Positions 1 through 64,000 of a stretch of DNA of 64,000 bases are shown piece by piece. The stretch is from an uncultured Sinobacteraceae bacterium. GTDB taxonomy: Bacteria; Pseudomonadota; Gammaproteobacteria; Nevskiales; Nevskiaceae. The notes under the pieces were generated by a model. That model saw nothing but the letters and a program-made list of their open reading frames with translations, was not told the origin of the DNA and made no database searches. The position numbers and the translations under genes were made by a program. Location: assembly GCA_903822975.1 (NCBI GenBank), contig CAIJRD010000017.1, forward strand, positions 62,001 through 126,000, read 5' to 3'. Numbering within the stretch: the first letter of the stretch is position 1; the number at the start of each line of letters is the position of its first letter.

Positions 1-619
1 CATCATCGCCGACCACGCCAGCGAAAAGGACGACACCAGCTTTCCGTTGAAGCCGCAGAAAGTGCTGTGGGACGTGCGTGCCTTCATGGAAGCCTCCGAT
101 GTGCTGCTGTCCGATGTCGGCGCGCACAAGCTCTGGATCGCGCGCTACTACCCCTGCGACGAGCCGAACACCTGCCTGATCTCGAACGGCTTCTGCTCGA
201 TGGGCTTCGCGCTGCCCGGCGCCATCGGCGCCAAGCTCGCCTGTCCGGGCAAGCGCGTGATGGCGATCTGCGGCGACGCCGGCTTCTTGATGAACGTGCA
301 GGATCTGGAAACCGCAGTGCGGCTCAAGCTCAACATCGTCATCATGGTCTGGATCGACGGCGACTACGGCCTGATCTCGTGGAAGCAGCAGAACGAATTC
401 GGCAAGCACTTCGACATGCGCTTCGGCAATCCGGATTTCGAAAAGCTGGCCGACGCCTTCGGCTGCTGGGGCAAGACGCTGACGAATGCGGCGGAGTTGC
501 CGGCGGTGCTGGCCGAGGCGCATGCGCAGCAGGGCCCGGCCATCATCGGGGTGCCGATCGATTACCGCGAGAACCTGAAGCTCACCGAACGGCTCGGGCA
601 CATCACGATGGCGTCGTAA
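1..619 (+). CDS. Acetolactate synthase, AlsS-like catabolic type (3' part)
   Basis: The frame is already open at the window edge, so only the C-terminal part is visible, about 205 residues. It is the thiamine-diphosphate-binding domain of an acetohydroxyacid synthase, which condenses two pyruvates to acetolactate. The segment from about base 272 carries GDAGFLMNVQDLETAVRLK, the TPP/Mg motif, with an aspartate 27 residues after the first Asp, as in AlsS-type enzymes (VW-x-D); biosynthetic IlvB has Asn there. The motif reads GDA instead of the usual GDG. No regulatory subunit gene follows, which also fits the catabolic type. The upstream part and the start lie outside the window, so substrate preference cannot be settled. 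Confidence 0.85.
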   Translation, partial: IIADHASEKDDTSFPLKPQKVLWDVRAFMEASDVLLSDVGAHKLWIARYYPCDEPNTCLISNGFCSMGFALPGAIGAKLACPGKRVMAICGDAGFLMNVQDLETAVRLKLNIVIMVWIDGDYGLISWKQQNEFGKHFDMRFGNPDFEKLADAFGCWGKTLTNAAELPAVLAEAHAQQGPAIIGVPIDYRENLKLTERLGHITMAS

Positions 620-710
620 TCGAGCGGCCATCGGCTCGTTACTTGGGCGCAAGCCGGCGCCCGGGCGGCGCGCCGGTCGATGCGATTGCCGATGCATCCC
701 TTGCACATGG

Positions 711-752
711 TCGAATGCGAACGATCGAATGCGAATAATTGAATGCAAATGA
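711..752. repeat. 14-bp intergenic tandem repeat, three copies
   Basis: Three consecutive 14-bp units (711-724, 725-738, 739-752; consensus TYGAATGCRAAYRA) lie between the acetolactate synthase and mrp, followed by one badly decayed unit. No other signal was recognised in this spacer. Confidence 0.75.
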
Positions 753-839
753 TCGCTTGCATCTCGCTCGCTGGCTGCAAGGATCATCACGCGGCGGGCC
801 GGTGCTAGACTTTCGCCCCCTCGACCATGCCGGGTTTCG

Positions 840-1931
840 ATGTCCTCGTCCGCCGCCGTTCTCGCCGCACTCTCAAGCTTTGTCGAACCCCTGATCGGCA
901 GCGATCTCGCAGGCGCCGGCGTGCCGATCGAAGTCGATACAAACGCCAGGCGCGCGACGCTGACGTTTGGCTTCCACCTCGGCGATTACCGCGCCGAGCT
1001 TCTGGCAGCCCTGCAGCAGCATCTCGCCGCCGTGCTTCCCGGCGCGAACGTGGCAGCCAACATCGCCATCGAGCTGCGCACGCAGGTCAGCGCGCAGGCC
1101 GTGCAGAAAAATCTGCAGCCCTTGCCGGGCGTCAAAAATATTTTGGCGGTGGCCTCGGGCAAGGGCGGTGTCGGCAAGTCCACCACTTCGGTGAACCTGG
1201 CCTTGGCGCTGCAGGCGGATGGTGCCCGCGTCGGCCTGCTCGACGCCGATGTCTACGGTCCGAGCCAGCCGCTGATGCTCGGCAGCAAGGAACGGCCGAC
1301 CTCGCCGGATGGCAAGCGCATGCGGCCGATTCTCGCGCACGGTCTGCAGGCGATGTCGATCGGCTTCCTGATGGATTCGGATTCGCAGCCGGCGATCTGG
1401 CGCGGACCGATGGCAACGCAGGCGCTGTGGCAGTTGCTGACGGAAACGATGTGGGACGATCTCGACTACCTGGTGGTCGATCTGCCGCCGGGTACCGGCG
1501 ATATCCAGCTGTCGCTGTCGCAGAAATTTCCGGTTGCGGGCAGCGTCATCGTCACCACGCCGCAGGACATCGCGCTGCTGGATGCGCGCAAGGGTCTGGA
1601 GATGTTTCGCAAGGTCGGCATTCCGGTGCTCGGCGTGATCGAAAACATGAGCACGCACATCTGCTCGAACTGCGGCCACGAGGAAGCGGTGTTCGGCAGC
1701 GGCGGCGGTGATCGGCTGGCGCACGATGCCGGCACCGAGCTGCTCGGCAGCCTGCCGCTCGATATCCGCATCCGCCAGCAAGCAGATTCCGGTACGCCGA
1801 CGGTCGCTGCCGATCCGGGCGGAGCGCTGGCGCAGCGCTATCGCCAGATCGCGCGCCTTGCCGCGGCACGTCTGGCCTATGGCGCCGCCGCCAAACTGAG
1901 CTTCCCGACCATCAGCTCGGTCGACGACTGA
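840..1931 (+). CDS. mrp: Iron-sulfur cluster carrier ATPase Mrp/ApbC
   Basis: Cytosolic P-loop ATPase of the Mrp/ApbC/NBP35 family that assembles and transfers [4Fe-4S] clusters to apo-proteins. The 363-residue length is normal. An N-terminal MIP18-like region (about residues 1-90) is followed by the deviant Walker A motif GKGGVGKST near residues 106-114. The cluster-binding CxxC is at Cys275 and Cys278 (ICSNCGH). The ATG at 840 gives a start consistent with the family. It stands alone, followed by dcd 320 bases later on the same strand; mrp-dcd adjacency is common in gammaproteobacteria. Confidence 0.95.
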   Translation: MSSSAAVLAALSSFVEPLIGSDLAGAGVPIEVDTNARRATLTFGFHLGDYRAELLAALQQHLAAVLPGANVAANIAIELRTQVSAQAVQKNLQPLPGVKNILAVASGKGGVGKSTTSVNLALALQADGARVGLLDADVYGPSQPLMLGSKERPTSPDGKRMRPILAHGLQAMSIGFLMDSDSQPAIWRGPMATQALWQLLTETMWDDLDYLVVDLPPGTGDIQLSLSQKFPVAGSVIVTTPQDIALLDARKGLEMFRKVGIPVLGVIENMSTHICSNCGHEEAVFGSGGGDRLAHDAGTELLGSLPLDIRIRQQADSGTPTVAADPGGALAQRYRQIARLAAARLAYGAAAKLSFPTISSVDD

Positions 1932-2251
1932 TCGCGCCGCCTACTGCGGCTTACGACTGCGCCGACCGGTTCCGCTAAGCGCTGCTGCACCTGAGCGCAG
2001 TTGCGAAGTTGTAGTCGGCGGGACCATTCGCTTTTCGTCCGATATCCGATCGGCTTATCGGCGCTCGACAGGCGTCCGAAAGGCGGCACGCTTCCGGTTA
2101 CTTCCGGACGCCGCGATGACCGCCGCCAACCTGCGATAATTGCGGCGCCCAACCACGTGCCGGGGTCCGCTGCCCGATCTCGATCGGTGCGGCGACGCGA
2201 ACTGGCGCTGTTTCTTCGAACCCGAAAATCTCAACTGCAAGCTGCCCACCT
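1932..2251. other. Intergenic spacer mrp-dcd
   Basis: 320 bases without a credible reading frame. No terminator with a T-run, clear promoter or repeat was recognised here. Confidence 0.5.
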
Positions 2252-2818
2252 ATGAGCATCAAGTCCGATCTGTGGATTACCCGCATGGCCCGCGAGACGG
2301 GCATGATCGAGCCGTTCGAGGCGGGGCAGGTGCGCGCCAATGCCGGTGGCAAGATCGTCAGCTACGGCACCTCGAGCTATGGCTACGACGTGCGCTGCGC
2401 CGACGAGTTCAAGATCTTCACCAACATCAATTCCACCATCGTCGATCCGAAGAATTTCGACGAGCGCAGCTTTGTCGATGTGAAGTCCGACGTCTGCATC
2501 ATTCCGCCGAACTCATTTGCGCTGGCGCGCACCGTCGAGTACTTCCGCATTCCGCGCTCGACGCTGGTGATCTGCCTCGGCAAGAGCACCTATGCGCGCT
2601 GCGGCATCATCGTCAACGTCACGCCGCTGGAGCCGGAGTGGGAAGGTCACGTCACGCTCGAATTCAGCAACACCACGCCGTTGCCGGCAAAGATTTACGC
2701 CAACGAAGGCGTGGCACAGATGCTGTTCCTCGAATCCGACGAAGTCTGCGCGACCAGCTACAAGGATCGCGGCGGCAAGTACCAGGGCCAGCGCGGCGTA
2801 ACGCTGCCGAAAACCTAG
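2252..2818 (+). CDS. dcd: dCTP deaminase
   Basis: Deaminates dCTP to dUTP, feeding thymidylate synthesis in the cytosol. At 188 residues it matches the homotrimeric Dcd family. The signature GKSTYAR and the active-site stretch [12 protein letters not shown], with the catalytic Glu, are both intact, as is the C-terminal GKYQGQRGV that closes over the nucleotide. Asp/Glu spacing is that of the monofunctional enzyme and not the bifunctional dCTP deaminase-dUTPase. The ATG at 2252 gives the usual MSIKSD-type N-terminus. It is convergent with the phospholipase gene downstream. Confidence 0.97.
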
Positions 2819-2889
2819 TTTCGAATACCACCGCGTTCGCGCAGCAAGGCGCTTGCGTGCGCGACCTGGCCTGAGCTTTTCGTTTCGCG

Positions 2890-4287
2890 CTACACCGCGA
2901 AACCGTAACGTCGCGCCATCATCTGCAGCGTCTGCCATTCGAGCAGATGCTCGGCCTGACGCCGCGAAACTTCGTCGAGTTCCGCAGTCGAGGTGCCGGA
3001 CGGCAACACATCCTGCAGACGGCAGGCGCTGCCGAACGGTCCGTTGCCGACATCGAATGCCGGTGCGGCGGTGTTCGGCGGATTGTCGAAATCGAGTGCG
3101 TGCGCGAGGTTGATCGAGGTCGAGCGCGCGCCCAGTGGCTCGAAGCCGAAGCGCCAGGCGATCATGTTGAGAATCGAGTTCGGGTCGAACTGCAGATGCT
3201 CGACATGGTTGCGCTTGGCGCGTGGGCCGATGATTGCGCAGGGCACGCGAAAACCGAGGCGGCCATCGTTCTGCGTGGCGGCGAACTCGGCCGGTGTCAC
3301 CGGCGCCATCGGCGGCACGACGTGGTCGGCGAAGCCGCCCCATTCGTCGTAGTTGATAATCAGCAAGGTCTTGTCCCACTGCGGTGAATTGCGCAGCGTG
3401 TCGTAGATGTCGTTGAGAAAGGCCTGCCCGTCGCGGATGTCGGCGAGCGGGTGATCATCCTTCGAGATGCCGCTGCCTTCGCCGATCTCGGCCGGATCGA
3501 CGAAGCTCAAGTTCGGCAGCGTGCCGGTGGCCGCCGCCGCCTTGAACAGCGCAACCGGCAGCGTCGTGCCCAGATACTTGCCGCCCCACAGCGCCAGGAA
3601 CGGCGCATCGCTGAAGTAGTAGTGCGCACTGTAGCCCGCCGCTTTCATGCTGTCCCAGATCGTTGGCAGCGTGGAGATTGCCGTGGTGTTGCTGACGCGA
3701 TCGGTCTGACCGGCGTGCATGTAGAAACGATTCGGATAGGTCGAACTGAGGATGCCGCTGAAGTAGCGATCGCAGATCGTGTAGTTGTCGACCACGCCTT
3801 TGAAGAACGGCAGGCTGTCGGCGCCGTAGTAACCGATCGGAAACGTGTCGCCGACCGGCTGGGTCAGCAGAAAGCCGTCCATCGCGCCGCCATTGAGATG
3901 CTTGCGGCCGCCGGCGTAGCTGTGGTCCGGGTCGGCGCTGGCGCAGTTCTGGTAGTTCGGCGCGAGGTCGTGCGAGCTTTGAGTGGCACCGTTGGTGTCG
4001 GTGAAGCTGCGACCCGCTTGCACGCCGTCGGCGCCCGGAACCCAGCCGAGGTAATGGTCGAACGAACGGTTTTCCATCATCACGACAACGATGTGATCGA
4101 TGCCCGATTCGGCCGGTGCTGGCAGTGGCGGCAGATCCTGCGGTGAGCTGTCGCTGACGCTCGAAGAGCCGCCGCCGCAGCCCGACAGGCTGATGCCCGC
4201 AGCCGTTGCGGCGAGCCCCGAAAGGAGTCGGCGACGCTGATGATTGATGTCCCTGTTCCGCTCCTGATCGCGATCCGACTGCTTCAT
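2890..4287 (-). CDS. Phospholipase C / acid phosphatase-like phosphoesterase, Tat lipoprotein
   Basis: A 465-residue member of the bacterial phospholipase C/AcpA phosphoesterase family, which hydrolyses phosphoester bonds at the cell surface or outside. The N-terminus has a twin-arginine run (RRRLL at about residues 18-22), a hydrophobic stretch and a lipobox-like LSGC, so export by Tat and lipid anchoring are likely. The family core is visible in HIVVVMMENRSFDHYLG and, towards the C-terminus, NYDEWGGFADHVVPP, which hold the metal-binding residues. Substrate (phosphatidylcholine or other phosphoesters) cannot be told from sequence. Start is the ATG whose first base is 4287. It is transcribed alone, converging on dcd. 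Confidence 0.88.
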   Translation of the reverse strand: MKQSDRDQERNRDINHQRRRLLSGLAATAAGISLSGCGGGSSSVSDSSPQDLPPLPAPAESGIDHIVVVMMENRSFDHYLGWVPGADGVQAGRSFTDTNGATQSSHDLAPNYQNCASADPDHSYAGGRKHLNGGAMDGFLLTQPVGDTFPIGYYGADSLPFFKGVVDNYTICDRYFSGILSSTYPNRFYMHAGQTDRVSNTTAISTLPTIWDSMKAAGYSAHYYFSDAPFLALWGGKYLGTTLPVALFKAAAATGTLPNLSFVDPAEIGEGSGISKDDHPLADIRDGQAFLNDIYDTLRNSPQWDKTLLIINYDEWGGFADHVVPPMAPVTPAEFAATQNDGRLGFRVPCAIIGPRAKRNHVEHLQFDPNSILNMIAWRFGFEPLGARSTSINLAHALDFDNPPNTAAPAFDVGNGPFGSACRLQDVLPSGTSTAELDEVSRRQAEHLLEWQTLQMMARRYGFAV

Positions 4288-4581
4288 GCGCCTGCCCCTG
4301 GATTGTTTCCAACAGGCTAGGGTTGCGGCGTTTCAGGTTCGTGAAACCGGCGGGCTGATTCCGCAATTCATCGAGGTTCGATTGCGCAAGGCAACGGCAG
4401 TCCTCTCACGCAAAATTGAACCGCAGACGGCTGAACGCTCGCGGCGAGCCGCGAGAACTTGCCACTGGCGACGGCTCGCGACCAACGACCCGCCGACCAC
4501 CAACGACCCGCCGACACAGATGCCTGGCCTTGCCGCATACAGCCGCATCACTTCTGCACTGCGCCCGATCGATGTGCGCGA
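4288..4581. repeat. Intergenic spacer with an 18-bp tandem duplication
   Basis: The spacer downstream of rlmKL and upstream of the phospholipase gene contains two adjacent 18-bp copies (4481-4498 and 4499-4516, ACCAACGACCCGCCGACM). The promoter of the phospholipase gene should also lie here, but no convincing -35/-10 pair was seen. Confidence 0.6.
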
Positions 4582-6804
4582 TCAGCCAAGCCGATGGCGA
4601 ATCATCCAGCAGCGATGCGGCGGCGGTGGCCGCTTGAAATCTTCATCGAGCGTCTGCGCGGTGATGTCGCTGATGTCGAACGCCTGCAGCGCTTCGCCAT
4701 CCAGTTTGAAACGGCGCCGGTTGTTGGAGAAATACAGCGTGCCGCCGCGTGCCAGCAAGGCCATGCAATTCTGGATGAGTTCGACGTGGTCGCGCTGCAC
4801 GTCGAGCGTGTCGTCCATGCGCTTGGAATTCGAGAACGTCGGTGGATCGCACAGGATCAGGTCGTAGCGCGGCGAGGTGTTCGAGGCCGCCTGCTCGCGC
4901 AGCCACACCAGGCAGTCGGCGCGCACCAGACGATGCGCATGCGAGCGCGCATGCGGCAACTGCGTGCGCGGACCGCGCCAGGCGGTGTGCGCGGCCGCAC
5001 CCGGGGCTTCGACGCTGGCGGCGTAACCGTTCAATTCCAGATTCTGCCGCGACCATTCCAGATAGTTGGCCGACAGGTCGACCGAGCAACTCGATGCCGC
5101 GCCGCCGCGCGCGGCATGAACCGTCGCCGTGCTGGTGTAGCAGAACAGGTTGAGAAAGCGCTTGCCGGCCGCCTCGGACTGAATACGGCGCCGCAGCGGA
5201 CGGTGATCGAGGAAGATGCCGGTGTCGATGTAGTCGTCGAGGTTGACCTTCAGGCGGCAGCCATGTTCTTCGATCTCGTGCGTCTCGGCCTTCTGTTCAT
5301 GACGGCCGTACTGCTCATTGCCCTTCTGTTGCTGACGCACCTTGAAGTGCATCGCCGTCGTCGGCACGGCGAATTCGGTGTGGATCACCGCGAGCGCATC
5401 GCGCAGACGGCGCTCGGCTGCATTCGGATCGATCGTCTTCGGCGGCGCGTACTCGTGCACATGCACGCGCAGTTCTTCGCATGGATAGAGGTCCACCGCA
5501 ACTGCGTAATCGGGCAGGTCGGCGTCGTAGACGCGATAGCAGGACACGCCGCTGCGCTTGGCCCACTTCGCCAGATGCTTGTGATTCTTGCGCAGCCGGT
5601 TGGCGAAATCTTCGGCCTTGCCGGTCGGCGCCGGCAGCGTTGCATCGACCTGCAGGATGTCGAACAGCAGCAGCTTGCAGGGCAGGTCGCCGTTGTAAAA
5701 GTTGTAGAGCTTGTCGGCGCGCAGACCCAGGCGCGGACCGAGTTCCGGCCGGCCGGTGAAGACCGCCGCGTGCCAGCCCGGAAAATTCTGTTTGATCGAA
5801 ACGCCGAGCAGGCTGTACAGCTTGATCAGGTCGGCCTCGGTGCCAAGACGCTCACCGTAAGGCGGATTGGTGATCAACAAGCCCGGCGTACTGCCGATCG
5901 GTCGTGCCGCGGCGAAATCGCCCTCGCGAAATTCAAGCTGTGCATCGACGCCAGCCAGCCGCGCGTTCTGTCGCGCACTGCGCAAGGCATCGGCGTCGAT
6001 ATCCGTGCCGAGCATCCGCGGAATCTTGCTCGCGCCGTCGACGCGACGCTGCTGCGCTTCATCTTGCAGCTCGCGCCAGATCGCAGCGTCGTAAGAGTTC
6101 AGCGACTGGAAGCCAAATTGCTCGCGCAACAGGCCCGGTGCGACGTCGCCCGCGATCCAGGCCGCTTCAACCAGCAAGGTGCCGGAGCCGCACAGCGGAT
6201 CGACCAGGCCGCCACCGGCAGCAGCAATGGCTGGCCAGTTGGCGCGCATCAAAAGTGCGGCGGCGAGATTCTCTTTCAGCGGCGCCGCACCCGCGCTGGC
6301 GCGATAACCGCGGCGATGCAGGCTGTCGCCGCCCAAGTCCAGACTCAGCGTGCAACCGGCATCGGCGAGATGCAGATGCACGCGCACATCCGGACGATCG
6401 GCCGACACGTTCGGGCGCTCGCCGCAGTGCGCGCGAAAGCGGTCGGCGATCGCGTCTTTCACTTTCAACGCGGCGTAATGCGAATGCGTCAGCGCGCGCG
6501 CACGTCCGGCCACCTCGATCGCGAACCTGCGGTCGACGTCGAAATAGCTCGGCCAATCGATTCGATGTGCGAGCTGGTACAAGGCGTCGGAGTCTTCGAC
6601 CGGTTCGGTGCACAGGGGCAGGAGCACGCGACTGGCGATGCGCGACCACAGGCAGCAGCGATACGCCTCACGCCAAGCGACTTCGGCGGCCACGCCACCG
6701 CGGCGCTCGCGCACGTCGGCGGCGCCGAATGCGACGAGCTCGGCCGCCAGCAGGGGCTCCATGCCCTGGCCGCAACTGGCGAAAATTGAAATCGAATCGC
6801 TCAC
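4582..6804 (-). CDS. rlmL: Bifunctional 23S rRNA methyltransferase RlmK/RlmL
   Basis: A 740-residue fusion that modifies 23S rRNA: the N-terminal half makes m2G2445 and the C-terminal half m7G2069 (E. coli numbering). An N-terminal THUMP region is followed by the first Rossmann methyltransferase with the N2-guanine signature NPPYGERL. The second, in the last third, has DPPTFSNSKRM. Both catalytic motifs are intact, so both activities are expected. The length is close to that of the E. coli fusion protein. The start codon is GTG (bases 6804-6802). It is a single-gene unit. A very long open frame on the opposite strand is a codon-bias shadow. Confidence 0.96.
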   Translation of the reverse strand: MSDSISIFASCGQGMEPLLAAELVAFGAADVRERRGGVAAEVAWREAYRCCLWSRIASRVLLPLCTEPVEDSDALYQLAHRIDWPSYFDVDRRFAIEVAGRARALTHSHYAALKVKDAIADRFRAHCGERPNVSADRPDVRVHLHLADAGCTLSLDLGGDSLHRRGYRASAGAAPLKENLAAALLMRANWPAIAAAGGGLVDPLCGSGTLLVEAAWIAGDVAPGLLREQFGFQSLNSYDAAIWRELQDEAQQRRVDGASKIPRMLGTDIDADALRSARQNARLAGVDAQLEFREGDFAAARPIGSTPGLLITNPPYGERLGTEADLIKLYSLLGVSIKQNFPGWHAAVFTGRPELGPRLGLRADKLYNFYNGDLPCKLLLFDILQVDATLPAPTGKAEDFANRLRKNHKHLAKWAKRSGVSCYRVYDADLPDYAVAVDLYPCEELRVHVHEYAPPKTIDPNAAERRLRDALAVIHTEFAVPTTAMHFKVRQQQKGNEQYGRHEQKAETHEIEEHGCRLKVNLDDYIDTGIFLDHRPLRRRIQSEAAGKRFLNLFCYTSTATVHAARGGAASSCSVDLSANYLEWSRQNLELNGYAASVEAPGAAAHTAWRGPRTQLPHARSHAHRLVRADCLVWLREQAASNTSPRYDLILCDPPTFSNSKRMDDTLDVQRDHVELIQNCMALLARGGTLYFSNNRRRFKLDGEALQAFDISDITAQTLDEDFKRPPPPHRCWMIRHRLG

Positions 6805-7152
6805 GAAAATTTTATCGGCGGAAGTTGGGGCGGGACTGCGTTAATCTGGCGACACGGATTGACGCGCTCGGTGGTCGCGATCATGCCGGGCGGGAAACGA
6901 GTGATAGCAGTTGCAGCGTCCGGCGCGTTGATCAGGAGCGATCCAGACTGGGTTCGCTAGTTTCGCATGAACATTGCTCTTCAGGCGGCGCGAGTCCGCT
7001 GTGCGTCGACTGAACTCGGCAAGTGTTTTGCGGGTCCATGTCCGCCTATTGCGCAGTCGGCCGGTGTTGCCTTGCCGGTGATGCAGCGAACCAATCTGAA
7101 ATGCAGCGCAGGTGCTTGTATCGATGTCATCAAGGAACGAACCTTAAGCGCA
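6805..7152. other. Intergenic spacer rlmKL-yjbF
   Basis: 348 bases between divergently oriented genes. An in-frame extension of the downstream lipoprotein reaches back to 6967, but it would bury the signal peptide, so this is treated as non-coding. Promoters for both genes must lie here; none stands out. Confidence 0.45.
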
Positions 7153-7845
7153 ATGGATTTGAAGCCGAAGATTCAATACACGCGGCGCGGCGCGCTGCAG
7201 TCGCTGTTGGCGCTGGGTCTGGCCGGTTGTGGCGCCAGTCCAACGCTCGATCTGGTCGGGCGGACCATTTCGGGTCGGCCCAAAACCGATTCCGGTTATG
7301 GGCTCAGCATCGCGCAGATCAAGGATCTACCGTATGCCAGCTTGGGTGTTCGCATCGGCGGCGGTGCGCCACTCGTGATGGTACTGGCGACGGTCGAGGG
7401 CGGTGATCTGCATTGGGTGTCGTCCGACCGCGCCATTCTGGTGACGCGGGCAGGGCGCCTGGTGCAGACCGTGGGGCTGCAGCGCGATCTGCGGGCGACG
7501 CAGTATGTCGCCGACGATCCGCTGCGGCAGATCTACATGTCCGGCAGTGTCGCAGCGGCGCCGCTGGTCTGGCGTTACATCGACCTGAGCAACAAGGATG
7601 CGTTCGGGGTGGTCGTCGAGTCGCAGTTCTCGATCGTCGGCGATGAAACTCTTTCGATACTCGGGGCGCCGCACGAAACACTGCACGTGCGCGAACACAT
7701 CCGAATGCCGACCTGGCGTTGGTCGGTCAGCAACGACTTCTGGCTGGAACGCGACAGCGGACGACTACGCAAGGCACGGCAGCAGTATTGCCCCGAGCAG
7801 GCCGCGATCGAATACGAGTTACTCAAACCGCCGGCCACCGCTTAA
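7153..7845 (+). CDS. yjbF: YjbF/GfcB family outer-membrane lipoprotein
   Basis: A 230-residue member of the YjbF/GfcB (YmcC) lipoprotein family, found in loci that export exopolysaccharide or group 4 capsule. The ATG at 7153 was chosen because it places a short basic start and the hydrophobic run SLLALGLAGC, with a lipobox Cys, at the N-terminus; an AAGGAA lies 15 bases upstream. Upstream in-frame starts at 6967 and after would add about 60 residues ahead of the signal. The exact role is not known biochemically; family members are needed for capsule or EPS assembly. It is separated from its putative partner, the large SLBB gene, by a small gene on the opposite strand. Confidence 0.8.
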   Translation: MDLKPKIQYTRRGALQSLLALGLAGCGASPTLDLVGRTISGRPKTDSGYGLSIAQIKDLPYASLGVRIGGGAPLVMVLATVEGGDLHWVSSDRAILVTRAGRLVQTVGLQRDLRATQYVADDPLRQIYMSGSVAAAPLVWRYIDLSNKDAFGVVVESQFSIVGDETLSILGAPHETLHVREHIRMPTWRWSVSNDFWLERDSGRLRKARQQYCPEQAAIEYELLKPPATA

Positions 7846-7891
7846 CTGCGCGGGCCCTGCATCGACAATCGTTTCACCGGATGCCGCCCAC

Positions 7892-7924
7892 AAAAAAGGC
7901 CGCTCAATTGAGCGGCCTTTTTTT
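7892..7924. terminator. Bidirectional intrinsic terminator
   Basis: A-run, perfect stem GGCCGCTCAA/TTGAGCGGCC and T-run are symmetric, so it can end transcription of the yjbF-like gene on the + strand and the yjbE-like gene on the - strand. It sits between these two convergent genes. Confidence 0.92.
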
Positions 7925-7971
7925 ATGAGCCAACTTGCGCGCCGGATACCGGCGCGCGACGCAAGCGCCGC

Positions 7972-8229
7972 TTAGTGCGTGGCGGTTGCGGTCGTGGTGG
8001 TCGTGGTGCCGCTGCTGCCACCCTTACCGTTATCCGAAACCGCGGCGACGACGCCGCCGATGATGCCGGCCGCGACGATGGCCGAACCGCCGACAATCAG
8101 TGCGTCGCCATTGCTGGCTGCGGCGCCGGCGCTAACCGATCCCGCTGCCGTGCCGGTGTCTTCCGCAAACGCCGGAGAGGCGATGGTGGCAGCTGCCAGC
8201 AGCGACGCAACGAACAGGACTTTCTTCAC
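7972..8229 (-). CDS. yjbE: YjbE/GfcA-like small secreted Thr-rich protein
   Basis: An 85-residue protein with a clear Sec signal (MKKVLFVASLLAAATIASPAFA), then a small-residue region (Ala/Gly/Ser, with a hydrophobic stretch IVAAGIIGGVVAAV) and a Gly/Ser linker ending in a Thr-rich tail (GTTTTTTATATH). Signal, Gly-rich body and terminal Thr run match E. coli YjbE and GfcA, whose genes head the yjbEFGH and gfcABCDE loci. The start is GTG with a strong GGAGGT five bases upstream. Function is unknown; the context says EPS production. Its reversed orientation relative to yjbF and the exporter is unusual. Confidence 0.75.
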   Translation of the reverse strand: MKKVLFVASLLAAATIASPAFAEDTGTAAGSVSAGAAASNGDALIVGGSAIVAAGIIGGVVAAVSDNGKGGSSGTTTTTTATATH

Positions 8230-8614
8230 AAACCACCTCCGGTAGAAATTGAGCAGATTCTGAATCTTGCTGTGGCCAAATGGAGCCAGAACAGCGATCT
8301 CAAAGCCAATCTAGCCGGTTAGGCAGAAAAATGCCAGCCCGACAGTCGATTCAGATCGCGATGACGCAGCCACGCCAGACAGCCGTCACGATGTTAAACA
8401 GGCGCTTGCGCCGATTGGCAACGCACGCACGACAATAAAGTTTTGTATTCTTGCGCGGATCAAAACTAAAGCCAGGCGGGTCAAATGCAGCCTGCGAGGC
8501 GCTAGTTGAGCCGCTTGCATCGGCCTCCTGCGCTCAAGGGTGCGGTTCGCCGCCAATTTCACCCGCGTCTGGGTCTTGCGACCGGTCGCCCATTGCCGTG
8601 CCACGCAGCTGCCG
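8230..8614. promoter_or_regulatory. Divergent regulatory region of the EPS locus
   Basis: 385 bases between the divergent yjbE-like and SLBB genes. It is AT-richer than its surroundings and holds a 7-bp inverted repeat AGTTTTG (8439-8445) / CAAAACT (8461-8467) with a 15-base spacer, a plausible operator. No defined promoter hexamers could be fixed. In-frame codons from 8540 to 8614 would extend the SLBB protein in front of its signal peptide and are treated as untranslated. Confidence 0.4.
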
Positions 8615-11600
8615 ATGACTCCTATACGTTCATTCCCGACTTCCGCCCGCAGTGTGCTGCGCTCCGTTGCGATCGCCTGCCTGGTCGTGGTTGTGGGCAG
8701 CCTCGCGGCGCAGGCACAAGATCTGCCGTTCGATCCCAATTCGATCAACCAGCTGACGCCCGAGCAACGCCAGCGCGCGCTGGAGTTGATGGATTCGAGC
8801 GGTTCGCAAGGGGCCGACAGCAGCTATGGCGGCGGCAGCTCGCGCCAGCTGGGCGCGACGACGCAGGGTGGCACGAATGCGGGCGATACACGCGATGCGT
8901 ACCGCAGCGTGCGCCCGGACGATCAATCCGATTCGAACGCGCGCGATGGCTACTACGACCGCGGCGCCCGCGATGACCGTTACCGCAGCGATCGCGGAAT
9001 TTATCGTCAGAGTCGCAGCGATCCACAGAGCATCAATGACAGCTCGCGCGATCGAGCGGGCGGCTTCGGTGCTTTGAAGCCATTCGGATACGACATGTTT
9101 TCCGGACAGGCCAGTGCGTTCCGGCCGAGCACCGACATTCCAATTCCGACCGATTACGTGCTCGGGCCGAATGACGTCGTGCGCGTGCAGTTGTACGGCA
9201 ACCAGAACGGCAACTACAACCTGCCGGTGACGCGCGACGGCCGCATCAACTTTCCGAAGCTGGGCCCGATCAATGTTGCCGGCCAGCGCTTCGACGACGT
9301 CCGCAGCCTGATCGAAGATCGCGTCAGTCACGAAATGCTCGGCGTGCAGGCCAGCGTGACGCTCGGCGACCTGCGTTCGATCCGCGTCTTCGTGCTCGGT
9401 GATGTGTATTCCGCCGGTTCCTATACGGTGAGCTCGCTATCGACCATCACCAATGCGCTGCTGGCCAGCGGCGGCATTGCGCCGATCGGCTCCTTGCGTA
9501 AGGTCGAACTGAAGCGCGGTGGCCGTACGGTTCAGGTGCTGGATCTTTACGACCTTCTTCTGCGTGGCGATTCCAGCAACGATATGCGCCTGCAACCGAA
9601 TGACGTGATCTTCATTCCGCCAGTCGGGCCGCGCGTGTCGGTCGATGGCGAAGTCAAGCGACCGGCGATCTACGAACTGCGCAACGAAACCAGTGTCGCC
9701 GAAATGTTCAAGCTTGCCGGCGGTCTGCTCGGCTCGACCAACACCGCCAGTGCGCAGATCGAACGCTTCGACCGCAATCAGAAGAAGACGCTGCTGCAGT
9801 TGAACGTGGCCAGCGACGCCGCACTCTCGACGCACGTTCAGGATGGCGACATCGTCCGCGTACAACGCGTTTCCGGCCCGTTCGACAACAACGTGCGTGC
9901 ATTCGGAGCGGTGCGCTATCCCGGCAGTTTCGAGTGGACCAGCAATGCCAGCGTGCAAACGCTGCTGCAGTCCGCGCAGTTGCTGCCCTCGCAAACCGCG
10001 AAGGAAACCTATCTGCCGATCGGTCTGATCGAACGCACCGATCCCGACAGCGGCGTGCGCGGCTTCGTCAGCTTCAACGTGCAGGTGGCGATGGCGGCCG
10101 ATGCCGCGCCGATTCCGCTGCAACGCAACGATCTGGTGATCATCCTCACGCGCAAGGATGTGAGCTTTCTGGATTCCGCCGCCGTGCGCGCAGTGGCGGT
10201 TGGCGACATGAGCCGTGTGTCGGCCTGCCCGGGTCTGCAGCAGTTGTCCGATATCGTCGGGTCTGAGCGTCCGATCCGATTGCTCAAGGCATTCAGCGCG
10301 CGAAACGCACGCACGCTGCAAGATCGCAATCGCATGTCGCAGCAGGCGGCCGACAACCTCGCCAACGGCGCTGGCGGGTCTACCGGCGTCAATGGCAACA
10401 CGGCCAATGGTGCGAATGGCAATGGCAATCTGCCAGGTGCTGCACCGCTTGCCGCTGCCGCATTGCAGGCATCGAGCGACGATGGCTCGGCGTCGTGGCC
10501 GCAGGGCTCCGAGGATGACGCGAGCAGCAGCTACGGCAACAGCTCGGGCAATGTCACAGCATCCGACGCGACCGGCAGCAACACGGCAGCCGGCGGAAAC
10601 CGCGCGCCAAGCAATCGCCGCAATTCGCGCAACTTCGATCCCGCGGCGGTCTGCCCGGATCTGTTCGTGCAGGTGCCGCGCGCGCTGCCGTACTTGTTGG
10701 AGCAGTCGGTTGCCGTGTACGGCGAAGTGCGTCAGCCGGGCGTCTATCCGATTGCCGACGACACGCCGATCGACCAGGTGGTTCAGGCCGCTGGCGGGCT
10801 CAGCAGCGAGAGCGATCCGCATAACGTCGAATATGTTTCCTACAACGACGCACTGAAGGCGCGTGGCTCGCACTACCAGACGCTGGATCTCGTCGCTGGC
10901 GATGCGCGCGTACGGGTCAATCCCGGCGACGTATTCAACTTCAAACCGGTGTACCTGGGGCAGGAAGTCGGCACCGTGCGCGCGGCCGGCGAGTTCAAGT
11001 TCCCCGGCGCCTACGGCATTCTCAAAGGCGAACGCCTGTCCGAACTGATGCGTCGCGCGGGTGGGCTGACGCCGGCGGCGTATCCGTTCGGCGCCGTGTT
11101 CACACGCGAATCGGCACGCAAAGCAGAAGGCGAATCGTTCCAGCGCGCAGCCGAGGATCTGCAGCAGGCCATGGTCACGGCTGTGACCAGTGGTGCACTC
11201 GGCGCCAATGCAGCGAACGCGACCCCGATCCTGAGTTCGGTCGTGGGCAGCTTGAAGAGCGCAGTACCGGTGGGCCGTGTCGTCATCGAGGCGGACCCGG
11301 CGGTGCTCGAATCGAAGCCGCAGATGGATCCGATTCTCGAGTCGGGCGATCTGATCGTGATGCCGAAACGTCCGATCTCGGTCACCGTGATCGGCCAGGT
11401 TCTGAACCCGGGCACGATCGCGTTTTCGCCGGGCCTTTCGATGAAGCAGTACATCGAACGCGCCGGTGGTTATTCGCAGGCGGCCGACAGCGCACGCGTC
11501 TTCGTAATCTTGCCGAACGGCAGTGCGCAGCGCTTCAAGTCTTCGTTCTGGAACTACGAACCGCAGGAGATTCCGCCGGGCAGCGAAATCGTCGTACCGC

Positions 11601-11707
11601 GCGACGCGGTGCCGTTCAACGGCTTCGCCTTCTCGGAGCGCATCTTCGGCGTGTTGTCGAATCTTGCGGTGACGGCGGCATCGCTGGCGGTGATCTCGCG
11701 GAATTGA
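8615..11707 (+). CDS. Large SLBB/Poly_export polysaccharide exporter (Wza-like)
   Basis: A 1030-residue periplasmic/outer-membrane protein. The ATG at 8615 was chosen since it puts a Sec signal (VLRSVAIACLVVVVGSLAAQAQ) at the N-terminus. A disordered Ser/Gly/Asp/Arg-rich stretch (about 40-150) precedes a Poly_export domain (TDYVLGPNDVVRVQLYG onwards) and several SLBB beta-grasp modules. A Gly/Asn/Ser linker lies around residues 570-670, followed by more SLBB modules. It is about three times the length of Wza and lacks a lipobox, so it resembles the long SLBB exporters that sit beside YjbH-type barrels. It probably forms or lines the outer-membrane exit path for a polysaccharide. YjbH follows after 28 bases. 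Confidence 0.85.
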   Translation: MTPIRSFPTSARSVLRSVAIACLVVVVGSLAAQAQDLPFDPNSINQLTPEQRQRALELMDSSGSQGADSSYGGGSSRQLGATTQGGTNAGDTRDAYRSVRPDDQSDSNARDGYYDRGARDDRYRSDRGIYRQSRSDPQSINDSSRDRAGGFGALKPFGYDMFSGQASAFRPSTDIPIPTDYVLGPNDVVRVQLYGNQNGNYNLPVTRDGRINFPKLGPINVAGQRFDDVRSLIEDRVSHEMLGVQASVTLGDLRSIRVFVLGDVYSAGSYTVSSLSTITNALLASGGIAPIGSLRKVELKRGGRTVQVLDLYDLLLRGDSSNDMRLQPNDVIFIPPVGPRVSVDGEVKRPAIYELRNETSVAEMFKLAGGLLGSTNTASAQIERFDRNQKKTLLQLNVASDAALSTHVQDGDIVRVQRVSGPFDNNVRAFGAVRYPGSFEWTSNASVQTLLQSAQLLPSQTAKETYLPIGLIERTDPDSGVRGFVSFNVQVAMAADAAPIPLQRNDLVIILTRKDVSFLDSAAVRAVAVGDMSRVSACPGLQQLSDIVGSERPIRLLKAFSARNARTLQDRNRMSQQAADNLANGAGGSTGVNGNTANGANGNGNLPGAAPLAAAALQASSDDGSASWPQGSEDDASSSYGNSSGNVTASDATGSNTAAGGNRAPSNRRNSRNFDPAAVCPDLFVQVPRALPYLLEQSVAVYGEVRQPGVYPIADDTPIDQVVQAAGGLSSESDPHNVEYVSYNDALKARGSHYQTLDLVAGDARVRVNPGDVFNFKPVYLGQEVGTVRAAGEFKFPGAYGILKGERLSELMRRAGGLTPAAYPFGAVFTRESARKAEGESFQRAAEDLQQAMVTAVTSGALGANAANATPILSSVVGSLKSAVPVGRVVIEADPAVLESKPQMDPILESGDLIVMPKRPISVTVIGQVLNPGTIAFSPGLSMKQYIERAGGYSQAADSARVFVILPNGSAQRFKSSFWNYEPQEIPPGSEIVVPRDAVPFNGFAFSERIFGVLSNLAVTAASLAVISRN

Positions 11708-11735
11708 GCGCAATTACCCGCGCCGGGCTCCACGG

Positions 11736-13931
11736 ATGAAGCCATGCGGTCGCGCGGTGCGCAGCCACGGTCTGCGGCTGCTGGCCTGTGCCACGTTTGC
11801 GGCGGCGAGCGCGCCCGCACGCGCCGAGTTGTTCGACACCACCAACGATCTCGGTGGTGTCGGCCTGCTGCAGATGCCCACTGCGCGCTTCGCCGACGAC
11901 GGTGAATTCGGCGTCGGCGTTTCCACCGTGCGGCCCTACAACCAGGTGCATTTTCTGGCGGAGCCACTGCCCTGGCTGGAAGCGACGTTCCGCTACACCG
12001 ATGTCACCAACCGTCTGTATGGACCGCAGTCGTTCAGCGGCAGCCAGACGTACAAAGACCGCAGCTTCGGCTTCAAGATGCGCCTGCTTGAAGAGGGCGA
12101 GCTGTGGCCGGCGATCGCGCTCGGCGTGCAGGATTTCGGTGGAACCGGCGTATTCGCCAGCGAATATCTGGTGGCGAGTCGGCGCTATTACGACTTCGAT
12201 TTCAGCTTTGGCATGGCCACCGGCCGGCTCGGTGCCGGTGGAGATATCGGCAATCCACTGGGCCTGTTGTCGAGCCACTTCAAGCAGGATCGCGTGGCAG
12301 CCGACAACAGCGGCAGCACGCCCGGCGGCGCGGGCCTGTCGCGGCTGTTTACCGGACGCGTGGGTGCTTTCGGCGGCGTGCAGTGGCATACGCCGATTCC
12401 GGGTGTGTCGCTGCTGGTCGAGTACGACGGCAACGACTACCAGCACGAAGGCCTCGGCAACAAGCTGCCGCAGGACACTCACATCAACGCCGGGCTCGAC
12501 TACGAGCCCTGGTCGGGCACGCATCTCGAAGTCGGCTACGAGCGCGGCAACAAGCTCAGTGTGAATCTCGAATTCCGCGTCAATTTCCAAAAATTTCGCG
12601 GCATTCCGAAAACCGCCGATCCGCCATTACCGGCGATCAAAGTTCGCCAGGACGCGCCACAAGACGCGCCACAGTCCGCCGCCGTCGTCACCGTTCTGCC
12701 GGTGCCGGCGGACGCGCAGCAGCAGACGGTGGATCGGTTGCGAACGGCGCTGTCGGAACAGACCTTCAGTCTGGTCGCGGTTAATTTCGATGCGTCCAAA
12801 CGCGAGATCCAGGTCTGGCTGCGGCAGGATCGCTATCGCGATCCGTCGCAGGTCGTCGGCCGTACGGCGCGCATCCTCACGGCGGCTGCGCCCGATCAGA
12901 TCGATCGCTTTACGGTGGTCAATCTCGATGACGGCACCGAGACGTATCGAATCACCGTGCAGCGACGCGATTTCGAACGGCTGGCCACCGGCGATACCAG
13001 CCCCGAGGAAATCCGCCTGAACGCCGACGTGGCGATCCCCGAAGCGGGAGATCCGCAAGCCTCGTTCAACGCACTCGACCGGCGACCACGTTTCAGCTAC
13101 GACATGGGCCCGGCGGTGCGTCAGCAGATCGGCGGTCCAGACGGCTTCTACTTCGGCCAGTTGCTGTGGCACGTCAGCGGCGAGATTGCGATCAACAACC
13201 ACCTGAGTTTCTCCAGCGCGGTGGGCATCAACATCGTCAACAATCTCGATGGGCTCAAGCAGAATTCGAACAGCAGCCTGCCGCATGTGCGCAGCGACAT
13301 CACCGAATACCTCAGGCACGGCAAGAACGCGCTCGATCAGCTCGAAACCGATTACATCTGGTCGCCGGCGCGCGAGATCTATGCGCGCACCTCGGCCGGA
13401 ATTTTCGAAGACATGTACGGCGGTGTCGCCGGCGAGTTGCTGTACCGGCCGTTCGGCAAGCGCTGGGCGCTCGGCTTCGACATCAACCACCTGTGGCAGC
13501 GCGACTACGACGAGCGCTTCGACTTCCGCCATTACCAAGTCACCACCGGCTTTGCGACGCTGTACTACAGCTTCCCGATGTACCACCTGGTGGGACGCCT
13601 GGCGGTCGGCCAGTACCTTGCCGGCGATCGCGGCGCAACGATCGATCTGGCGCGTCGCTTCGACAGCGGCGTGCTGGTCGGTGCATTCGCGACCAAGACC
13701 AATGTCTCGGCCGCGCAGTTCGGCGAGGGCTCGTTCGACAAGGGCATCTACATCTCGATTCCGTTCGACATCTTCTTCTCGCAGTCGTCGCGAACTCAGG
13801 GCACCTTCGTGTTCCGGCCGCTGACGCGCGATGGCGGCCAGCGCGCGCGTGACGGCAAGGATCTCTACAGCGAAACCGACGGCGGCGATCTCGGCCATAT
13901 CGACGAGACCTGGCCCGAGGTGGTGCATTGA
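11736..13931 (+). CDS. yjbH: YjbH/GfcD family outer-membrane beta-barrel protein
   Basis: A 731-residue YjbH-family protein. A signal peptide (to about ARA-E, residue 30) is followed by the conserved opening LFDTTNDLGGVGLLQMPTAR, a first barrel-like half rich in alternating aromatic residues, a middle soluble segment around residues 310-430, and a second barrel-like half ending with an aromatic-rich C-terminus. Family members (YjbH, GfcD) are required for secreting EPS or group 4 capsule and are thought to form a tandem barrel with the GfcB/GfcC partners. It starts 28 bases after the SLBB exporter, so the two are probably co-transcribed. Confidence 0.87.
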   Translation: MKPCGRAVRSHGLRLLACATFAAASAPARAELFDTTNDLGGVGLLQMPTARFADDGEFGVGVSTVRPYNQVHFLAEPLPWLEATFRYTDVTNRLYGPQSFSGSQTYKDRSFGFKMRLLEEGELWPAIALGVQDFGGTGVFASEYLVASRRYYDFDFSFGMATGRLGAGGDIGNPLGLLSSHFKQDRVAADNSGSTPGGAGLSRLFTGRVGAFGGVQWHTPIPGVSLLVEYDGNDYQHEGLGNKLPQDTHINAGLDYEPWSGTHLEVGYERGNKLSVNLEFRVNFQKFRGIPKTADPPLPAIKVRQDAPQDAPQSAAVVTVLPVPADAQQQTVDRLRTALSEQTFSLVAVNFDASKREIQVWLRQDRYRDPSQVVGRTARILTAAAPDQIDRFTVVNLDDGTETYRITVQRRDFERLATGDTSPEEIRLNADVAIPEAGDPQASFNALDRRPRFSYDMGPAVRQQIGGPDGFYFGQLLWHVSGEIAINNHLSFSSAVGINIVNNLDGLKQNSNSSLPHVRSDITEYLRHGKNALDQLETDYIWSPAREIYARTSAGIFEDMYGGVAGELLYRPFGKRWALGFDINHLWQRDYDERFDFRHYQVTTGFATLYYSFPMYHLVGRLAVGQYLAGDRGATIDLARRFDSGVLVGAFATKTNVSAAQFGEGSFDKGIYISIPFDIFFSQSSRTQGTFVFRPLTRDGGQRARDGKDLYSETDGGDLGHIDETWPEVVH

Positions 13932-14083
13932 GCGAAGCTGTCGATGGTCGGTTCGTCTGGCGCTTCTTCGATGCAGGCCAATCGGAGAGGGCGGCGATGA
14001 TAAAGTTCGCGCGGCGATTGCCGAGTCAGCAGCGCACGCGCTCCGGGCTTTTCCTGCTGTAGAGATCAAAAAAAGCGAAACCG

Positions 14084-14986
14084 ATGAATTCAAGCAACGA
14101 CCAGCCTGCCGCAGCGGCGACCAGCGCTTCCCGCGCCGACGACGAACTGAGCCTGAGTGACCTGTTCGCCTATCTGTGGTCGTATCGCCTGCTGATCGTC
14201 GCCACGACACTGCTGACTGGCGCGCTGGCCGCAACAGTGTCGCTATTGATGACACCGGTGTATCACGCCGAAGTGTTGTTGAGCCCGGTGGAACAGGACG
14301 GCCCCAAGGCCAACCTCGGCGGACTGGCCAACCAGTTGGGCGCGTTTGCGTCGCTGGCAGGTCTGAGCGGCGGCAACTCGGACAAGGATGAGTCGATCGC
14401 CACGCTGCAGTCGCGCTCGCTCACCGATACCTTCGTGCAGGAAAAGAATCTGCTGCCGATTCTGTTCGCCAATCGCTGGGACGCGCAGCGCCAGACCTGG
14501 AAAAGTCAGGATTCGAAAAAGATTCCGACGCTGTGGGATGCGAACAAGCTGTTCAAGAAAAAGATTCGCATGGTCACGCCCGACCGCAAGACCGGGCTGG
14601 TGACGCTGACGATCGATTGGACCGATCCGGTGCAGGCCGCCGACTGGGCCAACGATCTGGCGCGTCGAACCAACCTGTATCTGCGCAGCAAGGCAATCGC
14701 ACGCTCCAACGCCAACATCGCCTACCTGCAGGACCAGTTGACCAAGACCAGCGTGGTCGAGATCCATCAGGCGGTGAACAGTCTGATCGAGCAGGAGATC
14801 AAGAAAGTCATGCTGGCGCAGGGCACCGAGGAATATGCATTCAAGGTGGTCGATCCCGCGGTGGTACCGGAAGAGCGCGCATCACCCAAACGCACGCTGA
14901 TCACCCTGGGCGGACTCGTGCTGGGATTCATCATCGGCGCCGTGATTGCGGTACTGCTGGCATCGCGTCGTCGCGAGACGGTCTAG
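14084..14986 (+). CDS. Wzz/FepE-type polysaccharide chain-length determinant
   Basis: A 300-residue inner-membrane polysaccharide co-polymerase. One transmembrane helix lies near residues 36-58 (LLIVATTLLTGALAATVSLLM) and one near the C-terminus (LITLGGLVLGFIIGAVIAVLLA), with a periplasmic helical domain between them. The proline motif before the second helix (VVPEERASPKR) is typical of Wzz proteins. No Walker motifs or tyrosine-rich tail follow, so this is the kinase-free type that sets polymer length in Wzy pathways. It closes the EPS export locus; no polymerase, flippase or glycosyltransferase gene is next to it. Confidence 0.85.
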   Translation: MNSSNDQPAAAATSASRADDELSLSDLFAYLWSYRLLIVATTLLTGALAATVSLLMTPVYHAEVLLSPVEQDGPKANLGGLANQLGAFASLAGLSGGNSDKDESIATLQSRSLTDTFVQEKNLLPILFANRWDAQRQTWKSQDSKKIPTLWDANKLFKKKIRMVTPDRKTGLVTLTIDWTDPVQAADWANDLARRTNLYLRSKAIARSNANIAYLQDQLTKTSVVEIHQAVNSLIEQEIKKVMLAQGTEEYAFKVVDPAVVPEERASPKRTLITLGGLVLGFIIGAVIAVLLASRRRETV

Positions 14987-15376
14987 TAGCTGTTCGCTGT
15001 TGCGATTTCCGTTCGCAGCGCTGCGATTCCGTAATTGTTCGATCGACGCGGCTGGCTTCGCCTGAGCGCTTGCAGCGCAGCGCTCCTTAAGTGATTCGAA
15101 GCTGCGCGGTTTGGCAAGTCATCGAGCGCCAGCGCTGCTTCGCAGTGCGCGCTAGTTTTGCATTGCTACGAGTTCTGGCGTTTGAGTTCTGACGCCTGGG
15201 TTTTGACGCCTGAGTTCTGACGCTCGAGCTTTGACGCTCGAGTCCTGGCAGTGCTGTGCAAGCACTGCTGCACGAGCTGTGCACTGCGCCAATCGCTTCG
15301 CCGAATGGACCCGCTGTGCGTTGCTGCGCGCCTGGCGCTGGCCGCTCGGCCGCTGCTGTTCCGCGCAGCTTGGGAA
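14987..15376. other. Intergenic spacer wzz-fpr
   Basis: 390 bases between convergent genes, without a credible coding frame. The notable content is the 14-bp tandem repeat listed separately. No T-tailed terminator was found for either flanking gene. Confidence 0.5.
15171..15249. repeat. 14-bp tandem repeat, about 5.6 copies
   Basis: Units start at 15171, 15185, 15199, 15213, 15227 and 15241, with consensus RGTTYTGACGCCTG (later units end in CTCG). Copies differ at one to four positions, so it is an ageing minisatellite. Confidence 0.85.
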
Positions 15377-16153
15377 TCAGCGCTCGACGAATGCGCGTTC
15401 GAACACGTAGTCACCAGGCACACCACTGTGCGCCGAGACTTCGAAGCCGCGTGCATCGAGCAGCGCGCGCGTATCCGCCAGCATGCTCGGGCTGCCGCAG
15501 ATCATCACGCGATCGTCCTTCGGATTGATCGGCGGCAGGCCGATGTCACTGAACAGTTTGCCGCTGTCGATCAGGTCGGTGAGGCGGCCGCGGTTGCGGT
15601 ACGGCTCGCGCGTGACGGTCGGGTAATAGATGAACTTGTCGCGAACGTAATCGCCGATGAACTCGTGGTTCGGCAGGTCATGCGTCAGGTAATCCGCGTA
15701 TGCCAGTTCGCTCACCTGGCGCACGCCGTGAACCAGCACGACTTTGTCGAAGCGCTCGTAGGTCGCCGGATCTTTCAAGATGCTCAGGAACGGCGCCAGG
15801 CCGGTTCCGGTGCCGAGCAGGTACAGGTGCTTGCCCGGGCGCAGGTCGTCGATGATCAAAGTACCGACCGGCTTGCTGCTGACCAGCACCGGATCGCCGA
15901 CGCTCAGATGTTGCAGACGCGAGGTCAGCGGGCCGTCCTGCACCTTGATGCTGAGGAATTCGAGCTCTTCTTCGTGATTGGCGCTGGCGATGCTATAGGC
16001 GCGCATCAAGGGGCGACCCTCGACTTCCAGTCCGATCATCACGAAATGGCCATTGTGAAAGCGCAGACTCGCGTCGCGGGTGGTCCGGAAGCTGAACAGG
16101 CTCTCGTTCCAGTGGTGGACGTGCGTCACGTGTTCGGTGTTGAAGGCGGCCAT
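15377..16153 (-). CDS. fpr: Ferredoxin/flavodoxin--NADP reductase
   Basis: FAD-containing reductase that passes electrons between NADPH and ferredoxin or flavodoxin in the cytosol, often part of the oxidative-stress response. With the ATG at 16153-16151 it has 258 residues, the size of the Pseudomonas/Azotobacter Fpr subclass. The FAD motif RAYSIAS (about residues 50-56), the NADPH-binding GTGTGLAPF and the C-terminal ICGSPSM are present, and the protein ends in the subclass-specific tail VFERAFVER. An extension to 16204 is possible but adds a non-conserved basic stretch. It is divergent from the TPR gene upstream. Confidence 0.94.
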   Translation of the reverse strand: MAAFNTEHVTHVHHWNESLFSFRTTRDASLRFHNGHFVMIGLEVEGRPLMRAYSIASANHEEELEFLSIKVQDGPLTSRLQHLSVGDPVLVSSKPVGTLIIDDLRPGKHLYLLGTGTGLAPFLSILKDPATYERFDKVVLVHGVRQVSELAYADYLTHDLPNHEFIGDYVRDKFIYYPTVTREPYRNRGRLTDLIDSGKLFSDIGLPPINPKDDRVMICGSPSMLADTRALLDARGFEVSAHSGVPGDYVFERAFVER

Positions 16154-16412
16154 GCGTTTTCCAGCGTTGGAGACTTGGAGACGCCGAACCCTGCATCGAC
16201 TCATCGATGCGGCGCGGCGCGGCGAAGCTGCTTATTTTAACCGCAGCGCAGCACTCGGCACAGTCTTCCGATGGGGCGGCCGGCGAACACCCGCGTAGCG
16301 CCGAGCGGCTGCGAAGGCAATCCGTGGTCGCGCTGGCCTGCAGAGGCGCGAAATGCTGCCGGCGCTATCGCGGCACCGTATGATTTACCCACCGCGCACC
16401 CACCGGGTTCCT

Positions 16413-18443
16413 ATGAGCGCCCAGCCGTCATTTTTTTCCGAACTGCAGCGTCGCCACGTCTATAAAGTCGGCGCGGCCTATGCAGTGGCCGGCTGGCTGC
16501 TGGTTCAGGTGGTGACGCAGGTCCTGCCGATCTTCCACGTCAGCGAACTGGCCCAGCGGATCATCGTTCTGCTGGTGATCGCCGGATTCCCGATTGCGCT
16601 GGTCTTGGCCTGGCTGTTCGATCTGACGCCGCAGGGCATCGTCCGCACCGGTGCGGCGAAGGATCGTCCGGAATCGAACGCCGACCTGCAACAGCGGCGC
16701 GGCGCCGATCATCGAATGAATTACCTGCTCGGCGGCCTGCTGTTGCTGGCGCTGGTCTACTTCGTCGCCGAACGCACCCTGCTGAAGCCGGGTGCAAGTG
16801 CCATCGCCACGTCCAATACAACGGCCAATTCTGTCGCGGTGTTGCCGTTCGAGAATTTGTCGGACGACAAGTCGAACGCCTATTTCGCACAGGGCATTCA
16901 GGACGAGATCTTGACGCGCCTGTCCAAGGTCGGCGCGCTACGCGTGATCTCGCGCACCTCAACCGCCAGTTTTGGCGCGCGCCCCGACAACCTACCGGAA
17001 ATTGCCAAGCGCCTGGGCGTCGACAATCTGCTCGAAGGCAGCGTGCAGAAATCCGGCGACGAGGTGCGCATCAATGTGCAGCTGATCCGTGCGGCGACCG
17101 ACGATCATCTGTGGGCCGAGACCTACGATCGCAAGCTCGACAATGTGTTCGGCGTCGAAGGCGAGGTCGCGCAGGCGATTGCCGATGCGCTGAATGCGCG
17201 CCTCACCGGCGACGAGCATCGCGCGATGGATCAGGTGCCGACCCGCAACGCGGCCGCCTACGACGCCTATCTGCACGGACTGGCCGCCGAACTGCGATTC
17301 ACCAGCGACGACGACTATCTCGAAGCGCAGCGTTACTTCGAACAGGCGATCCAGCTCGATCCGGCTTTCGCGCTGGCCTGGGCACATCTGTCGATCACGC
17401 TGAGCTACCTGTACCTGAACGGCTACGACCATAGCGCGCAAGGCCTTATCCGGCTGCGTGACAGTGCCGATACCGCGATGAAACTGCAGCCGGACCTGGG
17501 CGAGGCCTGGCTGGCGCGCGGATACTATTTCTATCGCGGTCAAAGTGATTTCGATGCCGCCTTGTCCGCGTTCCAGCAGGCCAGCCGGCGGCTGCCGAAC
17601 AGCGCCGAAGTGGCCGCCGCGATCGCGTACGTCAAGCGTCGCCAAGGGCATTGGGACGAAGCGCTCGACCAGCTGAAAGCGGCGATCAATCGCGACCCAC
17701 AGAACATCAGTTATCGCATCGGGGTCGCGGAAACGCTCGGCGCTCTGCATCGATACGCAGAGGCGCAACACACACTCGACGACGCCGTGGCCATCAAGCC
17801 GGACCTGCTCAGCCTGCGTGGTCTGAAGATCGCGTGGTATCAGAATCAGGGCGATCTGGTCGCGTCGCAGGCGCTGCTCGATACGCTGCCGGCTGAATTT
17901 ATCGATGGCGAGCACATCACGCTGCGTGCGGTGCAGTTGTTCTACCAACATCGCTACGCCGAGCTCGCCCAACTGATGCAGCACTATCAACCGCAGCCGG
18001 GCCGGCGTCTGGGCGTGCAAATGCTCAATCTGGACACCTTGCTGGCCGCCGGGCAGTTATTCGGCGGCAATCGCGACGCCGCGCTGGCGACGTTCAAGAC
18101 CGCGAAGGCGCACGCGCTCGAACTGCGGCGCGCGGGCAATGAAACCTCATTCCTGATTTGTAATTTAGGCGTGATCGAAGCCGGTCTTGGCGAGCGCGAG
18201 CAGGCGCTTGCCGATGGGCGCCATTGCGTCGAACTCAGTCGCAATGATCAATGGCAGAACGCCGACGACCAGAACACGCTCGCGAAAATCGAGGCGCTCG
18301 TTGGCGAGCGCGAAGCGGCACTGACGGCGCTGCCGCAACTCCTGGCGCTGCCAAACGGTCTGGCGCCGGGCGATCTGCGCTTCAGCCCGGTGTGGGATTC
18401 ACTGCGCAGCGATCCGCGGTTCAAGAAACTGCTGGACTCGTGA
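16413..18443 (+). CDS. Membrane-anchored TolB-N-like / TPR protein
   Basis: A 676-residue protein starting at the ATG at 16413. Three hydrophobic segments lie near residues 19-40, 48-70 and 100-120, followed by the FlgO/TolB-N-like domain of many 'adenylate cyclase-like' TPR proteins (VAVLPFENLSDDKSNAYFAQG, then LLEGSVQKSGDEVRI and DHLWAETYDR). The rest is a run of tetratricopeptide repeats to the end. No cyclase or DNA-binding domain is present. Such proteins are abundant in Xanthomonadales and have no agreed function; a scaffold or sensor at the inner membrane is the usual guess. Confidence 0.8.
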   Translation: MSAQPSFFSELQRRHVYKVGAAYAVAGWLLVQVVTQVLPIFHVSELAQRIIVLLVIAGFPIALVLAWLFDLTPQGIVRTGAAKDRPESNADLQQRRGADHRMNYLLGGLLLLALVYFVAERTLLKPGASAIATSNTTANSVAVLPFENLSDDKSNAYFAQGIQDEILTRLSKVGALRVISRTSTASFGARPDNLPEIAKRLGVDNLLEGSVQKSGDEVRINVQLIRAATDDHLWAETYDRKLDNVFGVEGEVAQAIADALNARLTGDEHRAMDQVPTRNAAAYDAYLHGLAAELRFTSDDDYLEAQRYFEQAIQLDPAFALAWAHLSITLSYLYLNGYDHSAQGLIRLRDSADTAMKLQPDLGEAWLARGYYFYRGQSDFDAALSAFQQASRRLPNSAEVAAAIAYVKRRQGHWDEALDQLKAAINRDPQNISYRIGVAETLGALHRYAEAQHTLDDAVAIKPDLLSLRGLKIAWYQNQGDLVASQALLDTLPAEFIDGEHITLRAVQLFYQHRYAELAQLMQHYQPQPGRRLGVQMLNLDTLLAAGQLFGGNRDAALATFKTAKAHALELRRAGNETSFLICNLGVIEAGLGEREQALADGRHCVELSRNDQWQNADDQNTLAKIEALVGEREAALTALPQLLALPNGLAPGDLRFSPVWDSLRSDPRFKKLLDS

Positions 18444-18496
18444 CTTCGAGCGCGGATTCCGCCTAGCTGATCAAACGACGGCTAACGCCGAAGGAA

Positions 18497-18781
18497 TCAG
18501 CCAGCCCGAACGAAGGTCTTGTTTGTCGTATCGAGCAGATTTGCCAACTGATCGACCGATGTCTGCGACTGTCCCGCTACGCTGGTCCAAATGATCGCGT
18601 CGCGCTCGATCTGAAACTTCGCACCCGCACTGGCGACGCTGGATTGAAACTGCTGTCTCCAGGCTGCCGACACATTCGGGTCCACCGCCATTGCGTAGGT
18701 CACTTCCTTTTGTTCGGTGACCGCACGAACCGTAATCGCTGTCGCAGAGATAACGACGGAGTCGACGGCTGCTTCATTCAT
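18497..18781 (-). CDS. Small protein of unknown function
   Basis: A 94-residue frame with an ATG start (18781-18779) and an ordinary amino acid composition. No signal peptide, membrane segment or known motif is visible; the middle has TYAMAVDPNVSAAWRQQF and the C-terminal third looks helical. I do not recognise it. It is convergent with the TPR gene and has only a weak purine-rich site upstream. The balanced composition and lack of a better frame support it as a real gene, but this is not certain. Confidence 0.55.
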   Translation of the reverse strand: MNEAAVDSVVISATAITVRAVTEQKEVTYAMAVDPNVSAAWRQQFQSSVASAGAKFQIERDAIIWTSVAGQSQTSVDQLANLLDTTNKTFVRAG

Positions 18782-18958
18782 GGCTGATCTCTTGAGGAGG
18801 CGGGAAGCGCTAGCCTGCCACAGAACATCCGGAATGCATCCGCGGCTGCTGATCGGGACGCGGTTTTCAGTTGCGAAAACCGGGGGCGGTCGATGGTGGA
18901 AACCGGCACTGAGTCCCGTTCAATCGGACCCAGCCGAAATGTGCGCCAGCCGGGAAGC
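18782..18958. other. Spacer with two stem-loops next to tRNA-Glu
   Basis: It holds an 8-bp perfect inverted repeat CGGTTTTC (18861-18868) / GAAAACCG (18875-18882). At the tRNA side a second one, GCGCCAGC (18943-18950) / GCTGGCGC (18957-18964), runs into the CCA end of the tRNA gene. Confidence 0.6.
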
Positions 18959-19034
18959 TGGCGCTCCTACCGGGATTCGAACCCGGGTTTAAGCCTTGAG
19001 AGGGCTCCGTCCTAGGCCTCTAGACGATAGGAGC
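18959..19034 (-). tRNA. tRNA-Glu (anticodon CTC)
   Basis: Cloverleaf on the - strand: acceptor GCTCCTA/TAGGAGC, D-arm sequence TCGTCTAGAGGCCTAGGAC as in glutamate tRNAs, anticodon stem GAGCC/GGCTT with loop CTCTCAA (anticodon CTC, reading GAG), and T-arm CCGGG-TTCGAAT-CCCGG. Discriminator G and an encoded CCA complete the 76 bases. It is divergent from pcnB. Confidence 0.96.
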
Positions 19035-19136
19035 TTGCGGTCAGCGTCGCGTATTATACGGAAGACCTGACGAGAAGCGACCGCGGTCGCTCCTGATTCC
19101 GCATCGTCGGCACCTCAAGCGTAAGGAAACACAGTC

Positions 19137-20516
19137 ATCACCGAGCCGATTCGCATTTCGCGCGAGCATCACCCTATTTCGCGGCGCAATCTCACGCCCG
19201 GCACCCTCAAGGTGCTGTACACGCTGAAGGACGCTGGTTTCGAGGCCTACATGGTCGGCGGCGGTGTCCGCGACCTGCTGGCGGGGCTGGAGCCGAAGGA
19301 TTTCGACATTGCCACCAGCGCGCACCCGGAGCAGATCCGCAAACTGTTCCGGTCGTGCCGTTTGGTCGGGCGCCGCTTTCTGATCGCGCACGTCCGCTTC
19401 GGCGACGAGATCGCCGAAGTCACCACCTTCCGTGGGCCGATCACCGACAGTCACGAGCGCGACGAGACCGGCCGCATTCTCTCGGACAACGTCTACGGCA
19501 CGCTCGAAGCCGACGCCTTCCGCCGTGATTTCACCATCAACGCGCTGTACTACGACATCCGAGACTTCTCGATCGTCGACTTCGCCGGCGGCGTCGAAGA
19601 CATGCGTCTGCGTCGCCTGCGGCTGATCGGCGATCCCGAACTGCGCTATCGCGAAGATCCGGTGCGCATGCTGCGCGCGGTGCGCATCGCCAACAAATTG
19701 AAGTTCGACATCGACCACGCCAGTGCTGAGCCGATCACGCGACTGGCTTCGCTGCTGCGTGAGATTCCGCCGGCGCGTCTGTTCGACGAACTGCTGAAGA
19801 TTTTCCTCAGCCGCGACGCCTCGGCCAACCTCGACGGCCTGCGCCGTTATGGCCTGTTTTCGCATCTGCTGCCGCTCACCGACGAAGCGCTCGAATCGGA
19901 CCCCGGTGCCGCCGCGCTGGTGCATCGGGCGCTGCTGAACACCGCGGAACGGATCACTCGCGGCGCGCCGGTCACACCGGCCTTCCTGTTCGCTGCGCTG
20001 CTGTGGCCGGCGTATGCCAAGCGCGTCGAGCAGATCTCGCGCGAGCAGGGTCATGCACCGGCGATTGCGCAGGTGCAGGCCGCCGAGGAAGTCATCGCGC
20101 ACCAGCAGTTGCGCATTGCGATTCCGAAACGGTTCTCGATGCCGATGCGCGAAATCTGGGGGTTGCAACCGCGCTTCGTCAATCGTAGCGGTGGTCGCGC
20201 GAAGCGCTTGCTCACGCATCCGCGTTTCCGCGCGGCTTATGATTTCCTGTTGCTGCGCGCGCAGTCGGGCGAACCCGGCACCGTTGAACTCGCCGACTGG
20301 TGGACGCAGGCGCAAGTCGGCGGTGATCCCGGCAGCTTGCCGTTGCCGCCGGAAGCGGTCGCCAACGAAACCGCCGAGCCGGGCAATACCGGGCCGCGTA
20401 AAAAGCGCCGCCGCCGTGGCGGTCGCAATCGGCGCAAGTCGGGCGCCGAGGCGGCCGACATCGCGCCCGGTGCTGGCGATGCAGATGGCGATTTCGACGA
20501 CGGCGCCGATAGCTGA
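19137..20516 (+). CDS. pcnB: Poly(A) polymerase I, apparent AUC start
   Basis: Adds 3' poly(A) tails to RNA, which marks it for decay. The nucleotidyltransferase core is clear: MVGGGVRDLL near residue 39, KDFDIAT near residue 54, then RRFLIAHVRFG and the RNA-binding region; the C-terminus is basic (KKRRRRGGRNRRK). The first conventional start (GTG, 19212) would cut off the conserved stretch REHHPISRRNLTPGTLK that matches E. coli PcnB. Between the upstream in-frame stop (19122-19124) and that stretch there is no ATG, GTG or TTG. An AAGGAA (19123-19128) sits 8 bases before an ATC at 19137, taken as the start (459 residues). E. coli pcnB is known to start at AUU. folK follows. Confidence 0.93.
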   Translation: MTEPIRISREHHPISRRNLTPGTLKVLYTLKDAGFEAYMVGGGVRDLLAGLEPKDFDIATSAHPEQIRKLFRSCRLVGRRFLIAHVRFGDEIAEVTTFRGPITDSHERDETGRILSDNVYGTLEADAFRRDFTINALYYDIRDFSIVDFAGGVEDMRLRRLRLIGDPELRYREDPVRMLRAVRIANKLKFDIDHASAEPITRLASLLREIPPARLFDELLKIFLSRDASANLDGLRRYGLFSHLLPLTDEALESDPGAAALVHRALLNTAERITRGAPVTPAFLFAALLWPAYAKRVEQISREQGHAPAIAQVQAAEEVIAHQQLRIAIPKRFSMPMREIWGLQPRFVNRSGGRAKRLLTHPRFRAAYDFLLLRAQSGEPGTVELADWWTQAQVGGDPGSLPLPPEAVANETAEPGNTGPRKKRRRRGGRNRRKSGAEAADIAPGAGDADGDFDDGADS

Positions 20517-20546
20517 GTCCTTGCATCCAGTGCGGGGCAGTCGGCG

Positions 20547-21029
20547 ATGACGACGGCCTGCATCGCACTCGGCGCCAATCTCGGCGATCCGCAACAGCAG
20601 TTGCGGCAAGCCCTCGCAGCCTTGGCTTGCACGCCCGGCATCGTGTTGCGGCAGACCTCGCGCTTTTACCGCAGTGCCGCGCTCGGACCGGCGGGACAGC
20701 CGGACTACTGCAATGCGGTGTGCGTGGTCGACACGAGCCTGTCGGCCGATGCGCTGTTGACGCGGCTGCAAGCGATCGAAAACGCCGCTGGCCGGATTCG
20801 CAGCGAACGTTGGGGACCGCGCGTGCTGGATCTCGACCTGCTGTGGATGGACGGTGTCGCCAGCGACACGCCGCGACTGCAACTGCCGCACCCGCAAGCG
20901 CATTTGCGCGCCTTCGTGCTGGTGCCGCTGGCGGACTTGCTGCCGAATCTGGAGTGGCCCGGCCACGGTCGGGTGGCTGCACTGGCAGCTTCGATCGATC
21001 GCGACGGGGTGGTGCCGCTCAACGATTGA
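20547..21029 (+). CDS. folK: 2-amino-4-hydroxy-6-hydroxymethyldihydropteridine pyrophosphokinase
   Basis: HPPK transfers pyrophosphate from ATP to the pterin in folate synthesis. At 160 residues it has the family length. The opening LGANLGDP, the substrate-binding FYRSAALGP.GQPDYCNAV and the signature RWGPRVLDLDLLW (metal-binding Asp residues) are all intact, followed by LPHPQAHLRAFVLVPL. It starts 30 bases after pcnB, the conserved gammaproteobacterial order pcnB-folK-panB, and is probably co-transcribed with pcnB. Confidence 0.97.
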   Translation: MTTACIALGANLGDPQQQLRQALAALACTPGIVLRQTSRFYRSAALGPAGQPDYCNAVCVVDTSLSADALLTRLQAIENAAGRIRSERWGPRVLDLDLLWMDGVASDTPRLQLPHPQAHLRAFVLVPLADLLPNLEWPGHGRVAALAASIDRDGVVPLND

Positions 21030-21041
21030 GCCGTGCCAGTA

Positions 21042-21089
21042 AGATCGATAGCGAGATCGATTACGAGATCCATAATTAGATCGAAAAAA
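21042..21089. repeat. 12-bp tandem repeat, four copies
   Basis: Units AGATCGATAGCG, AGATCGATTACG, AGATCCATAATT and AGATCGAAAAAA start at 21042, 21054, 21066 and 21078, directly after folK. Confidence 0.75.
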
Positions 21090-21143
21090 CCACGGTCGAC
21101 TCGATGCAGAAAGGCTTTCGACGCGGACCGGGGCCGTCCTCGC

Positions 21144-21171
21144 TTGCGTTGCCAGCACGGATCGCTACACT
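21144..21171 (+). promoter_or_regulatory. Candidate sigma-70 promoter of panBC
   Basis: TTGCGT (21144-21149), 16-base spacer, TACACT (21166-21171). Transcription would start near 21178, so the two hairpins at 21206-21278 fall in the 5' leader. panD has a matching arrangement. Confidence 0.55.
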
Positions 21172-21205
21172 CGGCGCAACGCCGGGCTTGGCCGCGGCGT
21201 CTTAG

Positions 21206-21278
21206 GGGCGCATGCCTTGGTGGGCCGCCCGTCGCACCTCCATCTCGATGCCGGGCGCATGTCTTTCGTGGGCCGCCC
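21206..21278 (+). ncRNA. Tandem-hairpin leader element upstream of panB
   Basis: Two hairpins, 21206-21230 and 21253-21278, each with a GGGCG/CGCCC stem and a 15-16-base loop of consensus YATGYCTT-N(1-3)-TGGGC. The same pair occurs before panD (23245-23320) with different spacer sequences between the hairpins and one G-U for G-C change in a stem. Position between promoter and start codon suggests cis-regulation of pantothenate genes. The published 'pan' RNA motif has a similar genetic context, but I cannot compare its consensus here. Confidence 0.65.
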
Positions 21279-21305
21279 AGGTCATCTCGCAGCAGGACTA
21301 CAGAC

Positions 21306-21380
21306 ATGCAACTGAATCCAACGCGGTGCCGGCCGCTGCCGTGCGCCGTCGCCGGTCGTGGCGCATGGGGGCGGGCATGA
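21306..21380 (+). CDS. Candidate 24-residue leader peptide coupled to panB
   Basis: A short frame (MQLNPTRCRPLPCAVAGRGA...) with AGGA eight bases before its ATG. Its stop codon overlaps the panB start (ATGA, 21377-21380). The first eleven bases around the start, CATGCAACTGA, are the same as at the panD start, and the distance from the second hairpin (27 bases) is like that of panD (30). It may be a true coupled leader peptide or a relic of a copied panD 5' region. Nothing in the peptide itself suggests a function. Confidence 0.45.
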   Translation: MQLNPTRCRPLPCAVAGRGAWGRA

Positions 21381-22204
21381 GCGCGACCGCAAAACCCAGC
21401 AATGCAGTACAGGTTTCCGAACTGCGCCGGATGCGCGAGGCGGGCGAGAAGATCGCCTGCCTGACCGCTTACGACGCCAGCTTCGCATTGATCGAAGACC
21501 GCGCCGGCGTCGACGTGGTGCTGATCGGCGATTCGCTCGGCATGGTGATCCAGGGCCGCGGCACCACCACGCCCGTGACGGTCGCAGATATCGAATACCA
21601 CAGCCGCTGCGTGGCGCCGCATCTGCAGCGTGCATTCCTGGTGGCGGATCTGCCGTTTCTGTCGTTCGCCACGCGCGAGCGCGCACTGGATGCCTCGCAG
21701 CGTTTGATGCAGGGCGGCGGCGCGAAGATGGTGAAGCTCGAAGGTGGCCGCGAGCAGGCCGATATCGTCGAATACCTGTCGGTGCGCGGCGTCCCGGTGT
21801 GCGCGCACTTAGGTCTGCAGCCGCAGCTGATTCACAAGGTCGGCGCGTTCAAGGTCGCGGGCCGCGAAGATGCACAGGCCGAGGCAATGCTGCACGACGC
21901 GCGCGTGCTGGAAGCGGCCGGCGCCGATCTGTTGCTGCTGGAATGTGTGCCGGCGGCGCTGGCCAAACGCATCACCGAAGCGGCACACGTGCCGGTGATC
22001 GGTATCGGTGCTGGCCCCGATGTCAGTGGCCAGATCCTGGTGCTGTACGACATCCTCGGCATTTCGCCAGCGCTGTCGCACGGGCGCGTGCCACGCTTCG
22101 TCAAGAACTACATGAACGACAGCGCGACAGTCGAAGCCGCGATCCGCGCCTATGTCGCCGAAGTGAAGAGCGGTGCCTATCCCGCACCCGAGCACTGTTT
22201 CTGA
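21377..22204 (+). CDS. panB: 3-methyl-2-oxobutanoate hydroxymethyltransferase
   Basis: First committed enzyme of pantothenate synthesis: it transfers a hydroxymethyl group from methylene-tetrahydrofolate to 2-oxoisovalerate, giving ketopantoate. With the ATG at 21377 it has 275 residues. The Mg-binding LIGDSLGMV and the stretches ADLPFLSFA and KLEGG, and near the C-terminus the catalytic-site region GIGAGPDVSGQILV, are all conserved. A second in-frame ATG at 21365 is possible. panC follows after 66 bases, and the upstream leader carries the tandem hairpins. Confidence 0.97.
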   Translation: MSATAKPSNAVQVSELRRMREAGEKIACLTAYDASFALIEDRAGVDVVLIGDSLGMVIQGRGTTTPVTVADIEYHSRCVAPHLQRAFLVADLPFLSFATRERALDASQRLMQGGGAKMVKLEGGREQADIVEYLSVRGVPVCAHLGLQPQLIHKVGAFKVAGREDAQAEAMLHDARVLEAAGADLLLLECVPAALAKRITEAAHVPVIGIGAGPDVSGQILVLYDILGISPALSHGRVPRFVKNYMNDSATVEAAIRAYVAEVKSGAYPAPEHCF

Positions 22205-22270
22205 CGTGCGCCGCTCGTCGTCTGACATTGCGCGCATCAAAGATTTAAGCGAACGACGAGGCGCGCGCTG

Positions 22271-23128
22271 ATGCAGCTTGTGCACGACACCGCCGCACTC
22301 GATGCCGCATTACGGCCTGAGCGCGTGCGCGGGGCTCGGATTGCGCTGGTGCCGACCATGGGCAACCTGCACGAAGGGCACTTGAGCCTGATCCGCCGCG
22401 CGCGCGAGTTATCCGACTGCGTGGTGGTCAGCGTGTTCGTCAATCCGCTGCAGTTCGGTCCGAACGACGATTTCGATCGCTATCCGCGCACGCTGGAGGC
22501 CGACGCACGACTGGTCGCCGCGGAAGGTGCGCAGATTCTGTTCGCACCGGATGTCGCAGCGATGTATCCAGGCGGCTACCCGCCGGCAACGACGCTGAAG
22601 GTCGACGGACTGCTGAATCAGGTGCTGGAAGGCGCCTTCCGTCCCGGTCATTTCGATGGCGTGGCGACGGTCGTGAACATTCTGTTCAACCGCGTGCGCC
22701 CGGATGTCGCCGTGTTCGGCCAGAAGGATTACCAGCAACTGGCTGTAATCCGACGCATGGTGCTGGACCTCGGACTTGCGGTTGCCGTCGAATCCGCAAC
22801 AACCCTGCGTGCCGACGACGGCCTGGCCTTGAGCTCGCGAAATCAGTATCTGAAGCCGCCGGAGCGCGCATTGGCGCCCAAGCTGTACGAAGCGCTGCAA
22901 GCGGTTGCCGACGGATTGCGCAGCGGCCGGCGAGACTTCGATCAACTTTGCGCAACTGCGCGCGAGTCGCTTGAAATGCAAGGCTTTCGCCCGCAGTACT
23001 TGGAAGTGCGTGGGCCTGATCTGGCGGCGCCGGCGGCGCATCTGTCGCGTTTTGTCGTGCTGGCTGCGGCCTATCTCGGCAGCACCCGTCTGATCGACAA
23101 CCTGATCGTCGAATCGGTCGCAAATTGA
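22271..23128 (+). CDS. panC: Pantothenate synthetase (pantoate--beta-alanine ligase)
   Basis: Joins pantoate and beta-alanine with ATP through a pantoyl-adenylate. 285 residues, normal length. The nucleotidyltransferase signatures PTMGNLHEGHLSLIR (HIGH-type) and the later ALSSRNQYL (KMSKS-type, here LSSRN) are intact, as are VFVNPLQFGPNDDFDRYPR and FGQKDYQQL. It forms an operon with panB; panD further downstream appears to have its own promoter. Confidence 0.98.
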   Translation: MQLVHDTAALDAALRPERVRGARIALVPTMGNLHEGHLSLIRRARELSDCVVVSVFVNPLQFGPNDDFDRYPRTLEADARLVAAEGAQILFAPDVAAMYPGGYPPATTLKVDGLLNQVLEGAFRPGHFDGVATVVNILFNRVRPDVAVFGQKDYQQLAVIRRMVLDLGLAVAVESATTLRADDGLALSSRNQYLKPPERALAPKLYEALQAVADGLRSGRRDFDQLCATARESLEMQGFRPQYLEVRGPDLAAPAAHLSRFVVLAAAYLGSTRLIDNLIVESVAN

Positions 23129-23178
23129 GGATTCGGCGAGCCATTAGGGTCAAGTGTTCTATACAAATGCGAAACCGG

Positions 23179-23207
23179 TTGGCGTCTCGGCAAAACGTGG
23201 GTAGACT
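23179..23207 (+). promoter_or_regulatory. Candidate sigma-70 promoter of panD
   Basis: TTGGCG (23179-23184), 17-base spacer, TAGACT (23202-23207). The distance from the -10 box to the first hairpin (37 bases) is close to that in the panB leader (34 bases). Confidence 0.55.
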
Positions 23208-23244
23208 TCACTCCCCGCCGGCTGAGCCGACGCGGAACGCAAAC

Positions 23245-23320
23245 GGGCGTATGTCTTAGTGGGCCGCCCTCGATGTCCTAAATGTGTCAGATGCCGGGTG
23301 CATGTCTTTTTGGGCCGCCC
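23245..23320 (+). ncRNA. Tandem-hairpin leader element upstream of panD
   Basis: Hairpins at 23245-23269 (GGGCG/CGCCC) and 23296-23320 (GGGTG/CGCCC, a G-U pair keeping the stem). Loops match those before panB (ATGTCTT...TGGGC). The 26-base spacer between the hairpins is unlike the 22-base spacer in the panB leader, so conservation is confined to the hairpins and the bases just before the second one (GATGCC). The panD start codon lies 30 bases downstream with GAGG eight bases before it. Confidence 0.65.
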
Positions 23321-23350
23321 TGTATCAAAAAAGCCATTGAGGTATCTGCC

Positions 23351-23731
23351 ATGCAACTGACCATGCTCAAGTGCAAACTCCACCGCGCGCGCGTCACCCA
23401 CGCGGAACTCGACTACGAAGGCTCCTGCGCCATCGACGGTCGTCTGCTCGATCTCGCCGGCATCAACGAGTACGAACAGATCCAGATTTACAACGTCGGC
23501 AACGGCGAGCGTTTCACCACCTACGCGATTCGCGCTGAAAACGGCAGCGGCATCATTTCGGTCAATGGTGCGGCCGCGCACAAGGCGCGCGTCGGTGATC
23601 GCGTGATCATCTGCAGCTATTGCGAGCTCGATGCGCGCGAAGTCAAGCTGCACAAACCGAAGCTGGTGTACCTGGACGAAGGCAATCGCGTGACGCGAAC
23701 GGCCAATACGATTCCGGTTCAAGCGGCCTAG
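23351..23731 (+). CDS. panD: Aspartate 1-decarboxylase proenzyme
   Basis: Makes beta-alanine from aspartate for pantothenate synthesis. The 126-residue proenzyme self-cleaves between Gly24 and Ser25 in YEGSC to form the pyruvoyl group, and that site is intact. Also conserved are the Lys9/Tyr22 region, the [17 protein letters not shown] core and the Tyr and Arg residues of the active site. In enterobacteria this enzyme depends on PanZ for cleavage; no PanZ is seen here. It completes the panBCD set and ends at a strong terminator. Confidence 0.98.
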
Positions 23732-23800
23732 TAGACGCGCGGATCGTTCTGGTTGGCGCAACTTTTGCGCGCCGACACGAGTCTCAGGCTTTAGATCGGG

Positions 23801-23835
23801 AAGCCCAAGCCAGTCGCTTGGGCTTTCTGTTTTTA
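23801..23835 (+). terminator. Intrinsic terminator after panD
   Basis: Perfect 10-bp stem AAGCCCAAGC/GCTTGGGCTT with a five-base loop (CAGTC), followed by TCTGTTTTT. It separates panD from pgi. Confidence 0.92.
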
Positions 23836-23878
23836 ACATCCGCCTGACCTACGAATAATCAGAAACGCACCGCCAACG

Positions 23879-25504
23879 ATGTCACGACTGACCGAAAGCC
23901 CAGCCTGGAAATTGCTGCAGGACACCGCCCGCAGCGCTGCAAGCCTGGTTCTGAAGGATCTGTTCGCGGCAACGCCCGATCGCGCCGAGGCACTAACGGT
24001 CAGCGCTGCCGGACTGGTGCTGGACTACTCCAAGCAACGCGTTGATGCGGTAGTCGTCGAACGGCTGATCGCACTGGCCGCACAGCAGCAGTTGCCGCGC
24101 TGGATCGAACGTATGTTCAGCGGCGAACGGATCAACGCGAGCGAGCAGCGCGCGGTGCTGCACGTTGCACTACGTGCGCCGCGCGATACGCAAATTCTGG
24201 TCGATGGCAACGACGTCATGCCGCAGGTACATGCGGTTCTCGATCGCATGACGGCGTTCGCCGACGCCGTGCGCAGTGGCGGATGGACGGGCGAAACGGG
24301 AAGCCGCATCACCGACATCGTCAATATCGGCATCGGTGGATCGGATCTCGGTCCGCGCATGGTTTGCGAAGCCCTGGCCGCGAGTCATGCAGGTCCGCGC
24401 CTGCACTTTGTCGCCAATGTCGATGCCGCGCAGATCAGCGCAACGCTGCGCAGTCTGAAGCCATCCAGCACGCTATTCATCGTCGCCTCGAAGACCTTCA
24501 CCACGCAGGAAACCATGGCCAACGCGCGTGCGGCGCGGCACTGGCTGGTCTCGCACCTCGGTGAAGCGGCGGTCGCGCAGCATTTCGTCGCGGTATCGAC
24601 CAATCTTGCGGAGGTGCGCAAGTTCGGCATTGCCGCGGCCAACATGTTCGAATTCTGGGATTGGGTCGGTGGTCGCTACTCGTTGTGGTCGGCGGTCGGC
24701 TTGCCGATCATGCTGGCCTACGGTCCAGCAACATTCCGCGAATTGCTCGCCGGCGCGCACGCGATGGATCAACACTTCCGCAGCGCGCCGCTCGCGCAGA
24801 ACCTGCCCGTGCTGATGGGCTTGCTCTCGGTGTGGAACAGCAACTTCCTCGGCAGCGAGAGCCAGGTGATCGCCGCGTATGCGCAGCGTCTCGAACGCTT
24901 TGTCGGTTGGGTGCAGCAGCTGGAAATGGAATCCAACGGCAAGTCGGTGGACCGCGAGGGTTTGCCGGTCGACTACCGCACGACGCCTGCACACTGGGGC
25001 GATGTCGGAACCAATGCGCAGCACGCCTTCTTCCAGATGCTGCATCAAGGCTCGGCGATGCACGCGGTCGACTTCATTCTTCCGCTCGCGGCCGAGCACG
25101 ACTATCCCGAGCAACAGCGCATGCTCATCGCCAACTGCCTGGCGCAGAGCGCGGCACTGATGCGCGGCAAGACCGCGGACGAAGTGCGCACCGAACTGCA
25201 GGCAAAAGGATTCGAAGGTGAGGCGCTGGCGTCTGCAATTGCGCCGCGCGTGTTCGGCGGTAACCGTCCGAGCAATACCATTCTTTTGGCGCGGCTCGAT
25301 GCGCGTCATCTCGGCGCGCTGCTGGCGGCGTATGAACATCGGACGTTCGTTGCCAGCGTGATCTGGAACATCAATGCGTTCGACCAGTGGGGTGTCGAAC
25401 TGGGCAAGCAATTGGCGCAGTCGGTGTTGCGCGCGATCGACGCTCGCGAAGCGGCGGGCTTCGACGGCTCCACCCGCGCACTGCTGGCACGCATTCCCCA
25501 CTAA
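23879..25504 (+). CDS. pgi: Glucose-6-phosphate isomerase
   Basis: Interconverts glucose-6-phosphate and fructose-6-phosphate in glycolysis and gluconeogenesis. 541 residues, the length of proteobacterial Pgi. Signatures include NIGIGGSDLGPRM, SKTFTTQETM, the active-site Glu/His region WDWVGGRYSLWSAVGLP, and the second signature LEMESNGKSVDREG. Gene order panD-pgi matches Pseudomonas and relatives. It is separated from panD by a terminator, so a promoter should lie in the 44-base gap or within the panD tail; none was pinned down. Confidence 0.98.
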   Translation: MSRLTESPAWKLLQDTARSAASLVLKDLFAATPDRAEALTVSAAGLVLDYSKQRVDAVVVERLIALAAQQQLPRWIERMFSGERINASEQRAVLHVALRAPRDTQILVDGNDVMPQVHAVLDRMTAFADAVRSGGWTGETGSRITDIVNIGIGGSDLGPRMVCEALAASHAGPRLHFVANVDAAQISATLRSLKPSSTLFIVASKTFTTQETMANARAARHWLVSHLGEAAVAQHFVAVSTNLAEVRKFGIAAANMFEFWDWVGGRYSLWSAVGLPIMLAYGPATFRELLAGAHAMDQHFRSAPLAQNLPVLMGLLSVWNSNFLGSESQVIAAYAQRLERFVGWVQQLEMESNGKSVDREGLPVDYRTTPAHWGDVGTNAQHAFFQMLHQGSAMHAVDFILPLAAEHDYPEQQRMLIANCLAQSAALMRGKTADEVRTELQAKGFEGEALASAIAPRVFGGNRPSNTILLARLDARHLGALLAAYEHRTFVASVIWNINAFDQWGVELGKQLAQSVLRAIDAREAAGFDGSTRALLARIPH

Positions 25505-25598
25505 GCAGTGAACTGAGCAGTAAGTCGTGGATCGTCGGCGACGGACGAACCGGTCGCCACGATCAGCCACAATCGGCCGGATCAGCAAGGAAGATCAG

Positions 25599-26570
25599 AT
25601 GAAACTGCGGACTCGCAGCCAGCTCCCCCTCGCATTTCTCGCACTGCTGTTTGCAGGCTGTGCCGCCTTCGGTCCGAAGCTCGCCGATTACGGTGTGGCG
25701 GGACGCGCGGTCGAACTCAGTACGGTACCGTTCTATCCGCAGGACGACTACGAGCGCGCGCCCGCTGCGGTGGCGACGCTACTGGCGGCGCAGCAATTGC
25801 CGGTGAACCCCGACGAACTGCTGCGTCAGATCAAGCCGGGCGATGACAATGAGCCGTATCGCGAAGGCGTGATCGGTGCGGTCCGTGCGCAGGGCCTGGT
25901 GCCCTATGTGATGCATTCGCCGCATCTGGATCTCGATGTGATCCGCGAAGTGCAGGCCGGCCATCCGGTGATGGTGCTGCAGAACCACGGCTTTTCGTTC
26001 GCGCCGCGCTGGCAGTTCGCCGTGGTGATCGGCGTTGATCCGGCGAACAACAGCCTGATCCTGCGTGCGGGTCGCCATCCGCGCGAGATCGAAAGTTTCG
26101 GCGCATTCCTCGGCAGTTGGGGCGACGGCGGTCACTGGGCGATGGTCGCACTGAAGCCGGAACAATTGCCGGCGACCGCGGACGTCGACAACTGGATCGC
26201 TGCCGTGGCGCCGTTCGAGCAATCCGGCAAGGCCGACGTCGCCGAGCGCGCGTACGCCGCTGCCACCGAGCGATGGCCGGACAGCGCACAGGCCTGGGAG
26301 TCGCTGGCCAATGCGCGCCATGCACAGAACAATTTCCGCGGCGCCAGCCAGGCGCTGTTCACCACCTTGCGATTGGCGCCGCAGAACACCGTGGCGCGCA
26401 ACAACCTCGCCTACGTGCTGCTGGAACGCAATTGCGCCGAGCAGGCCGAGGATGTGATCAAACAGGCGATGGCCGACGAAACCGATCCGGCCAAGTTGGC
26501 AGCGTTCGAACAAACGCGCCGAAAGATTCTCAAGCACGATGGACCTTCCGTCGTTTGCCCGATGCAGTAG
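25599..26570 (+). CDS. C39-like (PA2778-type) lipoprotein with TPR tail, catalytic residues lost
   Basis: A 323-residue lipoprotein. The ATG at 25599 has AAGGA upstream and gives a signal ending in the lipobox LFAGC. A papain-like C39 domain covers about residues 35-180, and a TPR-like helical region follows. In relatives the fold reads roughly YQCGPAAL for the catalytic Cys and WHYAVV for the His. Here these positions are YERAPAAV and WQFAVV, so both catalytic residues appear replaced. The rest of the fold (VPFYPQ, GHPVMVLQN, ILRAGRH) is kept. It is probably a non-catalytic binding or scaffold protein at the outer membrane. The family assignment is from memory of the motif pattern. Confidence 0.72.
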   Translation: MKLRTRSQLPLAFLALLFAGCAAFGPKLADYGVAGRAVELSTVPFYPQDDYERAPAAVATLLAAQQLPVNPDELLRQIKPGDDNEPYREGVIGAVRAQGLVPYVMHSPHLDLDVIREVQAGHPVMVLQNHGFSFAPRWQFAVVIGVDPANNSLILRAGRHPREIESFGAFLGSWGDGGHWAMVALKPEQLPATADVDNWIAAVAPFEQSGKADVAERAYAAATERWPDSAQAWESLANARHAQNNFRGASQALFTTLRLAPQNTVARNNLAYVLLERNCAEQAEDVIKQAMADETDPAKLAAFEQTRRKILKHDGPSVVCPMQ

Positions 26571-26582
26571 ACGCGAGGATCA

Positions 26583-26593
26583 CGCCGGGATGA
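26583..26593. repeat. Candidate attL core (11-bp direct repeat)
   Basis: CGCCGGGATGA, identical to 33020-33030. It lies 13 bases after the C39-like stop codon, just at the composition switch. It is not in a tRNA gene. Confidence 0.55.
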
Positions 26594-26610
26594 GCATTAA
26601 ATCTTAAGTA

Positions 26611-26620
26611 TATGTACATA
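26611..26620. promoter_or_regulatory. 10-bp palindrome inside the left island end
   Basis: TATGTACATA, a perfect palindrome between the putative attL and the integrase gene. It could be a binding site for the integrase, an excisionase or a repressor. Evidence is positional only. Confidence 0.3.
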
Positions 26621-26727
26621 AAGGAGTTTCTTTGATATAACCCTCTACACAGAGCATGCACAGATACGGCGAGTCAATGACTTACGACGCCGATCTGCAC
26701 AGATTCTGCACAGAAGGAGAGCCAAGG

Positions 26728-28005
26728 ATGGCATTCATCACCGACAAAGAGGAACTCAAGCCCGGTCTTATTCTATTCCGGCGCTCGGACGTCAAGCACC
26801 GCAACTGGTATTGCCGGATACAACTGCCGAAGGCAGACCGCTACAAGACTATCTCCCTGAAGACTTCGAACCGGGATGCGGCACGGGATCAGGCTTACGA
26901 TCACGACGCCGACATCCGCTTCCGCCTCAAGCATGACGTGCCGGTGTTCAACCGGCCGTTTTCCGAAGTCGGGAAGGAATATGTTGCCCTGCAAGAGCAG
27001 CGGGCGGCTCGCGGGGAAATCAGTAAGGATCGACCCAAAAAGCTCAAATGCGTCATCGAAGGCGCTCTCAACAACTACTGCGGCTCCACCCAGGTTCATC
27101 TGATTGGGCAGGAAACTTGGACGAGTTACCCGGCCCATCGCCGTGAGACGGGCGAAGGCCGATACCGGGACGGCATCATCAGCGATTCAACCATTCGCTT
27201 TGAAATGTCCATTTTCGGCGCGGTGATGAGCTACGCCATCGGCAAACGCTACGTCCCAGCCAGCCACCGTTTTGAGGACAGGCCCAAGCTCAAGACGATG
27301 CGGCGCGATGAGTTCACCCTGGAGGAATATCGCAAGCTTCATACAGTGGCCCGCTCCTGGGTGAGCAAAGCGACGAAGCCGTCGAGCATTTGGGCTCGCA
27401 CGGTGGCCTACAACTTCATCCTCATCATGTGCAATACGGGGATGCGGCCCCGTGAAGCCAAAAATTTGCGTTGGCGCGACATCATGCCGGCGAAGGATCG
27501 CGAGGGCCGCGAGATCGTGGTGATGTTCGTCCAGGGCAAGGGCAAGTCACGCAAGCTGGTGGCGCCCAAGAGTGTAGGCGACTATCTGGAGCGCATTCGC
27601 GCCACCGCCAAGGCCAAGGAGCTGGACGACCGGGTGTTTACCACCATCACCGGCGAACCGGCCAAGACGCTTTACAAGAACATGATTGACGATTTACTGA
27701 CCGAGGCCAAGCTGCGCGAAGGCCCGCACGGCGTTCCGCGCTCGACCTACTGTTTCCGCCATACCTACGCCACGTTCCGCCTGAGTGAGGGTGTGGATGT
27801 GTATTTCCTGGCGGACCAGATGGGTACGTCCGTCAAGATGATCGAGGAACACTACGGCCATGTGAATACCATCAAGCATGCCGATCGCGTGCTGCAAGGT
27901 ATGAGCGGATGGGAGCCATTGATCCCGGACGAGGCCGACGCCAAGGCTGCCCGAGCGGCGGCAACGCGACAGTTAGAAAGGCACGGCGGCCACGGGAAAC
28001 ATTGA
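26728..28005 (+). CDS. Tyrosine site-specific integrase
   Basis: A 425-residue phage-type integrase that would insert and excise the island by recombining att sites. The ATG at 26728 was preferred over 26656 because AGAAGGAGA stands just before it. An N-terminal arm/SAM-like region is followed by the catalytic domain: Arg240 in TGMRPREAKNLRW, Arg344-His345 in YCFRHTYATF (the first His of box II is Tyr, as in many phage integrases), and the nucleophile Tyr376 in EEHYGH. All key residues needed for activity are thus present. It lies beside the left end and reads into the island. Confidence 0.93.
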   Translation: MAFITDKEELKPGLILFRRSDVKHRNWYCRIQLPKADRYKTISLKTSNRDAARDQAYDHDADIRFRLKHDVPVFNRPFSEVGKEYVALQEQRAARGEISKDRPKKLKCVIEGALNNYCGSTQVHLIGQETWTSYPAHRRETGEGRYRDGIISDSTIRFEMSIFGAVMSYAIGKRYVPASHRFEDRPKLKTMRRDEFTLEEYRKLHTVARSWVSKATKPSSIWARTVAYNFILIMCNTGMRPREAKNLRWRDIMPAKDREGREIVVMFVQGKGKSRKLVAPKSVGDYLERIRATAKAKELDDRVFTTITGEPAKTLYKNMIDDLLTEAKLREGPHGVPRSTYCFRHTYATFRLSEGVDVYFLADQMGTSVKMIEEHYGHVNTIKHADRVLQGMSGWEPLIPDEADAKAARAAATRQLERHGGHGKH

Positions 28006-28103
28006 ACGCCAAATCAGCACGAAGCGAGTTTGCAAGTTGGGCCAGCTCTGCGTGAGTGCAAGGGGGTCGCGTGGCGTGAGCGACGCGCAAATCAACCCAA
28101 TCA

Positions 28104-28122
28104 CGCATCGAGCTTCGATGCG
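28104..28122. terminator. Stem-loop between convergent island genes
   Basis: 8-bp stem CGCATCGA/TCGATGCG with a three-base loop, and a further 6-bp palindromic hairpin ATGGGC-TT-GCCCAT at 28135-28148. They lie between the convergent integrase and the last operon gene. There is no T-run, so termination is only suggested. Confidence 0.35.
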
Positions 28123-28186
28123 GGGACAACGACGATGGGCTTGCCCATGACTCCCGCCCTTCGCCGATGCGCCGCTTTATGGAGTT

Positions 28187-29353
28187 CTAGCCGCCGGCCC
28201 ACACGCTGTATGCGGCGCTATCGTACCGGGCAAGCTCAAGCAGTGCCGCAGTTGCAGCGATCATCTCTGCTCTTAGGGCCGGCGTTTCCGCGAGGATCTG
28301 ATCTGCATTCCGGCGCTTGGTAATCCGGTCGAGTGCTTGGACCGCCATCGAACACTCGTCTGGCCCAGCGGCCCGATTGTTGGCGAGGCCTGCCAGGTCC
28401 GGCCCAGGCTCGAAGGTTGGCGTGAAACGGATCGCGATGGATATCAGGTCTTCCATGGGCGCACCTTCGTATACCCGATAGCCGACTACGCTTCTCACCT
28501 CTATCCGCGACGGCGGCACTTGGCCAACACAGATGCCGGCGAGCCACTTGCAGATGCCGCATAGAAAAACAGGGAGGAGGCCTTCCGGGGTCTTAACTGC
28601 CGCCATGAGCGATGCCGCATCATCGATTTTCAGGGCTTTGGTGGATGCCTTCTGAAATTTGTCGCAGGTGGTGAGATTCGCGATGTACTTTTCAAGCAGC
28701 AGCTTCAGCACTTCGGGATGTACGTGGTCTGGCCCTGCAAGGGTTGTCAGCAGCAGCAGCCAAGGAGTCTTTTGACGCGCCTGCAGCGACATCATCCGGT
28801 TAAGCGCATTGTAGTGCGTGTCGCCAAGCGAACTTGGCGCCTGGGCGCCAAATCCATCGCAGAGATCGAGATTGATGACGTCGAACGGGCCAAGATCGAA
28901 TGCCATTTTCCAGGCAGGCGAGGAACCGCTTGCCACCCGGGCGAAATCGTCTGCTATAACGTCGGAGCGGTGGTCAACCCGTGCTAGCTGGCGGACTTCG
29001 ACAAGGGAAATATTGAGCTCGGCCTGCGCTTCGCTTGCAGGCGTTGCTGCAGAATTGAAGCCTAGGAATCTCAGTCCGATGTTGCGTGGTTCGCAAATCT
29101 GCGCGTGGAAATGCCTCAAGTCGAGCAGATCCACGCCGGGCAAGCCAAGGTATTTGAGTATTCCGTCTGTCAGCGCATGCTCATCGAGCAAGCGGCTAAT
29201 CTGATCAAACCATTGATAGTGCCGGACGAATTGCTTGCGCGGCCGGTGCCATGGTAAGAAATCCTTGCGCGGGGGAAGCGATGCTGCATATTCGGAAACC
29301 GGAACAATATCGTCCGCATGCCCAGCTTCGTCGGGAAGCTCTCCGTCGATCAT
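28187..29353 (-). CDS. Unknown partner protein of the MORC-ATPase/methylase operon
   Basis: A 388-residue protein that I do not firmly recognise. It may correspond to what NCBI calls the PP_RS20740 family; that is an unverified recollection. No signal peptide or membrane helix is seen. The centre has a Rossmann-like pattern: a hydrophobic strand (NIGLRFLGFNSA, about residues 90-100), then FDVINLDLCDGFG around 165-177 and TPWLLLLTTLAG around 205-215. This resembles a SAM-dependent methyltransferase fold, but no classic catalytic tetrapeptide was found. It may sense, bind or process nucleic acid with the ATPase. Its ATG overlaps the ATPase stop codon (ATGA), so the two are translationally coupled. 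Confidence 0.65.
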   Translation of the reverse strand: MIDGELPDEAGHADDIVPVSEYAASLPPRKDFLPWHRPRKQFVRHYQWFDQISRLLDEHALTDGILKYLGLPGVDLLDLRHFHAQICEPRNIGLRFLGFNSAATPASEAQAELNISLVEVRQLARVDHRSDVIADDFARVASGSSPAWKMAFDLGPFDVINLDLCDGFGAQAPSSLGDTHYNALNRMMSLQARQKTPWLLLLTTLAGPDHVHPEVLKLLLEKYIANLTTCDKFQKASTKALKIDDAASLMAAVKTPEGLLPVFLCGICKWLAGICVGQVPPSRIEVRSVVGYRVYEGAPMEDLISIAIRFTPTFEPGPDLAGLANNRAAGPDECSMAVQALDRITKRRNADQILAETPALRAEMIAATAALLELARYDSAAYSVWAGG

Positions 29354-31338
29354 TCTTCTGGCGCTTCGAGGATTTCATAGATTGCTCGAAGCAGCTTTTC
29401 CTGCTTTCTCTTTGATACGGTATCAAGCAGGCCGAACGACGCCAGAACCTGAGCTATGCCCTTGAGCTTTTCCTCAAGGATGTCGCTCCGTGCTTTGACT
29501 TTCCCGGTTCGGGGGCGCTGCTTTTCCGGAACAATAGCGGCACGCGAGTACACATATGCCTCTCCCCGCGCGGCGGATGATTTCTTTCCATCCGTGGACA
29601 GATCGATCTCGGGCGGCCGGGCCGCGGGATCGTCAGCTTGTTCCTGCCAAGCTGCAGCAGCGACGCGCTGTATTTCCGAGACTGCGGCGCCCTTGCTTTC
29701 GTCGCGCGTTACTCCTCGTGCGCCGCTTGCCAGCCGCTTCTGGACAGTCGCCAGCTGCCGCAGCGCGCTATGAAGCCATTTGGTGATGTAGACGGAGTGG
29801 GGATGCACATTGTTGAAAGACTCGCGGTCAATATTCAATGCACTGTCCAGACCCTCGCTGACGAATATTTCGCAGGTAATCTGGCGAAGCCTTGTCTGCT
29901 CCGACACCTGGTAGCGCATGAAAGTCGAGTCAAATAGAGTGCCGCTGGAGCCGTGGATGCGGATCAGCGAGCCTTGATGTTCTGTCGGCGCAACTTTCGG
30001 CGTCCAGAACAGATATGCCTCAAATGCTACCGGCCCTCCGCTCAGCTCCCTCTGGATTTTCGGGAACTCCTCGCGGCACTTTCCGATAAAGATAATGGGC
30101 TGCCGCAAGGCGTGGTTGGTTGCCGGGAGGTTCTTGAACTTGAGCGGGCGGAAAAGCTGCAGGTCATCGAAGAACACATCAAACCGCGAGGACCGGTCTG
30201 CCGGATCGGAAAGGGTAAGCTTGTTGCGCAGCGGTCCTGGGGTGCTAAGGTCGACAGGCTCTGCCGCTCCCTTGGGCTGGTTGGAAAGGGAGTAGACCTT
30301 TGCCCACTCTCCTGGATCCTCGTCGAAAAGATGCCCTTCAACATATGGAAGAGGCACCGCGAGGCTAAGCTGCCACACCATGCGGAGGTAGTAGTCGAAG
30401 ATGCGATCCAGCTGTGGATTTGGATTGCTTTGCTCGACTTCGTCCCAGACGGCCTGCACCAGCTTTGCAAATGCATCGACAGGGGAATCGCCTTTCTCCC
30501 ACGGCAGCGATGAGAACCTCCCAGAATGCTTTTTCAGCAGCTGTCCAGAACTGTCCACCCTTCCGATGTGGAATTTTGGCGGATCGATTGGCTGATGTTC
30601 CTCTCCTGCGCCGATGCCCTCGTCATACTCGACTGCGGACCAGATGTCCCGGCTGCGCAGAGTGTCCCGCGCCTGCGGCCGAATGCTGGTAAGAACAATC
30701 GTAGTTCCATGGCTTTCAACATCCGCGGCCTTTTCCCGCCAGATGTTGACCTTGCCAGACTCGAATTCCTTTTTTTCTCCGTCTGATGTCGCGTCGTCGT
30801 CGGAGTATTGGCGGAGCGCCACTGTCGCGATGGTGCGGAACGGATCTCCCTTTACCTTGGTGATGATTTGAAAGGAGTGCGTCAGCTGCGATACAGAAAA
30901 AAGACCTATGCCGATCTTGCCGATCAGCCGGCGGCCGCCAGGGCTTCGCGAAGAATCGGATTTGTCCGTGATGCCCAGATTGGGCCCTTTGTCGCTTCGC
31001 TTGGCGCTTCCGCCGATGTGGAGTAGCAGATTGGCGAAGGCCTCTGGCGTCATGCCGTGCCCGTCATCTTCTACATAAATGCGGTCAAACCGCGGAGCAT
31101 CTGTTTTGATGACAACGCGCGTTGCATCTGCATCGTATGCGTTGGAGATAAGTTCACGCAGCGCGGAGCCGGGCTGCCGGTAAATGCCGTCAGTAACGCG
31201 CGCTATTACGCGCTCGTCCGTCTTGAGCTTTGTTGAAACGATGTTCGCACTGCTTTGGCTATCCCGGATGGACGCCACCAGGCCGGGCTCGTCGTCATGC
31301 ACTTCATGGACGCGGCTGTCTGGTTTTTGGTCGGCCAT
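29350..31338 (-). CDS. MORC/MutL-like GHKL ATPase of a restriction-type system
   Basis: A 662-residue Hsp90-like (GHKL) ATPase. The N-box ELISNAYDADA (Glu62, Asn66), the G1 box EDDGHGM (Asp92) and the G2 box IGKIGIGLFS near residue 140 are all intact. A long second domain and a lysine-rich C-terminal segment follow. Iyer and colleagues described bacterial MORC/MutL-type ATPases of this kind in operons with cytosine methylases and proposed that they drive DNA remodelling in restriction systems; they are also thought to be ancestors of eukaryotic MORC proteins. The start is the ATG in TAATG overlapping the methylase stop; the longer frame would begin with TTG. No nuclease motif was recognised in it. 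Confidence 0.82.
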   Translation of the reverse strand: MADQKPDSRVHEVHDDEPGLVASIRDSQSSANIVSTKLKTDERVIARVTDGIYRQPGSALRELISNAYDADATRVVIKTDAPRFDRIYVEDDGHGMTPEAFANLLLHIGGSAKRSDKGPNLGITDKSDSSRSPGGRRLIGKIGIGLFSVSQLTHSFQIITKVKGDPFRTIATVALRQYSDDDATSDGEKKEFESGKVNIWREKAADVESHGTTIVLTSIRPQARDTLRSRDIWSAVEYDEGIGAGEEHQPIDPPKFHIGRVDSSGQLLKKHSGRFSSLPWEKGDSPVDAFAKLVQAVWDEVEQSNPNPQLDRIFDYYLRMVWQLSLAVPLPYVEGHLFDEDPGEWAKVYSLSNQPKGAAEPVDLSTPGPLRNKLTLSDPADRSSRFDVFFDDLQLFRPLKFKNLPATNHALRQPIIFIGKCREEFPKIQRELSGGPVAFEAYLFWTPKVAPTEHQGSLIRIHGSSGTLFDSTFMRYQVSEQTRLRQITCEIFVSEGLDSALNIDRESFNNVHPHSVYITKWLHSALRQLATVQKRLASGARGVTRDESKGAAVSEIQRVAAAAWQEQADDPAARPPEIDLSTDGKKSSAARGEAYVYSRAAIVPEKQRPRTGKVKARSDILEEKLKGIAQVLASFGLLDTVSKRKQEKLLRAIYEILEAPEE

Positions 31339-32435
31339 TAGCAACCCAAGGCGAGGCGGACTGCGCGGGCAACGCTCCGTGCCAGCGGCGGGGGGACCGC
31401 ATTCGAGACCTGTTCGACCTGCTCGGACAAGTTTCCTTCCAGTACGAAATCTTCAGGGAAGCCCTGGAGAAGCATTGACTCATAGATACTGAGGCGCCGC
31501 TTGCCATCCGGGTGCACGTATATTTCACGGTGGCCGAATGCCACAGTGGGACTTGCCTTATCCCATTCAAGCCGCTTGAAGCTGCGGCCATCCGTTCCGA
31601 TCAGCTTGGGGTCTCCGAAACGCGGCGACTTGGGCTTCATCGTCCAGTGATTTGGATGCACGGGGAATTCGGCCGGATCAAGGCCATGGCGGAAAAATGC
31701 AGGTTCTGCCCCGATCTCGCCAATTGCTTCGCGTACCGATGACAGTCCCTTCCGCTTGCGGGGTTTGACCTCATCGTATCCCTGTGCCTGACGCATGCCG
31801 AAGAGCACAACTCGCCGCCGGTTTTGGGGAACGCCAAAATCAAGTGAACAAAGTTCTTGCTCGGACACGTCGAACCCAAGAATTTGCAGTCCCGCCACAA
31901 TTTCGCAATATGTATCCATATGCTTCTTGTCGCGGATACCAAGCACGTTTTCGAACACGATAAATTCGACGACGTAGTAGCGCTGCAGCTCCCGCACGAT
32001 GTCCAGGTAAAGCGCCGGAAGTTGGTTACGCGGATCGCTGGATTTTGAGCGCGTATTAGCCCGAGAGAATCCTTGGCACGGCGGACCGCCGATTACTCCG
32101 ATCCGCTCGCCGGCTGCAATTTCCTCTTCGACTTTTGCCAGCACACCAGCCGGCTTGAGCTTGGCCAGGTCTGCAACCGTGCCTTTCGTTCTCGGAAAAT
32201 TCTTCTTATGGGTGCGGATTGCGGCAGCTGAGCTGTCAATTGCTACGGGTATCTGGAATCCGGCGCCGTGGAATCCAAGGTCCAAGCCGCCCGCTCCCGA
32301 GAACAGGGAAACGATTTTGGGCCTTGGCCTTGGGCGGCGCGCGTGCGCAGGCGTGCGCGGTGGCGCCGTCTGCACCTGCTCAATTTCCTCCGCAGCAGCA
32401 TCCCACGGCCTCCTAAATGATTCCAGGCGCGTCAT
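31338..32435 (-). CDS. C5-cytosine DNA methyltransferase
   Basis: 365 residues, a complete Dcm-type enzyme that transfers a methyl group from SAM to C5 of cytosine in a specific DNA site. Motif I is SLFSGAGGLDLGF (about residue 43), motif IV GGPPCQGFSRA with the nucleophile Cys120, motif VI FENVLG, motif VIII QNRRRVVLFG and motif X VSNAVPPPLA. The target recognition region between VIII and X is short. A proline/arginine-rich N-terminal tail of about 35 residues precedes motif I. It is coupled by overlapping stop/start codons both to the regulator upstream and to the ATPase downstream. No matching type II nuclease gene is adjacent. Confidence 0.95.
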   Translation of the reverse strand: MTRLESFRRPWDAAAEEIEQVQTAPPRTPAHARRPRPRPKIVSLFSGAGGLDLGFHGAGFQIPVAIDSSAAAIRTHKKNFPRTKGTVADLAKLKPAGVLAKVEEEIAAGERIGVIGGPPCQGFSRANTRSKSSDPRNQLPALYLDIVRELQRYYVVEFIVFENVLGIRDKKHMDTYCEIVAGLQILGFDVSEQELCSLDFGVPQNRRRVVLFGMRQAQGYDEVKPRKRKGLSSVREAIGEIGAEPAFFRHGLDPAEFPVHPNHWTMKPKSPRFGDPKLIGTDGRSFKRLEWDKASPTVAFGHREIYVHPDGKRRLSIYESMLLQGFPEDFVLEGNLSEQVEQVSNAVPPPLARSVARAVRLALGC

Positions 32436-32641
32436 TGACTGCTGTCAGCTCCCTTCCGGCCAGCGTGGATGCCTGCGGGCGCAGCCTTCTTCGGGCCCGC
32501 AGCCGACGAGCCGCGTAGGTATTCGCGAATTGCTTCCCGAATCACCCAGGCCGCCGAGACATGATTAGATTCGGCAACCCGCATCAACTGGATGTGCTGA
32601 TCTTCGGGTATGGAAACGGTCGTGCGTACAGATTTTCCCAC
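32432..32641 (-). CDS. Ribbon-helix-helix (CopG-type) regulator of the island operon
   Basis: A 69-residue protein. The N-terminal half fits an RHH DNA-binding fold: strand RTTVSIPED, then helices ending in WVIREAIREYLR. The C-terminal tail is basic and Ala/Gly-rich. The GTG start has a strong GGAGGAGGT at 32648-32656. As first gene of the operon, overlapping the methylase start (ATGA), it probably represses its own promoter through the inverted repeat at 32662-32688. An antitoxin role is possible from fold alone, but no toxin gene is next to it. Confidence 0.8.
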   Translation of the reverse strand: MGKSVRTTVSIPEDQHIQLMRVAESNHVSAAWVIREAIREYLRGSSAAGPKKAAPAGIHAGRKGADSSQ

Positions 32642-32661
32642 GGCTAGACCTCCTCCATAGT

Positions 32662-32688
32662 TGCATCATGTTACATCACATTGATGCA
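32662..32688. promoter_or_regulatory. Candidate RHH operator upstream of the island operon
   Basis: TGCATCA (32662-32668) and TGATGCA (32682-32688) form an inverted repeat, and a third CATCA sits at 32674, ten bases after the first. Spaced short half-sites of this kind are usual for ribbon-helix-helix dimers. The element is about 20 bases before the regulator's start codon. Confidence 0.55.
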
Positions 32689-33019
32689 CTTGGTATCAGA
32701 GCGAACTGCCGCGCTGCGCGATTTTCTTGCAAGCCCATTCAGGAACCTCAATTCATCAGAAGCCGGGGCCGGGTTCTCACCGGAATTTGGACTTTTCGCG
32801 ACAGCATATGACGAGCTGCGTCAGCCCCCAGGATTACACTATCGCTGCGGTTCCCGCTAATAGCTGCCTGCTTGGACAGAAAATAGGCAACTGCAGGAGG
32901 AGCGGAAGAAAGGAAGAATTTTGTCTGTGTGGGGAAAATACCCTGCACAGTTCCCACTCAGGCAAAAAGATGCGTAAAAATAACAATAAAATCAATTTAT
33001 TATAATTGGTTCATCCTTT
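32689..33019. other. Right end of the island, non-coding
   Basis: AT-rich stretch between the operator and attR. A 92-codon frame starting at 32727 has no relatives that I recognise and an odd composition, so it is not called. The last 60 bases are nearly all A and T. Confidence 0.5.
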
Positions 33020-33030
33020 CGCCGGGATGA
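33020..33030. repeat. Candidate attR core (11-bp direct repeat)
   Basis: CGCCGGGATGA, identical to 26583-26593. To its left the DNA is AT-rich, to its right GC-rich host sequence resumes. Joining the outer flanks through one copy gives the presumed empty site. Confidence 0.55.
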
Positions 33031-33329
33031 CGCGGTTGAGCGCGCTACGGCCTCACGCGCGTTCGCGATCGCCGAGTAAGGTGCAAACATCGCTCGTAAG
33101 CATGGCCCTTAAGCGGCGCGGGCGCGCGACGCGGCACGACAACTCCGCGCCTGTGGTTCGCGCGACACTCGAACAGGCTTGTAACTGCGCGCAAGGGGGC
33201 GCGTTCGGAAGCATGCTTCGCGCGTTGGCCGATCGCGAGCAGGATCCGCCTCGCCGATCGATCCCGCTGAACCTTGCGGCATCACTGAGTCCTGCGCGGG
33301 CGAACCGCGCAGCATCGCCGCGACTGCCT
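33031..33329. other. Host spacer between island and queG
   Basis: About 300 bases of GC-rich sequence downstream of queG without a credible gene, repeat or terminator. Confidence 0.45.
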
Positions 33330-34451
33330 CTAAGTTTTTTCGTGCTGTCGTTGCAAAGCCCAATCGATATGGTCTCGGACCATGTCGTCGGCTCCGTCGC
33401 GTCGCGTGAGGAGCGCGCGGCAGATTTCGGCCGAGTAGGGCGCGTTGCCGAGCGCCACCGCCAGGTTGCGCTGCCAGCCGCAATAACCGGCGCGGCGCAG
33501 CGCCATGCCTTCGGTGCGGCTTAGCCACTCGGTTTCGGTCCATTCGAACAGCTCGATCAAGCGAGCCTGATCGAGTCCATGGCGCGGCCTGAAGTCGGAT
33601 TCCGTGCTGTGTTTTGCGTAGCGGTTCCAGGGGCACACGAGCTGGCAGTCGTCGCAGCCGAAGATGCGATTGCCGATGAGTGCACGCAGCTCAAGCGGAA
33701 TCGCATCGCGACTCTCGATCGTCAGATACGAGATGCAGCGACGGGCATCGAGTTGATACGGCGCCACGATCGCGGCGGTCGGGCACAGATCGATACAGGT
33801 GCTGCAACTGCCGCAGAGGTTGCGTGCAGTCTCGGCAGCGCTGGCCGGCAGTACAAGGTCGGTATAGATCTCGCCAAGAAAAAAGAACGAGCCGGCCGTG
33901 CGCTCCAGCAGCAGCGTGTTCTTTCCGATCCAGCCCAGGCCGGCATTGCGCGCCAAGGCTTTTTCAAGTGACGGCGCGCTGTCGGCGAACACGCGAAAGC
34001 CGTGCGGCGCGATCTCGCGCTCCAATTGCAGGGCCAATTGCTTCAGGCGTGCGCGCATCAGCTTGTGATAGTCGCGGCCGAGCGCGTAACGCGAGATGTA
34101 GGCGCGTTCGCCGTCGGCCAGGTTTGCCATCGCGTCGGCGGCCTGCGGCCAGTACGACATGCGCGCGCTGATCACGCTGACCGTGCCCGGCTGCAGACGC
34201 GCCGGGTCGCTGCGCAGCGCAGGGTCGCGAGCCATGTAGGACATGCTGCCGTGGCGCCCGGCAGCGAGCCAGCGGCGCAGGTGATCGGCGTCGTCGTCGA
34301 GGCGGATCTGTGCGACGGCGGCGTCGGCGAATCCCAGCGCGCGTGCCCACTCTGGCAGCTGCCGCGCGAGCGCGGCCGCATCAGGCAGTGCGCGCGGCGC
34401 GGTGGCGCTATTTGAATCGGCCTGCACGATGGGCTGCACGATGGGCTGCAC
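33330..34451 (-). CDS. queG: Epoxyqueuosine reductase
   Basis: Cobalamin- and iron-sulfur-dependent enzyme for the last step of queuosine synthesis, reducing epoxyqueuosine in tRNA. About 373 residues. Two ferredoxin-like cluster motifs are intact: CGSCSTCIDLCP and GCDDCQLVCPW; the conserved Asp region (FADSAP) and GWIGKNTLLL are present. The start is uncertain: three GTG codons (first bases 34451, 34439, 34427) lie one per unit in a 12-bp tandem repeat, which adds QPIV blocks to the N-terminus. It is divergent from nnr with only 13 bases between the longest versions. The queG | nnr-tsaE-ami-mutL order is as in E. coli. Confidence 0.95.
   Translation of the reverse strand: MQPIVQPIVQADSNSATAPRALPDAAALARQLPEWARALGFADAAVAQIRLDDDADHLRRWLAAGRHGSMSYMARDPALRSDPARLQPGTVSVISARMSYWPQAADAMANLADGERAYISRYALGRDYHKLMRARLKQLALQLEREIAPHGFRVFADSAPSLEKALARNAGLGWIGKNTLLLERTAGSFFFLGEIYTDLVLPASAAETARNLCGSCSTCIDLCPTAAIVAPYQLDARRCISYLTIESRDAIPLELRALIGNRIFGCDDCQLVCPWNRYAKHSTESDFRPRHGLDQARLIELFEWTETEWLSRTEGMALRRAGYCGWQRNLAVALGNAPYSAEICRALLTRRDGADDMVRDHIDWALQRQHEKT
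34422..34451. repeat. 12-bp tandem repeat at the queG start
   Basis: CTGCACGATGGG twice (34422-34433, 34434-34445) plus CTGCAC. On the - strand each unit contains a GTG and encodes Q-P-I-V, so copy number changes the candidate start codons of queG. Confidence 0.85.
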
Positions 34452-34464
34452 TTATACTCGAACG

Positions 34465-36012
34465 ATGACCGAAGTCGATGCTGAATTGTCCCACCAAAGC
34501 CTGCCGTTCGCGGCGGGTCGGCTGGCACAGCCGCTCTACCTGGCCGAAGCAGTGCGCGCGATCGAGCACTGCGCGATCGAGCGGCTCGGAATTCCCGGCT
34601 ACGCGCTGATGCAGCGCGCCGCGCAGGCGGCCTGGCAAACCCTGCGTCGTCGCTGGCCCGATACACAGCAAGTGGTGGTGATCTGCGGGCCCGGCAACAA
34701 CGGCGGCGACGGCTACGAGATCGCGCGGCTGGCGCGATCGGCGGGCGTTGCCGTGCAACTGTTCGAACCGCTGCGGCACACGGCGCGCGGCGATGCCTTG
34801 ATTGCGCGCACGGCCTGGCTCGCGGATGGCGGCGATATTGCCGATCGGCTGACTGAGTCGCCGATCGCATCGTCGGCGCGCAAGGCACTCGATCGCGTGA
34901 TTGTCGACGCGCTGTTCGGCACTGGCCTGTCGCGTGCACCCGACGCGGCGGCGCTCGCCGCGATCCATTGGATCAATCAGGCACGCGAGCAGGGCGCTGG
35001 CGTGCTGGCCGTCGATGTGCCGTCGGGACTGTCGTCCGATCGCGGCACGGTGCTGGGCGCAGCGGTGCAGGCGGACGTTACCGCGACCTTCGTCGCACGC
35101 AAGCCGGGGCTCTATACGGGTCAGGGTGCGGCCTATTCCGGCGCAGTCGCATTCGACGATCTGCAGGTGCCAACGGCGGCCTACGACGTCACCCCGGCCG
35201 TCGCCGAACTGCAGCAGCGACGTGATCTGCGCCACTGGTTGCCGCCACGCCGACGCACCGCCCACAAGGGCGACAACGGCCATGTGCTGATCGTCGGCGG
35301 CGACCACGGTACGACCGGCGCGATCTTGCTGTGTGCGCGCGCCTGCCTGCGCGCCGGTGCCGGCTTGGTGACGGTGGCGACGCGCCGTGAACATGCGCTC
35401 GCGCTGACCGCCGCACAGCCCGAACTGATGTGTCACGGCGTCGACAGCGCAGCAGAGCTCGCACCGCTGCTGGCGCGCGCGAACGTCGTCGCAATCGGTC
35501 CCGGGCTGGGTCAGAGCGACTGGGCGCGCAGTTTGCTGGATGCGGTCGACGCAAGCTCCAAGCCGCAGGTTGCCGATGCCGATGCGCTCAACCTGCTCGC
35601 ACAGCGGCTGAACGTGCATGCGCAACGCGTACTCACGCCGCATCCCGGCGAGGCCGCACGCTTGCTCGGCGTCGATAATCAAACACTCCAAGCCGATCGC
35701 ATCGGGTCGGCACGCGCGCTGCAGCAGCGCTATGGCGGCGTCGTCGTACTCAAGGGTGCCGGCACGCTGGTGGCGGGCGAAACAATGCAACTGTGTCCGT
35801 TCGGAAATCCCGGCATGGGCGTCGGCGGCATGGGCGACGCCTTGACCGGAATTATTGCCGCCCTGATGGCGCAGCGCCTGCCGCTCGAGGTCGCCGCCAA
35901 TGCCGGTGTGCTGGTCCACGCGCTGGCGGGCGACCGCGCGGCCACGCAGGGCGAACGCGGACTGCTGCCGGGCGATCTGATCGAGCAGCTGCGCTCGATC
36001 GTCAATCCCTGA
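34465..36012 (+). CDS. nnr: Bifunctional NAD(P)HX epimerase / ADP-dependent dehydratase
   Basis: Repairs hydrated, damaged NADH and NADPH. The ATG at 34465 gives 515 residues. The N-terminal YjeF_N epimerase domain (about 1-220) has ICGPGNNGGDGYEIARLA and VDVPSGLSSDRG. The C-terminal ribokinase-like dehydratase domain has HKGDNGHVLIVGG, IGPGLGQSDWA, LTPHPGEAARLL and the catalytic GMGVGGMGDALTGII. Both domains look active. A TATACT lies only six bases before the start codon, so a very short or absent leader is possible. It begins the nnr-tsaE-amiC-mutL group. Confidence 0.95.
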   Translation: MTEVDAELSHQSLPFAAGRLAQPLYLAEAVRAIEHCAIERLGIPGYALMQRAAQAAWQTLRRRWPDTQQVVVICGPGNNGGDGYEIARLARSAGVAVQLFEPLRHTARGDALIARTAWLADGGDIADRLTESPIASSARKALDRVIVDALFGTGLSRAPDAAALAAIHWINQAREQGAGVLAVDVPSGLSSDRGTVLGAAVQADVTATFVARKPGLYTGQGAAYSGAVAFDDLQVPTAAYDVTPAVAELQQRRDLRHWLPPRRRTAHKGDNGHVLIVGGDHGTTGAILLCARACLRAGAGLVTVATRREHALALTAAQPELMCHGVDSAAELAPLLARANVVAIGPGLGQSDWARSLLDAVDASSKPQVADADALNLLAQRLNVHAQRVLTPHPGEAARLLGVDNQTLQADRIGSARALQQRYGGVVVLKGAGTLVAGETMQLCPFGNPGMGVGGMGDALTGIIAALMAQRLPLEVAANAGVLVHALAGDRAATQGERGLLPGDLIEQLRSIVNP

Positions 36013-36120
36013 TCAAAATCCGATGAACGCCGACGACATCACGCGCCGCGTGACGACGCCGGATGCGGCTTCTGTCGCCTCGGCGCGAACGCCGTGGTCG
36101 GCATTCGTAGAATGCGCGAC

Positions 36121-36624
<504 letters not shown>

Positions 36625-36644
36625 AAAACATTAACTAGTCGCTC

Positions 36645-36686
36645 AGAGCTATTGATTCGGAAAGAAAAGCTCTTGCTTGTTTTTTA
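36645..36686 (+). terminator. Weak terminator-like hairpin after tsaE
   Basis: AGAGCT (36645-36650) can pair with AGCTCT (36668-36673), followed by TGCTTGTTTTTT. The 17-base loop makes it weak. Confidence 0.3.
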
Positions 36687-36701
36687 ACTTAACGCTATCT
36701 T
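36673..36701 (+). promoter_or_regulatory. Candidate promoter of amiC
   Basis: TTGCTT (36673-36678), 17-base spacer, TATCTT (36696-36701), in an AT-rich patch that contrasts with the surroundings. Transcription would begin about 23 bases before the amiC ATG. Confidence 0.45.
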
Positions 36702-36730
36702 CCAGTTTGATCATCCCCGTTGGGGGCTCT

Positions 36731-38143
36731 ATGCGCGGGAAACGCTCGCTGTTGGGCGCACTGATTTGCCTGTTCGGCACCGCCGCTGCCTCGGCGTCGG
36801 AACTGCGCGAGCTGCATTTGCTCGATGGCCCCGACAGCACCCGCGCGGTGCTCGATCTCGATACCGAATCGCACTACCAGATGTTTACGCTGGCGAACCC
36901 GGATCGTCTGGTCATCGACATCAGCGGCGCACATCGGGCGAGCGGCTTGCAGCTCGACGCCGGCAAGGGTGTGGTCAAGGGGGTGCGCACCGGTCCGCAA
37001 AATGGCGGCCTGCGCGTCGTCATCGATCTGACCGCGCCGGTGTCGCCGAAAAGCTTCGGCCTGGCGCCAAGCGAAGGCTACGGCTACCGCCTGATCCTCG
37101 ATCTGTTCCGCACCGATGCCGCCGCCGCGCAGGCGGGTGTGCCCGCGCCCGCGCCGGTGGAAACGGTGGCGACAATCGAACCGGCGCCGACGACACAAAG
37201 CGCTTCGATGGCGGTGGTGCCAGGGCAGAAAGGCAGCACGGCGTCGGTGCTGAAGAACCAGCCGGTCGCACCACTCGCACGTCCCGCCAGCGATGCGGTT
37301 GCGCAGGTCACCATTGCGCCGCCGCCGCAAAGTCTCAGCGACAAGTTGCAGCTGACCAACAAGCAGATCGTCGTTGCGGTCGATGCCGGGCACGGCGGCG
37401 AAGATCCGGGTGCACGTGGTCCGGGCGGACTGCAGGAAAAAGAAGTGACGCTGGCGATCGCGAAGCGGCTGGCTGCACGCATCAACAGTCAGCCCGGCAT
37501 GCGCGCGGTCCTGACGCGCGATGGCGACTACTACGTTGGCCTGCGCGAGCGCACCGTGAAGGCGCGGCAGGCGCAAGCCGATCTGTTCGTCTCGATCCAT
37601 TGCAACGCCAACCCGAATCACAGTACGCGCGGTACCGCGGTGTATGTGCTGTCCGATCACGGCGCATCCAGCGAGCAGGCGCGCTGGCTGGCGAACAGCG
37701 AAAACTCCGCCGACATGGTCGGCGGCGTCAAGCTGCACGACAAGGACGCCGATCTCGCCGCCGTGCTGATCGACATCTCGCAGTCGGCGACGATGGATGC
37801 GAGTTTCGATCTCGGCACGCGCATGCTGTCCTCGCTCGGCCGCGTCAATCCGCTGAATACGGCTTCGGTGCAGCAGGCAGGATTCATGGTGCTGAAGTCG
37901 CCGGACATTCCCTCGGTGCTGGTTGAAACCGCCTTCATCAGCAACCCGACCGAAGAGCGTCTGCTCGGCAGCGACGAGTATCAGGACAAGCTCGCCGGTT
38001 CGATCTACGACGGCGTGCGCGGATACTTCTCGCGCTACCGGCCGTTGCAGCAGGTGGCGAAGAACGACAGCAACGACGATCGCGTCGAAACGCGCAACAG
38101 CACGCGCGGAAAGACGCTGCCGGTGAGTCTCAACCGGCGCTAG
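36731..38143 (+). CDS. amiC: N-acetylmuramoyl-L-alanine amidase (AmiB/AmiC type)
   Basis: Periplasmic zinc amidase that splits septal peptidoglycan during cell separation. The ATG at 36731 gives 470 residues and a Sec signal (RSLLGALICLFGTAAASA). An AMIN domain covers about residues 25-130 and targets the septum. A Pro/Ala-rich linker follows, then the Amidase_3 domain from about residue 215 with zinc ligands in DAGHGGEDPGA, the Glu in LQEKEVTLAIA and SIHCNAN, and the catalytic Glu in VETAFISNP. There is no LysM at the C-terminus. The position before mutL corresponds to amiB of E. coli. Confidence 0.94.
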   Translation: MRGKRSLLGALICLFGTAAASASELRELHLLDGPDSTRAVLDLDTESHYQMFTLANPDRLVIDISGAHRASGLQLDAGKGVVKGVRTGPQNGGLRVVIDLTAPVSPKSFGLAPSEGYGYRLILDLFRTDAAAAQAGVPAPAPVETVATIEPAPTTQSASMAVVPGQKGSTASVLKNQPVAPLARPASDAVAQVTIAPPPQSLSDKLQLTNKQIVVAVDAGHGGEDPGARGPGGLQEKEVTLAIAKRLAARINSQPGMRAVLTRDGDYYVGLRERTVKARQAQADLFVSIHCNANPNHSTRGTAVYVLSDHGASSEQARWLANSENSADMVGGVKLHDKDADLAAVLIDISQSATMDASFDLGTRMLSSLGRVNPLNTASVQQAGFMVLKSPDIPSVLVETAFISNPTEERLLGSDEYQDKLAGSIYDGVRGYFSRYRPLQQVAKNDSNDDRVETRNSTRGKTLPVSLNRR

Positions 38144-38461
38144 TCGGGCGACGCGCATTGCGCGTTGACCACGCACACTCCTTGCGCTCAGGCCACGCCG
38201 CTGTGCGGGCCGCTCGCGATCCGGTACGACCTAGCGACGAGACGGCCCGACAATCGCGCGCCACTGGCTGCGCGAAGCTCGCCTCGACACCCAAGCGGGT
38301 ATGCTTTGAGCCGGTCAGGCTCCAGGAACCGCAGTGCCCGCATTCTCCATTCTTCGCCTAGGCGTGCGCGCCGCAATTTGCGAACGTACGACTGCGCTGC
38401 GCCTATGCATTGAGGCCGCAGAGCGCGACGGGACTGCGCGACCAAGGCTGAATTCGCGCGT
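38144..38461. other. Intergenic spacer amiC-mutL
   Basis: 318 GC-rich bases. No gene, terminator with T-run or repeat is evident. Confidence 0.45.
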
Positions 38462-40351
38462 ATGAGTATCCGCATCCTGCCGGATCAGCTGATCAACCAG
38501 ATCGCTGCCGGCGAAGTGGTCGAACGTCCGGCCGCGGTGATCAAGGAACTGATCGAGAACAGTCTCGATGCCGGCGCACGGCGCGTGGAAATCGACATCG
38601 AGCAGGGCGGTCTGGGGCTGATGCGCATCCGCGACGACGGCTGCGGCATTCCGCGCGATCAACTCGCGCTGGCGCTGCAGCGGCATGCCACCAGCAAGAT
38701 CGGCAGCCTCGACGATCTTGAGCGTGTCGCCAGCTTCGGCTTTCGCGGTGAAGCCTTGCCGAGCATCGCCGCGGTGTCGCGCTTCAGCCTCAGCTCGCGT
38801 ACGGCGGGCGACTCGCACGGCTGGACCCTCGCCGGTGCCGGCCTGCCCGACGATGCACCGCCGAAGGCAATTGCGCATCCGCCGGGTACGACGATCGAAG
38901 TGCGCGATCTGTTCTACAACACGCCGGCACGTCGAAAATTCATGCGCGCCGAGAGCACCGAGTTTCGTCACATCGATCAGCTGGTGCGGCGCCTGGCGCT
39001 GTCGCGGTTCGACCTGCAGCTGACGCTGAAGCACAACGGACGCCGCGCGCTGGAACTCGATGCGGCGGATGCTTCGGCGCAAGCCGCGCGCGTGGCACGC
39101 GTGCTGGGCGACGAGTTTCTTGCCAACGCGGTCGCGCTCGACGAGTCGCGGCCGTTCGTGGATGGCGACCTGCGGCTGTGGGGTTGGGCGGCGCTGCCGA
39201 GCTTCGCGCGCGCGCAGCCCGATTTTCAATATCTGTACGTCAACGGCCGCATGGTGCGCGACAAGCTGCTCGGCCACGCGCTGCGGCGCGCCTACGCCGA
39301 TGCGCTGCACAGCACGCGTTACCCGGCCTTCGTGCTGTATCTGGAGCTCGATCCGGCCGGTGTCGATGTCAACGTGCACCCGGCGAAGAGCGAGGTGCGC
39401 TTTCGCCGTTCGAGCCAGGTTCACGATTTCCTGTTGGGCTGCGTGCATCAGTTGCTACGACGCGTGCGACCGGAGCCAGCGCTACATCATCGCGTGCCAC
39501 TCGGCGCGCCGCAGGACGACACACCGCGACAGACGCCATTCGCATACCGCACGACTGCACAGTATGGCGCTGCAAGCGAGGTGCGCGAGTCGGCGGCGGG
39601 CGTCGCATCGACGGCCTGGCCGCTGTATGCGGCATCGTCGCGCTTCGATCGCAGTCCAGGCGCCTTGACCGCGGAAATCGACCGGAGGGCCGACGCTGCC
39701 GTTTTGCAGCGCCCGCAGTTTGACGATCACGCGCGCGACGACAGCACGGCTACGCAGCTGCCGACCGAAGCGCTCGGTCGTGCGCTCGCACAGCTGCACG
39801 GCGTGTTCATCCTCGCCGAGAACGCGCAAGGCCTGGTGCTGGTCGATGCCCACGCCGCCCACGAGCGCGTGATCTACGAACGCTTCAAGCAGGAAGTCGC
39901 ACGCGGAGCGATTCCGTCGCAGAGCCTGCTGGTGCCGCATACGGTTCGCGTCGGCGAAGAGGGTGCCGATCATCTTGATGCGCAGGCCGAACCACTCGCG
40001 CAACTGGGTCTGACGATTGATCGCGCGGGGCCAGACAGCGTGCGCGTACGCGCGGTGCCACCGCTGCTGGCCAAGACCGATCTGGATGCGCTGTTGCTGA
40101 GCCTTGCCCGCGATGAGGCCGACGGCGCCGGTCATTTCGACGAAGCGCTCGATGCACAACATCGCGTGCTGGCCGACATGGCCTGTCGCGCGGCGATCAA
40201 GGCCAATCGGCGCATGACCTTGCCGGAGATGGACGCCTTGCTGCGCGACATGGAGCGCACCGATCTCGCCGGCCAGTGCAATCACGGCCGACCGACCTGG
40301 GTGCAGATCGGCAAGGCCGAACTCGATCGACTGTTCTTGCGCGGACGCTGA
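38462..40351 (+). CDS. mutL: DNA mismatch repair protein MutL
   Basis: GHKL ATPase that links MutS mismatch recognition to strand excision. 629 residues. The N-terminal ATPase motifs are complete: IAAGEVVERPAAVIKELIEN with the N-box (SLDAGA), DDGCGIP, and ATSKI...GFRGEAL. The C-terminal dimerisation domain has LVDAHAAHERVIYERFK and ends with CNHGRPTWVQI. No DQHA(x)2E(x)4E endonuclease motif is seen, as expected for an organism relying on MutH-type or other nicking. It starts at the ATG at 38462. miaA and hfq, which follow mutL in many relatives, are absent here. Confidence 0.97.
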   Translation: MSIRILPDQLINQIAAGEVVERPAAVIKELIENSLDAGARRVEIDIEQGGLGLMRIRDDGCGIPRDQLALALQRHATSKIGSLDDLERVASFGFRGEALPSIAAVSRFSLSSRTAGDSHGWTLAGAGLPDDAPPKAIAHPPGTTIEVRDLFYNTPARRKFMRAESTEFRHIDQLVRRLALSRFDLQLTLKHNGRRALELDAADASAQAARVARVLGDEFLANAVALDESRPFVDGDLRLWGWAALPSFARAQPDFQYLYVNGRMVRDKLLGHALRRAYADALHSTRYPAFVLYLELDPAGVDVNVHPAKSEVRFRRSSQVHDFLLGCVHQLLRRVRPEPALHHRVPLGAPQDDTPRQTPFAYRTTAQYGAASEVRESAAGVASTAWPLYAASSRFDRSPGALTAEIDRRADAAVLQRPQFDDHARDDSTATQLPTEALGRALAQLHGVFILAENAQGLVLVDAHAAHERVIYERFKQEVARGAIPSQSLLVPHTVRVGEEGADHLDAQAEPLAQLGLTIDRAGPDSVRVRAVPPLLAKTDLDALLLSLARDEADGAGHFDEALDAQHRVLADMACRAAIKANRRMTLPEMDALLRDMERTDLAGQCNHGRPTWVQIGKAELDRLFLRGR

Positions 40352-40400
40352 AACTTCTGTGCGTTCCAGATCGCAAGTCCAGCGCACGTCGACTTGCATC

Positions 40401-40419
40401 CGCGCCGCGCCCCGGCGCG
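40401..40419 (+). terminator. GC-rich hairpin after mutL
   Basis: 7-bp stem CGCGCCG/CGGCGCG with loop CGCCC, without a T-run. It could slow or end transcription from mutL. Confidence 0.3.
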
Positions 40420-40524
40420 CAAGTGATAGGCATTAATTGTCAGCCGCTGCCTACGATCTGACACAGTGTCGCGATTAAGCTGTGCCAACCATGACAGCCG
40501 TCATGCATTCAACAGGAGCGCACC

Positions 40525-41025
40525 ATGAGTTTGTTCAGCTTCGTCAAATCGATTGGCGAGAAACTGGCTGGCGGCAAGCCGCCGAGCGCGCAGGCGCTGA
40601 TGGATCACATCAAGGCGCTCGATCTGAAGATCGACAAGCTGTTCATCTCCTGGGATGACAAAACCTGCATTCTGTTCGGCAACGTGCCGGACCAGGCCGA
40701 AAAGGAGAAGGCGATTCTCGCAGTCGGCAATATCGACGGCGTCGAGCAGGTCATCGACAAACTGAAAATCGTCGACGGTGCTGGCGCCGGCGGCACCAAC
40801 CTCGACAGCGCAGCGCCTGAAACAGTCGATCCGAGCAAGGAGCCGGTGGGTCAGTCCGAGGCGACGTTCTACACCGTCAAATCGGGCGACACGCTGTCGA
40901 AAATCGCCAAGGAAAACTACGGCGACGCGAACAAGTACCCGGCGGTTTTCGAAGCCAACAAGCCGATGCTGAAGAGTCCGGACAAGATCTTCCCCGGCCA
41001 GGTCCTGCGCATTCCCAGGCTCTGA
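40525..41025 (+). CDS. BON and LysM domain protein (YgaU/Kbp-like)
   Basis: A 166-residue protein. The N-terminal half matches a BON domain (about residues 20-85) and the C-terminal part is a LysM module (FYTVKSGDTLSKIAKENYGDANKY...PGQVLRIPRL). The two-domain order and length match E. coli YgaU/Kbp, a potassium-binding protein; no signal peptide is seen, as in Kbp. A good site CAGGAG precedes the ATG at 40525. Potassium binding is inferred from the family only. Confidence 0.88.
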   Translation: MSLFSFVKSIGEKLAGGKPPSAQALMDHIKALDLKIDKLFISWDDKTCILFGNVPDQAEKEKAILAVGNIDGVEQVIDKLKIVDGAGAGGTNLDSAAPETVDPSKEPVGQSEATFYTVKSGDTLSKIAKENYGDANKYPAVFEANKPMLKSPDKIFPGQVLRIPRL

Positions 41026-42534
<1,509 letters not shown>

Positions 42535-42541
42535 ACTTCAC

Positions 42542-42565
42542 ACGGCGGCGCTGATGCGCCGCCGT
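42542..42565 (+). terminator. Hairpin after astC
   Basis: Perfect 10-bp stem ACGGCGGCGC/GCGCCGCCGT with loop TGAT, eight bases after the astC stop codon. The T content after it is low. Confidence 0.6.
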
Positions 42566-42968
42566 CGTTCACGCACTCAGCGGTTTGCTCTGCATGCGCG
42601 GCGCGTACCGGGACCCGGTACGCAACTGCTTCGTCAGCCCGAATTCCTTGTCAGCCCGAGCGAGTCGACCGGCGTGAATCGGCGGAGTGAATCGGCGGAG
42701 TGAATCTGCGGAGTGAATCTGCGGAGTGAATCTGCGGAGTGAATCTGCGGAGTGAATCTGCGGAGTGAATCGGCGGAGTGACGGCTGCCTGAATCGGACG
42801 CTTGATTGGGCCGCTCGCAGAGGGCAGTTCGCACTGAGCGCCGGTAGTGCTGGTTGGTCGATCGGCGCGCCCGACCACGCGTACCCGCGCACACCCGGAA
42901 TCGTGATTCACAAGGCGTGCGGCGCGATGTCATCGTCCACGCGCGCAAGCCTGATCGAGCAAGGCGAG
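42566..42968. other. Intergenic spacer astC-gspB
   Basis: About 400 bases between convergent genes. Besides the 13-bp tandem array listed separately, nothing is recognised. Confidence 0.5.
42674..42777. repeat. 13-bp tandem array, eight copies
   Basis: Eight exact-length units from 42674: units 1, 2 and 8 read GTGAATCGGCGGA, units 3-7 GTGAATCTGCGGA. The two variants differ by one base in an ordered pattern (outer units G, inner units T), showing recent expansion of the inner type. It is not a CRISPR: there are no spacers. Confidence 0.95.
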
Positions 42969-43898
42969 CTAGTGATTCATCGCGTACAGCACGCGCTGAC
43001 CCTGCCAGTCGAACACGATGCCTTCGGGCACGATGCCGGCGATTCGCGGCCCTTGCGGCAGGCGGTCGTTCTCGTGGTAGCGCTTGCCATCGATCAGCAC
43101 AAAGCGTTGCGCGGGGACTTCGCTGTAGGCGTGCACATCGACGGTGATCGGCGGAAAGCTCGCGCGGAACGAGTCCGGCATTTCGCGCAGATTTTGTGTA
43201 CTGCCACCGGCTGGCGACGCGGCGGTCGTCGGGCTTGCATCCGATGCGTTGTCGTCGACGCTCGACGCCGCCGCGCCGGTTGTTGCGGACCCCGAATCCA
43301 GTGCTGACACCGGCGCTGCGTTGGCCATGTCTTGCGCGCCGTCGCGTTGCTGCATCCGGTTGCGTGCCGGCGTCGGATGCTCACGCTGTTCGCGCGCACG
43401 CATGATCTCGGCCTGCGCGGCGGCCGGCAGCGGATCGCCGTTGGCGTCGTTCATCTCCGCATTGGGATCGAGTTCGTAGTTCTCGGTGCCGTCCTTGCCG
43501 TTCTCCTGCGGCTGCTCGTCGATGTCGTTGAGCGTGGTGATGGTGCCGTCGTCTTCGACGGCCTCCGACGAGGTCGACGACGAAGCAGTTGTCGCTGCAC
43601 TCGGTGCGGGCGCGAGCGCGGCTTGCGCTGGCGCCGGCTGCGGCGCGCTGGTCGCAGCGGTGGGCCCAACAGCCGTAGGTTGCGCGGCCGTCGACACGGC
43701 ATCGTGGCGGCCGCGACCGACCAGCAGAAAGGTCAGCAGCGCTGCCGCCGCGGCCGAAACCAGCGCCGGGATCAGCCAGCGTTTCCAGGCCGGCGCGGGT
43801 TCGCCGCTGCCGGTCGGCGGCAGTTCGTCGAGCAACGCGGAAGTACCCGCGCGGCGCTCGCGTTCGGCGCGTTTCAGCGCCTCCAGGATGTAGCTCAT
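42969..43898 (-). CDS. gspB: GspB-like type II secretion assembly protein
   Basis: A 309-residue bitopic inner-membrane protein. The ATG at 43898-43896 gives the typical start MSYILEALKRAERERR of GspB/ExeB-like proteins. One transmembrane helix (LIPALVSAAAAALLTFLLVG) lies near residues 42-62, then a long disordered Ala/Pro/Ser/Thr-rich periplasmic stretch, and a C-terminal beta-rich domain (INVDVHAYSEVPAQRFVLI-like, ending VFDWQGQRVLYAMNH) as in PulB/ExeB. It works with GspA in placing the secretin through the peptidoglycan. gspA ends 13 bases upstream. No other gsp genes are in the window. Confidence 0.85.
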   Translation of the reverse strand: MSYILEALKRAERERRAGTSALLDELPPTGSGEPAPAWKRWLIPALVSAAAAALLTFLLVGRGRHDAVSTAAQPTAVGPTAATSAPQPAPAQAALAPAPSAATTASSSTSSEAVEDDGTITTLNDIDEQPQENGKDGTENYELDPNAEMNDANGDPLPAAAQAEIMRAREQREHPTPARNRMQQRDGAQDMANAAPVSALDSGSATTGAAASSVDDNASDASPTTAASPAGGSTQNLREMPDSFRASFPPITVDVHAYSEVPAQRFVLIDGKRYHENDRLPQGPRIAGIVPEGIVFDWQGQRVLYAMNH

Positions 43899-43911
43899 GC
43901 CAGGATGGACT

Positions 43912-45669
43912 TCATGGTTGGCCTCGCGGGGTGCCGGAGGAGAGGGTCGGCGTGCCAACGGCGTGATCGACGTCGGCCAAGGCCATCAGCGTGCGCACAC
44001 CGGCGCGGCCGTCAGCATCGAGGCCATGCGCGCGCTGGAATTGCTGCAGCGATTTACGCAGATCGGAGTCGAAGCGATCGGACACCGGCGGATTCAACTT
44101 CTGGTGCTGTGCCTGTGCCAGACGCGTGCGCAACCAGCGCACCGAATCGCCGCGCGCACCGGGCAGGATGCGGTTGTCGTCGACTTCCTTGCGCCACAAG
44201 GTCAGGAATTCGCCACTCCACAACAGTCCGAGCTGTGCGATGGACAGACGCACCGGACCGTTGACGGTGTCGATCCGCGCATGTTCGTTGTCGAGTCCGA
44301 CCAGCAGTACATATTGCGTAGCGCCTTCGGGCAGCTGCAGCGTCAGAATCGCCGGTCGGTCGATGCTGCGCAGCTGTGCCAGATCACCTTGTGCGCGATA
44401 ACAGCCGAGCTTGCTCGCAGCCAGCGCACGGCAGACGTTTTCGCCGCGCGCAATGTGAATGGTGTCGTCCCACAGGCCGATCAGACGCGACATCACTTCC
44501 GGCAGCGGCTGCGCGCTGGCGCGCAGCGCGCCGACATCGACATCGACCGGCACCGCACTCGTGCTTGCGGCGGTGGGCGTCGCCGGACTCGCCGTGGTGC
44601 CGGTCGCCGGCGCAGTGGCCGCGGCATTCTCAGGCGCATTGGCTGCGGCGGCAGCCTCGCCGCTGCTCGCCGTCGGTGTGGCGTCGCTGACTGTCGGAAC
44701 CTCGGCGTTGCGCGTGGCGTGATGCCCGCCGAGCAGTTGTGCCGCGATGACGCCGGCGACTACTAGGGTTGCGACCGCCAGCGCAGCTTCGACATACAGC
44801 AGCGGCAGGCGTTGCGACAGCAGCGTCGGCAGTCGACGGCGCCAGGCCGATGTCGACTGTTCGAGGCCGAGCGCTTCGGTGGCAGCACGATCGACCACAT
44901 CGGGCGTCACGCTGCGCAGGCCGCGCGCGTAAGCACCGAGCAAGGCGCGATCGCAGACGATGTTGATCAGGCGCGGGATGCCCTTGGTGTAGTGATGCAC
45001 GCGCCGGATCGCGGCATGCGTGAACAGATCCGCCGCGCCGTTGGCGACGCGCAGACGATGCACGATGTAGCGCTCGGTGTCGCTCGCCTGCAAAGGCTGC
45101 AAACGCGCGCGCGCGGTGATGCGGCTGGCGAGCTGGCGCAGGTCGGCGCGTTCCAGCAGCGTCGCCAGTTCCGGCTGGCCGACCAGCATGATGCGCAGCA
45201 GCTTTTCCTTATCGGTTTCCAGATTGGTCAGCAGTCGAACCTGTTCCAGTACGCCGGGTTCGAGGTTCTGCGCTTCGTCGATGATCAGCACCGTGCGGCG
45301 CCCATCGGCGTGCGCGTGCAGCAGGTATTCGTTGAGCGCGTCGACCAGCGTTTTGATCGAGGTGGCCGGGTGCGCGTACTTCACGCCGAATTCGTCGCAG
45401 ATCGAGGCGACGAATTCCAGTTCGCTCTGCCGCGGATTGTGAATCATCGCGACATCGACGTTGTCGAGTTTCTGCGCCAATAGCGAGCGCACGATGGTGG
45501 TCTTGCCGGTTCCGACTTCGCCGGTCAGCTGGACAAATCCACCGTACTGGCCGGTGCCGTACAGCAGATGGCCGAGCGCTTCCTGATGGCCGGCACTGAG
45601 GTACAGGAAACTCGGGTCCGGCGCGATCGAAAACGGCGGCTCGCGGAGGCTGAAGTGAGCGGAATACAA
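43912..45669 (-). CDS. gspA: GspA/ExeA-like AAA ATPase with peptidoglycan-binding domain
   Basis: The TTG at 45669-45667 is taken as start (585 residues), giving LYSAHFSLREPPFSIAPDP, which matches the N-terminus of ExeA-type proteins (MYxxFGLREPPFSIAPDP). The frame stays open to 45729, but a TATACT (- strand, 45717-45712) there looks like a -10 box. The AAA domain has GEVGTGKTT near residue 50 and Walker B VLIIDEAQNL. A transmembrane segment lies near residues 290-310, then an Ala/Thr-rich linker, a region resembling an inactive C39-like fold, and a C-terminal peptidoglycan-binding domain (LRKSLQQFQRAHGLDADG). It pairs with GspB for secretin assembly. Confidence 0.87.
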   Translation of the reverse strand: MYSAHFSLREPPFSIAPDPSFLYLSAGHQEALGHLLYGTGQYGGFVQLTGEVGTGKTTIVRSLLAQKLDNVDVAMIHNPRQSELEFVASICDEFGVKYAHPATSIKTLVDALNEYLLHAHADGRRTVLIIDEAQNLEPGVLEQVRLLTNLETDKEKLLRIMLVGQPELATLLERADLRQLASRITARARLQPLQASDTERYIVHRLRVANGAADLFTHAAIRRVHHYTKGIPRLINIVCDRALLGAYARGLRSVTPDVVDRAATEALGLEQSTSAWRRRLPTLLSQRLPLLYVEAALAVATLVVAGVIAAQLLGGHHATRNAEVPTVSDATPTASSGEAAAAANAPENAAATAPATGTTASPATPTAASTSAVPVDVDVGALRASAQPLPEVMSRLIGLWDDTIHIARGENVCRALAASKLGCYRAQGDLAQLRSIDRPAILTLQLPEGATQYVLLVGLDNEHARIDTVNGPVRLSIAQLGLLWSGEFLTLWRKEVDDNRILPGARGDSVRWLRTRLAQAQHQKLNPPVSDRFDSDLRKSLQQFQRAHGLDADGRAGVRTLMALADVDHAVGTPTLSSGTPRGQP

Positions 45670-45729
45670 GGCGGAATCAAGACCAGAATGGCGCCAGGTC
45701 AGGCGCGGTTCAGTATATCGCCCGCGCAC

Positions 45730-46371
45730 TCAAGCCGGTTTGACTGCGCGCCCCAGCATGTCGATATGCCAAATGCCGTCTTCGAGATAGGGCGCGCCTT
45801 CGGCGACAAACCCGAAGTCGTTGTAGAAACGCTCCAGCCGCTGCTGCGCGCCCAGGCGCACGATCGCATCGGGAAAGCGCTGTGCGGTGCCGGTGAGCGC
45901 CTGCGCCATCAGTGCGCGGCCGAGGCCGCTGCGCCGCTGTGATGGATCGACCACGACGCGGCCGATCGACGCCTCCGGGTATTTCAGGCCCGGCGGCAAC
46001 AGTCGCGCATAGGCCAGCACGCGGCCGTCGCCGGCAATGCCACAAAGATGCTCGCTGGCGGCGTCGTAGCCGTCCATGTCCTGAAACACGCAGTTCTGTT
46101 CGACCACGAACACCTGCGTGCGCAGCCGCAGCAGCACGTAAAGGCGATCGACGTCGAGTTCGCGCCAGGTCTGCCAGTGCCACTGCAGCGCGGGCGCCAC
46201 GCAAGCGGCAGGCGCAGCTGCGCTGGGCGTGACGCCGAGATCGACGTCGACGTCGATCTCGGTCTCGACCTCGACCTCGACGTTGGCTTCGGTGCCGCGG
46301 ACGGCGCCGCGGTCGGCAACAGAGTCGGCCAGGGAGTCGGTTGTGGCCTTGGTGTTGACTGGATCAGTCAT
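45730..46371 (-). CDS. ElaA-family GNAT N-acetyltransferase
   Basis: The C-terminal 155 residues are an ElaA-type acetyltransferase (LYVLLRLRTQVFVVEQNCVF, RVVVDPSQRRSGLGRALM as acetyl-CoA site, and GFVAEGAPYLEDGIWHIDM). The ATG at 46371-46369 adds about 57 residues that include a repetitive acidic stretch (VEVEVETEIDVDVDLG) made from a GTCGAC-like DNA repeat. A GTG at 46200-46198 would give the normal family length, so the longer N-terminus is doubtful. The substrate is unknown. It lies between astB and gspA on the same strand. Confidence 0.78.
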   Translation of the reverse strand: MTDPVNTKATTDSLADSVADRGAVRGTEANVEVEVETEIDVDVDLGVTPSAAAPAACVAPALQWHWQTWRELDVDRLYVLLRLRTQVFVVEQNCVFQDMDGYDAASEHLCGIAGDGRVLAYARLLPPGLKYPEASIGRVVVDPSQRRSGLGRALMAQALTGTAQRFPDAIVRLGAQQRLERFYNDFGFVAEGAPYLEDGIWHIDMLGRAVKPA

Positions 46372-46440
46372 CGCCGCGTCATCGCCTTCGGTTTCGCGCC
46401 GGTCATCACCACACGGTCACCGCGCCGGATTTCGAATCGT

Positions 46441-47784
46441 TCATCGCTGGAATTCGTAAAGGCTGCCGAGGCCCAGAATCTGCGTGAGTTCGTCGAGCGC
46501 GTGGCGCGACTCGTCGAGCAGTTGCGGATCGGCGAGATCGGCGAACACCAGCCGATCGCGATAGTGCTTGCCGGCCCAGGCGACCAGTCGCGCGTACAGC
46601 GCGTCGTCGAGCCAGATTTTCGGATTCACCGCAGCACGCTCGGCCTCGGTCAGCACTACGCGCAGACGCAGGCAGGCGGGGCCGCCGCCGTTGCGCATGC
46701 TCTGCCGCAGGTCGAACACACGTACGGCGTCGATCGGAATCTGCGGGTCTTCGACCAGGCGCTTGATCGTGTTCCAGACGCGCGGGTTGTCGCGGCATTC
46801 CTGCGAGCAGATCAGCAGCTGGCCGCCACGACTGCCATCGGTGGTGGGCGGACACACCAGCTGGCTGTTGAAGAGGTAGGAGCCGACCGTGTCCTCCAGG
46901 CTGACTTCGGACTCGGCGATTTCCACCGCATGGAAATCGCCGAGCCGGCCGCGCGCCCAGTCGCGCACGGCGGCCGCATCGACGAATGCGCGCTGGTGAT
47001 ACAGCAGCAGCTCGCGATTGCCGACCGAGATGACGTCGTTGTGGAACACGCCGGCATCGATCGCAGCCGGCGTTTGCGCGGCGAAGTGCGTGTACGAGGG
47101 ATCGAGGCCGTGCAGCCGCGCCACCGCTTCGCTGGCCGCGCGCATCTGCCGTGCCGGGAAGCTCTCCGGCTTCGGGTCGGTATCGCCGGCCGCGCCGTAG
47201 ACAAACAACTCCAGGCCGTGCGCGCCGTAGTCGCTGCACAGACGCGTGTGATTGGCCGCGCCTTCGTCGCCGAGCGCGGGCGTTGCCGTGAGCGGTGCAT
47301 GGTGCTCGAAGAATTTTTCGTCTGCGAAGATGCGCCGCAGACTGCGCGCGGTGGTCTCCGGCTCGATCGCGCGATGCAGATTGCTGGCGAGATTCGCCGG
47401 TGTGAAGTGCAGCTTGCCGTCGCGCGTATCCGCGCTCGGCGACACCGTCGCCGCATTTGCGGTCCACATCGACGAGGCCGACGCCGCGGCCGCCAACATC
47501 GCCGGTGCGTCGTGCTGCGCTTTGCGTAGCACCTCGGCATCGCGGCCGTCGAAGCCGAGCCGCTTCAGTGAAGGGATGTGCGGACGCTCGTGCGGCGGCA
47601 GCACGCCCTGCGCAAGACCCAGCTCGGCCAGCGCCTTGGCTTTCGCCAGCCCTTGCAACACCGCCTCGCGCGGATTCGATGGTGCTTCGGCGTTCTTCTT
47701 CGAGGCGACGTTGCCGAACGCGAGTCCGGCGTAGTTGTGCGTCGGCCCGACCAGTCCGTCGAAGTTGGCTTCGGTGGCGCTCAT
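46441..47784 (-). CDS. astB: N-succinylarginine dihydrolase
   Basis: Second enzyme of the AST pathway: hydrolyses N-succinylarginine to succinylornithine, CO2 and two ammonia. 447 residues, full length. The opening [21 protein letters not shown] is diagnostic; the amidinotransferase-fold catalytic residues lie in NDVISVGN and the C-terminal region around [13 protein letters not shown]. The ATG at 47784-47782 is the only sensible start. It is in the leftward block with astD and astA. Confidence 0.97.
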
Positions 47785-47809
47785 TTCGGATCCGGCTTGC
47801 GTGCGTGCT

Positions 47810-48418
47810 TCATGGGCCGAAATGCGGCTGGCTCAGCTGATTGACGAAGAATGCGAATGCGCGCGGTTCGATCGCCAGCGTCAGCGCCACCCCATAGACC
47901 GCGCCCCACAGGTGCGCGCTGTGATTGATGTTGTCGCGCTTCAGGTGATCCTGATACCAGGTCCAGCCGAAGTAGGCTACCGCGTAAAGGATCGCCGGCA
48001 CCGGCAGCACGAACACATAGATCGTCGACCAGGGCCGGAACAGGATGAACGCAAACAGCACGGCGGATACGCCGCCGGAGGCGCCGAGGCTGCGATAGCC
48101 GCGATCCTTGCGGTGCTGCAGGAAGCTCGGAATGATCGCGGCGACGATCGCGCTGCAGTAGAACAACACGAAGCCGGCGATGCCGAGTTCGGTTTGATAA
48201 AAGCCTTCGACCGCGCGGCCGAAGAAGAACAGCGTGAACATGTTGAAGATCAGATGCTGCGGGTCCGCATGCACGAAGCCGTGTGTCAGCAGGCGCTCGT
48301 ATTGATGCTTCTCGGTGATCGCCTGCGGCCACAGAATCAGGCGCTGCATCAGCAGGCGGCGATTGAACGCCAGAATCGAAATCGTGATCGTCACGCCGAT
48401 CAACAGCAACGTCGTCAT
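47810..48418 (-). CDS. Rhomboid family intramembrane serine protease
   Basis: A 202-residue membrane protein with about six hydrophobic segments. The catalytic Ser is in [11 protein letters not shown], the catalytic His in [14 protein letters not shown], and the HxxxN element is [13 protein letters not shown], so it should be an active rhomboid cleaving transmembrane substrates. Substrate unknown. Its ATG overlaps the stop codon of the upstream YiiX-like gene by four bases (ATGA), so they are co-translated. Confidence 0.92.
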
Positions 48419-49062
48419 CGTACATCCAGGGTAGTGCTGCTGGAGGAGCGCTCGCGCGGTTCGCGCGCGAGTCGGAACAGGAGCTGTACACGCGCATCGC
48501 CCCAGATGTCGCCAGGGCAGACATAGCCGCGTGTTGCGCTGCCGAGTTTAAGGTCTGCGCCGCTGCTGAGGAAACATTCGTGGACCAGCTCGGAACAGAT
48601 GTAGGCGTCGTCGTGGCGGCGCTGACGCGCGACGCGCCCGAGCAGCACGCGCGCCAGAATGCGGTAAACCTCGCTGCGGTCGTAGGGGTCGGCGAGTTGG
48701 TCGAGGCCGTAACCCATCGCCGCGGTCATGCGCGGATGATCGAGCCCGGCGATGCGCGCGACGACGATCTCGCCGTCGTAGGGTTTGCCGCCGGCGTAGT
48801 CGTTCAGATATTTCGACAGCGGCGCAAAGCGCACGCCAAAAGTCTCGACACTTTCCAGCAGCAGTACGCGCTGCAACTGCGGTTCGCGATAGATGATGCC
48901 GACGTGACTCCAGGTCGAGCGCGTCATGCTCCGGATCAGGCGCGAGAACAGATAATTGCCGGCCGCAAACAGCAGATCGCCGCTCTGCAGTTGCGCACGG
49001 ATGTCGGCGTAGCGCTGCGCCGGCAGCGCGCGGACCGCGTCGATGCTGAGTGCTGCGGCCAT
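48415..49062 (-). CDS. YiiX/YebB-like NlpC/P60 cysteine hydrolase
   Basis: A 215-residue member of the permuted papain-like YiiX/YebB group of the NlpC/P60 superfamily. The opening LQSGDLLFA, the catalytic His in STWSHVGIIYR and the catalytic Cys in YICSELVHECF are present. There is no signal peptide, so it appears cytosolic or membrane-associated; relatives act on lipid-linked or peptide bonds, but the substrate is not known. It starts 11 bases after the threonine aldolase gene and overlaps the rhomboid gene. Confidence 0.85.
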   Translation of the reverse strand: MAAALSIDAVRALPAQRYADIRAQLQSGDLLFAAGNYLFSRLIRSMTRSTWSHVGIIYREPQLQRVLLLESVETFGVRFAPLSKYLNDYAGGKPYDGEIVVARIAGLDHPRMTAAMGYGLDQLADPYDRSEVYRILARVLLGRVARQRRHDDAYICSELVHECFLSSGADLKLGSATRGYVCPGDIWGDARVQLLFRLAREPRERSSSSTTLDVR

Positions 49063-49073
49063 CGCGCGGGGCT

Positions 49074-50183
49074 TCAGCCGCCGAGTGTGGCGGCGAACAG
49101 CTTCAGCAGCCGCTCGATTTGCGCGCGCGAGATATCGAGGTGCGTGACCAGTCGCGTGCGCGCGCCGAGGCTCAGCCGCAGGCCCTGGCCCTGGCCCGAA
49201 GAATGAGGCTGGGCCTGGTTCTTGTCCTGAGCCTGGTCCTGCATTGCTGCCGCCAGTGCGGCGATCTGCATCGGCGCCAGTCGCAGATAGACGATGTTGG
49301 TCTCGACCGGTTCGACCTCGAGCCCGAGTGCGCGCAGGCCCGTTGCCAGATGCGCTGCGTTGGCGTGGTCATCGGCCAGACGCGCAACGTTGTGTTCCAG
49401 CGCATAGAGGCCGGCGGCGGCGAGTACGCCGGCCTGGCGCATGCCGCCACCGAGCGCCTTGCGCCAGCGGCGTGCGCGGCCGATCAATTCGCGCGAACTC
49501 AGCAGCAAGGATCCGACCGGTGCACCGAGGCCCTTGCTCAGGCACAGCGAGACCGAATCGAAGCCTTGCACCGCCGCGCGTTCGTCGATGCCGAGCTTGA
49601 CGATCGCGTTGTACAGCCGCGCGCCGTCGAGATGTGTGGCCAGGCCGAACGCGCGCGCCAGACTGGTCGCGGCGCGCAGATAGTCCTGCGACAGCACGCG
49701 GCCATGAATCGTGTTTTCCAGCGCCAGCAGACGCGTGCGCGCGAAGTGAACATCGTCGGGTTTGATCGCAGCTTCGATATCGGTGAGCGCAATCGAGCCG
49801 TCGGGCTGGTTGTTGAGCGGCTGCGGCTGGATGCTGCCGAGCACGGCCGCACCGCCCTGTTCGTAGCGATAGGTATGCGCGTCCTGGCCGACCAGATATT
49901 CGTCGCCGCGTCCGCAATGCGACATCAGCGCGCAGAGATTGCTCTGGGTGCCGCTCGGAAAGAACAGCGCCGCTTCGAAGCCGAACCGCTCGGCGGCGAC
50001 TGCCTGCAGCCGGTTCACCGTGGCATCGTCGCCGTAGACGTCGTCTCCGACTTCGGCGGCCGCCATCGCCGCACGCATCGCTGCAGTCGGCTGGGTCACG
50101 GTGTCACTGCGCAGGTCGATGATTCCGTCTTCTGCGTCTGCGGTTGCTTGAGTTGCTGCTGTCTTGCGCATATCCGTATGCAT
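49074..50183 (-). CDS. ltaE: Low-specificity L-threonine aldolase
   Basis: PLP enzyme that splits threonine or allo-threonine into glycine and acetaldehyde. 369 residues. IDLRSDTVTQPT, GDDVYGDDATVNRLQ, THLDGARLYNA and the PLP lysine in SLCLSKGLGAPVGS are all conserved. A Gln/Asp-rich insert (about residues 318-335) near the C-terminus is not typical. The start is the ATG at 50183 or the one at 50171. It follows astD after 32 bases in the leftward block. Confidence 0.93.
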   Translation of the reverse strand: MHTDMRKTAATQATADAEDGIIDLRSDTVTQPTAAMRAAMAAAEVGDDVYGDDATVNRLQAVAAERFGFEAALFFPSGTQSNLCALMSHCGRGDEYLVGQDAHTYRYEQGGAAVLGSIQPQPLNNQPDGSIALTDIEAAIKPDDVHFARTRLLALENTIHGRVLSQDYLRAATSLARAFGLATHLDGARLYNAIVKLGIDERAAVQGFDSVSLCLSKGLGAPVGSLLLSSRELIGRARRWRKALGGGMRQAGVLAAAGLYALEHNVARLADDHANAAHLATGLRALGLEVEPVETNIVYLRLAPMQIAALAAAMQDQAQDKNQAQPHSSGQGQGLRLSLGARTRLVTHLDISRAQIERLLKLFAATLGG

Positions 50184-50215
50184 CCCGTTCGAAGCTTGGT
50201 GGAGTCGCGCGTCGC

Positions 50216-51697
50216 TCAGGGTGGCAGCGTCAATCCCGGCGACAGGCTTGCGGGCAGTTCACACTGCTGCGCTTCGATCGAGGCGACCGGGTAGGCGCAG
50301 TAGTCGGCCGCGTAATACGCGCTGGGCCGATGATTGCCGCTCGCGCCGATGCCGCCGAACGGCGCGGCACTCGATGCGCCGGTGGTCTGCCGGTTCCAGT
50401 TGACGATGCCCGCGCGGATGTCGCGGAAGAACTGCTCGTAGTCGCCACGATGATCCGACAGCAGCGCGGCCGACAGTCCGTAGCGCGTGCGATTGGCTTT
50501 CGCGATGGCTTCGTCGAGTGTGGCGTAGCGGTCTACTTGCAGCAGCGGGCCGAAGTATTCCTCGTCGGGTAGATCAGTGATCGCCGAGACATCGAGCAGG
50601 GATGGCGTGACGAAGGCCTCGCCCAGTTCGTGGCGCCGCATTTCGACCAGCGGGCGTGCGCCGCGTCCGAGCAGGTCAGCCTGCGCGGCGAGCAATCCAT
50701 CGGCGGCCTGCTTTGAGATCAACGGCCCCATGTACGGTTGTGGCTCGGCGTCGTGTGCGCCCAGCGTGAGACTGCGGACGACGTCGCTGAGGGCGGCGAT
50801 AAACCGGTCACCTTCAGCGCCCGCGCGCACGAACAGCCGACGTGCGCAGGTGCAGCGTTGTCCGGACGACAGATACGCGGATTGCACGACATCGTGTAGC
50901 GCCGCGCGCGTGTCGGCGACTTCGCCGACGATCAAGGGATTGTTGCCGCCGAGTTCCAGCGCGAGGATGCGCTGCGGCGTCTCGGCGAACTGACGCGCGA
51001 GGATGCGACCGGTGCGTGCGCTGCCGGTGAAGTACAGGCCATCCAGTTCCGCATGGCCGGCGAGTGCCGCACCGGTTTCGCGCTCGCCCTGCAGCAGCGT
51101 GAACACGCCGGGCGGAATGCCGGCGGCGAGCCACAGCTTGGCGGTTTCCTCCGCCACCAGCGGTGTCAGCTCGCTCGGCTTGAACACCACGCAATTGCCG
51201 GCGAGCAACGCCGGCACGATATGCCCGTTCGGCAAATGGCCGGGGAAGTTGTACGGGCCGAACACCGCGACCACGCCATGCGGCCGATGACGCAGCACCT
51301 GCCGCAGCGCGCCGTTCTGCGTCTCGCTCTTGCCGGTGCGCGCATGCCAGGCATGCACCGAGATGTCGATCTTGCCGATCATCGCCGCCACTTCGCCGCG
51401 CGCATCCCACAGCGGCTTGCCGGTCTCGCGGCCGATCACATCGGCCAGATGTTCCTTGTGTTCGAGCAGCTGCTCGGCAAAGGCGCGGACGATGGCCTCG
51501 CGTTCGACGAAGGGCCGGCAGGCCCAGGCACTCGCGGCGGCGCGCGCGGCCTGCAATGCCGCCTCGATGTCGGCGACCGACGCCGCCGCGCCGCGCCAGA
51601 TTTCCGCACCCGTGGCAGGGTTCAGACTGCCGAATGCAGTGCCGCTGCCAGGGCGCCATGCGCCTGCGATCAGCAGCGCGCCTTCATTGGACGTCAT
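50216..51697 (-). CDS. astD: Succinylglutamate-semialdehyde dehydrogenase
   Basis: Fourth AST enzyme: oxidises N-succinylglutamate semialdehyde to succinylglutamate with NAD+. 493 residues from the ATG at 51697, chosen over 51709 because GGAG sits at the right distance before it. Catalytic Glu is in [10 protein letters not shown] and catalytic Cys in [33 protein letters not shown] is the family signature. The start codon lies inside the 3' end of the YdcF-like gene, which suggests translational coupling. Confidence 0.96.
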
Positions 51698-52514
51698 GCA
51701 ATTCTCCATTTGCGGACGCCGTCGGCTGCGCGTCCTGCGGAGCCGGAAACCAGGCGTCGGTTCGATGCATCAGATGATAGGCGAGCAGCCCGAGCCACTC
51801 CTTCAGACCGACGGTGGTGCCGGCGAGTGTGTCGTCCGGCGACAGTGCGAACCAGTGTGCATCGCCGGCGATGTAGTCGACCGGGTAGGGCAACAGGTTC
51901 CAGCCGGCCATTCGAAAACAGCCGACCGCGCGCGGCATGTGCCAGGCCGAGGTCACCAGCAACCAGGTCTCGCCCGGCTTGGGCTGCGCCAGTTGCTTCG
52001 ACAGCAACGCGTTCTCCCAGGTGTTGCGCGAATCGCGCTCCAACAGGATGCGCTCGGGCTCGACGCCGAGGGCTTCGAACAGCGGACCTGCGATATCGGC
52101 TTCGCGGTGCACCTGATCGCGCAACGCGCCGGAGCCGCCGGAGAACAGCAGCCGTGCATTCGGATAGCGGCGACTCAGCGCCACCGCGGCAGTGATGCGC
52201 TCACCGGCGCCGCCAAGTTGCGGCTGGCCAGCGAGCTGCGAGGCATAGGGAAGGATTGCGCCACCGAGCACGACGATGCCGTCGACATGCGGCGGCAAGG
52301 GTGGAATCGGAAAGCGCTGCTCGAGCGGTCCGACGATCCAATGCGTCAGCGGCAGCAACAACAGCGCAGCGCTGCACAGCAGTGCGACGCCAACGAGCCG
52401 GCGGCCGCCGCGCGGTGATCGCGGCAACAGCAGCCAGGCGGCGAGCAACAGCAGGAACAGCAGGCTACCGGGAGCGAGCAGCGACCACAGGATCTTCGAC
52501 AACGCAAAGCTCAT
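51684..52514 (-). CDS. YdcF/ElyC-like DUF218 membrane protein
   Basis: A 276-residue protein with two N-terminal transmembrane helices (about residues 12-30 and 40-58) and a DUF218 domain: [31 protein letters not shown] and [12 protein letters not shown]. ElyC of E. coli, of similar build, affects peptidoglycan/enterobacterial antigen lipid-carrier metabolism, but the reaction is unknown. The last 14 bases overlap astD. Confidence 0.85.
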
Positions 52515-52665
52515 GCGCGCGGGAAGCTCATTGGACTTGCGATGACCGCGGCTGCATTCAATCGGCAGTGGCGCCTGCGATTCGGCACACCGCGCAACAC
52601 GCAGCGCGGCTTGCGATTCAGCGTGTGGCTCACGCTGCGGCGCTCATCAAAACGGGGAATCAGAT

Positions 52666-53682
52666 TCACAGCGTAATCGTGCGCAGCAGATCGCCGTCGG
52701 CGACTTCGAGCGCATCCGCCAGTTCATCGGAGATTTCCAGTGCATCGGCGTCCGGTGTCAGTGGTGCCAGTGCACAGCGGAAATCGCGCAGACTCGTATT
52801 GGCGATCAACAGACTGTCGCCACCGGCTTGTGTGGCCGCGACACGCCGCGCCGGGAACAGGTGCGAATCGCGCACGCAGCGAATCGCGTGCAATGGTGCT
52901 TCGACGGTCGGTCCGCCGTCGAAAATATCGATATAGCCCTGGTAGCGGAAGCCTTCCTGTTCGAGCAGGTGCAGCGCCGGTGCGGTCTGCGGATGCACCT
53001 GGCCCATCACGTCCTGTGCGGTCTTCGGCAGCAAGACGGCGTAGATCGGATGCGGCGGCATCAACTCGGCGATGAAGGCCTTGTTGCCCATGCCGACGAT
53101 GTGTTCGGCGCGATCGTAGTCGACCGTGAAGAAGTGCCGCCCGAGACCTTCCCAGAACGGCGAATGGCCCGCGTCGTTGGACACACCGCGCATTTCGGCG
53201 ATGACTTTTTCTGCGAAGCGGTGCGGGAACTGCGCCATGAACAGGAAGCGGCACTTCGACAGCAGCTTGCCGGCGCCGGCGCCGCGAAAGCTCGGCTTCA
53301 GGAACAGCGAGCACAGCACGCTGGTGCCGGTGTAGTCGTTCGACAGGTACAGCGTCGGCACCTTGTTGTAGATGCCGAGCACGCGTGAGGCGTGCACGGT
53401 GACGCCGACACGATAGTTGTAGAACGCCTCGTCGAGTCCGCAGGCGGCCTCGATTGCGCAGCAGGCACCGATCTCGCCGGTGGTCGTCTCTTCCATCACG
53501 AACATGTAGCGCTCGTGACCGGCGACGATCACATCCTTCGCGAACGAAGCCTCGGACAACTCGATCTTCTGCTGCAGGAATTCCGGCACCGGTGGCAGCG
53601 AGGTGAAGCCGGCACCCGCGCTTTCGGCCATCGCCACCAAGGCGTCAAGATCGCCGAGCCGGATTGGGCGGATCAGTTTCAT
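52666..53682 (-). CDS. astA: Arginine N-succinyltransferase
   Basis: First AST enzyme: transfers succinyl from succinyl-CoA to the alpha-amino group of arginine. 338 residues, full length. The opening IRPIRLGDLDALVAMAESAG-type sequence (in part: LIRPI, LVAMAE), GAGFTSLP, FLKPSFRGAGAGKLLSKCR and HPIYAVLLPK are diagnostic. A single gene is present, not the AruF/AruG pair of Pseudomonas. Its ATG overlaps the thioesterase stop (ATGA). A 151-base gap separates it from the YdcF-like gene downstream. Confidence 0.97.
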   Translation of the reverse strand: MKLIRPIRLGDLDALVAMAESAGAGFTSLPPVPEFLQQKIELSEASFAKDVIVAGHERYMFVMEETTTGEIGACCAIEAACGLDEAFYNYRVGVTVHASRVLGIYNKVPTLYLSNDYTGTSVLCSLFLKPSFRGAGAGKLLSKCRFLFMAQFPHRFAEKVIAEMRGVSNDAGHSPFWEGLGRHFFTVDYDRAEHIVGMGNKAFIAELMPPHPIYAVLLPKTAQDVMGQVHPQTAPALHLLEQEGFRYQGYIDIFDGGPTVEAPLHAIRCVRDSHLFPARRVAATQAGGDSLLIANTSLRDFRCALAPLTPDADALEISDELADALEVADGDLLRTITL

Positions 53683-54176
53683 CGCCGCACTCCGGCCGCA
53701 GCGCTACTCGCACCGGCGACGTGACCGTGATCGACCTGCACGCCGGGCGCGCCGCGTTGCAGTGCTTCACGCAGGCGCGCAGGGATCGGTGCCTTGTTGA
53801 AACTGTGTGGATCGACATGCACGTACACGGTTTCGGTCTGCGCCAGCAGCGCGTCTTCGCCGGCGCGACGCATCTCGCAGCGCATCGTCACCGAGGTGGT
53901 GCCGAGTCGCAGCGCTTCCACGCGGATTTCGAGCACGTCATCGAAGCGCGCGGAACTTCGCCACTCGATCGTGTGCTTCACCAGCTGCAGTTCCGGATTG
54001 CTGTCCGGCGCGTGCGCGCCATAGCCGAGCGCACGCATGAACTCGGTGAAGGCGACGTCCACGTATTCGGTGTAGCGGCTGTTGAACACGACCTTCTGCG
54101 CATCGCATTCGCTGTAGCGCACGCGCAGGAAATGGCGAAAAGGCAGCGCGGGGTCGTGGGTATGGTGATCGTCCAT
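53679..54176 (-). CDS. Hotdog-fold acyl-CoA thioesterase (4HBT type)
   Basis: 165 residues from the ATG at 54176. The 4-hydroxybenzoyl-CoA thioesterase-like core has RVRYSECDAQKVVFNSRYTEYVD, with the conserved Asp, and a later strand SVTMRCEMRR. It starts directly after the stop codon of the M20 hydrolase and overlaps astA by four bases, so it is tightly bound to the AST genes. One idea is that it hydrolyses surplus succinyl-CoA or another acyl-CoA around the pathway, but this is not shown by sequence. Confidence 0.85.
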   Translation of the reverse strand: MDDHHTHDPALPFRHFLRVRYSECDAQKVVFNSRYTEYVDVAFTEFMRALGYGAHAPDSNPELQLVKHTIEWRSSARFDDVLEIRVEALRLGTTSVTMRCEMRRAGEDALLAQTETVYVHVDPHSFNKAPIPARLREALQRGAPGVQVDHGHVAGASSAAAGVRR

Positions 54177-54178
54177 GT

Positions 54179-55414
54179 TCAATTCCAGGTGCTCGCGCCG
54201 GAGGCCAGGCGCAACAGCAGCAGGGCCGACAGCTTGGCGCGCTCGGCAATGCTCGAAACGCGCATCCACTCGCGATCGGAATGGATCTCGCCGCCGACCA
54301 CGCCGAGGTTGTCGACATTCGCAAGGCCCGCCGCCTGCAGGTTGTTGCCATCGCAGCAGCCGCCGGTCGGTCGGAACTGCAGATCGAGACCGAGTGCCGC
54401 ACCGCTGTCGCGCAGTAGCGCCTGCAGGCGCGCGGTGCCGGCGCTCACCGGCTTCGGTGGTCGCGTAAAGCCGCCGCGCAGTTCGAGTTCGTAACCGTCG
54501 CGCTGCCGCGCACGTGCGAGCATGGCGTCGAGTGCGGCGAGCAGACGTTGTTCGTCTTCCTGCGTCTCGGTGCGCGCATTGAACTTCAGCACGCTCAGGT
54601 CCGGCACGATGTTGAGCGCGCCGCCGCCGTGCAGGTAGCCGACGTTGATCGTCAGTCCGGCGGCGGGTGTGTTCAATGCCTGCAGCTGCAGGGCAAGATC
54701 GGATGCCAGCGCGATGGCATTGCGTCCGTCTTCCGGATTGCGACCCGCGTGCGCGGCACGTCCGCGCACGACGATGTCGAAGTTGCCGCTGCCTTTGCGC
54801 GACGACGCCAGCCCGCCGTCGGCATAGGCCGGCTCGAACACCAGACCGAAATGATTGCGCGACGCTGCTTCGCGCAGCAGCGGGCCTGAGCCCTGCGAGC
54901 CGATTTCCTCGTCGGGGTTCATCAGCACTTCCCAGCCGATGCGCTCGCGATGCGGACTGGCCTCGAGCGCGGTCAACACCTGCAGCATCACCAGCAGGCC
55001 ACCTTTGAGATCGGCAACACCGGGGCCATTCAGGCGATCGTCACCGCTGCGCTGCGCCTGCTGGAACGGATGCGTGGTGGCGAACACGGTGTCCAAGTGG
55101 CCACACAGGAAAATCCGCAAAGGCGCGTCGGGCCGCTTGCGAATTCGCAGCGCGCGCGCGAGCGCTCGCTCGACCTGCTGGCCGCGATCGTCGGTCGATC
55201 GGTACGGTGCGAGCGCGATGCGCTCGTCGACGCCGCCGAGTGGCGCGAACAACTCGGCCATGCGATCGGCGCAGGCTTCGACACCGGCGACGTTGAAGCT
55301 GCCGGAGTTCTGGTTGGACAGCTGCAGCAGCGTGTCGACCGAGGCAGCGCTGTTCGACGCGAGTCGATCCAAGGCTTGCGCCATCGACGCGTCAATCGGA
55401 GTGGCAATGGACAT
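54179..55414 (-). CDS. M20-family metallohydrolase, candidate AstE replacement
   Basis: 411 residues with M20 peptidase/deacylase features: metal ligands in CGHLDT, GVADLKGG, NPDEEIGSQGSGP (catalytic Glu) and GEIHSDREW, plus the dimerisation lid region around VRGRAAHAGRNPEDG. M20 enzymes include ArgE and DapE, which remove acetyl or succinyl groups from amino acids. It heads the leftward unit M20-thioesterase-astA, and no M14-type AstE is present in the window. Deacylation of N-succinylglutamate is therefore a reasonable guess; a carboxypeptidase G2-like role is the alternative. Confidence 0.83.
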   Translation of the reverse strand: MSIATPIDASMAQALDRLASNSAASVDTLLQLSNQNSGSFNVAGVEACADRMAELFAPLGGVDERIALAPYRSTDDRGQQVERALARALRIRKRPDAPLRIFLCGHLDTVFATTHPFQQAQRSGDDRLNGPGVADLKGGLLVMLQVLTALEASPHRERIGWEVLMNPDEEIGSQGSGPLLREAASRNHFGLVFEPAYADGGLASSRKGSGNFDIVVRGRAAHAGRNPEDGRNAIALASDLALQLQALNTPAAGLTINVGYLHGGGALNIVPDLSVLKFNARTETQEDEQRLLAALDAMLARARQRDGYELELRGGFTRPPKPVSAGTARLQALLRDSGAALGLDLQFRPTGGCCDGNNLQAAGLANVDNLGVVGGEIHSDREWMRVSSIAERAKLSALLLLRLASGASTWN

Positions 55415-55540
55415 GCGCTAGTTTAGCGCCAGCGTTTGTATCGACGCGCTGCCGTCGCCGCGGCTTCATCGATTCGTCGTAAGCCGGTAACACCGCACTG
55501 CCAGCCTGCCCACCTTACTAAAACGATCTTGGGGTGGAAG

Positions 55541-58500
55541 ATGGAACTTCGTCGTCGGATCTTGGCCGTCGCGGCCTGCGTCGTCAGCGCGTTCGCAACA
55601 CCGGCGATCGCGTCGCCCAGTGGCGTGGTCATTTCTCAGTTCCGTTTCGACGGGCCGAGTGGCGCCAGCGATGAATTCATCGAATTGCACAACACCGGCA
55701 GCAATGCGGTGAACATCGGCGGCTGGCAACTACAGGGCTGCGCCAGCGGCTCGGGCGCCGCCTCGACGCGCGCCACCATCGCGGCCAATACACAGCTCGC
55801 GGCTGGGGCCTACTTCCTGTTCACCAACAGCACCAGCGGCACCGGCTATAGCGGCACCGTAACCGGTGACCAGACCTACGGCACCGGCATTTCCAACTCG
55901 GGCAAGTCCGGCATTCGTCTGCTCGATACCGGTAACGTCGCGCAGGACGGTCTCGGCCTCAGCGGTTCGGTTTGCGCCGAGGGCACGGCACTCAGCAGCA
56001 TCGCCGGCAGCAGCCCGAACTTCGCCTATGTGCGCAAGAACAATGGCAGCCAGGACACCGACAACAACGCCGCCGACTTCAGCGGGCCGAGCGGGGCCGG
56101 TACGCCGCACAACAATGCCGGTAGCGGACCGGTGGTCTGCACCAACGTCAAGCGCATCTATCAGATCCAAGGTGCGGGCCACGTCTCGCCCGAACGCGGC
56201 AACTGCGTCACCGGCGTGCCCGGCATCGTCACCGCGCTGACCAGCAGCGGCTTCTACATGCAGGATGGCGATGGCGACGGCAATCCGGCCACCTCGGACG
56301 GCATCTACGTCTTCACCAGCAGCACACCGACGGTGCATGTGGGCGACATCGTCAGCGTCGCCGGCACGGTCAGCGAATACCGCTCTGGTTCGACGTTCGG
56401 CGCAACGAATTGCCCGGCGACTTCGGGCGCCTGCAATTTGAGCACCACCGAGATCGACGCGCCGACGGTCACGTCAGCCGCGCCGGGCACCTTCACGAAC
56501 AGCACGATCACGCCGACCGTGATCGGCGAGGGCGGCCGCATTCCGCCGAGCCAGAATATCGATGCCGGCAGCAGCGCGTCGGTTGAAGATCTAGCCCATG
56601 TGTTCGATCCGAGCAGCAACGGCATCGACTTCTTTGAGAGTCTCGAAGGCATGCTGGTGCAAGTGAACAATGCGCGCGCGGTCGGCCCGACCGACAAGTT
56701 CGGCGAGATCTGGGTGGTCGCCGACAATGGCGCCGACGCCACCGGCGTGAACCAGCGCGGCGGCGTGACGCTGGTGAATCGCACGCAAGGACTCGATTCC
56801 AATCCCGAGCGCATCCAGCTCGATCTCAGCGCGTTGACCAGCACGTATCCGCAGGTCAACGTCGGCGACACCGTGTCGCAAGTGGTCGGTACCTTGTCGT
56901 ACGACTTCGCCAACTACCGGCTGTTCCCGACCAGCTTGCCGAGCTTCGTCAGCGGTGGCCTCGGCGGCACCATCAGCACCGTCTCCAGCGGTGCCAGCCA
57001 GCTGCGCGTGGTCACCTACAACCTGGAAAATCTCAACGCCAACGAAAACGATGTCTGCGACGGCGCACCGGATACCGCAGTGGCCAACGGACGCTTCGCG
57101 CGGGAAGGCACGCACATCGCCGTCAACCTCGGCGCACCGGACATTCTCGCGGTCGAGGAAATCCAAGACAGCAGCGGCTGCACCGACGACGGTGTGGTCG
57201 AGCCGAGCCTGACGCTAAGCACGTTGATCAATGCGATCAGCGCGGCTGGTGGACCGACCTACAGCTACGTCGAAATCGATCCGGTCAACGACCAGGACGG
57301 CGGTCTGCCCGGCGGCAACATCCGCCAAGTGTTCCTGTACAACCCGGCGCGCGTCAGCTTTGTCGGCGGCGTCACCGGTGCGGGCGATGCGACCACCGCG
57401 ACGGCCTTGTCGCTAGTCAACGGTCAGCTGGCGTTGTCGCTGTCGCCGGGGCGCGTGAAGCCGAATGACAGCGCCTGGGCGAGCAGCCGCAAGCCGCTCG
57501 CGGCGACCTTCGAATTCAACGGGCGCCGCGTGCTGATCGTCGCCAACCATCTCAATTCGAAGGGCGGCGACGAGCCGCTGTTCGGCCGCTTCCAGCCGCC
57601 GGTGCTGAGTTCGGCGACGCAACGCGTGCAACAGGCGCAGATCGTCCACGACTTCGTGCAGCAGGCCCTGGCGCTGCAGACGAATGCGCGCGTGATCGTG
57701 CTCGGCGATCTCAACGACTTCGATTTCTCGACACCGCTGCAGGTGCTCAGTGGCGACTCGGTCGGCACACCGATCCTGTTCGATCTGGCCGCTGCCAAGC
57801 TCGCACCCGAAGAGCGCTACAGCTACGTCTACCAGGGCAATTCGCAGGAGCTGGATCACATCTACGTGTCGCAGTCGCTGCTCGCGAATGCAGAGATCCA
57901 GCCGATCCACGTCAACAGCGAATTCGCCAATCAGGTCAGCGATCACGATCCGAGCATCGCTTCGTTCCCGCTGCCGGCGAACCGACCGCCGCAGGCCAAT
58001 GCCGGTAGCGCGCAGACGGTCAACAGCGGCGTCACGGTGACGCTCGACGGCTCCGCCAGCAGCGACGCCGATGGCTCGATCGCCAGCTACAGCTGGAGCC
58101 AGACGTCCGGCACGCCGGTGACGTTGAACAACGCTAACGCTGCGCAAGCCAGCTTCGTTTCGCCGGCCAGCGGCACGCTGGTGTTCCAATTGACGGTGAC
58201 CGACAACGAGGGCGCCAGCGCCAGTGCCAGCGTGACGATCACGGTCGGCGGCGACACCACGCCGAACGCGTTTACGATCGCGCCGGTGACGGGTGTCGAG
58301 CCGGGCAGCACGCAGACCAGCAGCGCATTCACGGTGACCGGCATCAATGCCGATACACCGATCGCGGTCAGCAACGGCAGCGTCAACATCAACAACAGCG
58401 GCTTCGTCGCCTCCGGCACGGTTCACAACAACGACAGTGTCGTCGTTCGCGCCATCGCTTCAACACTGTTCGCCACCACCAAGCTGGCGACGGTGACGAT

Positions 58501-59728
58501 CGGCGGCGTCAGCGCCGATTTCAGCGTGACCACGCGCGCTGCCAACACGACGCCGACACCGTTCAGCTTTACCCCGAAGACCAACGTCGCGCCGGGGCGA
58601 ACGGCTGCGAGCAACAGCGTGCTGATCACCGGTATTGAAGCACCCGCGAGCGTATCGATGAGCAATGCGCGGCTGTGCGTGAACACCGCACCGCCGTGCC
58701 CGGCGATGGCGCCGGCGACCGTCAATAACGGCGATCTGATTCAGCTGCAGGTCACTGCGTCGAACAGCGCGAACACGCTGGTCAGCGGCGCGGTCACCAT
58801 CGGCGGTGTCACCGGCACGTTCAACGTCACCACCACGGCGGATGCTTCACCCGATCCGTTCCAGTTCGCCGCACTCAGTGATCAGGTCGCGAACCAGTTG
58901 GTCAGTTCCAATACGATCGTGGTGTCGGGGCTTTCCGGACCGACCGGTATCAGTCTGGTGCCCGGCGCGGGCAAGGCGCAGTTCTCGATCAATGGTGCTG
59001 CGTTCCAGGGTGCGGCGGCAGTGGTGCGCAATGGCGACCAAGTGCAGCTGCGTCAGTTCACCGCGGCAAAAAACGGTGTCGGTAACCGTGCAACGCTGAC
59101 CATCGGCGACGTCAGCGCCGACTGGCTTGTCACCACGGCGGACGGTCCTTCGAGCCTGCGCTTCGTCAACAAGCTCGATCAGAACTCCGGCGCCTTGGTG
59201 GCCTCGAACAGCGTCACGCTCAGCGGTCTCGGCGGTCCGATCGCGATTTCGATCAGCGGCACCGGCGCGCAGTACCGCGTCAATGGCGGCGCCTACACCA
59301 GCGCAGCCGGCACGGTGAACAACGGTGATCGCGTCAATCTGCAACTGCGCTCGGGTGATTTGAAAGACGCGGTGATGACCGCCGTGCTGACGATCGGCTC
59401 GCAGACCGCGAGCTGGAGCGTGACCACCGGAACGGACACCACACCGGACGGTCTGCGCTTCAATCCGCGCACGGCCGCACCCGGCACGGTGTTGCTCACC
59501 GCTTCGCCGATCGTCAAGGGCATCAGCGTGCCGGTGGCGATCAGCATCGGCGGTGACGCCAGCGCGATGTACCGCATCAATGGCGGGTCGTTCAGCAATC
59601 AGCCGGGAATGGTGAATCCGGGCGATCAGATTCAGCTGCAGCTCACGGCGCCGGCCTCGGGCAGCAGTGCCAGCGCCAATCTGTCGGTCGGAACGCTCGA
59701 CACCAGCTGGACGGTCAGCGCGCCGTAG
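55541..59728 (+). CDS. Large secreted endonuclease (ExeM/NucH type) with PKD and five C-terminal repeats
   Basis: 1395 residues. The ATG at 55541 gives a Sec signal (RRRILAVAACVVSAFATPAIAS). A lamin-tail domain (VVISQFRFDGPSGASDEFIEL) covers about residues 25-140. A beta-rich region follows, then an endonuclease/exonuclease/phosphatase domain from about residue 487 (RVVTYNLENLN, GAPDILAVEEIQD, VIVLGDLNDF, LDHIYVS, SDHDPSIASF) with its metal and catalytic residues intact. A PKD-like domain lies near 813-903, and five repeats of about 100 residues begin near 904, 1002, 1103, 1203 and 1299. It probably degrades extracellular DNA. A strong hairpin follows. Confidence 0.9.
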   Translation: MELRRRILAVAACVVSAFATPAIASPSGVVISQFRFDGPSGASDEFIELHNTGSNAVNIGGWQLQGCASGSGAASTRATIAANTQLAAGAYFLFTNSTSGTGYSGTVTGDQTYGTGISNSGKSGIRLLDTGNVAQDGLGLSGSVCAEGTALSSIAGSSPNFAYVRKNNGSQDTDNNAADFSGPSGAGTPHNNAGSGPVVCTNVKRIYQIQGAGHVSPERGNCVTGVPGIVTALTSSGFYMQDGDGDGNPATSDGIYVFTSSTPTVHVGDIVSVAGTVSEYRSGSTFGATNCPATSGACNLSTTEIDAPTVTSAAPGTFTNSTITPTVIGEGGRIPPSQNIDAGSSASVEDLAHVFDPSSNGIDFFESLEGMLVQVNNARAVGPTDKFGEIWVVADNGADATGVNQRGGVTLVNRTQGLDSNPERIQLDLSALTSTYPQVNVGDTVSQVVGTLSYDFANYRLFPTSLPSFVSGGLGGTISTVSSGASQLRVVTYNLENLNANENDVCDGAPDTAVANGRFAREGTHIAVNLGAPDILAVEEIQDSSGCTDDGVVEPSLTLSTLINAISAAGGPTYSYVEIDPVNDQDGGLPGGNIRQVFLYNPARVSFVGGVTGAGDATTATALSLVNGQLALSLSPGRVKPNDSAWASSRKPLAATFEFNGRRVLIVANHLNSKGGDEPLFGRFQPPVLSSATQRVQQAQIVHDFVQQALALQTNARVIVLGDLNDFDFSTPLQVLSGDSVGTPILFDLAAAKLAPEERYSYVYQGNSQELDHIYVSQSLLANAEIQPIHVNSEFANQVSDHDPSIASFPLPANRPPQANAGSAQTVNSGVTVTLDGSASSDADGSIASYSWSQTSGTPVTLNNANAAQASFVSPASGTLVFQLTVTDNEGASASASVTITVGGDTTPNAFTIAPVTGVEPGSTQTSSAFTVTGINADTPIAVSNGSVNINNSGFVASGTVHNNDSVVVRAIASTLFATTKLATVTIGGVSADFSVTTRAANTTPTPFSFTPKTNVAPGRTAASNSVLITGIEAPASVSMSNARLCVNTAPPCPAMAPATVNNGDLIQLQVTASNSANTLVSGAVTIGGVTGTFNVTTTADASPDPFQFAALSDQVANQLVSSNTIVVSGLSGPTGISLVPGAGKAQFSINGAAFQGAAAVVRNGDQVQLRQFTAAKNGVGNRATLTIGDVSADWLVTTADGPSSLRFVNKLDQNSGALVASNSVTLSGLGGPIAISISGTGAQYRVNGGAYTSAAGTVNNGDRVNLQLRSGDLKDAVMTAVLTIGSQTASWSVTTGTDTTPDGLRFNPRTAAPGTVLLTASPIVKGISVPVAISIGGDASAMYRINGGSFSNQPGMVNPGDQIQLQLTAPASGSSASANLSVGTLDTSWTVSAP

Positions 59729-59746
59729 CAGACACGGATCGAATGA

Positions 59747-59775
59747 GGACCCGGACCGCGCTTCGGTCCGGGTCC
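59747..59775 (+). terminator. Strong hairpin after the secreted nuclease gene
   Basis: Perfect 12-bp stem GGACCCGGACCG/CGGTCCGGGTCC with loop CGCTT. There is no T-run, so it may act with Rho or as an mRNA end stabiliser. Confidence 0.55.
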
Positions 59776-59908
59776 GATCGCGGCAGCAGCTTCGGGCAGG
59801 GCGTGCGACCTGCCAGTGGGCGCGTCGCGTATCGCTGCGACGAGATTGCACAGAGCCGGCCGATTCTGGTTCACTTGGCTACCGGATCACCGGTTCGTCG
59901 AGTACCCC

Positions 59909-60727
59909 ATGCCCAGCTTCCTGCGCCTTGCGGCCGCGGCTGTCTTGTTTGTTTCCTGCTTCGCGGATGCCCGCGCGGCCGACCAGTCTCTGTGGGACCA
60001 GTCGACGCTCAATGCGATCATCAAGCGCGGCGAATTGCGCGTCGGGCTGGAGACCGGCTACGTGCCGTTCGAGATGCGCGACAAGCGCGGCAACATCATC
60101 GGCTTCGACGTCGATCTCGCGAAGAAGATGGCGAGCGAACTGAAAGTCAAAGTCACCTTCGTCAACACGCAATGGGACGGCATCATCCCGGCGCTGCTGA
60201 CCGACAAGTTCGACATCCTGATGTCCGGCATGACGATCACCGCCGAGCGCAACCTGCAGGTGAATTTCGCGCAGCCCTATATCGTGATCGGCCAGACCAT
60301 CCTGCTGGCGAAGAAAGATGCCGGCAAGATCAAGAGCTATCAGGATCTGAACGATCCGAAATACATCGTTACCACCAAGCTCGGCACCACCGGCGAGATC
60401 GCCACCCGACGCTATCTGTCGAAGGCGACGATCCGCACCTTCGAAACCGAAGCCGACGGCGCGCTCGAAGTGCGCAACGGCCAGGCCGACGCGTTTGTGT
60501 ATGACCTGCCGTTCAACTCGGTCTACATCGCGCAGTATTCCGGCGAACTGGTGCATCTGAAGGAACCGTTCACCAAGGAGCCGCTGGGCTGGGCGGTGCG
60601 CAAGGGCGATCCGGACTTCCTCAACTGGCTCGATAACTTCCTGCAGCAGATCCGCAACGACGGAACCTACGACGTGCTGTACCAGCGCTGGTTCGAAGGC
60701 TCCGACTGGTTGAAGAATCTCAACTGA
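59909..60727 (+). CDS. Polar amino acid ABC transporter, periplasmic binding protein
   Basis: 272 residues from the ATG at 59909. The Sec signal (LRLAAAAVLFVSCFADARA) is followed by a type II solute-binding fold: RGELRVGLETGYVPFEMRD, GFDVDLAKKMASELKV, and WDGIIPALLTDKFD, then TLKLGTTGEIA-type sequence and ALEVRNGQADAFVYD. The ligand cannot be fixed; glutamine, arginine or similar amino acids are usual. Its stop codon overlaps the permease start (TGATG), so it belongs to a three-gene transporter operon. Confidence 0.92.
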   Translation: MPSFLRLAAAAVLFVSCFADARAADQSLWDQSTLNAIIKRGELRVGLETGYVPFEMRDKRGNIIGFDVDLAKKMASELKVKVTFVNTQWDGIIPALLTDKFDILMSGMTITAERNLQVNFAQPYIVIGQTILLAKKDAGKIKSYQDLNDPKYIVTTKLGTTGEIATRRYLSKATIRTFETEADGALEVRNGQADAFVYDLPFNSVYIAQYSGELVHLKEPFTKEPLGWAVRKGDPDFLNWLDNFLQQIRNDGTYDVLYQRWFEGSDWLKNLN

Positions 60728-61689
60728 TGGCGATTCCCGCTTCCGCACGCAGGCGCTGGGCCTGGCACACGGTGTCGGTTCTGGTGCTGATGCTGTTCGC
60801 CGCCGCGTTGTACTTCGCCAGCAAGCAGATCGACTACACCTGGCGCTGGGAACGGGTGCCGCAATACCTGCTCAGCACCGGCGGCGAAGATGTGCCGGCG
60901 CCGTTCGATGGCACCGTCAGCATTGCCGGCGATGGCAAGACGCTGAAGATCACCCCGCTGCTCGGCGGCGGTGCCGCCGAAACCATCAGCGGCATCGAAG
61001 TGCCGCAGGTCAGCGATGGCGAAGTGGTGTTTCGCGGCAACACCATCGGCAAGAAGCCGGGTGTGTCGGCCGGGCCGCTGCTGATCGGTCTGTGGTTGAC
61101 GCTGCGCATCTCCGCAGTATCGCTGGTGTTCGCCTTGCTGCTCGGCGTGCTCACCGGCCTGGCACGCGTGTCGCAGAATCCGGCCGCACGCGATCTGTCC
61201 AGTTTTTACGTCGAGGTGATTCGCGGCACGCCGCTGCTGGTGCAGTTGTTCATCGCCTATTTTTTCTTCGCACCGACCTTGCACCTGTCGGCGTTCGCCG
61301 CCGGCGTGTTCGGCCTGTCGGTGTTCACCGGTGCGTATATCGCCGAAATCGTGCGCGCGGGCATTCAGGCGGTGCCGAAGGGTCAGACCGAGGCCGCGCA
61401 GAGTCTCGGCCTTTCCGGCCTGCAGACGCTGCGCCATGTAGTCCTGCCGCAGGCGATCAAGAAGATCCTGCCGCCGCTGGCCGGGCAGTTCATCAACCTG
61501 ATCAAGGATTCGAGCCTGGTCTCGGTGATGGCGCTGACCGATCTCACCAAGGCCGGCCGCGAAGTCGTCAGCTCGACGTTCAGCCCGTTCGAAGTCTGGT
61601 TCTCGGTGGCGCTGATGTATCTGGTGTTGACCGGCGCGCTGTCGCTGGTGGTCAATCGTCTCGAAAAAAGGCTGAACCGCCATGACTGA
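60727..61689 (+). CDS. Polar amino acid ABC transporter, permease
   Basis: 320 residues. One N-terminal transmembrane helix is followed by an unusual periplasmic insert of about 80 residues (around 35-115), then the HisM/GlnP-type permease core with four to five helices. The EAA loop is [20 protein letters not shown], followed by [14 protein letters not shown]. Only one permease gene is present, so it should act as a homodimer. Overlaps both neighbours: stop/start TGATG with the binding protein and eight bases with the ATPase. Confidence 0.92.
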
Positions 61690-62431
61690 GTCCGCCGCGC
61701 TGATCAGCGCCTGCAACATCGAGAAGCGCTATCCAAATGGCGTGCTCGGCCTCAAGCGCGCTTCGCTGTCGGTGGTGCCGGGCGAGGTGGTCGTCATCGT
61801 CGGGCCGAGTGGCTCCGGCAAGTCGACCCTGCTGCGTACCTTGAATGGACTCGAAACCATCACCGGCGGCGAGATCACCGTCGATGGTCACGTGCTGCAC
61901 GAGCGCGCCGCGGATTTGCGTCGGCTGCGCATCGGTGTCGGCATGGTGTTCCAGCAGTTCAATCTGTTCCCGCACCTGAGTGTGCTCGACAACCTGATGC
62001 TGGCGCCGCTGAAAGTCTTGAACCTCAACGCGAGCGATGCGCGTGCGCGCGCTGAAAAGTTGCTGGCGAAAGTGGGTCTCGCCGACAAGGCGCAGGCACA
62101 TCCGGCGCAACTCTCCGGCGGCCAGCAGCAGCGCGTGGCCATTGCGCGTGCGCTGGCGATGCAGCCGAAAGTCATGTTGTTCGACGAACCGACCAGCGCA
62201 CTCGATCCGGAAATGGTCGGCGAAGTGCTGGAGGTGATGAAGCAGCTCGCGGCCGAAGGCATGACGATGTGTGTGGTCACGCACGAGATGGGGTTTGCGC
62301 GCGCGGTGGCCGATCGCATCGTCTTCATGGACCGCGGCGAAATCGTTTGCGAAGCGCCGCCAGCCGAGTTCTTCGACGCGCCGAAACACGAGCGACTGAA
62401 AACGTTTCTGCGTCAGGTGCTGAAGGCTTAA
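61682..62431 (+). CDS. Polar amino acid ABC transporter, ATP-binding protein
   Basis: 249 residues, full-length ATPase of the GlnQ/HisP type. Walker [10 protein letters not shown] near residue 40, Q-loop in [12 protein letters not shown], signature [16 protein letters not shown], Walker [14 protein letters not shown] and the switch His in VVTHEMGFA are all intact. It energises the upstream permease and ends the transporter operon. The neighbourhood (AST genes, secreted nuclease) would suit uptake of amino acids such as arginine, but that is only contextual. Confidence 0.95.
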
Positions 62432-62600
62432 GCGCAAATCGCGACGCCGCCAAAGGCGCGCGGCGAATCGCGGCGGGCGACTCGCACGGGGACGAACAGA
62501 CCGTCGACGAATCGGGCGTAATCGGGCGCGGGGATCGTCGACGTCGGGGTAGGGCGGACGCGACACACGCGCGCAGCTTCGGGGCAGGGAGAGCGATCCT

Positions 62601-64000
62601 ATGAGCACGGCTTCGGCGCCTGGCGCCAAGCGTCGTTCCGACGGCGTATCCGGACGGCGGCGACGGGTTGTGTCGTTCGCAGGCCTCGTGTTGTTGCTGA
62701 TTGGCCTGCCGCTGGCCGTCGCACTCGATCTGCGAGCACTCTCCGAAGCCGCTTTGCGCAAGCAGGCGGAAGATGTGAGCGCGATGATCGGCGATGTGCG
62801 CGCTTACTACGCGCATAACGTCGTCGGCCGCATTCTCGCAACGCCGGGCGGCACCGTTGTCACCAGCGACTATCAGGCGGTGCCCGGCGCGGTGCCGATT
62901 CCCGCAACTTTGTCGATCGAACTCGGCCACGCGATCGCCGAGGGCCAGGACAACATCGGATATCGCTTCGTCTCCGATCTGCCGTTCCGCAATCGCGCGA
63001 CGCATCATCTGGATGACTTCGAAGTATCGGCACTGGCGCAGTTGCGTGCGCAGCCCGACCAACGCATCTCGCAGGTGTCGTGGAGCGGCATGACCAACAC
63101 CGTGCGGCTGATCTCGCCGGTGATCATGAGTGCCGATTGCGTGAGCTGCCACAACACGCACCCGGACAGTCCCAAGCGCGATTGGAAAGTCGGCGATGTG
63201 CGCGGCATTCAGGAGGTCACCGTCAGCCGCCGCGTGGCCGGCGGGCTGCTGTCATTCCAGTGCCTGCTGATCTACTTCGGGTTGACGGCCGGAATCGGTG
63301 CCTGGTTCATCGGCCAGCAGCGGCGACAGGCGCGGCTTATCCAGTCCGTCAACGACGAGCTCGAAACGGCCAACGATTTTCTGTCGTCCTTGTCGATCCG
63401 CATTTCGCGTTATCTATCGCCGCAGATCTACAAGAGCATCTTCAGCGGCCAGACCGCGAGCACGATTCATACGCAGCGCAAGAAGCTCAGCATCTTTTTT
63501 TCCGACATCAAGGATTTCACCAGTACCACCGAGCGGTTGCAGCCAGAGGAGATCACCACACTGCTCAATGAATATCTGACCGAAATGTCTGCGATAGCGC
63601 TGAAACACGGCGGCACCATCGACAAGTTCATCGGCGACGCGATGCTGATCTTCTTCGGCGATCCGGAAACGCGTGGCACTGCCGAGGATGCAAGAGCCTG
63701 TTTGTCGATGGCCATCGACATGCAGCATCGGCTGGCTGACCTGAACCGGTCCTGGCGTGCGCGCGGGATCGAACATCCGTTCCGCGTGCGTATGGGCATC
63801 AGCACCGGCTTTTGCAACGTCGGCAACTTCGGCAGCAGCGACCGGATGGACTACACCATCGTCGGCGCCCAGGCCAATCTCGCCGCGCGACTGCAGTCGG
63901 TCGCCGAACCGGGCCAGATCGTGCTGAGCTTCGAAACCTATGCGCTGGTGCGCCAACTCGTCACTGCGGATGAGTTGCCGCCGATCACGATGAAAGGAAT
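62601..64000 (+). CDS. Adenylate/guanylate cyclase with periplasmic CxxCH (haem) domain, 3' end outside
   Basis: The frame from the ATG at 62601 is open at the window end (at least 466 residues). A transmembrane helix (about 24-42) and a second one near 215-237 enclose a periplasmic domain of about 170 residues of the DUF3365/Tll0287-like kind, with a c-type haem motif CVSCH (Cys180, Cys183, His184). The cytosolic class III cyclase domain follows: LSIFFSDIKDFT (Asp302), KFIGDAMLIFFGD (Asp346) and the later VRMGISTG. Both metal-binding Asp residues are present. A haem-bound gas or redox signal controlling cAMP/cGMP synthesis is the likely design. Confidence 0.88.
   Translation, partial: MSTASAPGAKRRSDGVSGRRRRVVSFAGLVLLLIGLPLAVALDLRALSEAALRKQAEDVSAMIGDVRAYYAHNVVGRILATPGGTVVTSDYQAVPGAVPIPATLSIELGHAIAEGQDNIGYRFVSDLPFRNRATHHLDDFEVSALAQLRAQPDQRISQVSWSGMTNTVRLISPVIMSADCVSCHNTHPDSPKRDWKVGDVRGIQEVTVSRRVAGGLLSFQCLLIYFGLTAGIGAWFIGQQRRQARLIQSVNDELETANDFLSSLSIRISRYLSPQIYKSIFSGQTASTIHTQRKKLSIFFSDIKDFTSTTERLQPEEITTLLNEYLTEMSAIALKHGGTIDKFIGDAMLIFFGDPETRGTAEDARACLSMAIDMQHRLADLNRSWRARGIEHPFRVRMGISTGFCNVGNFGSSDRMDYTIVGAQANLAARLQSVAEPGQIVLSFETYALVRQLVTADELPPITMKG

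Follow-up and report, generated by a model that had tools for sequence, protein, structure and literature searches.

Tandem hairpins before panB and panD in Nevskia and its relatives: a structured RNA element that is probably a translation switch

In an uncultured Sinobacteraceae bacterium, panB and panD are each preceded by two copies of one small hairpin, and comparison of the leaders with those of relatives shows that this hairpin element is genuinely a structured RNA. Its stems covary and it keeps to the same gene context in the leaders, as cis-regulatory structured RNAs do, and the tandem hairpins are probably a translation switch. We take the element, which was in none of the databases searched, for a new family of RNA that is an analogue of the published pan motif. 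The window, by which we mean the whole stretch of DNA analysed, is 64,000 nucleotides long. An earlier note on it had described a hairpin that occurs four times, in one pair before panB and another before panD, and all four copies are on the plus strand where it had placed them (Table 1). It had also proposed a leader RNA that controls translation of the pan genes; a conserved and covarying leader that probably acts on translation is upheld, but the start codon assigned to panB is not. To our knowledge, few control mechanisms for pantothenate synthesis are known, and the element would be a second, apparently unrelated tandem-hairpin RNA on pan genes besides the pan motif.

Table 1. Features of the panB-panC-panD region, in window positions
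Feature	Position	Strand	Basis or remark
Promoter-like pair TTGCGT-N16-TACACT before panB leader	21144..21171	+	Read directly; similar pairs before relatives' panB elements
panB-leader hairpin 1	21206..21230	+	Read directly, pattern match, fold; 40.8 bits, unit model (L273)
panB-leader hairpin 2, one extra loop base	21253..21278	+	Read directly, fold; 41.4 bits, unit model (L273)
Shine-Dalgarno-like CAGGA	21293..21297	+	8 nt before uORF start; read directly
uORF, 24 codons (MQLN...)	21306..21380	+	Starts 27 nt after panB-leader hairpin 2; stop overlaps panB ATG as ATGA
panB, ketopantoate hydroxymethyltransferase, 275 aa	21377..22204	+	Translation and homologues
panC, pantoate-beta-alanine ligase	22271..23128	+	No element directly before panC
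Promoter-like pair TTGGCG-N17-TAGACT before panD leader	23179..23207	+	Read directly; counterparts in many relatives
panD-leader hairpin 0, sequence-variable	23215..23235	+	Folding z -1.75, 30 nt before hairpin 1
panD-leader hairpin 1	23245..23269	+	Read directly, pattern match, fold; 47.6 bits, unit model (L193)
panD-leader hairpin 2	23290..23326	+	Conserved part 23296-23320 and lower helix 23290-23294/23322-23326; 46.5 bits, unit model (L193)
Shine-Dalgarno-like GAGG	23339..23342	+	8 nt before panD; read directly
panD, aspartate 1-decarboxylase, 126 aa	23351..23731	+	Preceded by GAGG at 8 nt

With up to three mismatches, GGGYGNATGYCTTNNTGGGCCGCCC matches three of the four hairpins (mean 0.01 and at most 1 in 100 shuffles), and the fourth (21253-21278) has one additional loop base. 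The pattern ATGYCTTN{2,4}TGGGCCGCCC occurs four times in the window's own genome, each time at one of these hairpins, and the covariance model recovers the same four from this genome at E up to 0.1. Folded singly, each hairpin gives 5 bp, a 3-nt 5' bulge, 4 bp and a loop of 4-5 nt. The sequence ATGYCTT...TGGGC, first read as the loop, is indeed shared, but it is not an unpaired loop, since in this fold most of it forms an apical stem GYCU/GGGC with NAU bulged out. Taken whole, the leaders fold no more stably than their shuffled versions (z +0.69 and -1.00 for panB and panD, respectively), and no terminator-like site was found in the window between the hairpins and the start codons. The distances from hairpin to start codon and the purine sites, read directly, agree with the earlier note. 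The promoter-like pairs that it saw before both leaders are present too, with similar pairs in many relatives, but neither reaches the threshold of a 9-of-12 consensus promoter scan.

Relatives without the hairpins, or without compensatory changes in the stems, had been named as the observation that would count against the element. All 57 panD leaders (56 from the window's family, Nevskia and its kin, and 1 from a neighbouring family) have exactly two units on the sense strand, and the stems show compensatory changes. The hairpin pair was found in none of 23 panD leaders from the other four families of the order. Among the 20 panB leaders fetched, which are a chosen set, 18 carry the element, nine from the genus Nevskia and nine from the Solimonas group; it stands upstream of panB in two genera. 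The units of the panD leaders, directly ahead of the ribosome-binding site, are spaced by 46-53 nt (49 or 50 in 40 of 57), and hairpin 2 lies 24-33 nt from the panD AUG in 56 of 57 and 40 nt from it in one. In the genomes of the order, strong covariance-model matches occur only at panB and panD, and of the matches listed the first ones elsewhere than at pan genes have E 0.007 (G004) and 0.015 (G020). Outside the order, where the wider sampling covered 369 genomes of the class and 398 of the phylum, none of the 3-kb loci fetched around weak model matches contained a pan gene. A pattern scan of genome contigs gave 67 stretches, 50 with pan genes and 16, titled outside Nevskiales, without them. 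Two further candidates were put down to chance: in Candidatus Adlerbacteria (L123) the pattern falls inside the panD coding sequence, and in another family (L269) there is a single weak sense-strand match about 280 nt before panD (E 0.043 / 0.0091).

The structure itself is supported by the way in which the stems vary. Three pairs of the basal stem show changes on both sides, in 42 cells, a count reached by 0 of 500 shuffles, in an alignment (A3) that was fitted to the structure and against shuffles that leave relatedness in; an alignment not fitted to the structure gave 41 such cells (0/500 shuffles). Sliding the partners by 2-3 columns left 12-14 both-side cells, compared with 42 in the true register, and one stem pair reads C-G 51 times, U-A 32 times, U-G 31 times and otherwise 2 times. 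RNAalifold found both-side changes in none of 17 pairs in the first 35 leaders and in one of eight pairs in 58 units; 71 of 500 shuffles of these 58 units equalled or exceeded the count of pairs changed on both sides, and for the alignment made without fitting to the structure 311 of 500 did so for the count of further pair types. Support for covariation came from the wider set. Three of the four apical pairs are invariant while the basal pairs vary, which fits a recognition site.

Below hairpin 2 lies a further helix in which pairing is kept without a fixed sequence, and in a flank-swap test the true flanks beat the swapped mean in 45 of 51 distinct leaders (0/10000 permutations). Usually there is also a variable third hairpin, hairpin 0, as the 30 nt before hairpin 1 have a mean folding z of -2.05 in 56 distinct leaders, against -0.07 for the control; p < 0.05 is reached in 54% of these stretches, and hairpin 0 is therefore unclear in some leaders. 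A CRP-like palindrome, TGTGA-N6-TCACA, lies just upstream in several relatives. Because some leaders have this palindrome and others have other stems, we tentatively read it as hairpin 0.

The panB leader turned out to be built differently from what had been assumed. The ATGCAACTGA at 21306, taken in the earlier note as the panB start, is out of frame and opens a 24-codon uORF that ends at 21380, and panB starts at 21377. This layout can be read in all nine Nevskia-genus panB leaders with the element, where the uORF begins at a start codon 24-28 nt beyond hairpin 2 and ends over the panB start, panB itself lying 86-139 nt from hairpin 2; for three of the nine (G004, G009 and G012) we chose a GTG as the panB start from the in-frame candidates, and in G012 an ATG in the same frame precedes the chosen GTG by six bases. 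The layout arises in 0.5-3.6% of full shuffles per leader, and when the uORF start is kept and the remainder shuffled, an open frame arises in 28-82% per leader. As the nine leaders are related and an open frame is common in the partial shuffles, the layout is less improbable than it would be in nine independent leaders. The sequence after hairpin 2 of the panB leader resembles its panD counterpart in the same genome (z 2.4-10 in eight of nine, 1.3 in G012). In the nine panB leaders from the Solimonas group, the distance from hairpin 2 to the start of panB is 56-85 nt; an ORF of some kind ends close to that start in five of them, with no common form, and none has the Nevskia layout. The layout in the Nevskia leaders points to control of translation initiation that is relayed by coupling. 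A uORF opening at the ATG of the hairpin core was rejected, as some copies read CTG or ACG there and the frame is not kept.

The reading we lean towards, with some confidence, is that the 5' leader of the pan mRNA holds a translational operator acting in cis, bound by a putative protein. This regulator, a dimer or a protein with two binding sites, would contact both hairpin cores and signal the pantothenate or CoA status. At hairpin 2, where the extended stem stops 24 nt short of the panD AUG in the window, it would hinder, or less likely help, the 30S subunit. In Nevskia, the panD leader and the first panD codons may have been copied in front of panB, where the copied start would open the short uORF and panB would be reached by translational coupling via the overlapping ATGA or GTGA. 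If confirmed, this would be a case in which a regulatory start region was duplicated ahead of another gene and came to act there through translational coupling, and the compact, highly conserved RNA could serve as bait for finding the regulator.

An unlikely rival is a tandem riboswitch, in which a metabolite of the pathway, be it pantothenate, beta-alanine, CoA or another, would be bound by both hairpins together and alter access to the ribosome-binding site. The restriction of strong model matches to panB and panD would suit it, and an invariant core with a bulge, in tandem units, fits a riboswitch too. In the window, the best whole fold of the panB leader is another structure, with hairpin 2 paired with the uORF start, which would favour this rival. 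This alternative pairing is, however, special to the window, where the 9-base core finds a perfect complement of up to 7 bases within the following 45 nt, as opposed to 0-5 in the other 17 panB leaders; moreover, the unit is only 25 nt long with little unpaired sequence. Quite unlikely, in our estimate, is the specific version in which two 25-nt hairpins sense pantothenate, beta-alanine or CoA, ligands of a class without a known riboswitch, and were copied with the panD start so that panB is reached via the coupled uORF. In favour of a riboswitch, a 2022 review (PMC9971707) states that no CoA riboswitch is known and that orphans may hide missing classes.

It is improbable that the hairpins act on RNA stability or processing, protecting the 5' end or setting an RNase cut and thereby pan mRNA levels. 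Often three consecutive hairpins stand near the predicted 5' end, as such a role would have it, but it needs neither an invariant apical core nor near-fixed spacing and AUG distance. Direct repeats bound as DNA by a transcription factor would agree with a distance of about five helical turns and with the CRP-like palindrome; yet the repeats lie downstream of the promoter-like pair, and both the C-G/U-A/U-G variation and the sequence-free pairing under hairpin 2 are properties of RNA, which makes a DNA operator very improbable.

According to its description (PMC2864571), the pan motif (RF01749) mostly takes the form of small hairpins in tandem, and the operons downstream of it contain panB, panC or the aspartate decarboxylase gene; the element has the same gene context and tandem hairpins. 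Kinship, which the earlier note had considered, finds no support, and membership in the pan motif as a divergent form is hard to credit. RF01749 gave no match in the window's own genome at E<=10, in a search whose controls were matched in 3 of 14, including B. subtilis, and above the cut-off in 1. Rfam matched none of ten leaders, the unit model was silent on two loci with true pan RNAs, and intermediate sequences were not seen in the class and phylum genomes sampled. The pan motif has two conserved bulged A, judging by alignments in one Listeria and one Enterococcus locus, whereas the element here has one 3-nt 5' NAU bulge and the GYCU/GGGC apical stem. At gathering score, Rfam 15 found one tRNA in the window and nothing else; at E<=10 its single match in the region was on the opposite strand inside panC (14.8, cut-off 88.5). 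No regulatory partner of the pan motif was identified in the literature searched.

Other known systems resemble the element in part. ANTAR hairpins have a loop consensus, which was not seen in the hairpins here. ANTAR dual hairpins (PMC3369931) are likewise two tandem hairpins that share a core, but in the window nothing resembling a terminator follows the second hairpin. In E. coli and its kin the PanD step is also controlled, there by CoA through PanZ (PanM), which is protein-protein control and not RNA; PMC4410942 states that no control mechanism of pantothenate synthesis had been identified before PanZ. In the lineage of the element PanZ is mostly not found, as the PanZ model matched nothing in the genome of the window and, across the order, matched 4 of 85 genomes, two of them barely above the cut-off and partial. 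Phage coat-protein sites and the IRE/IRP system are operators made of a short hairpin close to the ribosome-binding region, in which bulge and loop are conserved; the element differs from them in having two units at near-fixed spacing and another sequence.

The folK, panB, panC, panD and pgi genes of the window lie in the same direction, in an order shared with relatives. The earlier note had placed a pair of hairpins before panB and another before panD, and both pairs were found in the sequence exactly there. The hairpin pattern gave 3 matches, versus 0.01 expected in shuffled sequence, and the fourth hairpin falls outside the pattern through one additional loop base. In the window's own genome (4.46 Mb), the pattern and a covariance model of one hairpin unit (R1) recovered the same four units and, at the limits used, no fifth. 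A scan of the window for terminator-like sites found none in either leader; the four sites that it gave fall inside panB, inside panC (where two overlap) or on the opposite strand.

Coordinates of the leader features in the window
Feature	Position	Strand	Remark
panB leader, hairpin 1	21206-21230	+	
panB leader, hairpin 2	21253-21278	+	
GCAUGUCU and AGACAUGC, panB leader	21258-21309		hairpin 2 sequence and its perfect complement at the uORF start
uORF	21306-21380		24 codons; stop overlaps panB start as ATGA
panB start	21377		
panD leader, hairpin 1	23245-23269	+	
panD leader, hairpin 2	23296-23320	+	

Each unit folds into a basal stem of 5 bp, a 3-nt bulge on the 5' side (NAU), an apical stem of 4 bp (GYCU/GGGC) and a UNNU-type loop. 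R1 was built from 58 distinct units, and when it was run on 77 leaders with filters off, the best 150 of 160 matches were the units of 75 leaders (114 in panD and 36 in panB leaders). The earlier note held that relatives should keep the hairpins and show compensatory stem changes, and they do. All 57 panD leaders of the window's family (f1) and of one neighbouring family (f5) have both hairpins, with exactly two units on the sense strand, and among the 117 distinct rows of the 150 panD and panB units three of the five basal pairs change on both sides (42 cells; 0/500 shuffles reach 42), with three of the four apical pairs invariant. When 69 distinct tandems were aligned with MAFFT, both-side cells numbered 41 (0/500 shuffles as high), and the number of pair types was not above that in shuffles; covariation was weaker in smaller, earlier alignments. 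Comparison of these leaders identifies the element, at the level of sequence, as a structured leader that always has two units, on the sense strand and near the panD start.

Hairpin 2 of panD rests on an additional helix whose sequence is not fixed: its true flanks had a mean of -5.67 kcal/mol, versus -3.32 kcal/mol when flanks were swapped between genomes, and were better than their own mean swap in 45/51 cases (0/10000 permutations). No such helix was found for hairpin 1 (22/52 better; 3244/10000 permutations). The 30 nt upstream of hairpin 1 tend to fold into another, sequence-variable hairpin, the third of the leader (mean z of -2.05 in 56 distinct leaders, 54% of them with p < 0.05), and a control stretch 200 nt farther upstream had a mean z of -0.07.

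The window is assigned to the genus Nevskia. At E <= 0.1, R1 matched 61 of the 85 genomes of the order, including 56/58 of the window's family and the single f5 genome, and the remaining 26 genomes gave four weak matches (E 0.017 to 0.099). Named genomes with the pattern belong to Nevskia, Solimonas, Hydrocarboniphaga, Panacagrimonas, Stagnimonas, Sinimarinibacterium, Fontimonas and Algiphilus. PanD was found in 80/85 genomes. The other four families contribute 23 panD leaders, and the hairpin pair is absent from all of them; one leader (L269) has one weak single match. Among 369 class and 398 phylum genomes, drawn as overlapping samples that both include the window's own genome, there was no strong match except that genome's (best other E 0.0012). 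In the two genomes of the window's family without the element, G017 and G063, searches for panD at E 1e-10 and for panB at 1e-40 gave no match; these two may be pantothenate auxotrophs, or the drafts (91 and 90% complete) may be incomplete. In another family of the order, the sole PanD of G044, G047, G082 and G084 is divergent (40-42% identity), and G055, G056 and G060 have none at E 1e-10, which suggests that panD was lost or replaced there.

In panD leaders the units are spaced 46-53 nt apart (49 or 50 in 40/57) by a linker of variable sequence, and the 5-bp stem of hairpin 2 ends 24-33 nt before the AUG in 56/57 leaders and 40 nt before it in one. The element probably acts in translational control, and a factor bound at hairpin 2, so near the panD AUG, could interfere with the 30S subunit. 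We infer that the partner is a protein, since conservation is confined to a compact bulged hairpin that leaves few bases unpaired and recurs at near-fixed spacing. It would act as a repressor, and the signal might be pantothenate or CoA status. A PanZ model had no match in the window's own genome and at E 0.001 matched 4/85 genomes, two of them barely above the cut-off and partially; the element-bearing f5 genome is among them. Direct binding of a metabolite by the leader RNA is a less likely but compatible alternative. The minimum-energy fold of the window's panB leader, which pairs GCAUGUCU of hairpin 2 with AGACAUGC at the uORF start, speaks against a protein operator, but this pairing is special to the window and is missing from the other 17 panB leaders.

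Match counts place the element before panB as well, in 9/18 genomes belonging to the window's genus and 9/11 of the Solimonas/Sinimarinibacterium group (g11); these 18 leaders and the two g11 genomes without the element were read directly. Their reading frames reassign the panB start codon of the earlier note to a uORF. In all nine element-bearing Nevskia leaders, a uORF of 20-38 codons starts 24-28 nt past hairpin 2 (ATG in eight, GTG in one), and its stop overlaps the panB start as ATGA (6) or GTGA (3); the three GTG starts of panB were picked by us from in-frame candidates, and G012 has an in-frame ATG six bases earlier. Full shuffles of the stretch gave this layout at 0.5-3.6% per leader, and the open frame alone, with the uORF start retained, at 28-82%. 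The peptide begins with MQLN, MQLT, MQPT or MQAT in 7/9 and with MSNT or MQNP in one each; PanD begins similarly, with MQLT. The 65 nt past hairpin 2, which take in the shared ribosome-binding and start region, resemble those of the same genome's panD with z 2.4 to 10 in 8/9 (1.3 in G012; letter shuffles), and the upstream parts are similar to varying degrees (z 0.3 to 5.9). Our reading is that the Nevskia panB leader with its uORF is a copy of the panD leader and the first panD codons, retained as a putative relay. For the Solimonas group the distance from hairpin 2 to the panB start is 56-85 nt, an ORF without common form ends near that start in 5/9 leaders, the Nevskia layout occurs in 0/9, and the downstream stretch bears little resemblance to that of panD (z -1.4 to 2.0). 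On these sequence comparisons, the putative relay is a Nevskia feature.

Rfam 15 gave no match in the leaders. The kinship with the published pan motif (RF01749) that the earlier note had considered found no support in the covariance-model search it proposed, with no match in either direction. Judging from pan alignments of one Listeria and one Enterococcus locus, the two share gene context and tandem layout but differ in bulges, apical stem and sequence. Titles and abstract starts of the papers that literature searches listed contain no description of the element (supplements and most subscription papers lie outside this scope), and the RNA-discovery papers had no relevant passage for pan gene names or Nevskia (in part also Solimonas and Xanthomonadales). 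In the sources searched, the element is undescribed.

In L123, a Candidatus Adlerbacteria contig, the pattern occurs in the stretch 1-400 within a panD coding sequence, in the codons for GVCLNGPP close to PanD's NG motif, probably by chance. Downstream of the promoter-like pair, several leaders carry a TGTGA-N6-TCACA sequence that resembles a CRP/Vfr box, where others have unrelated stems; in L195 and L236 this sequence lies directly upstream of hairpin 1. Some lineages may have a DNA site here. L242, L244 and L245 carry a second inverted repeat, CGTGACGGAAGCGTCACG, between a TAAACT hexamer and the variable hairpin that precedes hairpin 1.
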